DNA of 64,000 bases from Actinomadura oligospora ATCC 43269. Lineage in GTDB: Bacteria; Actinomycetota; Actinomycetes; Streptosporangiales; Streptosporangiaceae. The translations under genes were made by a program, and so were the position numbers. Below are positions 1-64,000 of the stretch, in pieces. The notes below the pieces were generated by a model. The model had not been told where the DNA came from. It was given only the letters and a program-made list of their open reading frames with translations, and searched no databases. How positions within the stretch are numbered: position 1 is the stretch's first letter; every line of letters begins with the position of its first letter. Location: contig NZ_JADG01000004.1 in NCBI RefSeq assembly GCF_000518265.1, forward strand, positions 62,001 to 126,000, read 5' to 3'.

Positions 1-54
1 GGCAATGGTCTCAAACACCATCCAGTGTGGGTTCGAATCCCACTCGGGGCACCA
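1..54 (+). tRNA. tRNA or tRNA-like gene, 3' portion (5' end outside window)
   Basis: The anticodon arm is ATGGT/ACCAT (5-9/17-21) around the 7-nt loop CTCAAAC, giving anticodon CAA (12-14, leucine). The T arm is GTGGG/CCCAC (27-31/39-43) around TTCGAAT. The acceptor 3' strand TCGGGGC is at 44-50, followed by A and an encoded CCA (52-54). The variable region is only 5 nt (22-26), whereas bacterial leucine tRNAs normally carry a long variable arm. It may be a mis-typed or degenerate tRNA. The D arm and 5' acceptor strand are outside the window, so identity is uncertain. Confidence 0.8.
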
Positions 55-72
55 TAGACCAATAGGACAGTG

Positions 73-101
73 AAGCGCCGCCGACTACCGACGGCGCTTT
101 T
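73..101 (+). terminator. Intrinsic terminator after the tRNA
   Basis: A perfect 8-bp stem, AAGCGCCG (73-80) with CGGCGCTT (92-99), closes an 11-nt loop and runs into a TTTT tract (98-101). It lies 19 nt after the CCA end and before the next gene, so it probably ends the tRNA transcript. Confidence 0.8.
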
Positions 102-128
102 GTCGTACCCCTGCGTGACACTTGCCGC

Positions 129-890
129 ATGTACGACCCGAGAATGCGCCGACAGGCGCTTGAACTGCTGAACGAAGGCCGACCCGTCGCCGAGGTGAAC
201 CGGCGGACCGGTATCCCGACAACGACCCTCTACAACTGGCGAAAGAACCTCTCCGCCCAGTTCGATCGGGTCTTACCCATGTGTCCGCTCTGCCACGACC
301 GTCCGGTGGACGAGACCGCGTACTCGTACCTGCTGGGCCTGTATCTCGGTGATGGCCACATCGCCCATGCTCCGGGCGACAAAGGGGTCTTCCGTCTCGA
401 GATCGCCTGCAGTGACGTCTGGCCAGGCCTCATCGACGCCTGCGCCGACGCCCTGTCCACCGTCATGCCCGGCCTCAAGGTGGGACGCCGGGCATGCCCC
501 GGCTGCACCAATGTCGGCGCCTACTCCAAGCATTGGCCGTGCCTCTTCCCTCAGCACGGTCCTGGAATGAAGCACACCCGCAAGATCGAACTCGCGCCCT
601 GGCAGAGAACGGTCGTGGATCGGCACGGGCGCGAATTCGTTCGCGGCCTGATCCACTCGGATGGGTGCCGCACGACCAACCGCGTCCGACGTCCGGGCAA
701 GGACGGGGACCGGTCGTACGAGTACCCGCGGTACTTCTTCTCCAATGCGTCCGACGACATTCGGAAGCTCTACACGGACGCGCTCGATGCGCTCGGGATC
801 GCGTGGAAGCAGAACAACGCGCGGAACATCTCGGTGGCGCGGGCCGAGGCGGTGGCTCGGTTGGACGAGTTCGTGGGGCCCAAGTACTGA
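129..890 (+). CDS. HTH plus LAGLIDADG-type homing-endonuclease-like protein
   Basis: 253 residues. Residues 1-42 form a homeodomain-like helix-turn-helix of transposase/resolvase type (MRRQALELLNEG, then TTLYNWRKN). A CPLC pair (52-55) and a CPGC pair (123-126) could bind zinc. Two LAGLIDADG-type helices are visible: YLLGLYLGDGHI at 67-78 and FVRGLIHSDGC at 170-180, each ending in the acidic-glycine pattern of single-chain LAGLIDADG nucleases. No intein or intron host is seen around it. It starts 28 nt after the tRNA terminator. From general knowledge, proteins of this kind are often annotated as transcriptional regulators in actinomycetes. Nuclease activity is unproven: it could be a DNA-binding regulator derived from a homing enzyme. 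Confidence 0.75.
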   Translation: MYDPRMRRQALELLNEGRPVAEVNRRTGIPTTTLYNWRKNLSAQFDRVLPMCPLCHDRPVDETAYSYLLGLYLGDGHIAHAPGDKGVFRLEIACSDVWPGLIDACADALSTVMPGLKVGRRACPGCTNVGAYSKHWPCLFPQHGPGMKHTRKIELAPWQRTVVDRHGREFVRGLIHSDGCRTTNRVRRPGKDGDRSYEYPRYFFSNASDDIRKLYTDALDALGIAWKQNNARNISVARAEAVARLDEFVGPKY

Positions 891-947
891 GGGCCGCGCT
901 GACGTAGGGGGGTCCGGCGGCCGGTCGAGGGTGCGCGGCGTCTTGGG

Positions 948-1367
948 TCAGCCGACGAGGTTCTGGAGGAGGGTGCGCAGGGCGTCCTGCTGGTCTGTGG
1001 TGAGGGCCGTCAGGGGGGTGTGGGCGGCCAGGCGGTCGAGGACCTCGGCGCGGCGCTGGTGGCCGGTCTCGGTGAGGACGACCTGCTTGGCGCGGCGGTC
1101 GGTGGGGTGCGGGCGGCGTTCGGCGAGGCCCTGTTTCTCGAGGCGGTCGATGACGAAGGTGGCGTTGGGGGGTTCGCAGACCATGCGGTGGGCGAGTTCG
1201 CGGGCGGTGATGGGCTCGGTGAGTTCGCGGAGGGCGATGACCTGGGTGGGAGTGAGGTCGAGTTCGTCGGCGGCCTGGCGGACGTGGGTGTCGAGGCGCT
1301 GGATGAAGCGGTGGGCGAGCTTGCAGATGTCGCGGTCGAGCTGGGGGTCGGCGGCGGGCTGGCGCAT
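948..1367 (-). CDS. MarR family transcriptional regulator
   Basis: 139 residues, the usual MarR length. The winged helix covers about residues 35-105: a recognition region LTPTQVIALREL, then ARELAHRMVCEPPNATFVID, and the wing DRRAKQVVLTETG with the conserved D-R-R. Flanking helices form the dimer interface. The gene is divergent from an MFS transporter, and the 85-nt gap holds an AT-rich palindrome. This is the classic arrangement of a repressor controlling itself and the adjacent efflux pump, released by a small ligand. The ligand cannot be predicted. No clear Shine-Dalgarno precedes the ATG. Confidence 0.9.
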   Translation of the reverse strand: MRQPAADPQLDRDICKLAHRFIQRLDTHVRQAADELDLTPTQVIALRELTEPITARELAHRMVCEPPNATFVIDRLEKQGLAERRPHPTDRRAKQVVLTETGHQRRAEVLDRLAAHTPLTALTTDQQDALRTLLQNLVG

Positions 1368-1405
1368 GGCAGGAAGTGTAGCGAGGCGCTTCGAATCATG
1401 ATAAT

Positions 1406-1430
1406 TATAACTCGAATCATTCGAGCTATA
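1406..1430. promoter_or_regulatory. Palindromic MarR operator between divergent promoters
   Basis: CTCGAA-TCA-TTCGAG is a perfect 6-3-6 palindrome (1411-1425), extended by TATA on both sides (1406-1409 and 1427-1430). Part of it (TCGAATCAT) recurs as a direct repeat at 1391-1399. TATAAT on the minus strand (1409-1404) and TATAAC on the plus strand (1427-1432) can serve as -10 boxes for the two divergent genes, so binding here would block both. The region is strikingly AT-rich for this genome. Confidence 0.7.
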
Positions 1431-1452
1431 ACTAGTTGGGGGGTGGCACTTC

Positions 1453-2640
1453 GTGCTGCTCTGGTCTCTGATGCTCGTGGTGTTCGGGCTGACAACGGGC
1501 GAGTTCGTGGTCGCGGGGATCCTGCCGGACGTGGCGGGGAGTCTCGACGTGTCGGTTCCGACGGCGGGACTGCTGGTGACGGCGTACGCGGCGGGGATGA
1601 TCGTCGGAGGGCCGGTGGTGACCGTCCTGACGGCGCGGATGTCGCGGCGGGCCCTGGTGGTGGGCCTGATCGCGGTGGCGGTCGCGGCGAACGCCTGGTC
1701 GGCGGCGGCGCCGGACTACATGTCGCTGCTGGCCGGACGGTTCGCGGCGGGGTTGGTGGTCGCGACGTTCTTCGCGGTGGCGATCACGACGGCGGTCGGG
1801 ACGGCCCCGGAGGGCGGTCAGGCGCGGGCGGTGGCGCGGCTGACGGTCGGGATGAACCTCGGGATGGTGCTGGGGACACCGCTCGGGACGCTGGTGGGGC
1901 ACGCGGTGGGGTGGCGGGCGTCGTTCGGGGCGGTCGCGGTTCTGGTGTTGGTGGCGTTGCCGCTGGTGGCGGGGGCGGTTCCGGCGGGTGGTGCGGCGCT
2001 CGACGGGGTGTCGGCGGCGGCCGGGCTGCGGGCGTTCGCGAACCGGGGCGTCCTGGCGGCGATCGCGCTGACGGTGCTGGGGAACGTCGGGGTCGTGATG
2101 GTGTTCAGCTTCGCGGCTCCGCTGATGACGGACGTGGCGGGGTTCTCGCCGGGTGCGGTGCCGGTGCTGCTGCTGGTGTACGGCGCGGGCGCGGTCGTGG
2201 GGAACTTCGGCGGGGCGTGGCTGGCGGACCGGGCGCTGATGCCGTCGGTGGCGGGGCTGCTCGCGGTGCTGGCGGGGGTGCTGGGCGCGGGGTGGTTCGC
2301 GGGTGGGCACCGGGTGTCGGCGGCGGTGCTGGTGTTCGTGCTGGGGGCGCTGGCGTTCGCGGTGATCCCGGGGATGCAGACGCGGGTCGTGACGTCGGCG
2401 CGGACGGCTCCGTTGCTGGCGGTGGCGGTGAACGCGTCCGGGTTCCAGGTGGCGGCCGCGTTCGCGGGGTGGCTGGGTGGCCGGGTGATCGACGCGGGTG
2501 GCGGTGTGCGCGGTCTGTATCCGGTGGCGGCGGCGCTGACGGCGGCGGGTCTGGCGCTGGCCGTGGTGGTGCTGGTGAACGATCGCCGTTCGTCCCGGCG
2601 GGTGCCGGTCGTGGAGCCCGAGGTGGTGGAGCAGGTGTGA
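1453..2640 (+). CDS. MFS transporter, DHA1-type drug/sugar efflux
   Basis: 395 residues with about 12 hydrophobic segments. The first helix contains TTGEFVVAGILPDVA, the motif typical of the AraJ/Cml (DHA1) efflux branch. The motif-A-like loop is TARMSRRALVVG. The protein should act in the cytoplasmic membrane as a proton antiporter exporting small molecules. The GTG start is preceded by the G-rich tract GGGGGGTGG. The gene is divergent from a MarR regulator whose operator overlaps its promoter, suggesting substrate-induced export. Substrate unknown. Confidence 0.88.
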   Translation: MLLWSLMLVVFGLTTGEFVVAGILPDVAGSLDVSVPTAGLLVTAYAAGMIVGGPVVTVLTARMSRRALVVGLIAVAVAANAWSAAAPDYMSLLAGRFAAGLVVATFFAVAITTAVGTAPEGGQARAVARLTVGMNLGMVLGTPLGTLVGHAVGWRASFGAVAVLVLVALPLVAGAVPAGGAALDGVSAAAGLRAFANRGVLAAIALTVLGNVGVVMVFSFAAPLMTDVAGFSPGAVPVLLLVYGAGAVVGNFGGAWLADRALMPSVAGLLAVLAGVLGAGWFAGGHRVSAAVLVFVLGALAFAVIPGMQTRVVTSARTAPLLAVAVNASGFQVAAAFAGWLGGRVIDAGGGVRGLYPVAAALTAAGLALAVVVLVNDRRSSRRVPVVEPEVVEQV

Positions 2641-2800
2641 CGCGGGCGCGAACGCGGAAGACGCGGTCGCCCTGATGTCGGCGGGGTTCGGGGCCGGAGG
2701 TGTTCTTCGACCTCAGGCCCGGAACCCCGCCGCCGCCTCGCGGCTGCCACACGCGACGCCCACCATGCGCCCCGTCCGCGACGCGCCCCGTTCGGGGCGC

Positions 2801-3078
2801 TCCGCGTTCGAGGCGCTCCGCGTCCGCGGTGCGCTGCGTCCGCGGTGCGCTGCGTCTGGGCCATCGCGTACGCAGTGGGTCCGCGTCCGCGGTGCGCCAC
2901 ATTCGTAGCGCGCCGCGTTCACGGCATTTCGCGTCCGCAATGCGCTGCGTCCGGGCCACCGCGTTCGCGATGTGCCATGTTCGCAGGCCGCCACGTTCGC
3001 AGCCTGCCGCGCTCATGGCGTTCGCGGCCGCGGTGCGCCCGCGTTCGTGCTGCCGGGTCCGCGGTGCGCCGCGTCGGG
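2801..3078. repeat. Degenerate 16-nt tandem repeat field
   Basis: The gap between the convergent MFS and pyruvate kinase genes (2641-3100) has no convincing gene. From about 2801 it consists of roughly 16-nt degenerate units of the form CGTYCGCGGTGCGCYG, with variants such as CATTCGTAGCGCGCCG, CGTTCACGGCATTTCG and CGTCCGCAATGCGCTG. A 16-nt period shifts the reading frame, so any open frame across it is incidental. No spacers or terminal inverted repeats are seen. Confidence 0.8.
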
Positions 3079-3100
3079 GATGCGGCGCGTTGGGGGTGGG

Positions 3101-4543
3101 TCAGTCGTTGAGGTGGGCTATCGCGTCGCCGATGCGGTGGACGCGGAGGGCGTTGGTGGAGCCGGGGGTGCCGGGTGGGTTGCCCGCGACGATGACGACG
3201 CGGTCGCCCTTCTGGCAGCGGCCGGATTCGAGGAGGCCCTGTTCGACCTGGCGGACCATCTCGTCGGTGTGGTCGGCGAAGGGGACGATGAAGGTCTCGA
3301 CGCCCCAGACGTGGGCGAGGCGGCCGCGGACGGCGGGGACGGAGGTGAAGGCGAGCAGGGGGATGGGCGAGCGGTAGCGGGAGAGGCGGCGGGCGGTCTC
3401 GCCGGACATGGTGAAGGCGACCAGGGCCTTCGCGCCGACGATGGCGCCGACCTCGGCGGCGGCGCGGGCGATGGCGCCGCCGACGGTCTCGGGCATGCGG
3501 TCGAGGGTGTGGGTGGCGTGGAGGCTGGATCCCTCGGCGGTCTGCACGATGCGGCTCATCGTGCGGACGGCCTCGATGGGGTACTGGCCGACGCTGGTCT
3601 CGCCGGAGAGCATGACGGCGTCGGCGCCCTCGAAGACGGCGTTGGCGACGTCGCTGGTCTCGGCGCGGGTGGGGCGCGGCGCGCTGATCATGGATTCGAG
3701 CATCTGGGTGGCGACGATGACCGGGCGGGCCTTGTCGCGGCAGAGTTCGATGGCGCGCTTCTGGACGATGGGGACCTCTTCGAGGGGCAGTTCGACCCCG
3801 AGGTCGCCGCGGGCGACCATGATGCCGTCGAAGGCGGCGACGATCTCCTTGAGGTTCCGGACGGCCTGGGGCTTCTCGATCTTGCCGATGAGGGGGACGC
3901 GGATGCCCTCCTCGTCCATGATCCGGTAGCAGATGTCGGCGTCCTCGGGGGTGCGGACGAAGGAGAGGGCGACCATGTCGACGCCGAGGCGCAGGGCCCA
4001 GCGCAGGTCGGTCTCGTCCTTCTCGGTGAGGGCGGGGACGCTGACGGGGACGCCGGGGAGGTTGAGGCCCTTGTTGTCGGAGACCATGCCGCCGACGGTG
4101 ACCTCGGTGGTGACGCGGGGGCCGTCGACGGCGGTGACGCGGAGGCCGACGCGGCCGTCGTCGATGAGGACGGTGTCGCCGGGCGAGACGTCGCCGGGGA
4201 GGCCCTGGTAGGTGGTGGAGACCTCGCGGCGGGTGCCGGGGACGGCCTCGGTGGTGATGACGAAGGTGTCGCCGAGCGTGAGCCGGACCGGGCCGTCGGG
4301 GAAACGGCCGATGCGGATCTTGGGGCCCTGCAGGTCGGCGAGGACGCCGACGGCGCGGCCGTGGCGTTCGGCGGCGGCGCGGATGCGGTGGTAGACCTCC
4401 TCGTGGACGGCGTGTTCGCCGTGGCTCATGTTGAGCCTGGCGACGTCGACGCCGGCCTCGACGAGGGCGTCGATCCGCTCCGGACTGGAGACGGCGGGGC
4501 CGATGGTGCTGATGATCTTCGCTCGACGGGTCACGTAGCACAA
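3101..4543 (-). CDS. pyk: Pyruvate kinase
   Basis: 480 residues, full length for the family. It converts phosphoenolpyruvate and ADP to pyruvate and ATP, the last step of glycolysis, in the cytoplasm. N-terminal TRRAKIISTIGPA and ARLNMSHG are the barrel start. The B domain follows (VLIDDGRVGLRV). The Mg/PEP site IMVARGDLGVELP and VATQMLESM, then SGETSVGQYP, are typical. The frame opens at TTG (4543); GTG at 4534, giving VTRRAKII, matches the usual family start better and may be the true start. Dre-like palindromes lie 60-90 nt upstream, suggesting DasR control. The gene is convergent with the MFS gene across a repeat field. Confidence 0.96.
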   Translation of the reverse strand: MCYVTRRAKIISTIGPAVSSPERIDALVEAGVDVARLNMSHGEHAVHEEVYHRIRAAAERHGRAVGVLADLQGPKIRIGRFPDGPVRLTLGDTFVITTEAVPGTRREVSTTYQGLPGDVSPGDTVLIDDGRVGLRVTAVDGPRVTTEVTVGGMVSDNKGLNLPGVPVSVPALTEKDETDLRWALRLGVDMVALSFVRTPEDADICYRIMDEEGIRVPLIGKIEKPQAVRNLKEIVAAFDGIMVARGDLGVELPLEEVPIVQKRAIELCRDKARPVIVATQMLESMISAPRPTRAETSDVANAVFEGADAVMLSGETSVGQYPIEAVRTMSRIVQTAEGSSLHATHTLDRMPETVGGAIARAAAEVGAIVGAKALVAFTMSGETARRLSRYRSPIPLLAFTSVPAVRGRLAHVWGVETFIVPFADHTDEMVRQVEQGLLESGRCQKGDRVVIVAGNPPGTPGSTNALRVHRIGDAIAHLND

Positions 4544-4605
4544 CGGTATCGAGTTACCTGCCGGTATCGGTATTTGGGCAGCTCATTGACCTCGAAGGTT
4601 CACCC

Positions 4606-4634
4606 AGTGGTCCAGCCCATTGGTCTGGACCACC
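4606..4634. promoter_or_regulatory. Tandem dre-like (DasR-type) palindromes upstream of pyk
   Basis: Two overlapping 16-mers resemble the DasR element AGTGGTCTAGACCACT: AGTGGTCCAGCCCATT (4606-4621) and ATTGGTCTGGACCACC (4619-4634), each matching about 13 of 16 positions. Together they also form a 9-bp inverted repeat, GTGGTCCAG/CTGGACCAC (4607-4615/4625-4633). DasR is the GlcNAc-responsive GntR regulator of actinomycetes. Its use here is inferred from sequence likeness. Confidence 0.6.
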
Positions 4635-4770
4635 CGGTTCCGGCGGACGGCGTCCGGCGCCTCCGGCGGCGCCCCGGACAGCCGTCCGACGCCCTGCGGT
4701 CACGCCCTGCGGTCACGCCCGAGGCCCCACGTCTCGCGACGGACGGCGGCCCGGCTGGTGGTTCGGGGTG

Positions 4771-5322
4771 TCAGCGGGCGAAGGCTTCGGTGGCGGCTTG
4801 GCCGAAGGGCTTCAGGTCGTCGGGCTTGCGGCTGGTGACCAGGCGGTTCGGGCCGTCGTCGCAGATGACGACCTCCTGGTCCACCCAGGTCGCTCCGGCG
4901 TTGCGCAGGTCGGTCTGGAGGCTCGGCCAGGACGTCAGGGTGCGGCCGCGGACGACGTCGGCCTCGATGAGCGTCCAGGGGGCGTGGCAGATCGCGGCGA
5001 CGGGCTTGCCCGCGTCGAAGAATCCGCGGGCGAAGGCGACCGCCTTCGGTTCGGTGCGCAGGAGGTCGGGGTTGGCGACGCCGCCCGGCAGGACGAGGCC
5101 GTCGAAGTCGTCCGGGCCGGAGTTCTCGACGGTGCCGTCGACGGTGAAGGTGTCGCCCTTGTCGAGGTGGTTGAAGGCCTGGATCCGGCCGGAGGCGGTG
5201 GAGATGAGCCTGGGGGTGCCGCCCGCCCGCTCCACGGCCTTCCAGGGTTCGGTGAGTTCGACCTGCTCGGTGCCTTCGGGCGCGGCGAGGAAGGCGATCG
5301 TCCTGCCCTTGAGGTCGGTCAT
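4771..5322 (-). CDS. DJ-1/PfpI family protein (type 1 glutamine amidotransferase-like)
   Basis: 183 residues, the normal PfpI length. Residues 1-12 start the flavodoxin-like fold (MTDLKGRTIAFLAA). DDFDGLVLPGG precedes the conserved acidic/glycine turn. The nucleophile elbow is AAICHAPWTLIE, with catalytic Cys followed by His. C-terminal VVICDDGPNRLVTSRKPDDL matches the PfpI end signature. Members act as deglycases, chaperones or proteases of stress-damaged proteins; which applies here is unknown. It is divergent from an AraC regulator. Confidence 0.9.
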   Translation of the reverse strand: MTDLKGRTIAFLAAPEGTEQVELTEPWKAVERAGGTPRLISTASGRIQAFNHLDKGDTFTVDGTVENSGPDDFDGLVLPGGVANPDLLRTEPKAVAFARGFFDAGKPVAAICHAPWTLIEADVVRGRTLTSWPSLQTDLRNAGATWVDQEVVICDDGPNRLVTSRKPDDLKPFGQAATEAFAR

Positions 5323-5395
5323 GGTGTTCTCCCTGCTCGTCTTGGCTACTTTGGTAGGCCCTGCCCAGGTCAGGTGGGGTTATTCAGGGGGGTGC

Positions 5396-6178
5396 ATGGG
5401 TTACCGCGAGGAGGCCGTGCCCGCCGGTTCGGGCTTGACCTGCTCTTGGCGTCAGGCGGTTCCGGTGGACGCGGAGCGGTTCGTCCAGCGGGTGGTCCCG
5501 GACGGCTGCGTGGACCTGATCTGGTGGTCGCGGGACGCGGAGCTCCTGGTGGCGGGGCCGGACACGGGTCCGATGCCGACGCGGATGGAGCCCGGTGAGG
5601 TGCTGGTGGGCGTCCGGTTCGCGCCGGGACGGGCCGCGCCGGTGCTCGGCGTCCCGGCGGACGCCCTGCGCGACGCCCGGGTCCCGCTTTCCGAGCTGTG
5701 GGGCGAGGAGGCCGTTCGTCTCGGTGAGCTGGTCGCCCGTTCGGTCGCGAGCACGCCCGAGGCGCCGGACGTGCCCGCTCCCCCGCGTTCGCCGGGCGCG
5801 CTCGTCGTCCCGGACGCCGGTCGGGGGACGGACGTGCTGGTGGCCGCGGTCCTGGAGCGGCGGGCGGGGCCGGTTGATCCGATGGTGGCCCCGGCGGTCC
5901 GGGGGCTGGCGTCGGGGGCGTCGGTGCGGGACGTGGCGGACGCGGTGGGCCTGAGTGAGCGGCAGTTGCGGCGGCGGGCGCTGGCGGCGTTCGGGTACGG
6001 GCCGAAGGTGTTGCAGCGTGTGCTGCGGTTTCAGCGGGCGCTGGGGGCGGCTCGGGCGGGGGTTCCGGCGGCGGAGGCGGCGGTGGACGCCGGGTACGCG
6101 GATCAGGCGCATATGGCGCATGAGGTGCGGGAGCTCGCGGGCGTCCCGCTCGGGACGTTGTTGGGCGAAGGCGGCTGA
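5396..6178 (+). CDS. AraC family transcriptional regulator
   Basis: 260 residues from ATG 5396, preceded by CAGGGGGGTG as a ribosome binding site. The N-terminal half (YREEAVPAGSGLTCSWRQAV, VPDGCVDLIWW, LVGVRFAPGRAAP) matches the DUF6597-type sensing domain of AraC proteins. The C-terminal third carries the two helix-turn-helix motifs: ASVRDVADAVGLSERQLRRR and PAAEAAVDAGYADQAHMAHE. It lies divergent from the DJ-1/PfpI gene with 73 nt between start codons, so it may control that gene. The first 20 or so residues may be variable. Confidence 0.88.
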   Translation: MGYREEAVPAGSGLTCSWRQAVPVDAERFVQRVVPDGCVDLIWWSRDAELLVAGPDTGPMPTRMEPGEVLVGVRFAPGRAAPVLGVPADALRDARVPLSELWGEEAVRLGELVARSVASTPEAPDVPAPPRSPGALVVPDAGRGTDVLVAAVLERRAGPVDPMVAPAVRGLASGASVRDVADAVGLSERQLRRRALAAFGYGPKVLQRVLRFQRALGAARAGVPAAEAAVDAGYADQAHMAHEVRELAGVPLGTLLGEGG

Positions 6179-6445
6179 ATCACCCGGGTGCGGTTCCTCG
6201 CGTCCAGGGGTGGGGGCCGTCATGATGACTGGACGTCGCGCACGGGACGACAGAGGGTGACGTCCACGATCGGCCGTTGGTCCGGATGGTTCCCTTCGAG
6301 GTTCCTGAGCCGCGCTCTCCGGGACCGTCGCTGATCGTCCGCGGCCGGGTGAGGATCATGTTCATCCGGCGCGGGCGCCCGCGTCACCGGTGGTGCGGCA
6401 GGTTCGTCCCGGCGTTTCCACGAACGGGGACAGACGGGAGCCGGA

Positions 6446-7960
6446 ATGCCGGAACCGGGGCCGGGCGGGGCCGATACGCCGACGCCCGACGCGTCCGTCC
6501 CGCCGGTGTCGAGGCCGGGTGCGGCGTTGACGCGCCGACGCCTGCTGGGGACGGCGGGGGTGGCCGCGGCCGCGGCATTCGCCGCCGAGGTGCTGCCATC
6601 GAACGTCCGCCGGGCGATGGCCGAGACGGCCGGGCCGCCGCGCAACGGGAAACTGTGGGACATCCGGCACGTGGTGATCCTGATGCAGGAGAACCGGAGC
6701 TTCGACCACTACTTCGGGGTGATGCCGGGCGTGCGCGGGTTCTCCGATCCGGACGCGCCGAGGCTGCAGGACGGCAGGCCGGTGTTCTACCAGCCCGATC
6801 CGCAGAATCCGGACGAGTGCCTGCTGCCGTTCCACCTGGACTCGCGGACGACGAGCGCGCAGGCGATCCCGTCCACGAACCACTCGTGGCGGGTGCAGCA
6901 CGACTCGTGGAACGGCGGCCGGATGGACCGGTGGCTGTACGCGCGCTCGGACCCGCAGCTGGACGGCGCGAACTACCCGTTCGCGATGGGCTACTACACG
7001 CGCGAGGACATCCCGTTCCACTGGGCGCTGGCGGAGCAGTTCACGGTGTGCGACCGGTACCACTGCTCGGTCCTGGGACCGACGTGGCCGAACCGGCTGT
7101 ACCTCATGAGCGGGTCCGTCGACGCGGACGGCGGGCACGGCGGCCCGGTGATCTCGAACCGCGCCCCGGAGCCGTTCACGTGGCCGACGTACCCGGAGGC
7201 GCTGACGCTCGCCGGGGTGTCGTGGAGGGTCTACCAGCAGACCGACAACTACGGCTGCAACGTCCTGGAGTACTTCAAGGCGTTCCAGGACGCGCCGGTG
7301 AGCTCCCCGCTCTACAGGAACGGGCTGCGGACCTACGACGCCGGCCAGTTCGCGTACGACGCGCGGCACGACCGGCTGCCGACCGTGTCGTGGATCATCC
7401 CGACGAGCTACCAGTCGGAGCATCCGGACTACACCCCGGCGGCGGGCGCGGACTTCGTCGCGAGCCAGATCGACGCGATCGCCTCGCATCCCGACGTGTG
7501 GTGCAAGACGCTGTTCATCCTGAACTACGACGAGAACGACGGGCTGTTCGACCACGTCCCGCCGCCCTGTCCCCCGCCCGGGACGAGCGGCGAGTTCGTC
7601 GACGGGCAGCCGGTCGGCGGCGGGTTCCGGGTGCCGTGCCTGCTGGTGTCGCCGTGGACGCAGGGCGGCTGGGTGGCGTCCGAGCCGTTCGACCACACCT
7701 CGACGCTGCGGCTGCTGGAGCGGCTCACGGGCGTCCGCGTGCCGAGCCTGACGCCGTGGCGGCGGACGGCGTTCGGCGACCTCACCAGCGCGCTGCGGGT
7801 GGCGCCGATGGGGCGTCCGCCGAAGCTGCCCGACACCAAGAGGGAGCTGGCGCGGGCCGTGGAGGAGATCACGCGCCTGCCTCCGCCGTCCTTCCCGGTC
7901 GGCGCGCCGCAGGACCCGCCGCGCCAGCGGCGCGGATCGCGCCCCAGGCCGAGCCCCTGA
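6446..7960 (+). CDS. Tat-exported phosphoesterase (phospholipase C / acid phosphatase family)
   Basis: 504 residues. TRRRLLGTAG at 29-38 plus an Ala-rich core is a twin-arginine signal, so the enzyme folds inside and is exported. The mature part opens with HVVILMQENRSFDHYFG (about 75-91), the signature of the bacterial phosphoesterase/phospholipase C family (PF04185), and later has LNYDENDGLFDHVPPP, another metal-site motif. Long phospholipases of this family reach about 690 residues through two C-terminal domains that are absent here, so substrate (phospholipid or other phosphate ester) is open. A YVTN propeller gene follows after 92 nt and may be co-transcribed. Confidence 0.9.
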   Translation: MPEPGPGGADTPTPDASVPPVSRPGAALTRRRLLGTAGVAAAAAFAAEVLPSNVRRAMAETAGPPRNGKLWDIRHVVILMQENRSFDHYFGVMPGVRGFSDPDAPRLQDGRPVFYQPDPQNPDECLLPFHLDSRTTSAQAIPSTNHSWRVQHDSWNGGRMDRWLYARSDPQLDGANYPFAMGYYTREDIPFHWALAEQFTVCDRYHCSVLGPTWPNRLYLMSGSVDADGGHGGPVISNRAPEPFTWPTYPEALTLAGVSWRVYQQTDNYGCNVLEYFKAFQDAPVSSPLYRNGLRTYDAGQFAYDARHDRLPTVSWIIPTSYQSEHPDYTPAAGADFVASQIDAIASHPDVWCKTLFILNYDENDGLFDHVPPPCPPPGTSGEFVDGQPVGGGFRVPCLLVSPWTQGGWVASEPFDHTSTLRLLERLTGVRVPSLTPWRRTAFGDLTSALRVAPMGRPPKLPDTKRELARAVEEITRLPPPSFPVGAPQDPPRQRRGSRPRPSP

Positions 7961-8052
7961 CCCCGCCGGACGACAACGCCCCCGGACAAGCAGAGCCGAA
8001 CGACGACGCCCCGGACAAGCGAGCCGGTCACCGGACAGAAGGAGGCGGGAGA

Positions 8053-9174
8053 ATGCCGACAGGGATCAACCGGTGGGTCGCGTTCGCGGCGGGCGCGCTG
8101 GTCCTCGCCGTGGCCGCATGGCCCACGGCGGACGCGCTGGGCCTGGCGGACGGGTCGTCGGCTCCGCCGCGTCCGGCGAACGTCGCGGCGAACCCGGACG
8201 CGTGGACGCCCTCGCCGCGCTCGCCGGGAGGGCTCCGGGGGCGGACGTCGGGCGGGTTGCAGGGGTTCGTGGCGCTGGCCTCGCAGGGCCGGATCGCGCA
8301 GGTGGACGTGGCGTCGCACCTGATCACCGCCACGAGCATCAGGACGGACGCGGGGCGCGGCGTGGCCGTGACGCCGGACGGCCGGAAGCTGTACGCCGCC
8401 GACACCGGGCAGTACGACGTGGCCGCCGTGGACCTGCCGTCCGGGACGGTGAAGAAGATCCCCGTGGGGCCGTACCCGCAGGCCGTGGCCGTGGCGCCCG
8501 GCGGACGGTCGGTGTACGCGGCGATGACCGGCGGCGACACCGGCCAGGGCGGCTCGGACGAGGTCAAGGTCATCGACACGGGCGCCGACCGCGTCACCGC
8601 GACGATCCGGGTGGGCACCGCGCCGCACCAGATCGCGTTCGCGGGCGACGGCCGCCGCGCCTATGTCACGCACGCGGGCGGCGTCGCCGTCGTCGACACC
8701 GCGTCGGGCGAGGTCGTCAGGCGGATCGCCGACCCGGACGGCGCGCAGGGCGTCGCGGTCACCCCGGACGGAGGGCGGCTGCTGGTCACCAACCCGCGCG
8801 GCGGCTCCACCTGGCTGGTGGACGCCGCGTCCGGGAAGGTCATCGCGACGATCGCGACGCCGGACGAGCCGTGGGGCGTCGCCGTCGCCCCGGACGGCCG
8901 CCGCGCGTACGTGGCGCGGATGAACGCGGGCTCGGTCGCCGTCGTGGACCTGGCGTCCCACGAGGTCGTCGGGCAGGTCGCGGTGGGGAAGCAGCCCGCG
9001 CCGGTCGCGCTCACCCCGGACGGCCGGGAGGCGTGGGTCGGGAACCTGTTCTCCGGCAGCGTCTCGGTCGTCGACACCGCGTCCGGCAGGGTGACCGCGA
9101 CGATCGTCGGCGGCACCGGCACCAAGCCGATCAACGCGGCCCCGCAGGCCATCGCCTTCGCCCCGACGCCCTGA
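8053..9174 (+). CDS. Secreted YVTN/YncE-type beta-propeller protein
   Basis: 373 residues. The ATG at 8053 has a strong site (AAGGAGGCGGGAGA) just upstream. Residues 7-28 are one hydrophobic signal/anchor segment, followed by a Pro/Ser-rich linker. From about 70 to the end come seven 40-42-residue repeats, each with a version of GVAVTPDGRKLYAADTG and VVDTASGEV, the YVTN/lactonase-like propeller. Such proteins act outside the membrane as binding scaffolds; a catalytic role is not evident. Directly follows a Tat-exported phosphoesterase and could work with it at the cell surface. Confidence 0.88.
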   Translation: MPTGINRWVAFAAGALVLAVAAWPTADALGLADGSSAPPRPANVAANPDAWTPSPRSPGGLRGRTSGGLQGFVALASQGRIAQVDVASHLITATSIRTDAGRGVAVTPDGRKLYAADTGQYDVAAVDLPSGTVKKIPVGPYPQAVAVAPGGRSVYAAMTGGDTGQGGSDEVKVIDTGADRVTATIRVGTAPHQIAFAGDGRRAYVTHAGGVAVVDTASGEVVRRIADPDGAQGVAVTPDGGRLLVTNPRGGSTWLVDAASGKVIATIATPDEPWGVAVAPDGRRAYVARMNAGSVAVVDLASHEVVGQVAVGKQPAPVALTPDGREAWVGNLFSGSVSVVDTASGRVTATIVGGTGTKPINAAPQAIAFAPTP

Positions 9175-9335
9175 GTCCCGTCCACCCGACGACCTGTCGG
9201 ACGTCCTCTCCCGCCCCGCTCGGGAGCGCAGCACGTCCCCGCTGCGGGACGAAGGACGCCCACGCGCCGACGCGCAGGCCGTCCGAGACGCGGCGCGAAG
9301 GGCTGTCCGCTCCCCCGCCTCTCAGGAGGGCGCGG

Positions 9336-9713
9336 TCAGGTTCGGGGGGCGGGGCGGAGGCGGCGCGGGAGGCTCGCGGCGACCACGTCGTAGGACTGTT
9401 CGAGCATCTCGTGGACCATCTCGGCGTCGAGGACGCCGTCGAGCAGCACGGTGACCCAGTACCGCTTGTTGAGGTGGTAGCCGGGCAGGACGGTGTCCGG
9501 GAACTCGGCGCGCAGCGCGACGACCTCGTCCGGCGGCAGCTTCAGGCTGACGCGCGGCGGGTCGTCGTGCTCCACGAGCAGCGCGAAGATCTTCCCGCCG
9601 ACGCGGTAGACGGCGGGCTGCTCGCCGAACGGGAAGTCCTCGGTGGCGTCCGGGAGCCCGAGGCAGTGCTCGGTGACGTCGCCGGAACCCACTCCGCGGG
9701 CCTGGGAGTTCAC
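9336..9713 (-). CDS. MmcQ/YjbR family DNA-binding-like protein
   Basis: 125 residues from GTG 9713. Typical family features are visible: CLGLPDATEDFPFGE, YRVGGKIFALL, PPRVSLKLPPDE and HLNKRYWVTVLLDG. The fold is a small alpha/beta CyaY-like domain; function in vivo is unknown. The GTG overlaps the stop of the upstream VOC gene as GTGA (9713-9710), so the two are translationally coupled. Confidence 0.85.
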   Translation of the reverse strand: MNSQARGVGSGDVTEHCLGLPDATEDFPFGEQPAVYRVGGKIFALLVEHDDPPRVSLKLPPDEVVALRAEFPDTVLPGYHLNKRYWVTVLLDGVLDAEMVHEMLEQSYDVVAASLPRRLRPAPRT

Positions 9714-10072
9714 GCGAGCGTGAAGTGCGGGTTGCGGATCACGCCGACCAGGTCGCCGACCGGGTTGCGGACGACCGCGACCTCGATGCCGCCGCCGACC
9801 TCGCGGCACGGCGTGTGGGGCTCGGCGCCCGCCGCGATGAGCCGCACCTCGGCGTCCGCGGCGTCGTCGACGCCCCAGTAGACGATCGGGCCGTCCTTCG
9901 GGTCGCCGTCGGGATCGAGGGCGAGCTCGTATCCGGCGACCTCGTAACCGACGTAGAACGGCTCGTCGAAGTAGGGCTCGAAGCCGAGCACGGACGTCCA
10001 CCAGAGTTTGGCGGCGGCCAGGTCCGGGGCCGGGTAGATCACGGTGCGCAGGCCCTGGAATTCGACACTCAC
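9710..10072 (-). CDS. VOC (glyoxalase/bleomycin-resistance fold) family protein
   Basis: 120 residues, one VOC module pair. Begins with FQGLRTVIYPAPDLAAAKLWWTSVLGFEP, the standard opening, and ends with GGGIEVAVVRNPVGDLVGVIRNP. Family members are metal-dependent lyases, dioxygenases or antibiotic-binding proteins; the metal ligands here are not clear enough to assign a reaction. It is followed without a gap by an MmcQ/YjbR gene (GTGA overlap). Confidence 0.85.
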   Translation of the reverse strand: MSVEFQGLRTVIYPAPDLAAAKLWWTSVLGFEPYFDEPFYVGYEVAGYELALDPDGDPKDGPIVYWGVDDAADAEVRLIAAGAEPHTPCREVGGGIEVAVVRNPVGDLVGVIRNPHFTLA

Positions 10073-10123
10073 GGGCGCTTCTCCACTTTCAGGACGGGAC
10101 GGTCTGGGCGGCTGACAACCGGG

Positions 10124-10630
10124 CTAGCGGCGCTGGAGCAGGCCGCGCACGTACGCCGCCTGCCCGGCGTGCTCGAGACAGTCGTCGGCGACGCTGACGA
10201 GCCGGACGCCGAGCGTGACCGGCGGCTTCCAGCGCTCGTCGACGACGACGTCGAGGGCGTCCGGAGTGAGGCCGCCGATGTACTCCTCGGTGCGGGCGTG
10301 GACGGCGTCGTAGTACTCGACCAGCAGCTCCGCGGTCGGCTGCACCTCGGCGACGTCGTCCGGCGTGTGCCCGAAGCCGGTGTTCCCCGGGTCGGCGGGG
10401 AGGTCGAAGCGGGCGGCGATGTCGCCGGTCTGCCAGACCTGTTCCTTGCCCAGGAGCTCAGCGATGTGGGAGTCCTGGACGCGGGCCAGGTGCCACACCA
10501 GCCAGCCGATGGTGTTCGCGCCGGGCTCGGGCGGGGTCGCCAGCTCGGTCGGGTCCAGCCCCGCCACAGCGTCGCGGACGAGCGGCGGGATGCGTCCGTA
10601 GAGATCCCCGAAAACCTCGTTGACGTTCAT
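10124..10630 (-). CDS. DinB family (mycothiol-dependent enzyme-like) protein
   Basis: 168 residues from ATG 10630; an in-frame upstream start at 10660 would add ten Arg/Ala-rich residues without family likeness. The four-helix DinB fold shows NTIGWLVWHLARVQDSHIAE with the conserved first metal-binding His, LLVEYYDAVHARTEEYI, and DDCLEHAGQAAYVRGLL with the last His. Actinobacterial DinB proteins use mycothiol or bacillithiol as cofactor in detoxification; the substrate here is unknown. It is upstream of, and co-oriented with, the VOC and YjbR genes. Confidence 0.88.
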   Translation of the reverse strand: MNVNEVFGDLYGRIPPLVRDAVAGLDPTELATPPEPGANTIGWLVWHLARVQDSHIAELLGKEQVWQTGDIAARFDLPADPGNTGFGHTPDDVAEVQPTAELLVEYYDAVHARTEEYIGGLTPDALDVVVDERWKPPVTLGVRLVSVADDCLEHAGQAAYVRGLLQRR

Positions 10631-10939
10631 TCTTGCGACCCTAGCCCGCGCCTCCGACATTCCTTCCCCGCCGCCCCGGTGGACGCCGTCCGCGCAGGTC
10701 AGAGGCCCTTCGGGGCACGGGTGGGCCCGGCCACCCCAGCGGTGGGTGACCGGGCCCGTGGTCCCGGCGGACGGGACGGTGCCGTGGCCGCGTCGCCCGC
10801 GGCGGCGGGGTCATGGGGAACGGGGCGTCGCAGGGTCCCGATGGCGACGCCGGTCCGGAGCCGGAAAGTATCCGATACCGGCCCCCCGCACAAGACCCGC
10901 CGTGCAAGGCCGCGCCGCAAGGACCCTTGGCGAAAGGGC
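10631..10939. other. Intergenic stretch without a recognised gene
   Basis: This G/C-rich stretch lies between the DinB gene start and the short repeat array beyond the esterase stop. Open frames crossing it are Arg/Pro-rich and resemble no family. It should contain the DinB promoter. No clear promoter hexamers or strong hairpin were found. Confidence 0.5.
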
Positions 10940-10987
10940 GGCGCTGGGGGCGGCGCTGGGGGCGGCGCTGGGGGCGGCGCTGGGGGC
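10940..10987. repeat. Perfect (GGCGCTGGGGGC)4 array at an esterase 3' end
   Basis: Four exact 12-nt copies lie four bases beyond the stop codon of the esterase gene (10992). The G runs, spaced by GCGGCGCT, could form a G-quadruplex on the plus strand. In the esterase transcript (minus strand) the array appears as C-rich RNA. It is one of several short arrays in this window placed immediately after a gene end. Confidence 0.9.
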
Positions 10988-10991
10988 GGCG

Positions 10992-12095
10992 TCAGGGGAT
11001 CTGCTTGGTGAGCCAGCCGAAGATGTACGGGAGCATGGTGCGCCAGACGACGGTGCCGTGTTCGCCGATCTTGGTCGTGTACTTGGTGACCCCGGTCGGC
11101 GGGCGGACGTGGCGCATGAAATTGTCGATCTCCGATGGCGGGGCCTCGGGGTCCCGGCCTCCGGTGGCGAGCAGCAGTCTGGCGGCCGGGGCCCGGGTGA
11201 GCAGTTCGTAGGGCGCGTTCTCGCGGAGCAGCCTCACATCGTGTTTGATCCGCGGGTCGGTGGACTCGTAGGTCCCGGCGATGCCGACGCCCGTCCGGTA
11301 CAGGTTCGGGTGTTGGAGGGGGAACTTGACCGCGCAGTACGCGCCCTCGGAGTAGCCCATGGTGGCCCAGGCGGCGGCGTCGGTCCTGACGCGGAAGTTC
11401 TGGTACATGAAGTCGCGGACGTCCCGGGTGAGCCAGGTCGCGACGGGCGTCTGCCTGGGAATGTCGGTGCACTCGTTCGGCTTGCCGCCCGCGACGTTGA
11501 TGGACGCCGAGACCAGGATGAACGGCCTGGCCTTCCCGTCCCGGATCATGCGGTCGACCTGGTTGCCGACGTTCAGGTCGCCGTACCAGGTGGTGGGCTC
11601 GCCGGGGGTGCCGCCGAACAGCTGGACGACCGGGTAGGAGACGTGCGCGTCCTGCTTGTAGTTCGGCGGGAGGTAGATTACGACGCGGCCGGTGACGTGC
11701 GAGGCCGGGCCGGTGAACTTCGCCTCCAGGCTTTTGCGCCCCGCGTCGGTCTTGAAGCGCTTCTGGGTGAGCGGGCCCGGCCCGACCAGGCCGGACGCGT
11801 GCCGGCCGCCCGCGCCGCCGACGCTGCTCTCCATGCCGCCGCCGTCGTCGAAGCTGGTCCCGAGGAAGTCGGCCGACACCTCGCCCCAGGTGCCGTAGAA
11901 GCCGCGCGCGTTGTTGATCAGCAGCCCGACGAGGGCGAGCGCGGTGACCTGGCAGAGGAGGATCATCCCTGCCCGTCCGGCGTGCCGGACGACGCCGGGC
12001 CCCGGGATCCGGTTCCACACGGCCATGCAGCCGGCGAAGGCCAGGACGGCCAGGAACACCGCCACGAGCAGTGTCACCGTGCTATGAGGACCCAT
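10992..12095 (-). CDS. Membrane-anchored alpha/beta-hydrolase esterase (esterase D / antigen 85-like)
   Basis: 367 residues. Two hydrophobic helices (about 5-28 and 42-62) anchor the N terminus. The hydrolase domain follows from about 105: VVIYLPPNYKQDAHVSYPVV, FGGTPGEPTTW, and the nucleophile elbow MGYSEGAYCAVKF (G-Y-S-E-G), with DPEAPPSEIDNF and a late GEHGTVVWR supplying probable Asp and His. The family (PF00756) includes mycolyltransferases and esterases. The catalytic domain should face the cell exterior. A TATAGT box at 12230-12225 could be its -10. A four-copy repeat sits right after its stop. Confidence 0.87.
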   Translation of the reverse strand: MGPHSTVTLLVAVFLAVLAFAGCMAVWNRIPGPGVVRHAGRAGMILLCQVTALALVGLLINNARGFYGTWGEVSADFLGTSFDDGGGMESSVGGAGGRHASGLVGPGPLTQKRFKTDAGRKSLEAKFTGPASHVTGRVVIYLPPNYKQDAHVSYPVVQLFGGTPGEPTTWYGDLNVGNQVDRMIRDGKARPFILVSASINVAGGKPNECTDIPRQTPVATWLTRDVRDFMYQNFRVRTDAAAWATMGYSEGAYCAVKFPLQHPNLYRTGVGIAGTYESTDPRIKHDVRLLRENAPYELLTRAPAARLLLATGGRDPEAPPSEIDNFMRHVRPPTGVTKYTTKIGEHGTVVWRTMLPYIFGWLTKQIP

Positions 12096-12496
12096 TGTTC
12101 GCGCAAACCCCCGTGTCGCGGGTCCGTGTCCGAGGCCCGCGGTTCGCCAAGCAGACGCCCGTGGGGAGACAACGGCACGACCACAGCAGTGGCTTCGTCC
12201 GTTGATACCCGGGGCGGCTGATCAACTATAGGACGGGGGATGGGCAAAGATGTCCCGTCACGGTGCGCAATATCCACCTTTTCACTTGCCGCTTACCTTG
12301 GATAACGCGGTTTCTCGCCGTCCGGACACGACCGCCGCGTCCGGGTCCGGCGCCCGCGAGCTCGGTGTCCTCACCGGTCATCGGCCTGCAGCCGGCCTCC
12401 AGCCAACGCTCAGACACCTTCCAGACACCCCTCGGCCCGCCCAGAATTTTTACGTCCGACCGAGCACAACCGCTCGAGCGAGCAGGGCAGGCATGA
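12096..12496. other. Intergenic: esterase upstream region
   Basis: No gene is supported here. The open frames are Arg/Pro-rich shadows. The stretch lies upstream of the esterase start and downstream of gltD. TATAGT on the minus strand (12230-12225) is the only visible -10-like box, and no matching -35 was seen. Confidence 0.5.
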
Positions 12497-12531
12497 GTGA
12501 GCGGTCGATCGCGCTGCGATCGACCGCTCAC
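12497..12531 (-). terminator. Long perfect hairpin terminator after gltD
   Basis: A perfect 16-bp stem, GTGAGCGGTCGATCGC (12497-12512) with its complement (12516-12531), closes a 3-nt GCT loop. It lies 19 nt beyond the gltD stop. There is no U tract, as is common for actinobacterial terminators. Confidence 0.85.
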
Positions 12532-12550
12532 CAGGAGGCGTGCCGGACGG

Positions 12551-14014
<1,464 letters not shown>

Positions 14015-14031
14015 GTTCGGTGGTCCCCCTC

Positions 14032-18588
<4,557 letters not shown>

Positions 18589-18759
18589 CAAACCCTCCCG
18601 TCGTCGTGTTGTCACTGGCTGATGTCAGTGCAGGCACGGGACGGCGTTGGCCCTGCTGCGGTGCGATGAGACTACATCACTGCCGGGATCATGCCCGATG
18701 CGACCAAGTCGCGAAACGTGTCCGGGTCTGTTGATCTTCGTCGATCTCGTTGATCTCCG

Positions 18760-18800
18760 CGTGGTTTAGACCAGTCTAGTAGCCGATGACCACACGACAA
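18760..18800 (-). promoter_or_regulatory. gltB promoter with overlapping dre-like operator
   Basis: On the minus strand a -35 TTGTCG (18800-18795), a 16-nt spacer and -10 TAGACT (18778-18773) predict a start near 18766. CGTGGTTTAGACCAGT (18760-18775) matches the DasR element AGTGGTCTAGACCAGT at 14 of 16 positions and covers the -10 edge and start, the position for repression. The 5' leader would be about 178 nt. A second possible -10 (TAGTCT near 18668) could give a shorter leader. Confidence 0.6.
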
Positions 18801-18840
18801 CGCCCTGACCTCGGGTGATCATCATCACCGGGTCAGGGCG
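18801..18840 (-). terminator. Hairpin terminator between the tandem membrane genes and gltB promoter
   Basis: Outer stem CGCCCTGACC (18801-18810) with GGTCAGGGCG (18831-18840), inner stem GGTGAT/ATCACC. It lies 120 nt after the end of the minus-strand gene at 18962 and immediately upstream of the gltB promoter, so it can insulate the two operons. TTTAA follows on the plus side. Confidence 0.75.
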
Positions 18841-18961
18841 TTTAAGGTTGTGCTCGCCTCCGGGCACTCCGGACGGCCGTCCGGAGCCTCCGCCGGAGGG
18901 CCGATGCGGCACCGTCCGGAGGGGCGTCCGAGAAGCTGCGGGGAGGGTTCCGAAGGGTGGG

Positions 18962-20002
18962 TCAGTGGGTGCGGGCGGCGCGGTCCAGGACGGCCGGGGC
19001 CTTCTGCCCCTCGATCAGGATCGACAGCAGCGTCTCGTCCTTGGCGGCACTCGCCGCGTCCCCGGAACCGGAGAGCCGCTGCGCCCACGCCACCACCGCG
19101 AAGTGGCCCATCGCCACACCGCGCGCCGCGCCGTAGCCGTTCTGGCCGAACGTGCCGAGCGAGCCGCCCGCGCCCTTCGCGTCGGCCGAACCCTTCGAGG
19201 CGTTCGCCTCCACGGTCAGCGGCCGGACGAACCCGCCGCCGCTGCCCTGGCCCAGCGCGTCCACCAGGCCGTTCGCCGACGACGCGTCCACCAGGTTGAA
19301 CACCGTCACCGACAGCGCGTACCCGTGCGCCGTGTCCGCGTACAGCGTGCGCGCCACCTGCGTGCAGCCCGCGCGTTTCAGGGCTCTGGCGGTCGCGGTC
19401 CCCCACACGGCCGGCGCGCAGCCGGAGCCCAGCTCCTTGCCCTTCAGCGTCAGCCGCACCTTCCGCGACACCTGGATCGTCGAGGCGTCCGGCGGGAACG
19501 CCTCGCCCGTGGTCAGCGGCGCCGCGTCAGCCGATCTCTTCTCGATCCCCGCGTACGCGCGTCCGGACGGCGAACTGGAGTACGTCGAGGGCGTCACGCC
19601 GGTCGGCGATGTCGCCTCGGCCGAACCGTCGTCCCCGGCGTTCGGCTTCGCGCGGGTGTCGTGCGTCCCGACGAGGAGCGCCGCGACGCCGACGACGAGC
19701 AGCAGCGCCAGCCCCATCGCCCAGCCGAAGTAGGTCCGGGCGCTGGGCCCGCGCTTCGGCTTGGGCCGCCGTCCCTGCGCCTGCGCGTCGCTCCGGCTGT
19801 CCTCACGGGGCCCGCCCTGGGCCTGGACGTCATACCCGCCCTGCGGGTAGCCGCCCTGCGCGTAGTCGTCATAGGGCTCGCCCTGCGGCGGCGGGACGTC
19901 GTCGTGACCGGCGTCCGGACGCCCGGAACCGCCGCGCGGACGCTCTCCACGCGGCGGACGGCCCTGGGACGGTCTCCTGGACCGGGTGGCGGGACGACTC
20001 AT
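18962..20002 (-). CDS. Membrane-anchored extracellular protein, paralogue A
   Basis: 346 residues. A Pro/Gly/Gln/Tyr-rich cytoplasmic tail (1-90) is followed by one transmembrane helix (about 91-112) and an extracellular domain. That domain carries GSGCAPAVWGTATARALKRAGCTQVARTLY in short pieces (GCAPAVWG, GCTQVARTLYAD), SVTVFNLVDASSANGL and GHFAVVAWAQR. The same blocks appear in the upstream gene (DCKEVTWG, QCTQVARGAYVS, GQFAVLNM, GHFVIVSWVQR), so the two are tandem paralogues. The two Cys probably form a disulfide. Function unknown. The ATG overlaps the preceding stop as ATGA, showing co-translation. Confidence 0.8.
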   Translation of the reverse strand: MSRPATRSRRPSQGRPPRGERPRGGSGRPDAGHDDVPPPQGEPYDDYAQGGYPQGGYDVQAQGGPREDSRSDAQAQGRRPKPKRGPSARTYFGWAMGLALLLVVGVAALLVGTHDTRAKPNAGDDGSAEATSPTGVTPSTYSSSPSGRAYAGIEKRSADAAPLTTGEAFPPDASTIQVSRKVRLTLKGKELGSGCAPAVWGTATARALKRAGCTQVARTLYADTAHGYALSVTVFNLVDASSANGLVDALGQGSGGGFVRPLTVEANASKGSADAKGAGGSLGTFGQNGYGAARGVAMGHFAVVAWAQRLSGSGDAASAAKDETLLSILIEGQKAPAVLDRAARTH

Positions 20003-20853
20003 TGCTTGGCGTTGTCCCCGGCCATCTCCAGCCGGCCCCAGACGAAGTCGGCGGGCTTCTCCACCGCCAGGCTGAGGTCCACCAGCTCCGACAGGTTCGC
20101 GGGCTGGGCGCCCCCGGCCCGCTGGACCCAGGACACGATCACGAAGTGGCCGTAGGTGTGGGCGTACGCGGCGCTGAAGCCGGCGTGGAACGCGGGAGCG
20201 CCGTCCGGGTCGAGCGCGCGGACGAAGCCCGCGTTCGTCGCCGGGTCGAGATCGCGGACGATCTGCTGCGCGCCGTCCTGGTTCGCCATGTTCAGCACCG
20301 CGAACTGGCCGACGTGCTGCTTGTCCGCGCTCACGTACGCGCCGCGCGCGACCTGCGTGCACTGGTGCGACGCCAGGTCGGCCTGGAGCCGCGCGCCCCA
20401 GGTCACCTCCTTGCAGTCGCTCGCCAGGTTCGTCCCCGCGAGGGTGAACGAGTACTTCTTGTAGGCCACCGTCTTGACGTCCGCGGGGAAGACCTCGCCC
20501 TCGGTGACCGGACGCGCGTCGCGCTGCCGGTCGGAGATCTTGGCCATCTCCTTCTCGGGGGCCCACGGGGTGAACGCGGTCGGGAGCAGCTGCGCGCCCG
20601 ACTTCGCCGCGCCGCCGGACTTCTTGTCACCGCCGGACACCATCATCACCACGACGGCCACGGCCGCGACCACGACGACCACCGCGACCGCCCCGCCCAC
20701 GAGCAGCTTGGGATTCTTCCCCTTGGGTCCCTTGCCGGCGCCGTCGCCGTCCGCGTCCGCCGGCCAGAAGTCCCGCCCGCCCGTCGCGGTGCCGGACGGG
20801 GATCCGGACGGGGTCGATCCCGGGGATGCGCCTGAGTCACGAGCCTCGATCAC
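19999..20853 (-). CDS. Membrane-anchored extracellular protein, paralogue B
   Basis: 284 residues from GTG 20853 (an ATG at 20892 would add 13 residues). An acidic Gly/Ser/Asp-rich tail (1-49) precedes one transmembrane helix (about 50-73) and an extracellular domain with SDCKEVTWG, HQCTQVARGAYVSADKQHVG, NMANQDGAQQIVRDL and YGHFVIVSWVQR. It is homologous to the next gene but with a different cytoplasmic tail, so the exported domain is conserved and the tail is free to vary. First gene of the pair. No function is assigned. Confidence 0.78.
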   Translation of the reverse strand: MIEARDSGASPGSTPSGSPSGTATGGRDFWPADADGDGAGKGPKGKNPKLLVGGAVAVVVVVAAVAVVVMMVSGGDKKSGGAAKSGAQLLPTAFTPWAPEKEMAKISDRQRDARPVTEGEVFPADVKTVAYKKYSFTLAGTNLASDCKEVTWGARLQADLASHQCTQVARGAYVSADKQHVGQFAVLNMANQDGAQQIVRDLDPATNAGFVRALDPDGAPAFHAGFSAAYAHTYGHFVIVSWVQRAGGAQPANLSELVDLSLAVEKPADFVWGRLEMAGDNAKQ

Positions 20854-20953
20854 AGTGCGGGAGCCTATCGTTCCAGCCGCCCACGCGCGCACAAAAGGGC
20901 GTTTCCGGTCGCTACACCCCGGTCCGCGGCGCTCCCCGTCCGTCCCGGCACGA

Positions 20954-21682
20954 TCACACCCCGGTCTGCCCGATCAGCGCGCCGACGCCGAACGTGATCG
21001 CCGCCGCGGCCCCGCCGAACACCAGCTGGCGCAGCCCGCTGAACCACCACGACCGCGTCGTCACCCGCGCGACCAGCGCGCCCGCGCCGAACAGCCCCAG
21101 CGCCGCCAGGACCGCGGCCGGCCACAGGTTCTGCGCCCCCAGCAGGTACGGCAGCACCGGCAGGACGGCCCCGAGCGCGAACGACACGAACGACGACCCG
21201 GCCGCCAGCAGCGGGGACGGCAGGTCTCCCGGCGCGATGCCCAGCTCCTCGCGGGCGTGCACCTCCAGGGCCTCGTCGGGGTTCCGCGACAGCTGCCGCG
21301 CGACCTCCGCCGCCGTGGCCGGGTCCACGCCGCGCTTCTCGTACATCGCCGCGAGCTCGCGCTGCTCGGCCGCCGGATGCCGGGCCAGCTCCAGCCGCTC
21401 GATCTCGATCTCGGCCATCGCCAGCTCGGACTGCGAGGCGACCGAGATGTACTCCCCCGCCGCCATCGAGAAGGCCCCGGCCGCCAGCCCGGCCAACCCG
21501 GCCAGCAGCACCACGTCCTTGGACGCGCTGCCGCCCGCCACTCCGGCGATCAGCGCGAAGTTCGACACCAGGCCGTCCATCGCGCCGAACACCGCGGGCC
21601 GCAGCCAGCCGCCGTTCACGTCGCGGTGCTGATGATGGTGTTCGGCCAGCATCTCGGGCTCTTCCGCGGTCAATCCCCCCAT
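20954..21682 (-). CDS. VIT1/CCC1-type iron/manganese transporter
   Basis: 242 residues. AVFGAMDGLVSNFALIAGVAGG is the first transmembrane segment of the VIT1/CCC1 family. LAAGAFSMAAGEYISVASQSE is the second, followed by the long acidic/helical cytoplasmic metal-binding insert (about 80-145), then three further membrane segments ending in LRQLVFGGAAAAITFGVGALIG. Family members move Fe2+ or Mn2+ out of the cytoplasm. It starts with His-rich HHHQH near residue 15. It lies just downstream of lgt (10-nt gap) and may be co-transcribed. Confidence 0.9.
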   Translation of the reverse strand: MGGLTAEEPEMLAEHHHQHRDVNGGWLRPAVFGAMDGLVSNFALIAGVAGGSASKDVVLLAGLAGLAAGAFSMAAGEYISVASQSELAMAEIEIERLELARHPAAEQRELAAMYEKRGVDPATAAEVARQLSRNPDEALEVHAREELGIAPGDLPSPLLAAGSSFVSFALGAVLPVLPYLLGAQNLWPAAVLAALGLFGAGALVARVTTRSWWFSGLRQLVFGGAAAAITFGVGALIGQTGV

Positions 21683-21691
21683 GCCGCGACC

Positions 21692-23140
21692 TTACTGGGC
21701 ATCCCGGACAGGCTCGCCCTTGCCCGCCGCGTCACCGTCCACGTCCGAGCCCTCCGCCTTGCCCGAGGACCCGTCCTTGTTGACGCCCTTCGCGCCACCC
21801 TCAGGCTCGTCCGAATCCTCAGCCTTCGCGTCGTCCGCAGGCTCGTCCTTCGCGTCGTCCGCGGCCTCGTCCGAAAGCTCGGGCTTCGCGTCGTCCGCGG
21901 ACTCGGGCTCGTCGTCCGCCTTGGTGTCATCCGCGGGCTCGGCCGTCGCGTCGTCCGCAACCTCAGGCTTCGCCTCGTCTGCGGGCTCGGCCTCCGGCTC
22001 GGGGTCGGCCTTCGGCTCGTCCTGCGCGGCGCGCTCGTCCTCGGATCCGTCCTCGGACGTCTCCTGCGCGGCGGCCTTCGCGTCATCGCCGGGCTCGTCG
22101 ACCGTGGTCTCGGGCTCCTCCTCGGAGGCGCTCTCGGGGACGTCCCCGGCCTGGTCAGCCCGGGTGATGTCCTCGGTCTCGGCGGGCTCGGGACGGTCCT
22201 CAGCGGCCTTCTCAGCGACGCCCTCGGGCTTCTCGTCCGCCACGGTCTCGTCGGCGGGCTCGGAGCCGGGCTCGGAGGTGCCCGGGACGGCGGGCTCGAC
22301 GGCGCCCACGGCCTCGGGACCGGTCTGGTTCCGCGCCCAGTACAGGTAGCCGACCGCGCCGAGGAAGACGATGATCGCGGTCCAGTCGTTCAGCCGCAGC
22401 CCGGCGATGTGGTGGGCGTCGTCGATGCGCAGCGCCTCGACCCAGAAGCGGCCGAGGGTGTAGGCGGCGATGTAGAGCGCGAACGCGCGGCCGTGGGTGA
22501 GCTTGTAGCGGCGCTCGGCCCACAGCACCAGGACGGCGACGCCGACGCACCACAGCGACTCGTACAGGAACGTCGGGTGGTAGGTGGCGACGTCGGCGTA
22601 CTTCGGGTCGAGCGTGCCGTCCGCGGTGCGGGGACGGTGCGCCGAGTCGATCTTCAGCGCCCAGAACGCGTCCAGCGGACGGCCGTACAGCTCCTGGTTC
22701 CACCAGTTGCCCCAGCGGCCGATCGCCTGGGCGAGCGCGATGCCGGGGGCGATGGCGTCGCCGAGCGCGAGCACCGAGATGCCCCGGCGGCGGCAGCCGA
22801 TGATCGCCCCGACCGCCCCGAGGACGACGGCGCCCCAGATGCCGAGGCCGCCCTCCCAGACCTTCAGCGCGTTCACCGGGTCCTTGCCGTCCCCGAAGTA
22901 CCGCTGGTAGTCGGTGAGCACGTGGTACAGGCGCCCGCCGACCAGGCCGAACGGGACGGCCCAGACCGCGACGTCGATCACGGTGCCGGGCTGGCCGCCC
23001 TTGGCCGCCCAGCGGCGTTCGCCGAGCCAGACCGCCACGACGATGCCGAGGATGATCATCAGGGCGTAGGCGCGGATCGGGACCGGCCCGAGGTGCCAGA
23101 CGCCCTGGGAGGGACTAGGAAGGAAGGCCACCGGCTGCAT
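21692..23140 (-). CDS. lgt: Prolipoprotein diacylglyceryl transferase with acidic C-terminal tail
   Basis: 482 residues. The first 275 form the normal Lgt enzyme: seven membrane helices, VPFGLVGGRLYHVLTDY, and the signature GRWGNWWNQELYGRP. It attaches diacylglycerol to lipobox Cys of prolipoproteins in the membrane. Residues from about 290 to 482 are a low-complexity tail rich in Glu, Asp, Ala and Pro with loose repeats (ADDAKPE, ADDAKAED), cytoplasmic and presumably disordered. Acidic tails occur in other actinobacterial Lgt proteins; their role is unknown. TAACGT (23154-23149) just before the ATG hints at a very short or no leader. Confidence 0.94.
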   Translation of the reverse strand: MQPVAFLPSPSQGVWHLGPVPIRAYALMIILGIVVAVWLGERRWAAKGGQPGTVIDVAVWAVPFGLVGGRLYHVLTDYQRYFGDGKDPVNALKVWEGGLGIWGAVVLGAVGAIIGCRRRGISVLALGDAIAPGIALAQAIGRWGNWWNQELYGRPLDAFWALKIDSAHRPRTADGTLDPKYADVATYHPTFLYESLWCVGVAVLVLWAERRYKLTHGRAFALYIAAYTLGRFWVEALRIDDAHHIAGLRLNDWTAIIVFLGAVGYLYWARNQTGPEAVGAVEPAVPGTSEPGSEPADETVADEKPEGVAEKAAEDRPEPAETEDITRADQAGDVPESASEEEPETTVDEPGDDAKAAAQETSEDGSEDERAAQDEPKADPEPEAEPADEAKPEVADDATAEPADDTKADDEPESADDAKPELSDEAADDAKDEPADDAKAEDSDEPEGGAKGVNKDGSSGKAEGSDVDGDAAGKGEPVRDAQ

Positions 23141-23335
23141 GAGCGTTGACGTTACCGCGTTCGAGGGGTACGGGACGCACGTCCCGCGCCGAACACCCGA
23201 TCGCCGGGCCTTCCGGGCGGAAACGGATATGCGGAACGCGAAACCGGGAGGCGGCGGGCCCGCGCGACCCTCCGCCTCCCGGCGACCGTGCCCGCCCTCC
23301 CGGCGACCGTGCGCGGGCGGCCCGTCACCGGCCCG

Positions 23336-24097
23336 CTACCGGCCTCCGGCCTGCTGGACGGCCTTGGTGAGGTCGTCCTTGGTGGTCGCGTTCAGCTGCC
23401 TGCCGTCGAGGAACATCGTCGGCGTGCCCTCGACCTTGCGGGTCTCGAGGGCGTACTTGGTCATCTCGGCGACCTTCGCCTTCTGCTTCATGTCCCGGAC
23501 GCACGGCTCGAAGTTCGCGTCCGTGACACCGAGCTGACGGCCCCACTTCACCAGGTCGTCCTCGGAGAACCCGTCCTTGCCCTCCTCGGGCTGCGCCTTG
23601 TACAGCGTGTCGTGGAAGGAGAGCCACTGTGCGGCCGGGACGCACAGGGCGGCGTTCGCGCCGCGCTCGGAGTTGCCGCTCAGCGGTTCCTGCTGGAACA
23701 GGTGGAACGGCCGGTAGACGAGCTTCAGCTTGCCGTCCGCGACGAGCTGCCGCATGGTCGGGCCGAGGGACGCCTCCAGCGCCTTGCACCCGGGGCACTG
23801 GAAGTCCTCGAACAGTTCCAGGACGGGCTTGGACACGCCCGCCTTCGCCATCGTGACCGAGCCGTCCGGGTTCCGCGTGACCGGCGCGGACGGGCCGGTG
23901 TACGGAGTGGCCTTCACCTTCCCGCCGTTGTCGCCGCTGTTGGCGACCAGGACCACCACGACGGCGATCACCACCGCCGCGACCGCGACCCCCAGCACGA
24001 TCATCAGCAGCCGGGCGCGGCGGTCCCGGGCGGCCTGGGCCGCCCGCTGCGCCGCCAGTTTCTCGCGCGCGGTGCGCGTCCTGTCGGCCTTGCTCAT
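23336..24097 (-). CDS. Membrane-anchored DsbA/thioredoxin-fold oxidoreductase, CPGC
   Basis: 253 residues from ATG 24097, which has GGGGG spaced four bases upstream. A basic cytoplasmic tail (1-28), one helix (29-52), then a thioredoxin-4/DsbA-like domain with active site FEDFQCPGCKALE (Cys 101 and 104) and the cis-Pro region VEGTPTMFLDGRQL. It should form or shuffle disulfides in exported proteins. It follows a CPIC paralogue and a VKOR gene on the same strand. Confidence 0.93.
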   Translation of the reverse strand: MSKADRTRTAREKLAAQRAAQAARDRRARLLMIVLGVAVAAVVIAVVVVLVANSGDNGGKVKATPYTGPSAPVTRNPDGSVTMAKAGVSKPVLELFEDFQCPGCKALEASLGPTMRQLVADGKLKLVYRPFHLFQQEPLSGNSERGANAALCVPAAQWLSFHDTLYKAQPEEGKDGFSEDDLVKWGRQLGVTDANFEPCVRDMKQKAKVAEMTKYALETRKVEGTPTMFLDGRQLNATTKDDLTKAVQQAGGR

Positions 24098-24317
24098 CGA
24101 TCCCCCGATCGGCTCCACCTTGCGCTGACGCTTGCAGAGCGTAGCGACGAATGGTCACCGAGGGTGACAGGCGCACGTCATCGGGGCGGAAAGAGCACCG
24201 GCCGGGCACACCGCGCACGCGAGAGCGTGCGGGCGTGCCCGGCCGGGCGACGTCATGCCGGTCCGCCTCGTCCGGACGGACCGGACGTGACGGGCGTACG
24301 GGCGGACGCGGGACGGA

Positions 24318-25088
24318 TCAGGCGGCGGAGGTGACGGCTTTCTCCAGGGCGTTCGGGTCGAACATCGCGTTCTGGTCGATCGGCTTGCCGTTGACCAGGA
24401 CGGACGGGGTGCCCGCGCGGCCGCCGTACTTGGCCTGCAGCACCTTCAGCCCGTCGTCGTTGTTCTTCTTGACCTGCGAGGCGTACTTCTGGTCCGACAC
24501 GCACTTGGCGAAGTTGCCCGTGGTGCCCGCGGCCGTGCCGAACTTCTTCAGCACGTCGACGGTCAGCGCCTTCCGCTCGTCCGGCTGGTTCTGGTAGGCC
24601 ACGTCGTGGAACTGGAGGTACTTGCCCTCGTCGGCGGCGCACCAGCCCGCGACGGCCGCGCGCGGCGAGCCCTGGGGGTTCACGAACGACAGGATGTGGT
24701 ACTTCACCGTGACCTTGCCCTCGGCGGCGAGCTGCTTCACGGTGTCACCGCTGGTCTTCTCGAACTCCTTGCAGATGGGGCACTGGAAGTCCTCGTAGAG
24801 GTCGAGCGTCGCCTTGGCGCCCGGCTTGCCCATCGTGACGGTGCCGTCCGCCTCGACCTTGATCGGGGCGACCGCGCCCTTGTACAGGTTCGCGCTGACG
24901 TTCTTCCCGTCGCCGCCTGACTTGTCGGAGTTCATGGCGACGACGGTGACCACGACGGCCACGGCGACCACGACCACGGCGCCCAGCACGGCGGTGAGCA
25001 GCCGGAACTGCTTGTTCCGCGACTGCTGCCGCCTGCGCTCCTCGGCCAGGCGCTCCCGGGCCGACCGCTCCCGTGCGGCCTTGCTCAT
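24318..25088 (-). CDS. Membrane-anchored DsbA/thioredoxin-fold oxidoreductase, CPIC
   Basis: 256 residues; ATG 25088 preceded by TGAGGAGT. The basic tail (1-28), helix (29-51) and DsbA-like domain have the same layout as the next gene. Active site is YEDFQCPICKEFE (Cys 103 and 106); cis-Pro region is GRAGTPSVLVNGKPI. The residues between the Cys (PI versus PG in its paralogue) set redox potential, so the two may divide labour. The VKOR gene 44 nt upstream is the likely membrane oxidase that recycles it with a quinone. Confidence 0.93.
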   Translation of the reverse strand: MSKAARERSARERLAEERRRQQSRNKQFRLLTAVLGAVVVVAVAVVVTVVAMNSDKSGGDGKNVSANLYKGAVAPIKVEADGTVTMGKPGAKATLDLYEDFQCPICKEFEKTSGDTVKQLAAEGKVTVKYHILSFVNPQGSPRAAVAGWCAADEGKYLQFHDVAYQNQPDERKALTVDVLKKFGTAAGTTGNFAKCVSDQKYASQVKKNNDDGLKVLQAKYGGRAGTPSVLVNGKPIDQNAMFDPNALEKAVTSAA

Positions 25089-25132
25089 TGGTACTCCTCA
25101 GGGTGGAGGTGCTCTTCGGGGGCTTTCACGGG

Positions 25133-25624
25133 CTAGTCGACCTCGCCGAGCCGCCGGAACTCGTCGGCGAGGACGAGGACGAAGATCAGGATAGTGATGA
25201 TGTGCACCCCGGTGCACCACAGGCAGATCTTGTCCAGCACGGCCAGCTCGACCGTCACCAGGTAGACGACGAACAGCACGCCGACCGCCGCGGAGCCCAG
25301 CCGGCTCCAGCGGAACAGCGGCGAGGCGTTCCGCAGCGCCCAGGGCGTGATCAGCACGGCGAAGCCCACGAAGAACAGCAGCCCGAGCAGCGGCAGCGGG
25401 ACGCCGAGCAGCTTGGAGTACTTGCTCGTCGTCACCGCGTGGCAGTCGATCGTGGCGTTGGTCGAGCAGACCAGCGCCTTCTTGTCGTAGTGCGAGTAGG
25501 TCAGGTAGATCGAGATGGCGAGCCCGGCCAGCGTGAGCGGCCAGGCCAGAAGGGGGAACCAGCGCCCGCCCGCCGAACGTGCCGGCGTCGCGTCCGCCTG
25601 CGCCGCCGCTGTCTCTTGCGTCAT
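25133..25624 (-). CDS. Vitamin K epoxide reductase (VKOR) family protein
   Basis: 163 residues from ATG 25624, with GGAAGGAT as ribosome binding site. Four membrane helices. The loop Cys pair is KALVCSTNATIDCHAV (Cys 53 and 61) and the quinone-side pair is KICLWCTGVH (CXXC). Bacterial VKOR replaces DsbB: it oxidises DsbA-like proteins and passes electrons to menaquinone. It heads a run with the two DsbA-like genes. Confidence 0.94.
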   Translation of the reverse strand: MTQETAAAQADATPARSAGGRWFPLLAWPLTLAGLAISIYLTYSHYDKKALVCSTNATIDCHAVTTSKYSKLLGVPLPLLGLLFFVGFAVLITPWALRNASPLFRWSRLGSAAVGVLFVVYLVTVELAVLDKICLWCTGVHIITILIFVLVLADEFRRLGEVD

Positions 25625-25825
25625 CGGTGATCCTTCCACGACCGCCCGTTCAAGGCCGCCCGTCGCGCCGGGGCCACGGCGGGCGAACACACACCTTACG
25701 GGAGAGCGACCCCACTCATGAGCTTGAACCGACGGGGCGTCGGAGCGAGTTCCCGATCCCGGCGACGACTTTCCCTGATCAACGACGCCATCCACCCGGA
25801 ACGCCGCCCGTGCCCCCGCCAGGAA

Positions 25826-25860
25826 CGCCGTCCGGACCGGTGTTCGCGGTCCGGACGGCG
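25826..25860 (-). terminator. Hairpin terminator after trpA
   Basis: A perfect 13-bp stem, CGCCGTCCGGACC (25826-25838) with GGTCCGGACGGCG (25848-25860), closes a 9-nt loop. It lies 66 nt after the trpA stop and separates the trp genes from the VKOR-dsbA run on the same strand. Confidence 0.8.
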
Positions 25861-25926
25861 TGAGGGCGCGACCGGCGGGTGTGGCGCCGAGGCCAGGACG
25901 GGCTGCGGGGCAGGGCCCGCGGCCGG

Positions 25927-26742
25927 TCAGAGCTCGCGGCGGACGCCCCGGGCCAGGTCGGCGGTGAGGGCCCGGACGCCCGCGAGGCCGCTCGCCTCGT
26001 CCGGCGCGTCCAGCAGGCGGCGGATGAACGCCGAGCCGACGATCACCCCGTCCGCGAACCCGGCGACCTCGGCGGCCTGGGCGCCGTCGCTGACGCCGAG
26101 GCCGAGGCCGACCGGCAGGTCCAGGCCCTGCTTGTCGACGCTGGCGCGCGTCCGCTCGACCAGCCTGGGCGCGCCGGTGTCCAGGGCGGTGCGGGCCCCG
26201 GTGACGCCCATCAGGGACGCGGCGTACACGAACCCCCGGCACACCGAGGTGATCTTCTCGATCCGCTCGTCGGTGGAGCTGAGCGCGACCAGGAACACCC
26301 GGTCGAGATCATGGGCGTCGGAGGCCTCCAGCCAGTCGCCGCCCTCCTCGGGCGTGAGGTCCGGGGTGATCAGTCCCGCGCCGCCCGCCGACTTCAGGTC
26401 GCGGGCGAAGGCGTCCACGCCGTACCGGTCCACGGGGTTCCAGTACGTCATGACCAGCGTCGGGACGCCGGTCGCGGCGACGGCCTCGACCGTGCGGAAC
26501 ACGTCGGAGACGTGCGCGCCGCCGACCAGGGCCCGGTGGACGGCGTCCTGGATGGTCGGGCCGTCCATCATCGGGTCGGTGTAGGGAAGGCCGATCTCGA
26601 TGACGTCGCAGCCCGCCTCGACCATGGCCCTGGCCGCGGCGATCGCGCCGTCCACGGACGGGAAGCCCGCGGGCAGGTAGCCGACGAGCGCGGCACGGCC
26701 CTCGGCCCTGGCCTTGTCGTAGGCGGTCTTGACGCTGCTCAC
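25927..26742 (-). CDS. trpA: Tryptophan synthase alpha chain
   Basis: 271 residues, full length. It cleaves indole-3-glycerol phosphate to indole and glyceraldehyde 3-phosphate, the indole passing through a tunnel to TrpB. Conserved [11 protein letters not shown] and the catalytic block [18 protein letters not shown] (Glu and Asp) are present, as are [11 protein letters not shown] and the phosphate loop [13 protein letters not shown] / [10 protein letters not shown]. Its ATG overlaps the trpB stop as ATGA (26742-26739), which ensures equal synthesis of both subunits. Confidence 0.97.
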
Positions 26743-28016
26743 TTGGTCTCTCCCTCGGGCATCAGGCCGAAGAAGCCGGCGGCCGTGTGCATGTCCTTGT
26801 CACCGCGTCCGGACAGGCAGACCACGATCACGGCGTCCGGGCCGAGCTCCCGGCCGACCTTGATCGCGCCCGCGAGCGCGTGCGCGGACTCGATCGCCGG
26901 GATGATGCCCTCGGTGCGGCAGAGCAGCGAGAACGCGTCCATCGCCTCGGCGTCGGTGATCTCGTGGTACTCGGCGCGCCCGGTGTCGTGCAGCCACGAG
27001 TGCTCGGGGCCGACGCCGGGGTAGTCGAGCCCGGCGGAGATCGAGTGCGTCTCCATGGTCTGGCCCTCGGCGTCCTGCAGCAGGTAGGTGCGCATGCCGT
27101 GGATCACGCCGAGCGAGCCGCCGACCAGCGTCGCGGCGTGCTTGCCGGACGCGACGCCGTCGCCGCCCGCCTCGAACCCGTACAGCTTCACGCCCTCGTC
27201 CGGGACGAACGCGTGGAACATGCCGATCGCGTTGGAGCCGCCGCCGACGCACGCGACGACCGCGTCCGGGAGCTTCCCGATGAGGTCGAGGCACTGCTGC
27301 CGGGCCTCGACGCCGATGATCCGCTGGAAGTCGCGGACCATCATCGGGAACGGGTGCGGTCCCATGACCGACCCGATGACGTAGTGGGTGGTGTCGACGG
27401 ACGCGACCCAGTCGCGGAACGCCTCGTTGCAGGCGTCCTTGAGGGTGCGGCTGCCCGTCCTCACCGGGATGACCTCGGCGCCCAGCATCCGCATGCGCGC
27501 GACGTTGAGGGCCTGGCGCTCGGTGTCGACCTCGCCCATGTAGACGGTGCACTCGAGGCCGAGGAGCGCGGCGGCGGTGGCCGTGGCCACGCCGTGCTGC
27601 CCGGCGCCGGTCTCGGCGATGACGCGCTTCTTGCCCATCCGCCGGGTCAGCAGCGCCTGGCCGAGCACGTTGTTGATCTTGTGGGAGCCGGTGTGGTTGA
27701 GGTCCTCGCGCTTGAGCAGGATCCGGGCGCCCCCGGCGTGCTCGGCGAACCGCCTGGCCTCGGTCAGCAGGCTCGGCCGTCCCGCGTAGTTGTTCAGCAG
27801 GTCGTCCAGCTCGGCGGTGAACGACGGGTCGGACTTGGCGGCGTCGAACTCGCGGGTCAGCTCGTCCAGCGCGGCCATGAGGGCCTCGGGGGCGAACCGC
27901 CCGCCGAAGGCGCCGAAGTGACCGGTCGCGTCCGGGACCGGCGACCCGGACGACAGGGTCGCCTTCGAGGACATGGCGGGAACGCCGGAAGCGCCGCGCG
28001 CGGCGTCGATGGTCAT
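26739..28016 (-). CDS. trpB: Tryptophan synthase beta chain
   Basis: 425 residues from ATG 28016. PLP enzyme joining indole and serine to tryptophan. [17 protein letters not shown] opens the conserved part; the PLP lysine is in [16 protein letters not shown]; the phosphate cup is [29 protein letters not shown] is the substrate loop. The first 35 residues are variable, and ATG 27974 (MSSKATL) is an alternative start; neither has a strong ribosome site. Upstream lie a leaderless 17-codon ORF with its own -10 box and the trpC terminator, so trpBA appears separately promoted. Confidence 0.96.
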
Positions 28017-28054
28017 GGGTCGTTTTCTCGTCTCTGGAGAGAGGGCTCGTCTGG

Positions 28055-28108
28055 TCAGTGAGATGCCGGACGAGCGCGCCATCGTTCGCGCAGCGGTTCA
28101 GCGAGCAT
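28055..28108 (-). CDS. Putative leaderless trp leader peptide
   Basis: A 17-residue ORF ([17 protein letters not shown]) ends 38 nt before trpB. Its ATG lies exactly six bases after a TAAGGT -10 box, so the transcript would begin at the A of ATG (leaderless). It has one Trp codon in the middle and a basic region, and ends in PASH. The layout recalls, from memory, the Streptomyces trp leader peptide, which has three adjacent Trp codons and ends in PAAH. With one Trp codon, attenuation by stalling would be weak. It could be a decayed leader or chance. Confidence 0.45.
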
Positions 28109-28114
28109 GCCCGT

Positions 28115-28120
28115 ACCTTA
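28115..28120 (-). promoter_or_regulatory. -10 box of the trpBA leader transcript
   Basis: TAAGGT on the minus strand (28120-28115), spaced six bases from the leader ATG at 28108, fits the TANNNT-N6-start rule for leaderless actinobacterial promoters. No good -35 is evident, which is common for this class. Confidence 0.5.
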
Positions 28121-28211
28121 CCGCCATCGGCCCAGGCCCACTGCGGTCCGGGGGTGACCCGACGGTCTCCGGAGCGGCCGGTTCCGTCAGCCTCCGGGAC
28201 GGCATGGAAAC

Positions 28212-28238
28212 GCCCGGTCCCCCTCGGGGAGACCGGGC
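28212..28238 (-). terminator. Intrinsic terminator between trpC and trpBA
   Basis: Stem GCCCGGTC (28212-28219) with GACCGGGC (28231-28238), extended inward by CCCC/GGGG-type pairs, followed on the minus strand by GTTT. It lies 20 nt beyond the trpC stop, implying that trpC transcripts end here and trpB needs its own promoter. Confidence 0.8.
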
Positions 28239-28258
28239 GCGACGCGGGCGGGAGCGGG

Positions 28259-29065
28259 TCAGCCGCTCTGGCGGAGGGCCGGGTGGGCTCCGGCGGCGAC
28301 GAGGTCGGCGACGGCCGAGCGCGGGTCGCGGCCGATGACCAGGCTCTCCCCCACCAGGACGGCGTCCGCGCCGGACGAGGCGTAGGCGAGCAGGTCGTGC
28401 GGGCCGCGGACGCCCGACTCGGCGATCTTGACGACGCCCGCCGGGACGCGCGGGGCGACCCGGGCGAAGGTCTCGCGGTCGACCTTGAGGGTCCGCAGGT
28501 CGCGCGCGTTGACGCCGATGACCTTGGCCCCGGCGTCCAGGGCGCGGTCGACCTCCTCCTCGGTGTGCACCTCGACGAGCGGCAGCAGGCCGATCGACTC
28601 GGCCCGCTCGACGAGGGAGACCAGCGCGTCCTGCTCGAGCGCGGCGACGATCAGCAGCGCGACGTCCGCGCCGTACGCGCGGGCCTCCCACAGCTGGTAG
28701 GAGGTGACGATGAAGTCCTTGCGCAGGATCGGGATGTCCACGGTGGCGCGGACGGCGGCCAGATCGTCCAGGCTGCCGCCGAACCGGCGGCGCTCGGTCA
28801 GCACGCTGATGATCTTCGCGCCGCCCGACTCGTAGTCGCGGGCCAGCGCGGCCGGGTCGGCGATCGCGGCGAGCGCGCCCTTGGACGGGCTGCTCCGCTT
28901 CACCTCGGCGACCACCCCGACGCCGGGCGCGCGCAGCGCCGCCAGCGCGTCCCGGGGCGCCGGCGCCTTCGCCGCACGGGCCTTGAGGTCGTCGAGCGAC
29001 ACCGTCCGCTGCCGGTCGGCGAGATCGGCCCGGACCCCCTCGATGATCTCGTCCAGCACGCTCAC
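28259..29065 (-). CDS. trpC: Indole-3-glycerol phosphate synthase
   Basis: 268 residues from GTG 29065, matching the usual family start ([18 protein letters not shown]). A GTG at 29092 behind AGGGGGCT has the better ribosome site and would add nine residues. A TIM barrel that closes the indole ring from CdRP. Conserved [44 protein letters not shown] and VAESGVRGP-like [11 protein letters not shown] carry the catalytic Lys, Glu and Asn. TACGAT at 29137-29132 is a possible -10. Followed by a terminator and then trpBA. Confidence 0.96.
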
Positions 29066-29214
29066 GTCGTGCCCACGCTCGCCCTCGGTCACGCAGGAGC
29101 CCCCTATTTTCCGGTCGATCCGTGCACCGATCGTAGCCTCACCCTCGGACGCCACCCGCACCCGGGGGCGGCCTCCGAACCGCCCTTCCAGCGCCATTCA
29201 CACCCGAACTCCAC

Positions 29215-29688
29215 TCATGGGGCCAGGACGTGCGCGAACGGCAGATTCCGGACGACCCAGTACACGATCAGCAGCCCGACAACGCCCGCGAGGGCGCCGC
29301 GCCGCAGCAGAACGGACGTGACCGGCTCGCCCCGCGCCGCGCAGTACGTCCAGCGCGCCCAGAGGTAGCCGACGACCGGCATCAGCAGGAACGCGAGCGG
29401 GTTGAGCCCGAACGCCGTCCCGACGTGCCCGTGGGTCAGCGAGTTGACCATGCGGAGCCCGCCGCAGCCCGGGCAGTAGTACCCGGTCAGGAACAGGAAC
29501 GGGCAGGTCGGGTAGTGGCCGGGCGAGTGCGGGTCGACGAACGTGACGACCACGGTCGCCGCGGCGGCCGTCCCCAGGACGGCCAGCGGCGTCCACAGCC
29601 GCCGGATCGCGGGCGGCGCGGGCCGTCCGCCGTCCGGAGGCGTCCCCCGCCGTGCGACGCCGACCACGTCAGGTGTCCCCTGGCTCAC
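29215..29688 (-). CDS. DUF2752 membrane protein
   Basis: 157 residues from GTG 29688. Three membrane segments (about 33-50, 92-110, 129-147). The diagnostic block is YPTCPFLFLTGYYCPGCGGL, with a Cys in TCPF and a CPGC pair, followed by RMVNSLTHGHV. Function unknown; in actinomycetes it is commonly found beside trp genes. Its Cys cluster suggests metal or redox binding. Co-oriented with trpC, 149 nt upstream of the trpC start. Confidence 0.85.
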   Translation of the reverse strand: MSQGTPDVVGVARRGTPPDGGRPAPPAIRRLWTPLAVLGTAAAATVVVTFVDPHSPGHYPTCPFLFLTGYYCPGCGGLRMVNSLTHGHVGTAFGLNPLAFLLMPVVGYLWARWTYCAARGEPVTSVLLRRGALAGVVGLLIVYWVVRNLPFAHVLAP

Positions 29689-29817
29689 CGCACCAGCCTA
29701 AGCCGAACCCGCCCCGGAGTTCAGGCGCCCGACCACGAACATGCCCACCGAGCAGCCCCGACCTGGCCTCGAAGGGGCGGACGACCAGCCCCGTCCGGGC
29801 GGTCAGGCGTCCGGGGG

Positions 29818-30498
29818 TCAGGCGTCGAGGCGGTAGCCGACGCCTCGGACGGTGCGGATGGGGCTGACGTCGCCGAGCTTGGCGCGGAGCTGGGCGATGT
29901 GGACGTCCACGGTGCGGCTTCCCGCGCCCGCGCCCGGCCCCCACACCGACTCCAGGAGCTGCTCGCGGGTGAAGACGCGGCCCGGGTTGCGGGCGAGGTA
30001 GCGGAGCAGGTCGAACTCGGTGGCGGTCAGGGTGACGTCCGTGCCGTCCGCGTCGCAGGTGCGGGCGGCGGTGTCGAGGACGAGGCCACCCGCGCGCAGT
30101 TCCCGCGTCCCCTCGGAACCGCCATGCCGCAGCGCGCCCGCGACCGCGCGGACCAGGGCGCGGGGGCCGAACGGCCGGTCCAGGCGGTGCGCGCCGAGGT
30201 TGCGGGCGAGGGCCGGGTCGATCGGGCCGACGACCGCGACGACGCGTCCGCCGGGCGGGCCCGGACGGGCGACCAGGGCCGAGGCGACACGGCGGTACAG
30301 ATCGACGGGCGTCGTGGTGGTGGACAGGTCGAGGACCACCGCGTCCGGACGGAACCGGGCGACGGCGTCGGGCGCGCCCGACGCCTCGAGTTCGACCTCG
30401 ACCCGGTATCCCTCGCGCGTCAGGCAGCGCCGCTGGAGCTCGGCCACGGCGGGATCATGCTCGACGACCAGGACGAGTTCACCCGCGCCACCGGCCAC
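29818..30498 (-). CDS. Orphan OmpR/PhoB-type response regulator
   Basis: 226 residues from GTG 30498, which has GGGAGCGGA upstream. Receiver (1-115): LVLVVEHDPAVAELQ in place of the usual acidic pair, phospho-acceptor in AVVLDLSTTT, and a degenerate KP-type loop (DRPFGPRAL, with Arg in place of Lys). C-terminal winged helix (130-226): LTATEFDLLRYLARNPGRVFTREQLLESVW and VDVHIAQLRAKL, RTVRGVGYRL. No kinase gene is adjacent. Missing Lys and acidic residues suggest an atypical, perhaps phosphorylation-independent regulator. It lies 12 nt after the Trp-associated membrane protein gene. Confidence 0.9.
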   Translation of the reverse strand: MAGGAGELVLVVEHDPAVAELQRRCLTREGYRVEVELEASGAPDAVARFRPDAVVLDLSTTTTPVDLYRRVASALVARPGPPGGRVVAVVGPIDPALARNLGAHRLDRPFGPRALVRAVAGALRHGGSEGTRELRAGGLVLDTAARTCDADGTDVTLTATEFDLLRYLARNPGRVFTREQLLESVWGPGAGAGSRTVDVHIAQLRAKLGDVSPIRTVRGVGYRLDA

Positions 30499-30510
30499 TC
30501 CGCTCCCGCC

Positions 30511-31266
30511 TCACCGACGCCGCGAGGCGGCGTCGGTCGAGGCGGTGTCGTGCGAGGGGTCGTCGTGCGAGGGGTCCTTGCTCTGTTCGCGATCCGCGCC
30601 GTCGTCGGGGTCGGCGCCGTCGTCGGGGTCGGCGCCGTCCGCGAGATCGGTGGGATCCTCGCCGCGGTCGAGGGACTTCCAGAGGGCGGACGCGTCGTCG
30701 CCGGACGCGGCCGGTTTCGCGGCCCTGCCCGTGCCGGTGCCCGTGGCGTCCTGGCCGGTCCCCGGCTTGGCGGCCTGCTCGGGACGGGCGTACCGGGCCG
30801 ACAGCCCGGGCCAGCGCGAGCCGCGCACCAGGACGATCAGCCCGGCCGTCGCGAGCAGCACGCCGCCCGCCATCGACAGGCCCCACCAGGGCTCGACATG
30901 GACGACCGGGTGCGCGCCGAGCTTCATCAGCGCGCTCTTCTCCCCCGCGACCTTCGCGACGTGCGCGGGCCGGGAGGCGGTCACCGACGTCACCACGACA
31001 CCGGCGCCGAACAGCGCGAGCAGCAGCCCGACGCCCGCGCGGATCCGGCCGGACACGGCGAACAGCGCGGCGAGCCCGGCGAGCCCGGCCCAGCCGAGCG
31101 CGGACGCGAGCTGCCCGACGTCGTGGCCGGTGAGGTGCTGGGTGAACGGCGTGATCGCGTCCTGGGCGCGGACCGTGGCCCAGCGCTGCCCGGAGGCGAG
31201 CAGGGTCAGCCCGGCCCCGGCGGCGCACACCAGCGCCGCGACGCCTCGTTCCCGCGCGGGGGTCAC
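30511..31266 (-). CDS. Trp biosynthesis-associated membrane protein (TIGR02234 type)
   Basis: 251 residues. Four membrane helices with [11 protein letters not shown] between the first two and [15 protein letters not shown] near the last, matching the actinobacterial family found beside trpE. The cytoplasmic tail (from about 175) is acidic, with exact DNA-level repeats coding for DPDDGA twice and a DPSHD repeat. Function unknown; a role in tryptophan uptake or biosynthesis is only suggested by neighbourhood. The ATG overlaps the hisI stop (31266-31263). trpE itself is missing here. Confidence 0.85.
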
Positions 31267-31652
31267 GGCCGCTCGGCGGGCCGTTCGCCGACGACGGCGT
31301 CGAGGACGTCGGCGTCGAAGCAGGTCCGGTCGCCGGTGTGGCAGGCGGCGCCGACCTGGTCCACCTTGAGGAGGATCGCGTCACTGTCGCAGTCGAGCGC
31401 GACCGACTTGATCCACTGCTGGTGGCCGGAGCTCTCGCCCTTGACCCAGTACTCCTGGCGGCTGCGCGACCAGTAGGTGGCGCGGCCGGTGGTGAGGGTG
31501 CGGTGCAGGGCCTCGTCGTTCATCCAGGCCAGCATCAGCACCTCGCCGGTGTCGTACTGCTGGGCGATGGCGGCGACGAGCCCGTCGGCGTCACGCTTGA
31601 GCCGCGCGGCGATCTTGGGATCGAGTCGAGACTCGGAAGGGGCAGCGGACAT
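31263..31652 (-). CDS. hisI: Phosphoribosyl-AMP cyclohydrolase
   Basis: 129 residues from ATG 31652. Third step of histidine biosynthesis, opening the adenine ring of [43 protein letters not shown] and the metal site [21 protein letters not shown]...C are present; the Asp triad and three Cys bind Mg and Zn. It is coupled to the membrane protein gene downstream by ATGA. No other his gene is seen in the window. Confidence 0.96.
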
Positions 31653-31928
31653 GCGTCCATTCTGCCGCAGGCCCCGGGCCGTCCGCGTCCAGGTCCCGCT
31701 TTCCCTCACCCTTCCTGGTCACGCCCTTGGGCGGTGGCGGGGCGGGGCGCGGCCTCGGCGTGACGAATAGCACACTGAGAGTTCGCGCCTCGAGTCGATT
31801 GCGACGCCGTTTCTCTCCGGCATGCCCGATTTCCCGTTGCGTGCCCGGAGCTTCCGACGGCATCCCGAGACTTCTGTGCGCTTGGAGGCCGATTCCCTGC
31901 GGAGCCGGGGCGCGTTCCGCACGAGGCC
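31653..31928. other. Intergenic stretch upstream of hisI
   Basis: No gene is supported. This stretch should hold the hisI promoter. Base composition drops slightly around 31760-31850 (GTGACGAATAGCACACTGAG). No hairpin or repeat was noted before the repeat array begins. Confidence 0.4.
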
Positions 31929-32068
31929 GGAGGCGTGTTCGTGCGGAACCGGGAGGCGTGTTCGGTGCGGGACCGGAAGTGTGCTCGTGCGGAACTGGGG
32001 GCGTGTTCGGTGCGGGGCAGGCGGCGTGTTCGGTGCGGAGCCGGGAGGTGTGTTCCCTGCGGAGCTGG
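31929..32068. repeat. Imperfect 22-24-nt tandem array downstream of cspA
   Basis: Six consecutive units share the pattern GGAGGCGTGTTCGGTGCGGAACCG, with changes such as GTGCTCG and TTCCCTG. The array lies between the hisI upstream region and the 3' end of the cold-shock gene (32157), about 90 nt past its stop. Unit length varies, so it is not a coding repeat. No spacers, so not CRISPR. Confidence 0.85.
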
Positions 32069-32156
32069 AGGCGGCGCGGCGGGGGCGAGGAGGGCCGGAC
32101 GCAGCGCAGCCCGCGTTCCGGAAGGGAAACGCGGGCTGCGCGGACGACTACGGGTG

Positions 32157-32363
32157 TTACAGGGGGACGACCTGGTCGGCCTGCGGACCCCGGTTACCCT
32201 GCGTCACCTCGAACTGGACGCGCTGGTTCTCGTCCAGCGTGCGGTACCCGGAGGACTGAATCGCCGAGTAGTGCACGAAGACGTCGGGGCCACCGCCGTC
32301 GACGGCGATGAAGCCGAAGCCCTTCTCGGCGTTGAACCACTTCACGGTGCCCTGCTGGGGCAT
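32157..32363 (-). CDS. Cold-shock domain protein (CspA family)
   Basis: 68 residues from ATG 32363 with GGAGAAAG upstream. One OB-fold cold-shock domain: [20 protein letters not shown] contains RNP1 (KGFGFI) and [10 protein letters not shown] contains RNP2. It binds single-stranded RNA/DNA as an RNA chaperone. TTGCAG (32522-32517) is a possible -35 about 150 nt upstream, which would give a long untranslated leader as in other csp genes. A 23-nt tandem array follows its stop. Confidence 0.95.
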
Positions 32364-33177
32364 GTCTTTCTCCTTGCGGCAAAACGTGGGCCCACACCTC
32401 GCGAGCCCAGCGCGGCTGCTAGCGGAACGCCCTCGCCCCCCGGGAGGTCCCGCAGAAGCCAAAACGCCCGCTGCCATCAGTCCGCGGGCGTCCGTACAAA
32501 CGATCGAGAACCACGACTGCAACCGACTGGACCACCGTATCACCGGATCCGCGTAAAACGCAGGAGCCACAACCTTTCGATCGCCGCCCCGAGCGGGGCC
32601 GCACCGTGCGACTCATCGGGCGAACACCTGACGGACATCCGCCCATCCGAGTTCGGTGCTTGTTCGGTGCCGGGGAGAACGCGGATTGTCGCTGGCCAAC
32701 GAGGAGATTCACGCGATTCCGGACGGACGGGGCACTGTCCGGGCGCCCTCTGGAAGGGAGCCGGGAAGCGGCTTGCCAAGGGGACTCGCCGAATCGTAAA
32801 CACCGAAAAGTTCCGCCGAGAGCGGAGCGGACGGTACCGGAACCACGATGCGGACGGCCCGGTACCCCGAAAGCGACCGGGTGGTCAGGTTCCACAGGGG
32901 CCCGGCGCGGGGCCGCGGGGCCCGACCGGCCCGGCGTACTAGGAGATACCGAACCTCTGGAACCTCTGGAACCTCCCGAGCCACAGCGGCTCCGCGACCC
33001 GATATCGGCGGATCCACTCGAAGCGGTTCCGGCGGGGTCGCCGCCCGTCCGTCCGGACCGTCCGACTGGGGTGCGCACGAGGAAGGGCCGGAGCGCCGGG
33101 AACCTGTCTCCGATGGAACATTTTTAAGGACATAGCGGGCAATTTTTATGCGTTGACGACGAGTTCCCGCCATGGGC
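32364..33177. other. Gene-poor stretch with csp leader and short repeats
   Basis: The first 150 bases are the probable 5' leader of the cold-shock gene. Beyond this no open frame resembles a protein family on either strand. A 9-nt tandem repeat, GAACCTCTG twice plus GAACCTCC, lies at 32951-32976. Around 33115-33160 the base composition falls sharply (ATTTTTAAGG, CAATTTTTATGCG), unlike flanking DNA. This looks like non-coding or decayed sequence, possibly of foreign origin. Confidence 0.55.
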
Positions 33178-33282
33178 GCGCATGCCGAGGGCCTCTCCTT
33201 CGAGGCGTGCACGGCGGATGTCCTCACGGTGAACAAAGAAGTCGGCGGCGCTCGCCATTCTGTCGACGTCAAGAAGAGCGTC
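33178..33282 (-). pseudogene. Fragment of a TIGR03085-like (DinB-fold) gene
   Basis: In one minus-strand frame 35 residues read DALLDVDRMASAADFFVHREDIRRA and on to ALGMR, closely recalling the conserved middle of actinobacterial TIGR03085 metal-binding proteins, where EFFVHHEDVRRA carries the metal ligands. The sequence before and after has no family likeness and a stop follows at 33124. I read it as the remnant of a degraded gene. The match is from memory and short. Confidence 0.35.
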
Positions 33283-33683
33283 CGAAGGCCGACTCGGCCG
33301 CCGCCCCGATTCCCCCTCCGTCACTTCACCGAACAACCCGCCGCGGGCCACCGCCGAACGTGGACCTTCTCGGCATGGCCGCCGGGGCGTCCCACCCCGA
33401 GCGCCGGGGCCCGTCGCGCCGTCCCCCCGGACGACCCGGACCCCGCACGTCAAACCCCGCAAAGCAGGACGAGCCGTCCACCCTAGGCCCCCAGGGCGCC
33501 CGACGCCTCCGCAGCCCCTGCTGGGTGGGCGTTCGCGAGGCGCGAGGGGCCTTCACGGCGGCCTCCGGAACGGCCGTCCGGGGCCCTGGCGAGGCGGCCC
33601 GGGTGATCAAGCCGGGAATACCCGATACGCCCGGATGGTAGGGATAGTCGCGCCCCACAACCCTCCGGACCCAAGGAGCCCTC
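33283..33683. other. Upstream region of the ABC exporter operon
   Basis: No gene is supported. It should hold the exporter promoter; GGGATAGTCG at 33641-33650 offers a -10-like GATAGT about 35 nt before the start codon. No repeats or strong hairpins were noted. Confidence 0.4.
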
Positions 33684-35992
<2,309 letters not shown>

Positions 35993-35996
<4 letters not shown>

Positions 35997-37777
35997 CGGC
36001 GCTGAGTGAGTCCGCCGCGCGCGAGAGCGCGCTGAGCACGTTGCGGCGGGGGCTGCGGATCAGTCCCGAGTTCCGCGCCGGGCTGGCCGGGACGCTGCTG
36101 CTGGCGCTGGTCGCGACGGCGGGCCGGATCGTGGTCCCGGTCGCGGTGCAGCAGGTGATCGACAAGGGGCTCGGGAAGAACGGCGCGCACCCGGACCTGC
36201 CGTTCATCCGGACGGCGGTGGCGCTGTGCGCGGTCGGCGTCCTGATGACGGCCGTCAGCGCGTACCTGATGAACGTCCGGCTGTACCGGAGCAGCGAGAC
36301 GGGGCTGGCGGCGCTGCGGGTGAAGGCGTTCCGGCACGTCCACGACCTGTCGATGCTGACGCAGAGCGGGGAGCGGCGCGGCGCCCTGGTGTCCCGGGTC
36401 ACCGGCGACGTCGACCAGATCAGCCAGTTCATGCAGTTCGGCGGGCTGATGATCATCGTGTCGGCGGGGCAGCTGGTGGTGGCGAGCCTGCTGATGGCGG
36501 TCTACTCCTGGCCGCTGATGCTGATGGTGTGGGTGTCGTTCGTGCCGCTGGCGTGGGCGCTGCGCCGCTTCCAGCGGATGATCTCCGGCGCGTACACCAA
36601 GGTGCGGGAGCGCACCGGGGACCTGCTGTCGGTGGTCAGCGAGAGCGTGGTCGGCGCCGCGGTGATCCGCGCGTACGGCGCGGAGGAGCGCACCGCCCGC
36701 CGGGTGGACGAGACGGTCGACGCGACCCGGTCGGCGCAGACGCGCGCGCAGGGGCTGATCGCGATGACGTTCCCGTCCAGCGAGCTGGTCGCGGCGCTCG
36801 CGACGTCCGCCGTGGTGGTGTGCGGGACGCTGCTCGGCCTCGGCGGGCACCTGACCGCGGGCGAGCTGATCGCGTTCCTGTTCCTGGTGACGCTGTTCGT
36901 GTCGCCGATGCAGACCGCGACGGAGGTCCTGAACGACGCGCAGAACGCGATCGCGGGCTGGCGGCGGGTGCTGTCGGTGCTGGACACCGAGCCGGACGTC
37001 GCCGACCCGGGCGCGGACGGCGAGACGCTGCCCCGCGGCCCGATCGAGGTCGAGTTCGAGGGGGTCGGGTTCGCCTATCCGGGCGGGCCGCCCGTCCTGC
37101 ACGGTGTGGACGCGCGGATCGCGCCGCGCTCGCGGATCGCGATCGTCGGCGAGACCGGGTCGGGCAAGACCACGTTCGCCAAGCTGCTGACCCGGCTGAT
37201 GGACCCGGTCGAGGGCGAGGTCCGGGTGGACGGGGTGCCGCTGCGCCGCGTCCGGTTCTCCTCGCTGCGGGAGCGGATCGTGATGGTGCCGCAGGACGGG
37301 TTCCTGTTCGACGCGTCGCTGGCCGACAACATCCGGTACGGGCGCGCGGACGCCTCGGACGCCGACCTGCGGCTCGCGCTCACCGAGCTGGGCCTTGCGG
37401 ACTGGCTGGACGGCCTGCCGCAGGGCCTGGCGACGCCGGTCGGGCAGCGCGGCGAGTCCCTGTCGGCGGGTGAGCGGCAGCTGGTCGCGCTGGCCCGCGC
37501 CTACATCGCCGACCCCGACCTGCTGGTGCTGGACGAGGCGACCTCGGCGGTGGACCCGGCGACCGAGGTCCGCATCCAGCGCGCCCTGGACGGTGTGACC
37601 CGCGGCCGGACGGCCGTGTCGATCGCGCACCGGCTGTCCACGGCCGAGGCGGCGGACGAGGTGATCGTGTTCGACCAGGGGCGGATCGTCCAGCGCGGGC
37701 CCGCGTCCGAGCTGGTCAAGGTGCCCGGCGTGTACGCCGACCTGCACGCCTCCTGGGTGGCCCAACGCAAGATCTGA
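35993..37777 (+). CDS. ABC exporter half-transporter, catalytic-site subunit
   Basis: 594 residues, standard half-transporter length. Six membrane helices occupy about 30-330, with GERRGALVSRVTGDVDQIS in the first cytoplasmic loop. The nucleotide domain has IVGETGSGKTTFAKL (Walker A), MVPQDGFLFD (Q loop), LSAGERQLVALARA (non-canonical signature), LLVLDEATSAVDP (Walker B with catalytic Glu) and SIAHRLST (switch His). Its Walker site pairs with the canonical signature of the first subunit to make the active site. This complementary pattern is that of heterodimeric exporters such as BmrCD and TM287/288. Starts within the preceding stop (ATGA). Confidence 0.95.
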
Positions 37778-37793
37778 CCCGGCCCCGCCCCCT

Positions 37794-37818
37794 GCGAGCG
37801 TCTTGTGAGATTGCTCGC
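37794..37818 (+). terminator. Possible hairpin after the ABC exporter operon
   Basis: GCGAGC (37794-37799) and GCTCGC (37813-37818) can pair around a 13-nt loop, 17 nt beyond the stop. The stem is short and has no U tract, so it is only a weak terminator candidate. Confidence 0.35.
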
Positions 37819-37971
37819 GGGGGTGGTCGGCGTGCGGGTGGCCGGGGGGCGTGTCGTGGGTGCTCGGGGCCCGTCCGGCAGGGGGTTCGGGCGGTGGCGG
37901 GTGGGGTACGGACGGGTCGCGAGCCGGGAAAGCACTTGCCCGATATCTGGTCGAGTGCGCATTCTGCTGGG

Positions 37972-39285
37972 GTGAACAACGAGGTCGTGGTGGAATCGGC
38001 GGGCACGCTGCACGGGCAGCTCCAGCGTGGACTCGGCAGGGCTGCGCGCCGTGCCGCCGACCGGCGTGGCGCCGGCGAGTACGTGTACGACTGTCTCCGG
38101 CGGGATCCCCGATGGGACCGGCGGTCCGAGTCACGCGGCCTGTACTACGCCCGGTTGATGGTGGATCTGGAGCTTCCGGTCGGTCCGGTCGCCGACCATC
38201 TGTTCGACCCGGCCGACCTGCTGGAGGAGGACGCCCGGTCGACCGGCCTGCGGGTCGGGCTGGCGCTGGAGACGCTCGCGGACCTGGTGCGGCTGAGCCG
38301 CCGGGAGGCCGCCGAGCCGCTGCGCCGGTACGCCGACGAGGGCGCGCACTGGTTCGAGGCGCTGAACCTGCTCGTCGGCCTGCGGGACCCGGCGCTGACC
38401 TGGGACCTGGACGATCTGGTGGACGGCCGCTGCGACGACCAGGACCTGGCGCATCTGGTCTGGGACGTGGGCAACCCCGTCCTGGAGATGTGGGCGGCGC
38501 GGAAGCCCCGCGTCGCGGCGGCGCTCGCGAAGCAGCGTGAGCAGAAGGCGCGGCGTCCTGTGGGACGAATGCGGGGCCCACGGGACCGTTTCGCGCGCGC
38601 GGGAGGGGCCGCCGGGGCGGGCGGCGGTGAAGGCGGGCCCTCCGACACCGAGTTGGTCGAGTTGGCCCGTCAGGGCGACGACACGGCCGTCGCGGCCCTG
38701 TTCGAGCTGGGCCGCAGGCGCGTGCCCGCGTTGCTGGACCTGGCCGAGGAACTGCTGCCGCAGCGCAAGCCGCGCTGGATCGGCGCCGTGGGAAGGGCCG
38801 TCGAGTTCTACGGTCCCGAGGCGCTTCCTCGTGCGCGCGTGTGGGCGGCGTCCCCTGGTCCGTGCGCGTATGTCGGCCTCCGCATGATCGCCAACCACGG
38901 CACACGCCAGGACATCCCCCTGCTCATGGACGAGCTGACCGACGCGCTCGACCGGGACGACTGGGGCGCGGCGGCCGAGCCCGTGGAGGGTCTCGGCAGG
39001 CTCCGCGCCGGTCAGGCCGTCCCGCTGCTGAAGTCCGCCTGGACCGACTCCGAGTACGCCTTCCTCCGCCGCCGCATCCTGACCGCGCTGATCCGCACCG
39101 CGCCGCACACCGCCGAGTCCTACACCGTCGAGGGCCTGTGGGACTGCGAGGAACCCGTCCGGCGGACGGCGGCGGAGTTCGCGCCGATCACCGAGGAGAC
39201 CCGGACGCGGCTGCAGCGCCTGGCGCACGACGTCCCCGAGAGTCCCGAGGTGCGCGCGCCCGCCGCCGCCCGCCTCGCCCACTGA
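37972..39285 (+). CDS. HEAT-like helical-repeat protein of unknown function
   Basis: 437 residues from GTG 37972 (an upstream in-frame ATG at 37894 adds an unconserved stretch). Entirely soluble and rich in paired helices. The N-terminal half (VYDCLRRDPRWDRR, LYYARLMVDLELP) is followed by a basic Gly-rich linker near 195-225. The C-terminal half has armadillo/HEAT-like units: TAVAALFELGRRRVPALLDLAEELL, EPVEGLGRLRAGQAVPLLKSAW, RRRILTALIRTAPHTAESY. Proteins of this type are scaffolds. No catalytic motif is seen; stands alone between the exporter and the winged-helix gene. Confidence 0.75.
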   Translation: MNNEVVVESAGTLHGQLQRGLGRAARRAADRRGAGEYVYDCLRRDPRWDRRSESRGLYYARLMVDLELPVGPVADHLFDPADLLEEDARSTGLRVGLALETLADLVRLSRREAAEPLRRYADEGAHWFEALNLLVGLRDPALTWDLDDLVDGRCDDQDLAHLVWDVGNPVLEMWAARKPRVAAALAKQREQKARRPVGRMRGPRDRFARAGGAAGAGGGEGGPSDTELVELARQGDDTAVAALFELGRRRVPALLDLAEELLPQRKPRWIGAVGRAVEFYGPEALPRARVWAASPGPCAYVGLRMIANHGTRQDIPLLMDELTDALDRDDWGAAAEPVEGLGRLRAGQAVPLLKSAWTDSEYAFLRRRILTALIRTAPHTAESYTVEGLWDCEEPVRRTAAEFAPITEETRTRLQRLAHDVPESPEVRAPAAARLAH

Positions 39286-39349
39286 ACCGCTCCCAGGGTC
39301 CTCGCGCGTGATCGGGACGCGCGCGGAGCGGCGCGACTAGACTTCGCTC

Positions 39350-40519
39350 ATGCGTTCGATCAGCACCGCCGAGCGGCGGGCCCGGCTCGGCATCCGGCAC
39401 CGGCTCGCCGCCGGGGTCCGCACCGAGGACCCCCTGGCGGTCGCGCGGTCCCTGACCGCGCTGCACGCGACCGACCCGGCGACGGTGTTCCTGCAGGTCG
39501 CGGCACGTAGCCGCACCGCCGAACCGGGTCATGTCGAGAAGGCGCTCTACGACGACCGGACGCTGCTGCGGCTCCTGGCGATGCGCCGGACGATGTTCGT
39601 CGTCCCGACCGACTTCCTTCCGGCGCTGCAGGCGGCCGTCGGCGACCAGCTGGCCGTCAAGCAGCGCGGACGGTACAGCAAGCTCATGGCGGACGCGGGC
39701 CTCGGCGACGGCGACCTTCCCGGCTGGCTCCGCGACGTCGAGGAGTCGACGCACCGGGCGCTGCTCGAGCTCGGGGCCGCGACCGGCGCGCAGCTCAGCG
39801 CCGCCGAACCGCGGCTGCGCTCGCAGGTCCTGATGGCCCCCGGCAAGTCCTACGAGAGCAGGACCGCCATCACGACGTGGGTGCTGGTCACGCTCGGCTG
39901 CGAGGGACGGATCGTCCGGGGCCGTCCGAACGGGTCGTGGGTCAGCAGCCAGTACGTCTGGTCGCCGGTCGAGACGTGGCTGCCCGGCGGCGTGCCGTCC
40001 CTGCCGGTGGACGAGGCGCGCGCCGAGGTCGTCCGCCGCTACCTGCGCACGTTCGGCCCGGCGACCACCCTCGACGTCAAATGGTGGACGGGCTGGACCG
40101 TGGGCGAGGTGAAGAAGGCCCTCGCCGGGCTCGACACGGCCGAGACCGACGCGGGGCTCGTCCTCGCCGACGACCTCGAGCCGGTGGCCGCGCCCGAGCC
40201 GTGGGCGGCGCTGCTGCCCGCCCTCGACGCCACGCCGATGGGCTGGAAGGAACGCGACTTCTACCTCGATCCCGGACACGTCCCGGCGCTGTTCGACCGC
40301 AACGGCAACATCGGCCCCACGGTCTGGTGGGACGGGCGGATCGTCGGCGGCTGGGGCCAGGACGCGGACGGCGCGGTCGTCTTCCGGCTCCTCGAGGACG
40401 CCGGTTCGGACGCGAACACCGCCGTCGCCGCCGAGGCCGAACGAATGTCCACGTTCCTCAACGGCGTCCGCATCACCCCGAGATTCCGAACCCCCCTGGA
40501 ACGCGAACTGTCATCGTGA
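39350..40519 (+). CDS. Winged-helix DNA-binding protein (HTH_42, AlkZ/YcaQ-like)
   Basis: 389 residues. It opens with ISTAERRARLGIRHRLA and SLTALHATDPATVFLQVAARS, followed by LLRLLAMRRTMFVVPTDFLP, all typical of the PF06224 family of tandem winged helices. FLPALQ to WLPGGVPSLPVDEARAEVVRRYL, FGPATTLDVKWWTGW and DRNGNIGPTVWWDGRIVGGW complete the family pattern. Streptomyces AlkZ and E. coli YcaQ of this family are DNA glycosylases that unhook alkylation and crosslink damage, but their Q-x-Q/Q-x-D motif is not evident here, so glycosylase activity is not assured. Confidence 0.88.
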   Translation: MRSISTAERRARLGIRHRLAAGVRTEDPLAVARSLTALHATDPATVFLQVAARSRTAEPGHVEKALYDDRTLLRLLAMRRTMFVVPTDFLPALQAAVGDQLAVKQRGRYSKLMADAGLGDGDLPGWLRDVEESTHRALLELGAATGAQLSAAEPRLRSQVLMAPGKSYESRTAITTWVLVTLGCEGRIVRGRPNGSWVSSQYVWSPVETWLPGGVPSLPVDEARAEVVRRYLRTFGPATTLDVKWWTGWTVGEVKKALAGLDTAETDAGLVLADDLEPVAAPEPWAALLPALDATPMGWKERDFYLDPGHVPALFDRNGNIGPTVWWDGRIVGGWGQDADGAVVFRLLEDAGSDANTAVAAEAERMSTFLNGVRITPRFRTPLERELSS

Positions 40520-40527
40520 AGCTCGCG

Positions 40528-40594
40528 GGCGTCCGCGGGGAGCGTGTGTCCGCGGGGAGCGTGTGTCGGCGGAGAGCGTGTGTCGGCGGAGAGT
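40528..40594. repeat. 17-nt tandem array between convergent genes
   Basis: Four units of about 17 nt (GTGTGTCGGCGGAGAGC and near variants) start nine bases after the stop of the winged-helix gene and end 38 bases before the stop of the convergent CU044_5270-like gene. The first unit is shorter. No coding role is likely. Confidence 0.85.
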
Positions 40595-40631
40595 GCGTCC
40601 GTCCGGCGCGGAGTTCGCGTGGGGATGGGCG

Positions 40632-41693
40632 TCAGGGTTCGTCTCGTCCGGTGGGGGGCGTCCAGTGGTCGTGCGGGCGGCTCCGGGCGCGACCGTTCGC
40701 CCATCCCGCCTGCCGGACGATCTCGTACCGCCACAGGTCTCCCGGACGCAGGTTCGCGTTGCGGGTGCCCGGGGTCACGACGACGTCCTGACCAGCGGCG
40801 AGTCGTCCGTCGGCCGGGTCGATGAGCAGTTCCGAGTCGATCGTCCCGTTCTCGGGCGTCGCCCTCCGGAGCGCGACGCCCTGGAGCCGCCGTCCGGTCG
40901 CGTCGGCCGCCGTGACGGCGCGGACGCCGCGCAGGCTGGCGAGGAGACGATAGGTGGCGACGCGGACGTCGTCGTCGACCGGAACGTCCACGAGCAGGAC
41001 TGAAGCGCCGCTGTACAGGTACTCGTCGGTGCTCCGGATGCGCTCGTGCCCGCTCCGCGCCGCGTGGTTGAGCAGCGCCGCCCGCAGTTCCGCCGGGTCG
41101 GCGGGGAGGCGGCGCGCCTCGTCGACGCCGAAGTCGAGCGCGGACCCGCCGCCCGCCATGCCCGGTCCGGGGGAACGGGCCGGTTCCCCGGTGTGCAGGG
41201 CGCCGGAGCCGGGCTCGCCGTCCGCCTTCCACTCGGCCTCGTCGGCCGGGCTCGCCGGACGCACGGTGACCTGGTCGTCCGACCATTCCGAACTCCGCAC
41301 CCGGTCCTTCCGCCGGACCGGTCTCCCCTGGCCGTCCCGCGCCGGGAGGGGCTCGTCGGCCGAGGCGAGGAGGTGGGTGTCCTGCTCGACCCGCACGGCG
41401 TACTTCACACCGGGGCGGCCGGGTGAGCGGACGACGACGGTCTCGCCGACGGACGACCTCCGGTACCAGAGGTCCCCCTTGCCGGAGGTCTTGGCCATGC
41501 CGTCGGCGGCGGCGAGGAGGAGCCGCGCCGCGTCACTCCTCTGGTACTCGACGGGCTCGACCTCGTAGTGGCGGGGCGCGTCTCGGAACATCCCCGTGAA
41601 CTGGGACAACGCCGTCACGCCGGTCGCCACGACGACTCCGAGGAGGAGCAGGGACCCTGCTCGGCGCGGCGTCGCGTCCTGCGACCTGGTCAT
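40632..41693 (-). CDS. CU044_5270-like membrane protein, truncated paralogue fused to a leader ORF
   Basis: 353 residues from ATG 41693 (AAGGAG seven bases upstream). One membrane helix (about 13-32) is followed by an exported domain with DLWYRRSSVGETVVVRSPGRPG, RLPADPAELRAALLNH, LLASLRGVRAVTAADATGRRLQGV and NANLRPGDLWRYEIVRQAGW. These match the upstream gene almost block by block. The cytoplasmic region of about 50 residues that precedes the helix in the paralogue is missing. Instead the first 11 codons (MTRSQDATPRR) copy the small ORF in front of the sigma gene (MTRPQNVTPHR). It thus lacks the likely sigma-binding part. Confidence 0.82.
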   Translation of the reverse strand: MTRSQDATPRRAGSLLLLGVVVATGVTALSQFTGMFRDAPRHYEVEPVEYQRSDAARLLLAAADGMAKTSGKGDLWYRRSSVGETVVVRSPGRPGVKYAVRVEQDTHLLASADEPLPARDGQGRPVRRKDRVRSSEWSDDQVTVRPASPADEAEWKADGEPGSGALHTGEPARSPGPGMAGGGSALDFGVDEARRLPADPAELRAALLNHAARSGHERIRSTDEYLYSGASVLLVDVPVDDDVRVATYRLLASLRGVRAVTAADATGRRLQGVALRRATPENGTIDSELLIDPADGRLAAGQDVVVTPGTRNANLRPGDLWRYEIVRQAGWANGRARSRPHDHWTPPTGRDEP

Positions 41694-41758
41694 CGCGGCT
41701 CCTTCGCTGGGGGCGGGGGCTGACACTCCCTGTTGCCCGCACCCCGCCCGACCCTTCG
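41662..41758. repeat. Second copy of the sigma-gene leader region
   Basis: About 97 bases here align with 43568-43670: both contain the ribosome site GAAGGAGCCGCG, ATGACCAGG, GGGGGCTGACACT-type sequence and GTTTGCCCGC/GTTGCCCGC with CCCGCCC. One copy fronts the sigma gene and the other the truncated CU044_5270 gene. This indicates a past tandem duplication of the operon start. Confidence 0.85.
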
Positions 41759-41790
41759 CAGGAACACCGCCGCCCCCGCGCGGACGGACG

Positions 41791-42960
41791 TCAGGGGTTG
41801 TCCGGCATTTCGGGGGTGGGCCGCTTGGGGAGGAGACTTTCGGCGGGCCGGTCCGTCCATCCCGCCTGCCGGACGAGTTCGTACCGCCACCGGTCCCCCG
41901 GGCGCAGGTCCGCGTTGCACATCCCGGGGGTCACGACGACCTCCTGGGCGGCGACGAGCGTTCCCGTCGTCGGGTCGATGAGCAGTTCCGAGTCCATCGT
42001 CCCGTCCTCGTACGTCGTCGTCCGGAACGCGACGCCCTGGAGCCGCCGTCCGGTCGCGTCGGCCGCCGTGACGGCGCGGACGCCGCGCAGGCTGGCGAGG
42101 AGACGATAGGCGGCGGTGCGGACGTCGTCAGCGACCGGAACGTCCACGAGCAGGAACGACGCGCCGAAATAGAGGTACTCGTCGGGGTCCTCAACGCGGG
42201 TGTGCCCGACCTTCACCGCGTAGTTGAGCAGCGCGGCGCGCAGTTCCGCCGGGTCGGCGGGGAGGCGGCGCGCCCCCTCCACGCCGAAGTCGAGGACGGG
42301 ACCTCCTCCCTTCTCCGGTCCGATGGAACGGCTCGGCTCCCCGCCGAGGTCGGCGGCGTCGGGTTTCCCGTCCGCCTCCCACTTCGCCGCGTCGGCCGGG
42401 CTCGCCGGACGCACGGTGACCTCGTCCCCGTACCATTCCGTGCTCAGCACCCGGGGTGTCCTGCCGTTGCGCCTTCTGAGCCCGTCCCCCATCGAGAGCG
42501 GCTTGGGTGAGGCGAGGAGGTAGGAGTCCTGCTCGACCTGCACGGTGTACTCCACGCCGGGACGGATCGGTGAGCGGACGACGACGGTCTCGCCGATGGA
42601 CGACCTCCGGTACCAGAGATCTCCCTTGCTGGGGGCCTTCGCCCTGCCGTCGGCGGCCGCGAGGAGGAACTGCGCCGCGTCCCCCTTCCGGTACTCGATG
42701 GGCTCGACCTTGTAGTAGGGGTTCACGTCCCGCCAGAACCCCGTGACCAGGGACAACGCCGTCAGGCTGGTCGCCGCGACGGCGCCGAGCAGCAGCAGGA
42801 ACCCGGCTTTCGGAGGTTTCCCGGGGGCGAGCGCCCTGCGGCGTCCGCCCCCTTCGCGGGTGATCTCGTCCATCAGCAGGGATCGGGCGGCGGCGCGGGC
42901 GGCGTCCGAGGGGGCGCGCTCCGGCTTGTGGAGAGCCGCCAGGACTTCGAGGTCACGCAC
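41791..42960 (-). CDS. CU044_5270 family membrane protein (probable sigma-factor partner)
   Basis: 389 residues from GTG 42960. Cytoplasmic N terminus (1-50) with MRDLEVLAALHKPERAP and AARSLLMDEITRE, one membrane helix (about 51-72), and an exported domain with DLWYRRSSIGETVVVRS, RLPADPAELRAALLNY, LLASLRGVRAVTAADATGRRLQGV and RWRYELVRQAGW. The family occurs next to ECF sigma genes; by position the cytoplasmic part may bind and restrain the sigma factor, and the outer domain may sense a signal. This role is inferred. Its start overlaps the sigma gene by eight bases; a truncated paralogue follows. Confidence 0.85.
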   Translation of the reverse strand: MRDLEVLAALHKPERAPSDAARAAARSLLMDEITREGGGRRRALAPGKPPKAGFLLLLGAVAATSLTALSLVTGFWRDVNPYYKVEPIEYRKGDAAQFLLAAADGRAKAPSKGDLWYRRSSIGETVVVRSPIRPGVEYTVQVEQDSYLLASPKPLSMGDGLRRRNGRTPRVLSTEWYGDEVTVRPASPADAAKWEADGKPDAADLGGEPSRSIGPEKGGGPVLDFGVEGARRLPADPAELRAALLNYAVKVGHTRVEDPDEYLYFGASFLLVDVPVADDVRTAAYRLLASLRGVRAVTAADATGRRLQGVAFRTTTYEDGTMDSELLIDPTTGTLVAAQEVVVTPGMCNADLRPGDRWRYELVRQAGWTDRPAESLLPKRPTPEMPDNP

Positions 42961-43567
42961 GGGATCCCCCTTGGGGCGAAGGCTGCGTCTGCGGAAGGTA
43001 CGCCGGTGGGCGGTGCACCGCCGGGAGGGCGGCCCGGATCTGGTTTCTGGCGCGATTGAGGCGCGAGCAGACCGTCCCGTAGGCGATGTCGAGGGCCTGG
43101 GCGGTCTCGGGGTAGCTCAACTCCCCCAAGGCCACCAGGAGGAGGACGTCGCGGTCCCCGTGAGCGAGTTCGGCGAGGGCCGCGCTGAGGGTGCCGTCCC
43201 CGGCGGCGAGGGCGCTCACGACCCGGTCCTCGTGGCCTTCGACATGGCCTTCGACGACGTCCCGGCTCTCCATGCGGGCCATCGCGCGGTACCGCCGCAT
43301 CTCGCCGCGCCGGTGGCGTCCGATGAGGTTGGTGGCGATCCCGTAGAGCCAGGGACGGGACGAGTCGCGGGAGACATCGAACCTCTCGCGACTGCGGAAC
43401 GCGATCAGGAAGGTCTCGGCGGCGATGTCGTCGGCGGCGTCGGCGCCGAGTCGCCGGTCCACGTAGCGGTGGATCTCCGCGTAGTGGCGGTCGAAGATCT
43501 CGGCGAACCGCTCCGGGCGGTCCCGTGAGGCCGCGATGATCTCGCTGTCGGACGCGCCCGCCGTCAC
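42953..43567 (-). CDS. ECF RNA polymerase sigma factor (CU044_5270-associated)
   Basis: 204 residues from GTG 43567. Region 2: EIFDRHYAEIHRYVDRRLGADAADDIAAETFLIAF, then SRPWLYGIATNLIGRHRRGEMRRYRA for -10 binding. Region 4: ALAELAHGDRDVLLLVALGELSYPETAQALDIAYGTVCSRLNRARNQIR for -35 binding. The GTG is embedded in the stop of an 11-codon ORF (GTGA, 43567-43564) that has the good ribosome site, so sigma synthesis seems coupled to that ORF. An in-frame GTG at 43636 would bypass this but lacks a good site. First gene of a three-gene operon with two CU044_5270 proteins. Confidence 0.9.
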   Translation of the reverse strand: MTAGASDSEIIAASRDRPERFAEIFDRHYAEIHRYVDRRLGADAADDIAAETFLIAFRSRERFDVSRDSSRPWLYGIATNLIGRHRRGEMRRYRAMARMESRDVVEGHVEGHEDRVVSALAAGDGTLSAALAELAHGDRDVLLLVALGELSYPETAQALDIAYGTVCSRLNRARNQIRAALPAVHRPPAYLPQTQPSPQGGSRA

Positions 43568-43599
43568 CGGTGCGGCGTCACGTTCTGTGGCCTGGTCAT
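43564..43599 (-). CDS. Coupled 11-codon leader ORF before the ECF sigma gene
   Basis: ATG 43599 lies behind GAAGGAGCCGCG, the best ribosome site in the region, and encodes MTRPQNVTPHR before a TGA that overlaps the sigma GTG. The same start with the same site and nine similar codons recurs at 41693, where it runs on without a stop into the truncated CU044_5270 protein. Conservation between copies supports it being translated. Confidence 0.6.
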   Translation of the reverse strand: MTRPQNVTPHR

Positions 43600-43670
43600 C
43601 GCGGCTCCTTCGCTGGGGGGAGATCGGGGCTGACACTCATGTTTGCCCGCAGCCCGCCCACCCCTTCTCC
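43568..43670. repeat. First copy of the sigma-gene leader region
   Basis: This is the counterpart of 41662-41758. It contains the leader ORF start, its ribosome site and about 70 bases of upstream DNA including GGGGTGGGCGGGCTGCGG on the minus strand. The conserved upstream part may hold the promoter, but no standard ECF -35 (GGAAC type) was recognised. Confidence 0.8.
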
Positions 43671-43772
43671 GGAGGATCGCCTCGTTTCTGAGGGGCGTCG
43701 CGCGATGGTCCGGTGATGCGTTCGTGGCCGTTGGGAGGCGTGACCGGCCTCGTGGGGTCTTCGTTCGCGCGT

Positions 43773-43810
43773 GGGGCGGTGAGTCGGGTGTTCTCCCGGC
43801 TCACCGCCCC
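43773..43810 (-). terminator. Hairpin terminator after the 87-residue protein gene
   Basis: An 11-bp perfect stem, GGGGCGGTGAG (43773-43783) with CTCACCGCCCC (43800-43810), with an inner GGG/CCC pairing. It begins eight bases beyond the stop at 43819. Confidence 0.8.
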
Positions 43811-43818
43811 CGCTGGGC

Positions 43819-44082
43819 TCAGTGGGGCCGGACGGGCTCGTGGGCCGACTTGGCCGCGCGGTCGATGAGACCGGCGATGACCTGGGCGGTCTCTGGCGGG
43901 TGTTTCGCCAGCCAGGCCAGGACGGCCCGGTCGTACTCCCCGAGCTCGATGTCGTGCTGGGCGCAGACCGAGAGCAGAAGGTCCTGCGTCCGGGCGCGCA
44001 TCACGCCGCGCTTCCCATGTGAGGCGTAGATGTCACGCACCTCTGTGTAGGCGTCGTGCTCGGTCTCGTAAGGTCCGCTCAT
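43819..44082 (-). CDS. Small conserved actinobacterial protein, function unknown
   Basis: 87 residues; ATG 44082 with GGGGAGAGG upstream. Begins MSGPYETEHDAYTEVRDIY and has RGVMRARTQDLLLSVCAQHDIELGEYDRAVLAWLAKHPPETAQVIAGLI. The pattern of a short soluble protein with MSGPY start and ELGxYD...LAxxxPxT is one I have seen repeatedly in actinomycetes, without known role. It is monocistronic with its own terminator, placed between two sigma modules. Confidence 0.75.
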   Translation of the reverse strand: MSGPYETEHDAYTEVRDIYASHGKRGVMRARTQDLLLSVCAQHDIELGEYDRAVLAWLAKHPPETAQVIAGLIDRAAKSAHEPVRPH

Positions 44083-44143
44083 CTCAACCTCTCCCCTTGT
44101 CTCTACCTATTCTTCGCCGCAGCGGGATTCTTGTTCCGCTATG

Positions 44144-45331
44144 TCAGCGGACCTTCGCGAGATTCATGTCCTTGCCGTCCTGCCACACCAGCCAGTCGCC
44201 CGCCGCGAGGACCCGGCCGGGCCAGGTGATGCGCCGTCCGGTGCGCAGGTCGTAGACGAACGAGCCGACGCGTCCGAGCGCGTCGGTCACGGTGAAGGCG
44301 ACGACGTCGCGGCCGAGGGTCAGCTGTCCGCCCTTCCCGACGTCGAGCGCCTCGGGGAGCCGCACGTACGAGGTCACCGCGTTGTGGCCCGCCTTGACGG
44401 TGCTGAGGGACCGGCCGTTCACCCAGACGGCCGTCGTCGCGTTGGCCGCGCTGTACAGCAAGGGGGCGCCGCCGTCGTCCAGCCTGATCGAGTCCGAGAT
44501 CGGGAGCGGCCGGGTTTCCGCTTTTGTGGGAGGTCCGGACGTGAGGTCGTACTGGAGTACTTCGCCCCGGTTGTTCACGGCGGTGAGGCGCGTGCCCCAG
44601 AGGGCGACCGGGGTGGCCCCGTCGAGTCGGAGCGCGTCGTAACCGGACTTGGACCGATCCTCGGCGACCTTCTGGGCCGGGCACCTGCCGCTCACCTGCA
44701 CCGCCCCGGAGCGCAGCCTGACCACGGCGCTGACTCCGTCGGTCCAGACGCCGGAGGCGTTGGACGCGTAGGACGTCGTCCGCTTCCCGGACGCGTCCAC
44801 GCACGTCATCTCACCCCGCGCGTCCACCAGGACCCTCGCCTGAGTGGACGTCCCGTACGCGACGGCCTGCTTCACGTCGGGTCGTTCAAGGCTCGTCGGC
44901 TCGGGCACCGGCGCGCTCCGCAGGCCGTCACCGCGGGACGGGCCCAGGAGCCACAGTTTCCGGCCGAGCAGGGCCATCACGGAGCCGTCCGGGGCCAGCG
45001 CCACCGGCATGGCGGGCGTGGGTGCCGTGTCGCGGATCGCGAAGGGCGGTGGCGGCCCCGTCAGGTCCTTGGGGTCGCCCACGGCCTCGACCAGGGAGCT
45101 GGAGGCCCCCAGGGCGGGGCGGGCCCGGTGGGTGGTCCCCTTGCCGGTGGTCAGGGCGACCAGGGGCGCGATGACGAGGGCGGACGTGACGGTGCACGCG
45201 ATGAGCGCGCGCCGCCGGCGGTCCGACCGGCGGACGCGGCGCTGGTTCTCGGTGGCGGCGTCCGGGGTGGGGCGAACGGTCGCGGCCTGGGTCTCGAACG
45301 CCGTTCTCAGGCGGTCCTCGATGTCGTTCAT
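44144..45331 (-). CDS. Sigma-factor-linked single-pass membrane protein
   Basis: 395 residues. Cytoplasmic N terminus (1-41) starting MNDIEDRLRTAFETQAATV and ending in a basic RRVRRSDRRRR stop; one helix (about 42-60); then an exported, beta-rich, propeller-like domain with repeats such as LAPDGSVMALLGRKLWLLG, LVDARGEMTCVDASG, VWTDGVSAVVRLRSG and ALWGTRLTAVNNRGEVLQYD. Genes of this shape follow SigE-like ECF genes in actinomycetes and probably act as anti-sigma or sensor. ATG overlaps the sigma stop (ATGA), so the two are co-translated. Confidence 0.8.
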   Translation of the reverse strand: MNDIEDRLRTAFETQAATVRPTPDAATENQRRVRRSDRRRRALIACTVTSALVIAPLVALTTGKGTTHRARPALGASSSLVEAVGDPKDLTGPPPPFAIRDTAPTPAMPVALAPDGSVMALLGRKLWLLGPSRGDGLRSAPVPEPTSLERPDVKQAVAYGTSTQARVLVDARGEMTCVDASGKRTTSYASNASGVWTDGVSAVVRLRSGAVQVSGRCPAQKVAEDRSKSGYDALRLDGATPVALWGTRLTAVNNRGEVLQYDLTSGPPTKAETRPLPISDSIRLDDGGAPLLYSAANATTAVWVNGRSLSTVKAGHNAVTSYVRLPEALDVGKGGQLTLGRDVVAFTVTDALGRVGSFVYDLRTGRRITWPGRVLAAGDWLVWQDGKDMNLAKVR

Positions 45332-46002
45332 GCCTTGTCCTTGAGCTGTTTGCCGAGCGCGGTGACGGCGCGCGACGCGTGGGCCTTGACGGTGCCGACG
45401 GCGATGCCGAGGGCGTCGGCGGTCTCGCGTTCGGTGAGGTCGAGCCAGTAGCGGAGGACGAGCACCTCGCGCTGGCGGCGTGGGAGGGCGTCCACGGCGC
45501 GGAGGAGTTCCCGGACGTCCTCGCGGTCCACGGCGGCCGACTCCGGGGTGCCGGACGCGGTGGGGGGAACGGCGAGCTGGGCGTGCCGCCGGCGCGCCAT
45601 GCGCAGGTGGCGGAGACGGCTCCGGGACGCGTTGCAGACGCTGGCGCGCAGGTAGGAGAGCGCCGCGTGCGGGTCGCGGAGCAGGCGGCGTCTTCGGTGG
45701 AGGCGGACGAAGGCGTCCTGCGCGACATCCTCCGGGTCGTCGGCGCCGAGCAGCGCGGCGAGCCGGACGAGACCCCGGAAGTGGGCCTCGAACAGCTCGT
45801 CGTACGGCACCTCCTCGGAGGGCGGCACGGCGGCGTCCTGCGCGACATCCTCCGGGTCGTCGGCGCCGAGCAGCGCGGCGAGCCGGACGAGACCCCGGAA
45901 GTGGGCCTCGAACAGCTCGTCGTACGGCACCTCCTCGGAGGGCGGCACGGCGGCGTCCTGCGGGAGGGGCCCGATGTCGTCCTCCGCCATCAGTTGTTGC
46001 AT
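45328..46002 (-). CDS. SigE/SigM-type ECF sigma factor with duplicated region 2 segment
   Basis: 224 residues from ATG 46002 (the reading frame is open from GTG 46005). Region 2.1-2.2 occurs twice: the 40 residues starting QDAAVPPSEEVPYDELFEAH and ending in LLGADDPEDVA are repeated exactly, the second copy running on into QDAFVRLHRRRR and a complete region 2. Region 4 is intact: ALPRRQREVLVLRYWLDLTERETADALGIAVGTVKAHASRA. The usual length is about 180-185, so the excess equals one repeat. Whether the extra helices block or alter core binding is unknown. Coupled to the membrane protein gene downstream. Confidence 0.93.
   Translation of the reverse strand: MQQLMAEDDIGPLPQDAAVPPSEEVPYDELFEAHFRGLVRLAALLGADDPEDVAQDAAVPPSEEVPYDELFEAHFRGLVRLAALLGADDPEDVAQDAFVRLHRRRRLLRDPHAALSYLRASVCNASRSRLRHLRMARRRHAQLAVPPTASGTPESAAVDREDVRELLRAVDALPRRQREVLVLRYWLDLTERETADALGIAVGTVKAHASRAVTALGKQLKDKA
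45721..45960. repeat. Perfect 120-bp direct tandem duplication
   Basis: 45721-45840 and 45841-45960 are identical at every base, and the 9-mer GGCGTCCTG also precedes the first copy (45712-45720). The unit is a multiple of three and lies wholly inside the sigma gene. Absence of any difference, even synonymous, indicates a very recent event or ongoing homogenisation. Confidence 0.98.
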
Positions 46003-46074
46003 CACGGACCAGAGACGAAGCAGACGGCCCGGGGTTTACCGTGAACCGAGACTTTCCGGAGAGGGGTGCGGCCG

Positions 46075-47181
46075 ATGGCGCTGCCCGAGCTGGAACCGGG
46101 GGTGCCGCCGCCGGACGGCGGGCGGCTCCGGGAGGACGTGCGGAGGTTCCTCGCGGCGGCGGAGTTCGAGCCGCGCTGCGACTCGTGGCTGACCGGCGCG
46201 GATCCGGACTTCAGCCGGGAGCTCGGCGCGCGCGGATGGCTCGGGATGACGCTGCCGGTCGAGTACGGCGGGCGCGGACGGTCCGCGCTGGAACGGTTCG
46301 TGGTGATCGAGGAGCTGCTCGCGGCGGGCGCGCCCGTCGGGGCGCACTGGATCGCGGACCGGCAGATGGGGCCGAGCATCCTCGCGCACGGCACGGAGGA
46401 GCAGAAGCGGGCCTTCCTGCCCGCGATCGCGCGCGGCGAGTGCTTCTTCGCGATCGGGATGAGCGAGCCCGACTCGGGATCGGACCTGGCGTCGGTGCGG
46501 ACGCGGGCCGAGCGGGTGGACGGCGCGTGGCGGCTGACCGGGACGAAGGTGTGGACGAGCGGCGCGCACATCGCGCACGCGATGGTCGTCCTCGCGCGGA
46601 GCGCGCCGGGGCCCGCGCGGCACGAGGGGCTGAGCCAGTTCATCGTGAGGCTGCCCGCGGAGGGCGTGGCGGTTCGTCCGATCCCCGGGTTGTCGGGTGA
46701 ACACCATTTCAACGAGGTCGTGTTCGACGGCGCTCCGGCGGAGCTGTTCGGGCGGGAGGGCGACGGCTGGCGGCAGGTGACGGCGGAGCTGGCGTACGAG
46801 CGGTCCGGGCCGGAACGGTTCCTGAGCACGTTCGCGCTGGTCAGGCTCGTGTGTTCGCTGACGCCGGGGGCCGCGTCCGGACGGCTCGTCGGACGCCTGT
46901 GGGCGCTGCGGCAGGCGTCCCTCGCCGTCGCGGGCGCGCTCGAGGCCGGGCGCGACCCCACCCTGGAGGCCGCGCTGGTCAAGGACCTCGGGACGCGCTT
47001 CGAACGCGAGGTGATCGACGTGGCGCGCGAGCAGCTCGGCGTGGAACCGGACCCGGCGTCCCCGGATCTGGCGGCGCGGCTGCTCGCGCAGGCCGTCGTG
47101 CAGGCGCCCGGGTTCACGCTGCGCGGCGGGACGAACGAGATCCTGCGCGGCATCGTCGCGCGCGGCCTGGGGGTGCGCTGA
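46075..47181 (+). CDS. Acyl-CoA dehydrogenase, large subunit of a heteromeric enzyme
   Basis: 368 residues from ATG 46075 (GGAGAGGGG upstream). Standard three-part fold: N-terminal helices (WLGMTLPVEYGGRGRS), the beta domain with the FAD-binding signature FFAIGMSEPDSGSDLASVRTRAER, and the C-terminal helical domain ending in FTLRGGTNEILRGIVARGL. It oxidises an acyl-CoA to the enoyl-CoA with FAD. The next gene codes for a shorter paralogue one base downstream, as in mycobacterial FadE heterotetramers that degrade steroid side chains; the substrate here is not evident. Confidence 0.93.
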   Translation: MALPELEPGVPPPDGGRLREDVRRFLAAAEFEPRCDSWLTGADPDFSRELGARGWLGMTLPVEYGGRGRSALERFVVIEELLAAGAPVGAHWIADRQMGPSILAHGTEEQKRAFLPAIARGECFFAIGMSEPDSGSDLASVRTRAERVDGAWRLTGTKVWTSGAHIAHAMVVLARSAPGPARHEGLSQFIVRLPAEGVAVRPIPGLSGEHHFNEVVFDGAPAELFGREGDGWRQVTAELAYERSGPERFLSTFALVRLVCSLTPGAASGRLVGRLWALRQASLAVAGALEAGRDPTLEAALVKDLGTRFEREVIDVAREQLGVEPDPASPDLAARLLAQAVVQAPGFTLRGGTNEILRGIVARGLGVR

Positions 47182-47182
47182 C

Positions 47183-47899
47183 GTGCCGGATGACAAGGAA
47201 CTTCTCGAAGAGACGGCGAACGCGATACTCGGCCTGGAGGACGACCCGTGGCCCGCGCTGGACGAGGCGGGTCTGACGGGTGTCGGGGTCCCGGAGCACG
47301 CGGGCGGCAGCGGCGGCGACCTGGCGGACGTGGCCGTCAGGCCGGGGACGAACGTGGCGGGCGAGTCGCGCGACGACGTGACGGTCAGGGGCGATCTCGC
47401 GTCCGTGGAGTGTCCGGTTTCGGCCGGGGACGTGATGCTGCGCGGGGCGCTGTTCCGGGCCGTCCAGTTGACGGGGGCGATGCGCCGGGTGCTGGAGCTC
47501 GCGGTGCGGTACGCGGGCGAACGGGAGCAGTTCGGACGTCCGGTCGGGCGGTTCCAGGCCGTCCAGCAGCAGCTGGCGGAGCTGGCCGGGGAGGTGGCGG
47601 TCGCGGACGTCGCCGTCCGGGCGGCGCTGCGCACCCCGGACGACGAGGTCGCGGTCGCGGCGGCGAAGCTGAACGCCTCGCGCGCGGCGGGCGTCGTCGC
47701 GGACGTGGCGCACCAGGTGCACGGCGCGATCGGCGTGACGTCGGAGCATCCGCTCGGCGCGCTGACCACGCGGTTGTGGGCGTGGCGGGACGAGTTCGGC
47801 GGCGAAACGCACTGGGCGCGTCGGCTCGGCGAGCTCGGCCGCGTCCCGTGGGAGACGGTCACCCGGACCGACGCGTCACCGGATACCGTTACTTGGTAG
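47183..47899 (+). CDS. Acyl-CoA dehydrogenase small subunit, shortened
   Basis: 238 residues from GTG 47183. N-terminal helical segment (PWPALDEAGLTGVGVPEHAGG) leads, after only about 55 residues, to the C-terminal helical domain: LAVRYAGEREQFGRPVGRFQAVQQQLAELA and AHQVHGAIGVTSEHPLGALTTRLWAWRDEFGG. The middle FAD/substrate beta domain (about 120 residues in normal members) is largely missing. HGAIGVTSEHPL resembles the end motif of small FadE subunits. Probably acts only as partner to the full-length subunit. Confidence 0.88.
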   Translation: MPDDKELLEETANAILGLEDDPWPALDEAGLTGVGVPEHAGGSGGDLADVAVRPGTNVAGESRDDVTVRGDLASVECPVSAGDVMLRGALFRAVQLTGAMRRVLELAVRYAGEREQFGRPVGRFQAVQQQLAELAGEVAVADVAVRAALRTPDDEVAVAAAKLNASRAAGVVADVAHQVHGAIGVTSEHPLGALTTRLWAWRDEFGGETHWARRLGELGRVPWETVTRTDASPDTVTW

Positions 47900-47924
47900 T
47901 AGCCCCCGACCGGAGACCGAGAGC

Positions 47925-49595
47925 ATGGCTCTACTCGATCGCCTGCCCACTCCCCCGCTCCCTCCGCTCCGCGATCCCCGCTACACCGTCCAGCGCGACG
48001 TGCCCGTTCCCATGCCGGACGGCGTGACGCTGCTCGCCGACCGGTACGTCCCGCGCGGCGTCCGGAATCCGCCGACGCTGCTCGTCCGCACCCCGTACGG
48101 GCGGCGCGGACCGGCGGCGCTGCTCAACGGCCTGCCGTTCGTGCCGTTCGGGTTCCAGCTCGTCGTGCAGAGCGCGCGCGGGACGTTCGGTTCGGGCGGC
48201 GAGTTCGACCCGCTCGGCAGCGAGCGCGACGACGGCGCGGCCACGCTCCGCTGGCTGCGCGAGCAGCCCTGGTTCGGCGGGTCGCTCGGCCTGTACGGGG
48301 CGTCCTACCTGGGGTATTCGGCGTGGGCGCTCGCGGCGGAGGGCGGGCCCGAGGTGCGGGCGATGGCGCTGCAGGTGACCGCGTCGTCGTTCCGCGAGGC
48401 CGCCTACGTCGGCGGGTCGTTCGCGCTGGAGTCCACGCTGACCTGGACCGACCTCACGCACCGGCAGACCACCCGGCTCGGCATGCTGACCGCGCCGATC
48501 GTGTCGCGCCGCCGGGCGGTGCGGGCCGCCGCGTCGCTGCGTCCGCTCGCCGAGCTGGACGTCCTGACCGGCGGCGCGCCGATGCGCTTCTACCAGGATC
48601 TCCTCGCGGCCCACGCGGACGGCGCGGACTACTGGCGCAGCCGTGACTTCTCCGGGACGGTCGGCCAGGCCGACACCCCCGTCACGCTCCTCGGCGGCTG
48701 GTACGACGTGTTCCTGCCGTGGGAGATCAGGGACTACCTCGCGCTGCGCGCCGCCGGGCACCGGCCCTACCTGACGATCGGTCCGTGGTGGCACGCGGAC
48801 GCCCGGCACGGGCTCGTCGCGTTCCGCGAGGCGCTCGCCTGGTTCCGCGCGCACCTCCTCAACGACCCGTCCGGCCTGCGGAAACACCCTGTACGGCTGT
48901 ACGTGACGGGTGCGCGCGAGTGGCGCGACTACCGCGACTGGCCGCCTCCCGGGATGCGCCAGGAGCGGTGGCATCTGCACAAGGGCGGCGGACTCGGCCC
49001 GGACGGCCCGCAGCGGCACGAGCCGAGCGCCTACCGGTACGACCCGGCGGATCCGACGCCCGCGCTGGGCGGCCCGACGCTCCTCGGAAGTTCGAAGCCG
49101 GTGGACAACCGTCCGCTGGAACGGCGTCCGGACGTCCTGGTGTTCACCTCGCCGCCGCTCACGTCCGACCTGGAGGTGATCGGCCCGGTCACGGCGGACG
49201 TCCACCTGCGGTCGAGCCGCGCGCACACCGACCTGGTCGTCCGGCTGTGCGACGTGGACGCGGACGGCGTGTCCCGCAACGTGTGCGAGGGCGGGCTGCG
49301 GCTCACGCCCGCCCACCCGGCGGACGGCGACGGCGTGCACCGGGTGACCGTGGACCTGTGGCCGGCCGCGCGGCGGTTCCGGCGCGGGCACCGCGTCCGC
49401 GTGCACGTGACCAGCGGCGCCTACCCCAAGGTCGCGGCGAACCCCGGCACCGGCGACCCGCTGACCAGCGCCGCACGGCCCGCCGTCCCCGCCGACCAGG
49501 AGGTCTTCCACGACCCGGACCACCCGTCCGCGATCATCCTCCCGGTCGTCGAGCGCCCCTCCGAAGCCACGATCCCCGACCCCGCGGCGGAATAG
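47925..49595 (+). CDS. CocE/NonD family hydrolase (X-Pro dipeptidyl-peptidase-like)
   Basis: 556 residues. RDVPVPMPDGVTLLADRYVPRG begins the alpha/beta hydrolase domain; SARGTFGSGGEFDPL, then the nucleophile motif GLYGASYLGYSAWALA (Ser in G-x-S-x-x-G), and late His in the TIGPWWHADARHG block. The C-terminal jelly-roll domain (from about 370) has DVLVFTSPPLTSDLEVIGPVTADVHL, typical of PF08530. Family members hydrolyse esters, amides or acylated antibiotics; the substrate is unknown. No signal peptide. The GNAT gene follows nine bases later. Confidence 0.93.
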   Translation: MALLDRLPTPPLPPLRDPRYTVQRDVPVPMPDGVTLLADRYVPRGVRNPPTLLVRTPYGRRGPAALLNGLPFVPFGFQLVVQSARGTFGSGGEFDPLGSERDDGAATLRWLREQPWFGGSLGLYGASYLGYSAWALAAEGGPEVRAMALQVTASSFREAAYVGGSFALESTLTWTDLTHRQTTRLGMLTAPIVSRRRAVRAAASLRPLAELDVLTGGAPMRFYQDLLAAHADGADYWRSRDFSGTVGQADTPVTLLGGWYDVFLPWEIRDYLALRAAGHRPYLTIGPWWHADARHGLVAFREALAWFRAHLLNDPSGLRKHPVRLYVTGAREWRDYRDWPPPGMRQERWHLHKGGGLGPDGPQRHEPSAYRYDPADPTPALGGPTLLGSSKPVDNRPLERRPDVLVFTSPPLTSDLEVIGPVTADVHLRSSRAHTDLVVRLCDVDADGVSRNVCEGGLRLTPAHPADGDGVHRVTVDLWPAARRFRRGHRVRVHVTSGAYPKVAANPGTGDPLTSAARPAVPADQEVFHDPDHPSAIILPVVERPSEATIPDPAAE

Positions 49596-49604
49596 GGTCC
49601 GCGC

Positions 49605-50450
49605 ATGGACGACTGGCGGTTCACCGGCGACCTGGACGCCTTCGAGGCCGCGGCGGGTCCCCTGCTGCGCTCGGACCCGGCGCGGAACACCATGCACCTC
49701 ACCACGCTGGACACCCTTCGCCGCGCCGGTCTCCACGTCTTCGGCCCGGCCGATCCGATCTTCGGCTGGCTCGGCGGTCCGGAGCCGGTCGCCGCGTTCC
49801 TCTGCACCCCCGACTTCCCGCTCGTCCTCACGGATGTCACGGACGACGCGGCCCGCAGGCTCGCCGACGTCCTCCCGGTCACCACGACGGGCGTGAACGC
49901 CGAACGGTCCGCCGCGTCCGCGTTCGCCGCCTCCTGGCGCTCCCGCACGGACATGACGCCCTGGATGCTCCAGGAGCAGCGCCTCTACCGGCTGGACGAG
50001 CTCGTCCAGCCGGATCCGATGCCGCCAGGCACCTGGCGGGTCGCGACGTCCGCCGACCTCTCACGGGTTCTGACCTGGGTGGACGGCTTCGCCGCCGAGG
50101 CCGGAGGCGGAGCCCCGCGCGCCGTGACGGAGGAACGCCTGAACGCGGGCTGCGTCGTCCTGTGGGAGGTGGACGGCGAGCCGGTCGCGATGGCCGGACG
50201 CACCGCCACCGTGGACGGCATGACCCGCGTCGCCCCCGTCTACACCCCGTCCGCGCACCGCCGCCGGGGCTACGGCGCCGCCGCCACCGCCGCCGTCAGC
50301 CGCTCCGCCCTTGACGGGGGCGTTCGGGACGTCGTCCTGTTCACCGACCTCGCCAACCCGACGAGCAACGGCATCTACCAGGCCATCGGCTACCGGCCCG
50401 TCAGCGACCGTGTCGTGATCGGGTTCTCTGGGGTGGACGACGGCTCCTGA
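49605..50450 (+). CDS. GNAT family N-acetyltransferase
   Basis: 281 residues. The C-terminal half is the GNAT fold: VLTWVDGFAAEAGG, VLWEVDGEPVAMAGRTATVDGMTRVAPVYTP, the acetyl-CoA loop SAHRRRGYGAAATAAVS, and LFTDLANPTSNGIYQAIGYRPVSD. The N-terminal half (WRFTGDLDAFEAAAGPLLRSD, FGWLGGPEPVAAFLCTPDFP) is a less conserved GNAT-like module found in two-domain members. Substrate unknown. It probably shares a transcript with the CocE gene. Confidence 0.9.
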   Translation: MDDWRFTGDLDAFEAAAGPLLRSDPARNTMHLTTLDTLRRAGLHVFGPADPIFGWLGGPEPVAAFLCTPDFPLVLTDVTDDAARRLADVLPVTTTGVNAERSAASAFAASWRSRTDMTPWMLQEQRLYRLDELVQPDPMPPGTWRVATSADLSRVLTWVDGFAAEAGGGAPRAVTEERLNAGCVVLWEVDGEPVAMAGRTATVDGMTRVAPVYTPSAHRRRGYGAAATAAVSRSALDGGVRDVVLFTDLANPTSNGIYQAIGYRPVSDRVVIGFSGVDDGS

Positions 50451-50531
50451 GGTGGGGAGGCGTTCGGCGTGTGGGGCGCGTGTCCGTGTGGCATGGGCGC
50501 TTCCCGCAGCGGGGGTTCCTAGGATCGCGGT

Positions 50532-50879
50532 ATGACCATCGACTTGTTCGCGGGCATCCCGGTCAGCGACTACCAGGCGGCGCTGGCGTGGTACGAGCGG
50601 CTGTTCGGGACGCCCCCGGCGTTCGAACCGAACGACAGCGAGTCCGTGTGGGAGGTCGCCGCACACCGGTACGTGTACGTCGTCCACCTGCCCGAACGGG
50701 CCGGGCACGCGCTGCACACGGTGTTCGCGTCCGACTTCGACACGCGGATCTCGGAGATCGTGGAGCGCGGTCTCTCCCCGGAGCGGCGGGAGACCTACGA
50801 CAACGGCGTCCGCAAGGCCACGTTCCGCGACCCCGACGGCAACGAGTTCGCCTTCGGCGGCGCCCCGTCCGACACCTAG
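50532..50879 (+). CDS. VOC family protein
   Basis: 115 residues forming one glyoxalase-fold domain: LFAGIPVSDYQAALAWYERLFG at the start and RKATFRDPDGNEFAFGG at the end. The usual metal-binding His and Glu positions are only partly filled (the E of GNEFAF is present). The reaction is not assignable. Confidence 0.85.
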   Translation: MTIDLFAGIPVSDYQAALAWYERLFGTPPAFEPNDSESVWEVAAHRYVYVVHLPERAGHALHTVFASDFDTRISEIVERGLSPERRETYDNGVRKATFRDPDGNEFAFGGAPSDT

Positions 50880-50998
50880 CCCCAGCGTGTCGCACGACCA
50901 CCGGCGTGGCGCGGCATCGGCTCGTGAAGGAGGCGAAACCGGGAGCGCGGTCCGGACGTCGATATCGGCGGACCGTCCGCGATCACTCAGGAGCCGAC

Positions 50999-52186
50999 AT
51001 GTACCCGGACCACCCCCTGGAGCTGTGGAACGAGGCGGCGGCGCACGCGCTGCTGGGCGCGGCCCTTCCGAACAGCGCCGTCATCACCTTCGACGAGGAC
51101 GGCGGAGGGCTGCGCCGCCGCGAGTTCGGCATCGGGAGCTGGGGCATCGCGTGGGTCGAGGGCGGCCGTGCCGTCACCTACGGCTACGACCTCGACCGCA
51201 GCACCGCCCGTGACCAGCTGCCGCCCGTGGACCTGCTCGCGGGCGCGCCGGACTGGTTCCCGTGGGAGCACGTCCACGCGGCCCAGAAGGAGATGGACCT
51301 GGTCTCCTGGGTCTACTGGTGGGACGGGACGACCTGGGCGCGGCCCGAGTATCCCGGGGACATGGACGGAGGGCCCGACTCGGGGAACGACCAGTCCTTC
51401 GACGGCTACGCCGACAACGCGGAGGACTGGGACGCGGCGCGCGAGCCCTACGACGCCCTGCTGGCGGCGGTCGAGGCCCGGGTCGTGGACGCGGCCGTGA
51501 TCGAGGCCCTGTACGCGCCGCTGGACGAGACGTGCCGGCCGTCCGCCCCGGCGGCGGCGGTCGCGGGCGCCCTGGAGCTGGCGCGGCGGCTCGGCGTCAC
51601 GCCCGGCGCGCCACGGCCGGAACTCCCCGCCGGGACCGGCGAGCCCGCCGGGCGGCGCGTCCACGTCCTGGACGGGCACCAGGTGGAGGGGGCGATCGCG
51701 AAGGCGATGCGGAACGCGTCCGAGCTGGACCGTCCCGCCCCGTCCACCGAACCGGACGAGGTCGCCGCGTGGGTGCGCGCCAATCTCGGCGAGGCGGCCG
51801 TCGAGATCGCCTGGACGGGCTCGGACCGGCCCGGTCACGGCTACAAGCTCGGCATCGAGCGCGGGAGGATGGCGGACGCCGGACTGTCCGCGCTGCTCGA
51901 CGCGTGGCGGGAGCGGGAGGCCGACCCGGAGCGTGGCCGGTGGACGCACGCCAGGGTCGTCGTCACCGCGAGCGGGTTCACGGCCGACCGCGCGTACGAC
52001 CACCTTCCCGCCTGGTGGACGGGCTTCCAGCTGTACCTCGCCGGGCTGCGCGCGGAGATGGCCTCACGCGCGCCGCGATGGCGTCCGTCCTGGGCCGGGC
52101 TCCTGGATCAGGAACTCTGGTCGCAGGGCGTCCCGCCGGAGCTGGCCTGGCGGCCCGGCGAGCCCTTCCAGTCACTGGCCCTGTGA
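50999..52186 (+). CDS. Uncharacterised soluble protein
   Basis: 395 residues from ATG 50999 with CAGGAGCC upstream. No family was recognised. The N-terminal part is rich in aromatic residues (FGIGSWGIAWVEGGRAVTYGYD, DLVSWVYWWDGTTWARPEY) and suggests a beta domain. The middle is Ala/Pro-rich. The C-terminal region has WVRANLGEAAVEIAWTG, and a conserved-looking HLPAWWTGFQLYLAGLRAEM. No signal peptide or membrane helix. It stands alone between a VOC gene and a convergent HEAT protein gene. Confidence 0.75.
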   Translation: MYPDHPLELWNEAAAHALLGAALPNSAVITFDEDGGGLRRREFGIGSWGIAWVEGGRAVTYGYDLDRSTARDQLPPVDLLAGAPDWFPWEHVHAAQKEMDLVSWVYWWDGTTWARPEYPGDMDGGPDSGNDQSFDGYADNAEDWDAAREPYDALLAAVEARVVDAAVIEALYAPLDETCRPSAPAAAVAGALELARRLGVTPGAPRPELPAGTGEPAGRRVHVLDGHQVEGAIAKAMRNASELDRPAPSTEPDEVAAWVRANLGEAAVEIAWTGSDRPGHGYKLGIERGRMADAGLSALLDAWREREADPERGRWTHARVVVTASGFTADRAYDHLPAWWTGFQLYLAGLRAEMASRAPRWRPSWAGLLDQELWSQGVPPELAWRPGEPFQSLAL

Positions 52187-52229
52187 GCGGCCCCTCCACG
52201 GACGTCCTGTCACCCGAAGGCGGCCTTGG

Positions 52230-52568
52230 TCACTCGATCCAGCCGTTGGCCCGGGCGGCGTCCAGGGCCGCGTGGGCCTCGCGGCTGTCGAGCATCTCCA
52301 GGCCGCGCACCGCCCAGAGCCGGAGGGACTCGTCGTCGTTGGCCAGCTGGACGGTCAGGACCGGCATGGCCTCCGGCGACCGGGCCTCGGCGAGCAGTTC
52401 GAGCAGCCAGCAGCGCAGGCCCTGGTCCGGCTCCCGCTCGAACTCGGCCGCCAACTCCGGGACGTAGGCGTCGGCGTGCTCGCGCAGGAAGTCGAAGCCG
52501 TCCACGCGCCGCTGCGGATCGGCCGCGCGCATCATCGTCATCGCCTTCTCGAAGCGCTGAACCGACAT
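52230..52568 (-). CDS. Small HEAT-repeat protein
   Basis: 112 residues. Three helical pairs: RFEKAMTMMRAADPQRRVDGFDFLREH, GLRCWLLELLAEARSPEAMPVLTVQL, and DDESLRLWAVRGLEMLDSREAHAALDAARA. These match PBS-lyase/HEAT-like units used in protein binding. A lone gene converging with the preceding one, 43 nt apart. Confidence 0.8.
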   Translation of the reverse strand: MSVQRFEKAMTMMRAADPQRRVDGFDFLREHADAYVPELAAEFEREPDQGLRCWLLELLAEARSPEAMPVLTVQLANDDESLRLWAVRGLEMLDSREAHAALDAARANGWIE

Positions 52569-52697
52569 CCTCGAACCTCTTTCGCCGTCCGCATTCCCTG
52601 CCGGACGAGTATCCCGAAGTCCGGGCCCGGAACGCGCCGAGGGCGGGCGGGACCGGTTCGCGGAGACCGGTCCCGAACACCCTCGCGGCGAAGCGCC

Positions 52698-53369
52698 TCA
52701 GCCCTTGTGGGAGTCGTGCCAGTTCCACCACTCGTAGGGCGGGGTCTGGGGGTAGCCGTCGGGCGAGTCCTCCCAGTTCTCCTGGCGTCCGAGGGCGGTG
52801 ATGTCCAGGTAGGACCAGGTGCCGCCCATGACCTCGTCCCCGCGGCCGTTGACGAAGTACGTGCGGTAGACGGTGTCGCCCTCACGGATGAACGCGTTGG
52901 TGCCGTGCCACTCGTCCACGCCGTGGTCGACGTCGAAGTCGTCGGTGATGGTGAACCAGGGCATCGTCCAGCCCATGCGCTCCTTCATCCGGAAGATCTC
53001 CGGCTGCGGACCGCGGGACGCGAACACCAGCGTCGTGTCGCGGGCGTTCAGATGGGACGTGTGGGCCACCTGGTCGGCGACCATCGAGCAGCCGACGCAG
53101 GGCCGGTCCGGCCAGTCACCGGCGCCGGGGTCGAAGAACGCGCGGTAGACGATGAGCTGGCGGCGTCCGTCGAACAGGTCGAGCAGGCTCGCCCTGCCGT
53201 CCGGGCCGTCGAACACGTACGGCTTGTCGACGCGCAGCCACGGCATGCGGCGGCGCTCGGCCGCGAGCGCGTCGCGGGCGCGGGTGAGCTCCTTCTCCTG
53301 GACGAGCATGCGCTCGCGCGCGGCCTCCCACTCCTCGCGGGAGACGACGGATGGCGTCTTCATGGTCAT
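52698..53369 (-). CDS. DUF899 family thioredoxin-like protein
   Basis: 223 residues. VVSREEWEAARERMLVQEKELTRARDALAAERRRMPW is the family's coiled N terminus. RASLLDLFDGRRQLIVYRAFF and DRPCVGCSMVADQ (CVGC in place of a thioredoxin motif) follow, then TLVFASRGPQPEI and TWSYLDITALGRQENWEDSP near the end. The fold is thioredoxin-like; function is unknown. It follows the ArsR/SRPBCC pair on the same strand after eight bases, so may share their promoter. Confidence 0.92.
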   Translation of the reverse strand: MTMKTPSVVSREEWEAARERMLVQEKELTRARDALAAERRRMPWLRVDKPYVFDGPDGRASLLDLFDGRRQLIVYRAFFDPGAGDWPDRPCVGCSMVADQVAHTSHLNARDTTLVFASRGPQPEIFRMKERMGWTMPWFTITDDFDVDHGVDEWHGTNAFIREGDTVYRTYFVNGRGDEVMGGTWSYLDITALGRQENWEDSPDGYPQTPPYEWWNWHDSHKG

Positions 53370-53377
53370 TCGGCCCC

Positions 53378-53740
53378 TCAGGTGTCGAGATGGTTTCTCA
53401 GGGCGTCCAGCGGACCGTCCCAGTTGCGGGCGAGCGCGGCCAGGTACTGCTGCGCCACCTGCATGGGCGCGGAACGCAGCCGGTACCGGACGCGCCTGCG
53501 CTCGCCCGGCTCGGCCGTCACCAGGCCCGCGTCGGTGAGCAGGCCGAGGTGTTTCGCGACGGCCTGCCGGGTGATGGGCAGCCGTCCGGCCAGGTCGGTC
53601 GCCGTCGCCGGGCCGCCCGCCGCCAGCTCCGCCAGGATCGCGCGGCGCGTCGGATCGGCCAGGGCCGCGAAGACCAGCTCGGCGACCGCCTCCGCGTCCT
53701 GGCGTCCACCGCCCGCTCCGGCCGTGTCGTCAGGCCGCAT
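53378..53740 (-). CDS. ArsR-type transcriptional regulator
   Basis: 120 residues. ELVFAALADPTRRAILAELAAGGPATATDLAGRLPITRQAVAKHLGLLTDAGLV is the winged helix, with recognition helix ITRQAVAKHLGLL, and PGERRRVRYRL the wing. It lacks the metal-binding Cys of classical ArsR and belongs to the branch paired with SRPBCC proteins. It overlaps the SRPBCC gene by 11 bases. Two perfect palindromes in the shared promoter are its likely operators. Confidence 0.92.
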   Translation of the reverse strand: MRPDDTAGAGGGRQDAEAVAELVFAALADPTRRAILAELAAGGPATATDLAGRLPITRQAVAKHLGLLTDAGLVTAEPGERRRVRYRLRSAPMQVAQQYLAALARNWDGPLDALRNHLDT

Positions 53741-54161
53741 CGAGGTACTTGGCGATGTTGTCGAACTGCTCCTTCCAGCCGTCGACGTTGCCGCCGAACG
53801 CCTTGGCGTGCTCGCCCGCCGGGAGCTGCGCGAAGCCGGTCTCGACCACGGTCAGCCGCGTCCCGGCGACGGACGGCTCGAGGGTGAACTCGACGTAGGT
53901 GCGGCGCGGGTCGTCGTCCGGCAGGCCGTAGACCTGCCAGGTGAACCCGAACACCGACGGCTCCTCGACGCGCTCGATCCGCATGCGCTGCGCCATGCCA
54001 CCGCCGAACTCCAGCCACGCCGCGCCGCCCGGCTCCAGCTCGATGCCCGCCGACTCGGCGAACCACGCGGCCAGCCCCTCGGCGGTGGTCAGCGCGGTCC
54101 ACACCCTGGCGGGCGGGTGCGACAGGTCGACGGTCCGCTCGATCCGATCGGGAAATCCCAT
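53730..54161 (-). CDS. SRPBCC (AHSA1/START-like) domain protein
   Basis: 143 residues from ATG 54161, preceded by CAAGGAGG. IERTVDLSHPPARVWTALTTAEGLAAWFAE is the family opening, GFTWQVYGLPDDDPRRTYVEFTLE the core strands, and TRLTVVETGFAQLPAGEHAKAFGGNVDGWKEQFDNIAKYL the closing helix. A hydrophobic-ligand-binding cup protein, role unknown. First gene of an operon with the ArsR regulator and DUF899. Confidence 0.93.
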   Translation of the reverse strand: MGFPDRIERTVDLSHPPARVWTALTTAEGLAAWFAESAGIELEPGGAAWLEFGGGMAQRMRIERVEEPSVFGFTWQVYGLPDDDPRRTYVEFTLEPSVAGTRLTVVETGFAQLPAGEHAKAFGGNVDGWKEQFDNIAKYLDAA

Positions 54162-54176
54162 GATGGCCTCCTTGTT

Positions 54177-54222
54177 GCAACCTGTTGGTTGCAATCCTAT
54201 GGCAACCGATCGGTTGCGTCAA
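54177..54222 (-). promoter_or_regulatory. ArsR-operon promoter with two palindromic operators
   Basis: On the minus strand -35 TTGACG (54222-54217), a 17-nt spacer and -10 TAGGAT (54199-54194). Two perfect palindromes of form GCAACC-N4-GGTTGC occur: 54202-54217 inside the spacer and 54177-54192 over the start site, 25 bases apart. This is an ideal repression layout for the ArsR regulator encoded in the operon. Confidence 0.82.
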
Positions 54223-54289
54223 CGATGTCGTCCGCGGCTGCTAGCGTCCGGCGCGTCCGCCAAGATCACCCCGTTCCGGAGGCTCCCCC

Positions 54290-55288
54290 ATGCGTGACGG
54301 TGCTCCCCTGCAGTTCCCCGACCTCGACCGTCTGAGGGCCTTCGACGAGACCCAGGGCGACTACTACGTCAACGGATTCGAGCTGGAGCGGGGCCTGTCC
54401 TACCGGGAGGCCGAGCTCCAGGACCGGATCGTCTCGTTCGCCCAGGCCAACGGCAGCGGCTCGCTGTTCGGGATCTGGCTCCGCGACGACCGCGACGACC
54501 TCGGCACGCTCCCGGTCGTCGCGTACGGCGACGAGGGCGGGATCCACATCGTGGCCCGCGACTTCCGCGAGTTCCTGCGCCTGCTGGCGTCCCTCCCCGC
54601 CGACTGCGAACCCGACATCGACTGGGCCTGCTTCGGCCTCCGCGAGTGCTGGGACGAGGACGACGAGGACGACGAGGACGACGAGGACCTCGTGATCGAC
54701 CAGACGGCCTTCCTCACCTGGCTCGACAAGGAGTTCGGCATCACCCCCGCCGACGACTGGGAGGAGATCGTGGACGCCGCCCAGGCCGAACACGACGCCG
54801 AGTGGGCGGCCTGGATCCACCCGCTCATCCCGGACGCCGTCTACTCCCCGAACCACGACCTGAACCGGCTCGACCGGTTCCGCACCGGCCTCTACAAGGG
54901 CTTCGCCAACGGCTTCTGGCTGCACCGGGAGTTCAATGAGCGCGTCCGGCGGAACATGCCCCGGCTCAGGAACCCGGCGCGCACCGACACCATGGCCGTC
55001 TTCGGCACGAACGACAGCGACACCTTCTTCGCCCTGGACGCGGACGGACGCGTCCTCGCACTGGGCAAGGACACCGGCGTCCACCCCGTCGCCCGCGACC
55101 TGCGCACGTTCCTCCGGCTGCTCGCGGGCCTCACCGACACCGAGATCTGGTGCGACGAGACCCAGGTCGGCCTGCGCCCCTGCGAACCCGCCCCGGCCCG
55201 CGCCCAGTACGTCGAGTGGCTCGGGAACACCCTCGGCCTCCACCCCGCCGAGGACCCGGCGGCACTCCTCGCCGAAGCCCGCTCCTAA
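54290..55288 (+). CDS. Two-module protein, possibly SUKH/SMI1-like
   Basis: 332 residues. Two halves resemble each other: SLFGIWLRDD...VVAYGDEGGIHIVARDFREFLRLLASLPAD in the first and DTMAVFGTNDSDTFFALDADGR...VARDLRTFLRLLAGLTD in the second, joined by an acidic linker (DEDDEDDEDDED). The pattern of a glycine turn, beta strands and a closing FLRLLA helix recalls SMI1/KNR4 (SUKH) domains, many of which are immunity proteins. This is a tentative resemblance. No toxin gene is adjacent. It has its own start 73 nt from the divergent ArsR promoter. Confidence 0.7.
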   Translation: MRDGAPLQFPDLDRLRAFDETQGDYYVNGFELERGLSYREAELQDRIVSFAQANGSGSLFGIWLRDDRDDLGTLPVVAYGDEGGIHIVARDFREFLRLLASLPADCEPDIDWACFGLRECWDEDDEDDEDDEDLVIDQTAFLTWLDKEFGITPADDWEEIVDAAQAEHDAEWAAWIHPLIPDAVYSPNHDLNRLDRFRTGLYKGFANGFWLHREFNERVRRNMPRLRNPARTDTMAVFGTNDSDTFFALDADGRVLALGKDTGVHPVARDLRTFLRLLAGLTDTEIWCDETQVGLRPCEPAPARAQYVEWLGNTLGLHPAEDPAALLAEARS

Positions 55289-55317
55289 CCCCACAAATCC
55301 CCTGTTAACCTGCCCGA

Positions 55318-56040
55318 ATGGAGATCACGACGCTGGCCGAACGGCCGGAGCTGACCCAGGCGCTGCCGGAACTCAGCGGGGAGTGGCCGGGGTTCACCGG
55401 ACACGACCCGGTCACGCAGACCCGCTGGGCGGACGTCCCCCGCGTGTTCCCCGAGTTCGTGATCGTCGCGACCGAGGACGACGAGCTGGTCGCCCGCGGT
55501 TTCAGCGTCCCGTTCCAGTCCCGCGGCCCGCTCCCCGGCACCGGCTGGGACCAGGTCATGATCTGGGCGTTCCGGGACCACGCCGCCGGGGTGAGGACCG
55601 ACACGGTCAGCGCCATCGAGATCACCATCCGCGGCGACCACCGCGGCGCGGGCCTGTCGGGCACCCTGCTCGCCGCGATGCGCGTCAACGCCAAGGCGCG
55701 CGGGTTCGGCGAGCTGGTCGCCCCCGTCCGCCCGAACGCCAAGCACCTCGAACCGAAGACCCCCATGGCCGAGTACGCCCACCGCACCCGCGAGGACGGC
55801 CTCCCCCACGACCCCTGGCTCCGCGTCCACGTCCGCGCCGGAGGCGTCATCGACTCGATCGCCCCCGCCTCCATGACGATCGCGGGCTCCCTCGCCCAGT
55901 GGCGCGACTGGACCGGCCTCCCCTTCGACACCCCCGGCCCCGTCGAGGTCCCAGGCGCCCTCACCCCGGTCACCTGCTCCCTCGAACACGACAACGCCGT
56001 CTACGTGGAACCCAACGTCTGGATCCGCCACACCCTCTGA
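55318..56040 (+). CDS. GNAT-like acetyltransferase
   Basis: 240 residues. FVIVATEDDELVARGFSVPF is the central strand, DTVSAIEITIRGDHRGAGLSGTLLAAMRVNAKARGFGELVAPVRPN contains the acetyl-CoA loop (R-G-D-H-R-G-A-G-L-S). The C-terminal part (WLRVHVRAGGVIDSIAPASMTIAG) forms the substrate side. Substrate unknown. Lies 29 nt after the preceding gene. Confidence 0.88.
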   Translation: MEITTLAERPELTQALPELSGEWPGFTGHDPVTQTRWADVPRVFPEFVIVATEDDELVARGFSVPFQSRGPLPGTGWDQVMIWAFRDHAAGVRTDTVSAIEITIRGDHRGAGLSGTLLAAMRVNAKARGFGELVAPVRPNAKHLEPKTPMAEYAHRTREDGLPHDPWLRVHVRAGGVIDSIAPASMTIAGSLAQWRDWTGLPFDTPGPVEVPGALTPVTCSLEHDNAVYVEPNVWIRHTL

Positions 56041-56052
56041 GAACGAGTCCCG

Positions 56053-56853
56053 TCAGGCGTCCCGGCGGTCGATGGCCAGGGTGGCCAGGCCGAAGAGGAC
56101 GACCAGGTAGGCCAGGCATTCGAGCGCGGCCGCCGTGGGGCTCGGCAGGGAGGCGGAGGCGCCTCGCGTGCTGGTCAGGCCCTTGAGGATCTGGACCGGA
56201 GTCCAGCGTCCGGCGGCGTCGGCGGCGTCGCCGAGGGCCCCGGTGACCAGGTTGGCGCCGACGTAGAGTCCGAGCACGGCGGCCGTGGCGGCCGTCGCGC
56301 GCCGCAGGAGCGTGCCGACCGCCAGCCCGATGAGCGCGGTCACGGCCAGGAACGCCCCCGCGCCGAGGACGGCGCGCAGCGCGCCCGGGTCACCGAGACC
56401 GACGGCGAGGTGCTTCCCCGACAGGATCCGCTGCGCGGTGAGGAAGGTCGCGAGCGAGAGCACGAGCCCCGCCAGCAGCGCCGCGATGCCGACCACGGCC
56501 GCTTTGGCCGCGAGCACGGTGCGACGGCGCGGCACGGCGAGGAAGGTCGTGCCGATCAGCCCGCTGCCGTACTCGGACGTCACGCTCAGCGTCCCGAGCA
56601 CCCCGACGGCCAGCACGACGACCAGGAAGCCGCCGCTGAAGCAGTAGCCCGCCGGGTCGTAGCGGGCCAGCCTGCCGGCGCTCATCGCCGACCGGTCGGG
56701 GTCGCTCGCGAACGGCAGCACCGCGAGCGCGAACGACGCCGCGCACGCCAGTGGGAGCGTGACCCGCATCGAGTCGACCGACCTGAGCTTCAACCACTCC
56801 GAAGCCATCGCCCCGCGCATCATCGCTCCACGCATCATCGCCCCACGGATCAT
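56053..56853 (-). CDS. ABC transporter permease (ABC-2 type)
   Basis: 266 residues from ATG 56853 (GAAGGAGG upstream). About six membrane helices; ASEWLKLRSVDSMRVTLPL is the usual entry, and VTSEYGSGLIGTTFLAVPRRRTVLAAK is the conserved cytoplasmic gate found in lantibiotic/bacitracin-type permeases. Ends in DRRDA. The first 16 residues are three exact-pattern copies of M-x-R-G-A, a repeated start. Its ATG overlaps the ATPase stop (ATGA). Serves as the membrane part with the ATPase; substrate unknown. Confidence 0.9.
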   Translation of the reverse strand: MIRGAMMRGAMMRGAMASEWLKLRSVDSMRVTLPLACAASFALAVLPFASDPDRSAMSAGRLARYDPAGYCFSGGFLVVVLAVGVLGTLSVTSEYGSGLIGTTFLAVPRRRTVLAAKAAVVGIAALLAGLVLSLATFLTAQRILSGKHLAVGLGDPGALRAVLGAGAFLAVTALIGLAVGTLLRRATAATAAVLGLYVGANLVTGALGDAADAAGRWTPVQILKGLTSTRGASASLPSPTAAALECLAYLVVLFGLATLAIDRRDA

Positions 56854-57767
56854 CGCCGTCCTCCTTCGCTCGCCCGGTACTCCACCGCGTGTTCGGTCGC
56901 CTCGAAGTACGCCTGTTCGAGCGTCGCGCCGCGGACCGCGAGCTCGTGGACCGCCACGTCCGCCTCGGCGGCGAGGTCGCCGATCCGCCGCGGGGCCAGG
57001 CCGCGCACCGCCAGCGCGCCGTCCGCCTCGGACGACACGTCCCCCCCGGCCCGGGCCAGGACCGAGGCCAGCCGGGCGGGGTCGGCCGCGCGGACGAGGA
57101 CGTCGGTGCGGGACGCCCGGCGCACGAACTCGGCCATGCCGGTGTCGGCGATCAGCCGTCCCCGGCCGATGACGACCAGGTGGTCGGCGGTCTGCTCCAT
57201 CTCGGCCATCAGGTGGCTGCTGAGGAGCACGGCCCTGCCCTCGGCCGCCATGCCCCGCACCAGGGTCCGGATCCACTGGATCCCCTCCGGGTCCAGGCCG
57301 TTGATCGGCTCGTCCAGGACGAGGACCGGCGGGTCGCCGAGCAGGGCGGCGGCGATGCCGAGCCGCTGGCGCATGCCCAGGGAGAAGCCGCCCACGCGGC
57401 GGCGGGAGACCGTCGTGAGTCCGGTCAGTTCCAGGACGGCGTCGACCCGGGCGCTGGAGATCCCGGCGGCGAGCGCGATGGCCCGCAGGTGGTCTCGCGC
57501 GGTGCGGCCCGCATGGACCGCGCCGGGGTCCAGGAGCGCGCCCACTTCGTGTAGCGGATGCCGGAGCGCGGCGTAGGGGCGCCCGCCGACCAGGGCGTGG
57601 CCGCCGGTCGGCCGGGTGAGGCCGAGAATCATGCGCAGGGTGGTGGATTTGCCGGAACCGTTCGGGCCGAGGAATCCGGTCACCCGGCCGGGTCTGATCA
57701 CCACCGACAACCGGTCCACCGCGGTCGTCGGCCCGTAGCGTTTGGTGAGCTCGTGGGTTTCGATCAC
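56850..57767 (-). CDS. ABC transporter ATP-binding protein
   Basis: 305 residues from GTG 57767, just before IETHELTKRYGPTTAV. FLGPNGSGKSTTLRMILGL is Walker A, FSLGMRQRLGIAAALLG the signature, VLVLDEPINGLDPEG Walker B, and LLSSHLMAEMEQTADHLVVIG the switch. The C-terminal extension (AVHELAVRGATLEQAYFEAT) is of the antibiotic-resistance/DrrA-BcrA type. Energises the permease next to it. It is divergent from a sensor kinase gene. Confidence 0.95.
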   Translation of the reverse strand: MIETHELTKRYGPTTAVDRLSVVIRPGRVTGFLGPNGSGKSTTLRMILGLTRPTGGHALVGGRPYAALRHPLHEVGALLDPGAVHAGRTARDHLRAIALAAGISSARVDAVLELTGLTTVSRRRVGGFSLGMRQRLGIAAALLGDPPVLVLDEPINGLDPEGIQWIRTLVRGMAAEGRAVLLSSHLMAEMEQTADHLVVIGRGRLIADTGMAEFVRRASRTDVLVRAADPARLASVLARAGGDVSSEADGALAVRGLAPRRIGDLAAEADVAVHELAVRGATLEQAYFEATEHAVEYRASEGGRR

Positions 57768-57898
57768 GCGGTCCAGGCTGCCGCCGCCCGCGCGCCCGCG
57801 CGTCTGGCCGTGGAGGTGTCCCGTCGCGGCCGAGTCCGCCCCCGGATGTATGACCGTGGTAGGACGCGCCGGACGCCGCCTCGCCCTAGCTTGGGGGG

Positions 57899-59134
57899 AT
57901 GTATGACGAACGGCCGCCCCACCGGCTCGCCCCCGGCGGTCCGCGTCCACCGTTGGGCAGGCGGCTGCGCCCTTGGCACTGGGTTGCCATCGACTGCGCC
58001 GTCGCCGTCGTGCTCGGCGCGATCGCGATCAGGGCGATGCCCCATCTGTTCCGGGTCCCCGATCCGCATCACCTCGGGTTCCCGCGGCCGTCGCGGGCCG
58101 CGTTCGTCCTCGCCGTCCTCGCCGAGGTGACGGCCTGCGCCGGGCTCGCGCTGCGCCGTTCGCGTCCGTCCGTGGGGGCCGCCGCGCTCTGGTCCGGCTG
58201 GGTGCTGCTGCTGACGGCGGCCGGACGGTACTCGCTCGCCACCCCCGCCGCGACGGCCATGGTCGTGGTCGCCGTCCTGCTCGTCTACCAGATCTGCGCC
58301 GCGCGGCCGTTCCGGTGGGCCGCCGCCGCATGCGGGCTCACGGTCGGCTCGGCGCTGCTGACGGCTCCGCTCGGCTCGTCCGAACTCCAGCAGGGCGCGG
58401 TGATCTGCGTGTTCGCCGTGTCGGCGGCGGCGGTGACGGGGCGGCTCGTCCACCGCAACAGGTCGTACGCCGCCGAGCTTCGCGGCCACGAGGCCGCGTT
58501 GCTGCGCGGCGAGCTCGCGCAGCAGCGGCTGCGCGTCGCCCGGGAGGTGCACGACGTGATCGCGCACAGCATGAGCGTCGTGGGGGTCCAGGCGGGATAC
58601 GGCCGGTTCGTGTTCGACCAGGACCCGGGGCTGGCCGCCGAGGCGCTGGAGAACATCCAGCGCGTCAGCCACGACTCGCTCCGGGAACTGCGCGGCCTGC
58701 TGGCGGTCCTGCGCACGACCGCCGAGGACGGCGTGGCGGCCCCCGCGCCGGGACTCGCCGACCTCGAGCCGCTGGTCGCACGGGTGGGTCAGGCGGGCGT
58801 CCGGGTCGACCTCACGGTCACCGGCGACACGGGCGACCTGCCGCCCGGCGTGGCCCTGGCCGTGTACCGCATCGTCCAGGAAGCGCTGACCAACGTCGTG
58901 AAGCACGCGGGATCGGCGACCGCGAACGCCGCCGTCACCCGCACCGCCGAGGGACTGACGATCGAGGTCCGCGACGACGGCCCGGGTCCCTCCGCCCACG
59001 ACGGCGGAGGCCACGGCCTCGCCGGGATCGCCGAGCGCGCCGCCCTGTACGGAGGCCGCGTCACGGCGGGGCCCGCCGAGGGCGGCGGCTTCCTGGTCCA
59101 GGCCGTCCTGCCGTTCGCCGGGGACGCGGCGTGA
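57899..59134 (+). CDS. NarL-family sensor histidine kinase
   Basis: 411 residues. Five or six membrane helices (to about residue 185) make a sensor with little outside domain. Then HisKA_3: ARVAREVHDVIAHSMSVVGVQAG, with phospho-His in EVHD. The ATPase domain has LAVYRIVQEALTNVVKHAG (N box) and GGGHGLAGIAERAALYGGRV (G box). It phosphorylates the regulator encoded by the next gene (GTGA overlap). Divergent from an ABC transporter, which it may control in the manner of cell-envelope stress systems. Confidence 0.94.
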   Translation: MYDERPPHRLAPGGPRPPLGRRLRPWHWVAIDCAVAVVLGAIAIRAMPHLFRVPDPHHLGFPRPSRAAFVLAVLAEVTACAGLALRRSRPSVGAAALWSGWVLLLTAAGRYSLATPAATAMVVVAVLLVYQICAARPFRWAAAACGLTVGSALLTAPLGSSELQQGAVICVFAVSAAAVTGRLVHRNRSYAAELRGHEAALLRGELAQQRLRVAREVHDVIAHSMSVVGVQAGYGRFVFDQDPGLAAEALENIQRVSHDSLRELRGLLAVLRTTAEDGVAAPAPGLADLEPLVARVGQAGVRVDLTVTGDTGDLPPGVALAVYRIVQEALTNVVKHAGSATANAAVTRTAEGLTIEVRDDGPGPSAHDGGGHGLAGIAERAALYGGRVTAGPAEGGGFLVQAVLPFAGDAA

Positions 59135-59775
59135 CCGTCCGGGTCGTGGTCGCCGACGACCAGACCCTGGTGCGTGCCGGATTCGCCGGAATCATCCGCG
59201 CCGCCGACGGGTTCACCGTCGTGGCCGAGGCCGCCGACGGCCGCGAGGCCGTGGAGGCCGCCCGCCTCCACCGGCCGGACGTGGTGCTCATGGACATCCG
59301 CATGCCCGTCATGGACGGCATCGCGGCCACCCGGGAGGTCACCTCCACCACGACGGCGAAGGTCCTGGTCCTCACCACCTTCGACGTCGACGCCTACGTC
59401 TACGAGGCGCTGCGCGCGGGGGCCGGTGGCTTCGTCCTCAAGGACGTCTCGCCGGCCGACCTGCTGGCCGGGATCCGGGCCGTCGTCCGCGGGGACGCGC
59501 TCCTCGCCCCGACCGTCACCCGCCGCCTCATCGACGCCTTCACCGCCCGCCCGCCCGTGCCGTCCCCGGACCGCCTGGGCATCACCGGCAGGGAGCTCGA
59601 CGTCCTCACCCTCATCGCCGCGGGCCACACCAACTCCGAGATCGCGGCGCGCCTGCACATCACCGAGGGCACCACCAAGACCCACGTCAGCCGCCTGCTC
59701 GCCAAACTCCAGGCCCGCGACCGGGTCCACCTCGTCCTCATCGCCCACCGCCACGGCATCGCCCCGCCGCCATGA
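59131..59775 (+). CDS. NarL/LuxR-type response regulator
   Basis: 214 residues from GTG 59131. Receiver: VVVADDQTLVRAGFAGII (acidic pair), VVLMDIRMPVMDG (phospho-Asp), VLVLTTFDVDAYVYEALRAGAGGFVLKDV (Thr and Lys). DNA-binding: LGITGRELDVLTLIAAGHTNSEIAARLHITEGTTKTHVSRLLAKLQ. Partner of the kinase gene it overlaps. Likely target is the divergent ABC transporter operon. Confidence 0.95.
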   Translation: MTVRVVVADDQTLVRAGFAGIIRAADGFTVVAEAADGREAVEAARLHRPDVVLMDIRMPVMDGIAATREVTSTTTAKVLVLTTFDVDAYVYEALRAGAGGFVLKDVSPADLLAGIRAVVRGDALLAPTVTRRLIDAFTARPPVPSPDRLGITGRELDVLTLIAAGHTNSEIAARLHITEGTTKTHVSRLLAKLQARDRVHLVLIAHRHGIAPPP

Positions 59776-59853
59776 CGACCCAGCCGCGACCGCGCCGACC
59801 ACCAGGGCACCCTCGGCCTTCCGGGCCACGGAAAGGGCCAAACCCGGCCGGGC

Positions 59854-60528
59854 TCAGTCTCTCGTCTCCCGCCCCCGCGGCTTGACCAGACCCGAGTCGT
59901 ACGCGGCGACGGCCGCCTGCAGACGGTCACGGACGCCGAGTTTGAGCAGCAGGCTCTGGACGTGGCTCTTCACGGTGGTCTCGGCGACGTGGAGCGACTG
60001 CGTGATCTCGGCGTTGGAGAGCCCGCGGGCCAGCAGCAGGAGCACGTCGATCTCCCGCGCGGAGAGCAGCTTCCGCAGGTCCTGACCGTCGGCCTGGTCG
60101 GGGCCGTCCGCCATGCGCTCCAGAAGCCGGCGGGTCACGGACGGCGCGAGGATCGCCTCGCCGGCGGCGATCACCCTGACGGCCTCGACGAGCTGGTCCG
60201 CGGTGGAGTCCTTCAGCAGGAATCCCGAGGCCCCCGCGCGCAGCGCCTGGGCCACGTAGTCGTCCAGGTGGAAGGTGGTCAGGACCAGGACGCGGCACGG
60301 CGCGGGACTCCGGGCGAGCAGGGCGCGGGTCGCGGCGACGCCGTCGAGGCGGGGCATGCGGATGTCCATCAGCACGACGTCGGGGCGCAGTCGGCGGGCC
60401 GCCTCCACGGCCTCCGCGCCGTCGGCCGCCTCGCCGACGACGTCGAAGCCGGGCTCGGTCTCGAGCGTCGCGCGCAGGCCGGCCCGGATCAGGGTCTGGT
60501 CGTCGGCGATCAGGATCCTGATGGTCAC
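59854..60528 (-). CDS. NarL/LuxR-type response regulator (second module)
   Basis: 224 residues from GTG 60528. Receiver: ILIADDQTLIRAGLRATLE, VVLMDIRMPRLDG, VLVLTTFHLDDYVAQALRAGASGFLLKDS. DNA-binding: LLSAREIDVLLLLARGLSNAEITQSLHVAETTVKSHVQSLLLKLGV. Close in sequence to the regulator at 59131 but on the other strand; the two converge with a 78-nt gap. Its start overlaps the kinase stop (GTGA). Last gene of a five-gene run with ABC genes. Confidence 0.95.
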   Translation of the reverse strand: MTIRILIADDQTLIRAGLRATLETEPGFDVVGEAADGAEAVEAARRLRPDVVLMDIRMPRLDGVAATRALLARSPAPCRVLVLTTFHLDDYVAQALRAGASGFLLKDSTADQLVEAVRVIAAGEAILAPSVTRRLLERMADGPDQADGQDLRKLLSAREIDVLLLLARGLSNAEITQSLHVAETTVKSHVQSLLLKLGVRDRLQAAVAAYDSGLVKPRGRETRD

Positions 60529-61802
60529 GGCGCCTCCCCGGCCACCCGCAGGGTGGCGTGGACCTCGAATCCGCCGTCCCGGCCGCGCCCCGCGCGCAGG
60601 GTGCCGTCGTACATCGCGGCGCGCTCGCGCATTCCGACGAGCCCGTGGGCGCCGGCGGACGGCTCGTTCCGCGGGCCGAGGCCGTCGTCGACGACGTGGA
60701 GGTGGAGCATCGGCCCGGCCCGGGTGATCGTGACCGACGCCGTGGCGGGACGGCCCGCGTGCTTGAGGGTGTTGGTGAGCGCCTCCTGGACGATGCGGTA
60801 GGCGGCCAGCCCGACGCCCGCGGGCAGCGTCGAGGGCTCCGCGTCCAGGCGGACCGGCACTCCGGCGGACTCGACCTTCGCGATCAGCTCGGCCAGGGAC
60901 GCCAGGCCCGGTCGCGGCTCCAGCGGCTCGCCGTCCTCGGGGCGCAGCACGGCCAGGACGCGGCGCATCTCGGCCAGCGCCTCGCGGCTGACGGCGGAGA
61001 TGGTCGCGAGGTGGTCCGGGACGACCTCGGGCCGGGTGCGGGCGCAGCGGCCCGCCGCCTCGGCCTGCACGGTGATGAGGCTGATCGAGTGTCCGATGAC
61101 GTCGTGGAGCTCGCGGGCGATGCGCAGGCGCTCGTCGGCGATGGCGCGTTCGGCGCGCTCGCCCTCCTCGCGTTCCAGGCGGCGCGCCCGCTCCTCCAGC
61201 TGGGCGATGTAGGCGCGCCGGGTGCGGACGGCATAGCCGCAGACCCACGCCGAGACGACGCACAGGCCGAGGGAGAGGACGGCCCACAGGGCGCCCTCGG
61301 ACGGGCGGACGCGGGTACCGGGTGAGAGGTTCGCGGCCATGAGCGCGACGGCGGCCACCAGCGAGGCGAGGAGGCCTCGACGGTCGGCTCCGTCCGCCAC
61401 CGCAGTGCGAGCGAACGGAACAGCGGGAAACCGGCCCGCGCCTGGCCTCGCCGGGGCGCCGGAGCCGTGGACGGCCAGGTCGGCGGGGCCGTGGACGGCC
61501 AGGGCATAGGCCGCGGCCAGGGGCCCCGCGACGGCGGCCGGTGCCGGGAACCCTGTCGCGATCATGACCACGCCGAGGGCGGTGGTCCCCGCCAGAACGG
61601 CCAGTGGCGCTCGCCTGCGCGCCAGGATCAGCGCGGCCTGCGCCGGTGCCAGCAGCCACACCGAGTAGCCGGGCAGCCAGGACACCAGCCGGTTCGTCGT
61701 CCCGCAGACGACGACCGCCGAGCCCGCCGAGGCGAACAGCGCGTCGGCGGCTCTCTGCCTCCACCCCGGTCGCCTCATGTCGATCAGCATGCCCGACGTC
61801 AC
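60525..61802 (-). CDS. NarL-family sensor histidine kinase (second module)
   Basis: 425 residues from GTG 61802, whose GTGA overlaps the permease stop; ATG 61790 is an alternative. Membrane region to about residue 190 with a Pro/Ala-rich insert. A coiled stretch (QLEERARRLEREEGERAERA) leads to LRIARELHDVIGHSISLITVQAEAAG with the phospho-His. ATPase motifs: LAAYRIVQEALTNTLKHAG and GAHGLVGMRERAAMYDGTL. Coupled upstream to two permeases and an ATPase, so the system probably senses the compound that the transporter handles. Confidence 0.94.
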   Translation of the reverse strand: MTSGMLIDMRRPGWRQRAADALFASAGSAVVVCGTTNRLVSWLPGYSVWLLAPAQAALILARRRAPLAVLAGTTALGVVMIATGFPAPAAVAGPLAAAYALAVHGPADLAVHGSGAPARPGAGRFPAVPFARTAVADGADRRGLLASLVAAVALMAANLSPGTRVRPSEGALWAVLSLGLCVVSAWVCGYAVRTRRAYIAQLEERARRLEREEGERAERAIADERLRIARELHDVIGHSISLITVQAEAAGRCARTRPEVVPDHLATISAVSREALAEMRRVLAVLRPEDGEPLEPRPGLASLAELIAKVESAGVPVRLDAEPSTLPAGVGLAAYRIVQEALTNTLKHAGRPATASVTITRAGPMLHLHVVDDGLGPRNEPSAGAHGLVGMRERAAMYDGTLRAGRGRDGGFEVHATLRVAGEAP

Positions 61803-62659
61803 CCGTCCCGCGTCCGCAGCAGCGCCATCCCGGCGGCGGCCGTGACGACGACGTAGAGGGCGAGCACGCACCCGGCGGACACGGGCCGCAGCAGGAAGCC
61901 GACGTGCGAGTGCCACAGCGAGAAGCCGAGGTTGGACGGCAGGTACGGGACCGTGTGCCGCCATACGAAGCCCTTCGGGAGGTTGTTGACCAGCACGGGC
62001 AGGATCGTGAACAGGCACAGGAGGGCCGAGATGGCGACGGCGGTGCTGCGCGCCAGCGCGCCGAGGAACAGGCCGAGCAGCCCGGTCAGGGTCAGGTAGA
62101 GGGCGCCGCCGAGGACCGCGCCCGCCGCGCCGGAGTCGGCCGGGGACGCGTGGGGCGTCGCCCCGGACAAGCGGCTCTGACCGAGCAGGAACGCGGCCGA
62201 GACCGTGACCAGAGCCAGGCCGAAGCCCAGGAGGCCGACCAGGAGCGCCTTCGCCGCCAGCACCAGCGGGCGCTGCGGCGTCGCCACGAAGGTGCCCCGG
62301 ATCTGCCCGGTGCCGTACTCAGTCGTCACCACGAGCGCGCCGAGCGCGCCGAAGAACAGGGGAGTGATCTGGAGGAACCCGAGCCCGGTGTCGACCGGAC
62401 GGAAGTGGGCCTGCGCCTGGGCGCCCAGGGTGTGCCAGCGCGCCTGGAAGCCCGAGCAGACCAGGAACGCGAGCCCGACGCTGAACGCGAACCCGCTCAG
62501 GGCGGTCGCCCGCAGCGACCGCAGCGACCGCAGTTTGATCCACTCGCTCGCCAGCACCGCCCGTCCCCGGGACAGCGGCGTCACCGGCGCGTGCCGCGGT
62601 ACCGGCGGACGCCGCGCTCGTGCCGCGGGCACCGGTGTGCCGGAGGTATCGGTGGGCAT
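61799..62659 (-). CDS. ABC transporter permease (second module, B)
   Basis: 286 residues from ATG 62659 (GTG 62662 also possible); the A of the ATG is shared with the previous stop. A Pro/Arg-rich start (about 1-35) is followed by ASEWIKLRSLRSLRATALSG and six helices, with VVTTEYGTGQIRGTFVATPQRPLVLAAK as the gate motif and ending in LLRTRDG. Paralogous to the next upstream permease. Confidence 0.9.
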   Translation of the reverse strand: MPTDTSGTPVPAARARRPPVPRHAPVTPLSRGRAVLASEWIKLRSLRSLRATALSGFAFSVGLAFLVCSGFQARWHTLGAQAQAHFRPVDTGLGFLQITPLFFGALGALVVTTEYGTGQIRGTFVATPQRPLVLAAKALLVGLLGFGLALVTVSAAFLLGQSRLSGATPHASPADSGAAGAVLGGALYLTLTGLLGLFLGALARSTAVAISALLCLFTILPVLVNNLPKGFVWRHTVPYLPSNLGFSLWHSHVGFLLRPVSAGCVLALYVVVTAAAGMALLRTRDG

Positions 62660-63489
62660 CACACGTCCCTCTTCCGGGTCAGCGTCAGGACGGCACCGGC
62701 CGACACGACGACGTCCAGGGCGAACAGCGAGAAGCCCTGCCAGGGGCCGAGGCTGTGCGGCGAGGGCGGCATCACGTGCCACACCTGGGAGCCGGCCTCG
62801 CCGGGCAGGTAGGGGAGGATCCCGTCCGCGAGGCCGCTCGGCAGCAGTCCCACCATCAGCGGCAGGACCAGCAGGACGCCGAACAGCGCCGCCAGCCCGA
62901 GCGGGGTGGAACGCGACAGCGCCCCCAGGGCCGTTCCGAACAACGCGATCAGGGTGAGGTACAGGCCACCGCCCAGGACGGCGCGCAGCACCCCCGGGTC
63001 CTCCAGCTCCGCATGGGGCACCGGCCCGGTGAGGAGGTGCTGCCCGAGAGCGAAGGCCCCGAACGACGAGGCCGTGGTCACGGCCCAGACGACCGCGCCG
63101 AGCACCAGTCCCTTGACGACGAGGACCTGGGCACGCTGCGGTGTCGCCGCGAGCGTCGTCCGGATCAGGCCGGTGCCGTACTCACCCGTCACCGCCAGCA
63201 CCCCGAGCGCGCCGACGAACAGCTGCGCCGGCTCGATGCCGCGCAGGCTGGTGGAGGCGGGGTCGAAGGCCGCCCGCTCGGACGCGGACATCGAGGCCCA
63301 ACCGGACCGGTATCCCGAGCAGAGGACGAGCGCCCCCAGCACGATGACCACGGCCGTGGCCCCGAGCACCGCCGGCGCGGACCGCACCGACCAGAGCTTG
63401 ACCCATTCGCTGCGGGCCGTGGCGCGCAGCCGCGCCCGCGGGCCGTGCCGCCGCCCCTCGGCCGCCGTCCGGACCAGGTGCGCGTTCAT
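62659..63489 (-). CDS. ABC transporter permease (second module, A)
   Basis: 276 residues from ATG 63489 (ATGA overlap with the ATPase). ARSEWVKLWSVRSAPAVLGA precedes the first helix; AVTGEYGTGLIRTTLAATPQRAQVLVVK is the gate motif; six helices; ends LTLTRKRDV. Two different permeases follow a single ATPase, so the complex is probably a heterodimer in the membrane. Confidence 0.9.
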   Translation of the reverse strand: MNAHLVRTAAEGRRHGPRARLRATARSEWVKLWSVRSAPAVLGATAVVIVLGALVLCSGYRSGWASMSASERAAFDPASTSLRGIEPAQLFVGALGVLAVTGEYGTGLIRTTLAATPQRAQVLVVKGLVLGAVVWAVTTASSFGAFALGQHLLTGPVPHAELEDPGVLRAVLGGGLYLTLIALFGTALGALSRSTPLGLAALFGVLLVLPLMVGLLPSGLADGILPYLPGEAGSQVWHVMPPSPHSLGPWQGFSLFALDVVVSAGAVLTLTRKRDV

Positions 63490-64000
63490 GCGGGCACCGG
63501 GGCCCGGTAGACGACGCTGCCCTCGGTGAGCCGGAAGTACGCCTCCTCCAACGACGAGGTCACATCCCGCAGCTGGTGCAGCACGTGGCCCCGCGCGGCG
63601 GCGAGCTCGCCGATCGCCGCCGACTCGACTCCCACGACCAGCAGCGTCCCGTCCGGTCTCAGGGTGACCTCGCCGCCCAGCGTCCGCAGCTCGCCCGCGA
63701 GCCGGTGGTGGTCGACGGCCCGGACCTCGACCCGGTCCGTGGCGTCGCGGGCGATCAGCTCGTCCAGCGGCATGTCGGCCAGCAGCCGTCCCTCGCCGAT
63801 CACCAGCAGGTGGTCGGCGGTCAGGGCCGTCTCGCTCATCAGGTGGCTGCTGACCAGCACGGTGCGCCCCTCGGCGGCGAGCGAACGCATCAGGGTCCTG
63901 ATCCACAGGATGCCGTCCGGATCCAGGCCGTTGACCGGCTCGTCGAACAGCAGGATCCCGGGGTCGCCGAGCAACGCGCCCGCGATGCCCAGCCGCTGCG
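63486..64000 (-). CDS. ABC transporter ATP-binding protein, partial (5' end outside window)
   Basis: The C-terminal 171 residues are present. They include the end of the signature helix (QRLGIAGALLG), Walker B ILLFDEPVNGLDPDG, and VLVSSHLMSETALTADHLLVIG. The family tail (LRDVTSSLEEAYFRLTEG) follows. It is closely similar to the ATPase at 56850, so the two modules are related. Walker A lies beyond base 64000. First known gene of the coupled run ATPase-permease-permease-kinase-regulator. Confidence 0.93.
   Translation of the reverse strand, partial: QRLGIAGALLGDPGILLFDEPVNGLDPDGILWIRTLMRSLAAEGRTVLVSSHLMSETALTADHLLVIGEGRLLADMPLDELIARDATDRVEVRAVDHHRLAGELRTLGGEVTLRPDGTLLVVGVESAAIGELAAARGHVLHQLRDVTSSLEEAYFRLTEGSVVYRAPVPA

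Follow-up and report, generated by a model that had tools for sequence, protein, structure and literature searches.

The window, a 64,000-nt stretch of the soil actinomycete Actinomadura oligospora ATCC 43269 (NZ_JADG01000004.1, 62,001–126,000), carries on its minus strand the gene of an ECF sigma factor, the gene of a full-length partner protein and a second, shorter partner gene (Table 1). The sigma ORF has sigma-70 regions 2 and 4 only (PF04542, 45.5 bits; PF08281, 41.7 bits; both above gathering), which places it among the ECF factors, and scores 63.8 bits against TIGR02937 (cut-off 42.9). An earlier note on this DNA had described an 11-codon ORF whose stop overlaps the sigma GTG, and this is borne out (uORF 43599–43564, GTG of 43567–42953). 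The same note had missed that the leader is common to a clade of sigma genes and that its DNA can also be read in the sigma frame, from a start codon at the predicted 5' end of the transcript. A start at the upstream GTG would give a sigma factor 23 residues longer (ORF 43636–42953); the position of the transcript 5' end was placed from the promoter-like element.

Table 1. Features of the sigma–partner locus and of its second copy (window coordinates).
Feature	Position	Strand	Remarks
Promoter-like element of sigma gene, GAGAAGG-N13-CGGGCAA	43643..43669	-	sole exact match in own genome
GTG 6 nt past the CGGGCAA box, sigma frame, candidate leaderless start	43634..43636	-	
11-codon uORF MTRPQNVTPHR, ATG start, SD GAAGGAG, TGA overlapping sigma GTG	43564..43599	-	
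ECF sigma factor, 204 aa from uORF-coupled GTG	42953..43567	-	Sigma70_r2 and r4_2 (Pfam) exceed gathering score
Full-length partner, CU044_5270-like, 389 aa	41791..42960	-	helix 52–76 hydrophobic; outer domain possibly resembling LolA/RseB
Stretch absent from second copy: sigma and partner residues 1–51, about 0.76 kb	42808..43567	-	copies compared
Repeat of the promoter-like element with its leader	41662..41776	-	counterpart 43568–43686
Copied promoter-like element, changed -35, GCGAAGG-N13-CGGGCAA	41733..41759	-	one mismatch to motif
Short partner fused to leader, 353 aa (ATG) or 364 aa (in-frame GTG 41726)	40632..41693	-	open frame
Predicted membrane helix of short partner, residues 15–35	41589..41651	-	hydropathy 1.95 over 19 residues
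83-nt tract identical to 42028–42110 of full copy	40872..40954	-	0/5000 codon shuffles match run length

All 18 partner proteins examined match NF038083 (CU044_5270) at E ≤ 0.001. Both window copies score below its curated cut-off of 100 bits (full-length 86.7, short 77.8) and are therefore named CU044_5270-like. The anti-sigma model NF052375 is matched by four of the 18 (best E 1.6e-5), neither window copy among them. The structural model of the full-length partner has two N-terminal helices, and Foldseek matched the outer domain to MucB, a LolA-like carrier and LprG at E 5.2e-4 to 8.8e-4, with TM-scores of 0.19–0.37 and rmsd near 12. Structural (VIA) Z-scores of 5.0–5.5 are below 8, and searching the PDB sequences with a profile turned up a single chain (E 0.034). 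As modelled, the outer domain is possibly LolA/RseB-like.

The leader was compared across the best 32 sigma homolog loci; a wider search matched 251/341 genomes at E ≤ 1e-30. A promoter-like element, GAGAAGG-N13-sGGGCrw, stands upstream of sigma in 21 of the 32, the window's sigma counted, and no such element was found at the other 11 (L072, L076, L079–L087). One homolog (L062) failed the first pattern and was added once C or G was accepted as the opening base of the -10 box, with the exact -35 required, and a scan of the best 32 that allowed two -35 mismatches returned 20 homologs, every one with exact GAGAAGG. Among the 21 homologs, selected for carrying the element, 14 have a uORF that is SD-led, exactly 11 codons long and closed by NTGA, and 19 have a sigma-frame start codon close to the predicted 5' end of the transcript. 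Start codons 2–10 nt past the box number 20 in the sigma frame and 4 and 9 in the other frames. Nineteen of the 20 homologs with a sigma-frame 5' start stay open to the sigma core, a count biased towards this frame by design, because the stop codon of the uORF shuts one of the other two. The length of the uORF is fixed at 11 codons while its distance from the GTG varies (31, 34, 36 and 37 nt). Six of the 21 lack an SD-led coupled uORF, and one has a uORF of 7 codons; in L067 and L069 the GTG 8 nt past the box starts a 22-codon ORF with an ATGA end instead, while L059 has its GTG in frame with the uORF and just an ATG, 4 nt earlier, in the sigma frame. Codon-phase G+C of the leader is nearly flat and differs between subgroups, and neither frame is clearly marked as coding. 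From these comparisons the leader looks like an old conserved device, seemingly a two-start leader, and the conserved promoter-like element before sigma would fit an autoregulated ECF operon.

Searched against its own genome, the leader DNA matches two places only, namely the two copies in the window. Local alignment of both leaders (~115 nt) scored 119, against 32 for the best of 1055 other minus-strand window tiles. The repeat blocks match at 79% (41716–41771/43626–43681) and 90% (41662–41713/43568–43619). The repeat of about 100 bases that the earlier note had placed at 41662–41758 is thus real, but its homology extends upstream to about 41776, so that the copied DNA takes in the promoter-like element. 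SD, ATG and -10 are retained in the copy; the change in its -35 box is absent from all element-bearing sigma homologs scanned. Loss of the sigma gene from this copy means that its promoter and leader now precede the shortened partner. In the short partner the uORF-derived MTRSQDATPRR stands ahead of the predicted membrane helix, and the protein aligns with residues 36–377 of the full-length partner at 67% identity. True homology starts at about residue 52, and the cytoplasmic part is therefore absent from the short partner. Fusion of the leader codons in frame and loss of the cytoplasmic domain, both proposed before, hold, but the label of CU044_5270 protein needs correction to CU044_5270-like, given scores below the family cut-off. 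The description of the product as outer domain and helix only agrees with hydropathy and with the models, in which the outer domain has pLDDT mostly about 90 or more and the helix is present at low confidence (mostly pLDDT under 50).

In trees of 15 and 16 partner proteins (A. rupiterrae was omitted from the first as a fragment) the short and full partners are sisters (86/86) inside a clade of syntenic orthologs, and dS between them (0.28) is less than dS to two orthologs (0.43–0.45). The syntenic relatives L038 and L039 and the remnant L040 have one partner gene apiece, and an intact second leader-bearing partner was found at 0/18 relative loci, some of which are cut by contig ends. Genome contigs scanned with the short partner alone gave no match; scanned with the alignment, they gave 16 loci. 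Sister placement, lower dS and synteny support the history suggested earlier, and a tandem duplication on the own Actinomadura lineage, followed by loss of sigma and of the partner's cytoplasmic end, is well supported by these comparisons. Support for the fork is moderate, the C-terminal part alone does not resolve it and conversion may unite the copies; the duplication could thus date further back, other lineages having lost it. The 83-nt identical tract likely reflects recent gene conversion. No independent short paralogue without the leader was found among the 18 relative loci: in A. roseirufa (L045) the extra partner, a tandem copy that carries a sigma tail, is frameshifted, and A. rupiterrae has a deletion remnant that has lost sigma and the N-half of the partner. 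This remnant has an open frame with 50/52 aligned invariant columns kept, and sigma is absent from its 11-kb stretch.

Selection was estimated with a codon model implemented in a purpose-written script, not a standard program, on five proteins and 315 codon columns. Omega of the short branch is 0.63–0.79 against a background of 0.17–0.19 (difference p = 1.6e-5) and does not differ significantly from 1 (p = 0.54 or 0.20). The full copy has a raised omega as well (0.41). Tajima counts indicate relaxation of the short copy (49 v 29, 43 v 23, 33 v 16), and derived changes over the codon positions are 20/25/18 on the short branch and 11/13/19 on the full branch. The part scored contains three indels of one codon each in the short copy, a count that stops before the final 47 columns of the alignment, in which the tails show one further codon of difference. 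The short copy keeps 56 of 62 columns that are invariant in 13 relatives, better than its overall 67% identity. Neutral simulations with the estimated number of changes left the frame open in 31% (observed silent-site spectrum) or 4% (uniform spectrum). The short partner appears to evolve almost without constraint and may be decaying.

We lean, with a little more confidence than doubt, to one account that joins duplication and deletion, a two-start donor leader and a weak short partner drifting to decay. A promoter-leader-sigma-partner unit of about 1.9 kb would have been duplicated in tandem on the own lineage, and a deletion in the second copy, as comparison of the copies shows, fused uORF codon 11 to partner codon ~52 and took out sigma and the cytoplasmic helices of the partner. 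The SD, ATG and basic codons of the uORF would thereby supply the ribosome site and the signal-anchor N-region for helix and outer domain (start and topology predicted). In the donor leader, ribosomes are predicted to use a sigma-frame 5'-terminal start and the SD-led 11-codon uORF, whose stop overlaps the second sigma start, and such a two-start leader may set how much of an autoregulated sigma is produced, perhaps as two isoforms. Any short partner that is made would be induced together with sigma; it could capture the outer signal or associate with its full-length counterpart, but it lacks the part expected to hold sigma. Given the loose constraint and the changed -35, its effect would be at most weak and dispensable, the gene drifting towards decay. 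A stronger version, in which a conserved two-start leader controls the autoregulated sigma and, in one species, has become the signal anchor of a partner reduced to its sensor and acting back on the same sigma, seems to us improbable.

That the uORF is no leader at all, sigma starting at the 5'-terminal GTG and ATG...NTGA being an overlap of SD-like and Arg-Ser-x-Asp codons, would suit the sigma-frame 5' start in 19/21 homologs and the three (L063, L068, L077) that have this start without a coupled uORF. We regard it as unlikely, because SD, ATG, exactly 11 codons and TGA over NTG coincide in 14/21, the T of the ATG takes a third sigma-frame position (~90% G+C there in neighbouring partner genes) and uORF length is constant despite the variable distance ahead of it.

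The fate of the short partner weighs more evenly. It may simply be a pseudogene in the making, the by-product of a locus prone to duplication and deletion, a reading to which we give serious weight, if a little short of even. Its relaxed omega and faster branch, the 31% of neutral simulations that remain open, the deletion in A. rupiterrae and the frameshifted extra copy in A. roseirufa all agree with this, and its ORF would have stayed open thanks to the short time since decay began and to the rarity of stops in GC-rich frames; the whole-codon nature of all three scored indels, the mere 4% of open frames under the uniform spectrum and the retention of invariant columns above the overall identity speak against it. 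The whole-codon indels and the kept invariant columns, together with the open frame, the retained SD, ATG and -10, the confidently modelled outer domain, a fold possibly resembling MucB/RseB (separate outer regulators of sigma) and a recent conversion suggestive of continuing sequence exchange between the copies, would instead fit a functional decoy or RseB-like co-regulator, induced by sigma, held in the membrane with its sensing domain outside and setting the sigma threshold by competition for the signal or by binding of the full partner. The open frame and kept invariant columns do not prove function, since the A. rupiterrae remnant shows both with no sigma nearby. Omega indistinguishable from 1, the even spread of changes over codon positions compared with the full copy, the altered -35 and the lack of an intact equivalent at the 18 relative loci further make such a regulator fairly doubtful. 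The decoy or signal-competitor role put forward in the earlier note is thus possible but unsupported, no purifying selection being detected on the short branch and the -35 being altered, and decay is at least as likely as a decoy.

Among known systems, Streptomyces SigR/SigR' has an autoregulatory promoter, on whose transcript an upstream start gives an N-terminally longer sigma beside a shorter stable form (PMC5472188, PMC4921905). The Actinomadura leader would resemble it in yielding both a longer and a shorter sigma. SigR/SigR' has two promoters, and its longer form gains 55 or 58 residues, whereas the Actinomadura leader has one promoter-like element, an extension of about 18–24 codons and a candidate 5'-terminal start with an 11-codon coupled uORF. 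Escherichia coli mRNAs with a 5'-terminal AUG and an SD-led gene combine leaderless and SD initiation on one messenger (PMC4965119), and both modes are predicted here too; in E. coli a uORF of its own begins at the 5' start, whereas in Actinomadura this start shares the frame of the main gene, and it is the short ORF that is SD-led. RseA/RseB and MucA/MucB likewise pair a membrane regulator of an ECF sigma with a LolA-like outer sensor (PDB titles; PMC7400510). Their two parts are separate, whereas in Actinomadura sensor and membrane part are predicted to form one protein, the short copy being a derived second sensor-like part. In the open-licence literature we found no paper on CU044_5270, nor on CU044 with an ECF sigma factor, and titles and abstract openings on uORFs and leaderless sigma genes and on duplicated or truncated anti-sigma factors did not describe this arrangement.

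With the donor sequence adjoining, one genome illustrates how a short regulatory ORF can turn into a protein N-terminus; if the stronger version above is true, a regulatory uORF was made into protein sequence. The comparison also exposes an uncharacterised ECF clade with a shared leader, on which SD-led and leaderless starts in different frames seem to be in competition, and sigma starts in this clade may, if so, lie about 20 residues upstream of the uORF-coupled ones.

Motif scans for further targets gave one exact match in the own genome and nine matches with one mismatch, the short-copy element among them; with up to two mismatches the count is 273 against 225 for the reversed control, and no further regulon target is therefore named. 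Across the genus the exact motif occurs at 23 places in 21/65 genomes. Six of these matches (G018:C220, G015, G022, G026, G052, G008) lie elsewhere, the reversed control also giving six, and the other 17 precede this sigma or its A. rupiterrae remnant.

The DNA upstream of the ECF sigma gene (43568–43686), including an 11-codon ORF (the leader uORF) whose TGA overlaps the sigma GTG, is homologous to the DNA upstream of the short second partner (41662–41776), at 90% identity across one block of 52 nt and 79% across another of 56 nt. The two leaders aligned locally with a score of 119, compared with scores of at most 32 for 1055 other tiles of the window, and a search of the leader DNA against its own 9.35-Mb genome reported two places, before sigma and before the short partner. 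The 11 leader codons read MTRPQNVTPHR before sigma and MTRSQDATPRR in the fusion, where their reading frame continues into the short partner near the codon for full-partner residue 52, immediately ahead of the membrane helix; between the two joined points the second copy lacks some 0.76 kb that the intact copy has. A GTG at 41726 lies 33 nt ahead of the ATG of the short copy and is therefore in frame with the fusion. Repeat identity and alignment score thus confirm the observation in the earlier note that the leader is repeated and fused in frame to the short partner. Just 3' of the short partner, before a convergent AlkZ-like gene, a 17-bp unit is repeated head to tail (40525–40592).

Features of the sigma-partner locus and of its A. 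rupiterrae counterpart (locus L040)
Feature	Position	Strand	Remark
ECF sigma gene	43567-42953	minus	
Full membrane partner, 389 aa	42960-41791	minus	overlaps sigma gene
Short second partner, 353 aa	41693-40632	minus	
A. rupiterrae sigma promoter	G034:C5:158460-158486	operon strand of L040	

Tandem duplication followed by deletion, the history proposed in the earlier note, is well supported and is still the simplest account of these sequences. The closest syntenic loci, with the order AlkZ-like gene, partner, sigma, 87-aa gene and acyl-CoA dehydrogenase, are those of A. harenae and A. logoneensis, which contain a single partner each, and that of A. rupiterrae, which lacks sigma and about half of the partner. 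Short and full partners are sisters in the tree (ultrafast bootstrap/SH-aLRT 86/86), a fork that the C-terminal part alone did not resolve, and their silent divergence of 0.28 is lower than that to A. harenae or A. logoneensis (0.43–0.45). An 83-nt tract is identical in both copies, a run whose length was matched in none of 5000 codon shuffles; it suggests later gene conversion, and through such conversion the duplication could seem more recent than it really was. The 87-aa protein encoded upstream (43819–44082), found at the same position in A. harenae, A. logoneensis and A. rupiterrae, has a sub-threshold Pfam match to Rap1a (23.0 vs 27.7 bits). Within a SigE-family ECF gene, 40 residues at the beginning of region 2 are encoded twice through a 120-bp tandem duplication with two differences (45707–45946); the A. 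harenae and A. rupiterrae orthologs give a single match without this repeat.

The sigma-partner locus is unstable in other species too. In A. roseirufa, a tandem copy of the sigma tail and partner, disrupted by a frameshift (L045:3100–4467), precedes an intact pair, to which it is 79% identical over 624 nt. A separate deletion in A. rupiterrae took sigma and roughly the partner's N-terminal half; the exact sigma promoter now stands directly before the open partner remainder (248 aa from a TTG). The cytoplasmic linker of the A. logoneensis partner (L039:4389–5690) is about 45 residues longer, with near-identical charged repeats (REDVKREDV...).

The frame of the short copy is open across 353 codons, its three indels relative to the full copy in the scored part are all whole codons, and it keeps 56 of the 62 columns invariant in 13 relatives (full copy, 61 of 62). 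Neutral simulations with 122 changes remained stop-free in 31% of cases under the observed silent spectrum and in 4% under a uniform one. The A. rupiterrae remnant, with no sigma within its 11-kb stretch, is likewise open and retains 50 of 52 aligned invariant columns, and an open frame is therefore weak evidence of upkeep. As estimated with a custom codon-model script, omega of the short branch was 0.63–0.79, above a background of 0.17–0.19 (p = 1.6e-5), and no difference from 1 was detectable (p = 0.54, or 0.20 when omega of the full branch was left free). The short copy evolved faster than the full copy with each of three outgroups (49 v 29, 43 v 23 and 33 v 16 changes), and its derived changes are spread evenly over the three codon positions (20/25/18, against 11/13/19 in the full copy). 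The -35 box of the short copy is GCGAAGG, in contrast to the GAGAAGG of all 20 sigma homologs detected by the mismatch-tolerant scan described below. A decoy or competitor function, raised in the earlier note, is possible; the selection evidence, with an omega compatible with 1 and faster evolution, speaks on balance against its being a strong one.

In the AlphaFold models (mean pLDDT 81 for the full copy, 82 for the short one), the outer-domain elements are closely similar; the full copy has two extra N-terminal helices, and each copy has a low-confidence hydrophobic helix (hydropathy 2.19 and 1.95, respectively). The scores of both partners lie under the curated CU044_5270 cut-off, and Pfam at E 0.001 gave no family match for either. 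The best Foldseek matches in the PDB were LprG, a LolA-like carrier and the MucB chain of the MucA/MucB complex, with E-values of 5e-4 to 9e-4 but TM-scores of just 0.19–0.37, and most top rows of a second structural alignment (best Z 5.5) were LolA-type proteins. LppX, LprG, RseB and MucB share the LolA fold; the modelled likeness of the outer domain to LolA-type proteins is suggestive, not proof.

The aspect of broader interest is the leader: described from one genome in the earlier note, it is, judged by sequence comparison, common to a clade of sigma genes. Scanned with two -35 mismatches allowed, 20 of 32 fetched sigma homologs carried the promoter-like element GAGAAGG-N13-sGGGCrw, all 20 with exact GAGAAGG. 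Adding L062, with a slightly different -10 box, gave 21 homologs selected for carrying the element (the remaining 11 are without it), and the spacer is 13 nt in all 21. A start codon in the sigma frame lies 2–10 nt past the box in 20 of the 21 and is open to the sigma core in 19; the other two frames have a start in 4 and 9 homologs and are open in 0 and 3, the open-frame half of this control being biased because the uORF stop closes one frame. Fourteen of the 21 have an SD-led ATG, a uORF of exactly 11 codons and a TGA overlapping a sigma-frame NTG; one has a 7-codon uORF and six are without an SD-led uORF. In L067 and L069, from another genus, a GTG 8 nt past the box is instead the start of a 22-codon ORF that terminates with ATGA; the GTG of L059 is in the uORF frame. 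The uORF peptides vary among subgroups, so that length and overlap are conserved, not sequence; codon-position analysis of the leader gave no clear signature in either frame. We infer a two-start leader, which would yield a longer sigma by leaderless translation and a shorter one by coupled translation. The nearest documented case to such a longer sigma is SigR' of Streptomyces, produced from an autoregulated promoter (PMC5472188, PMC4921905); 5'-terminal AUGs are described on SD-bearing mRNAs of E. coli (PMC4965119). The uORF peptides of L062, L064, L065 and L066 are proline-rich with RDEP right before the stop, endings that could conceivably act as a slow-termination signal.
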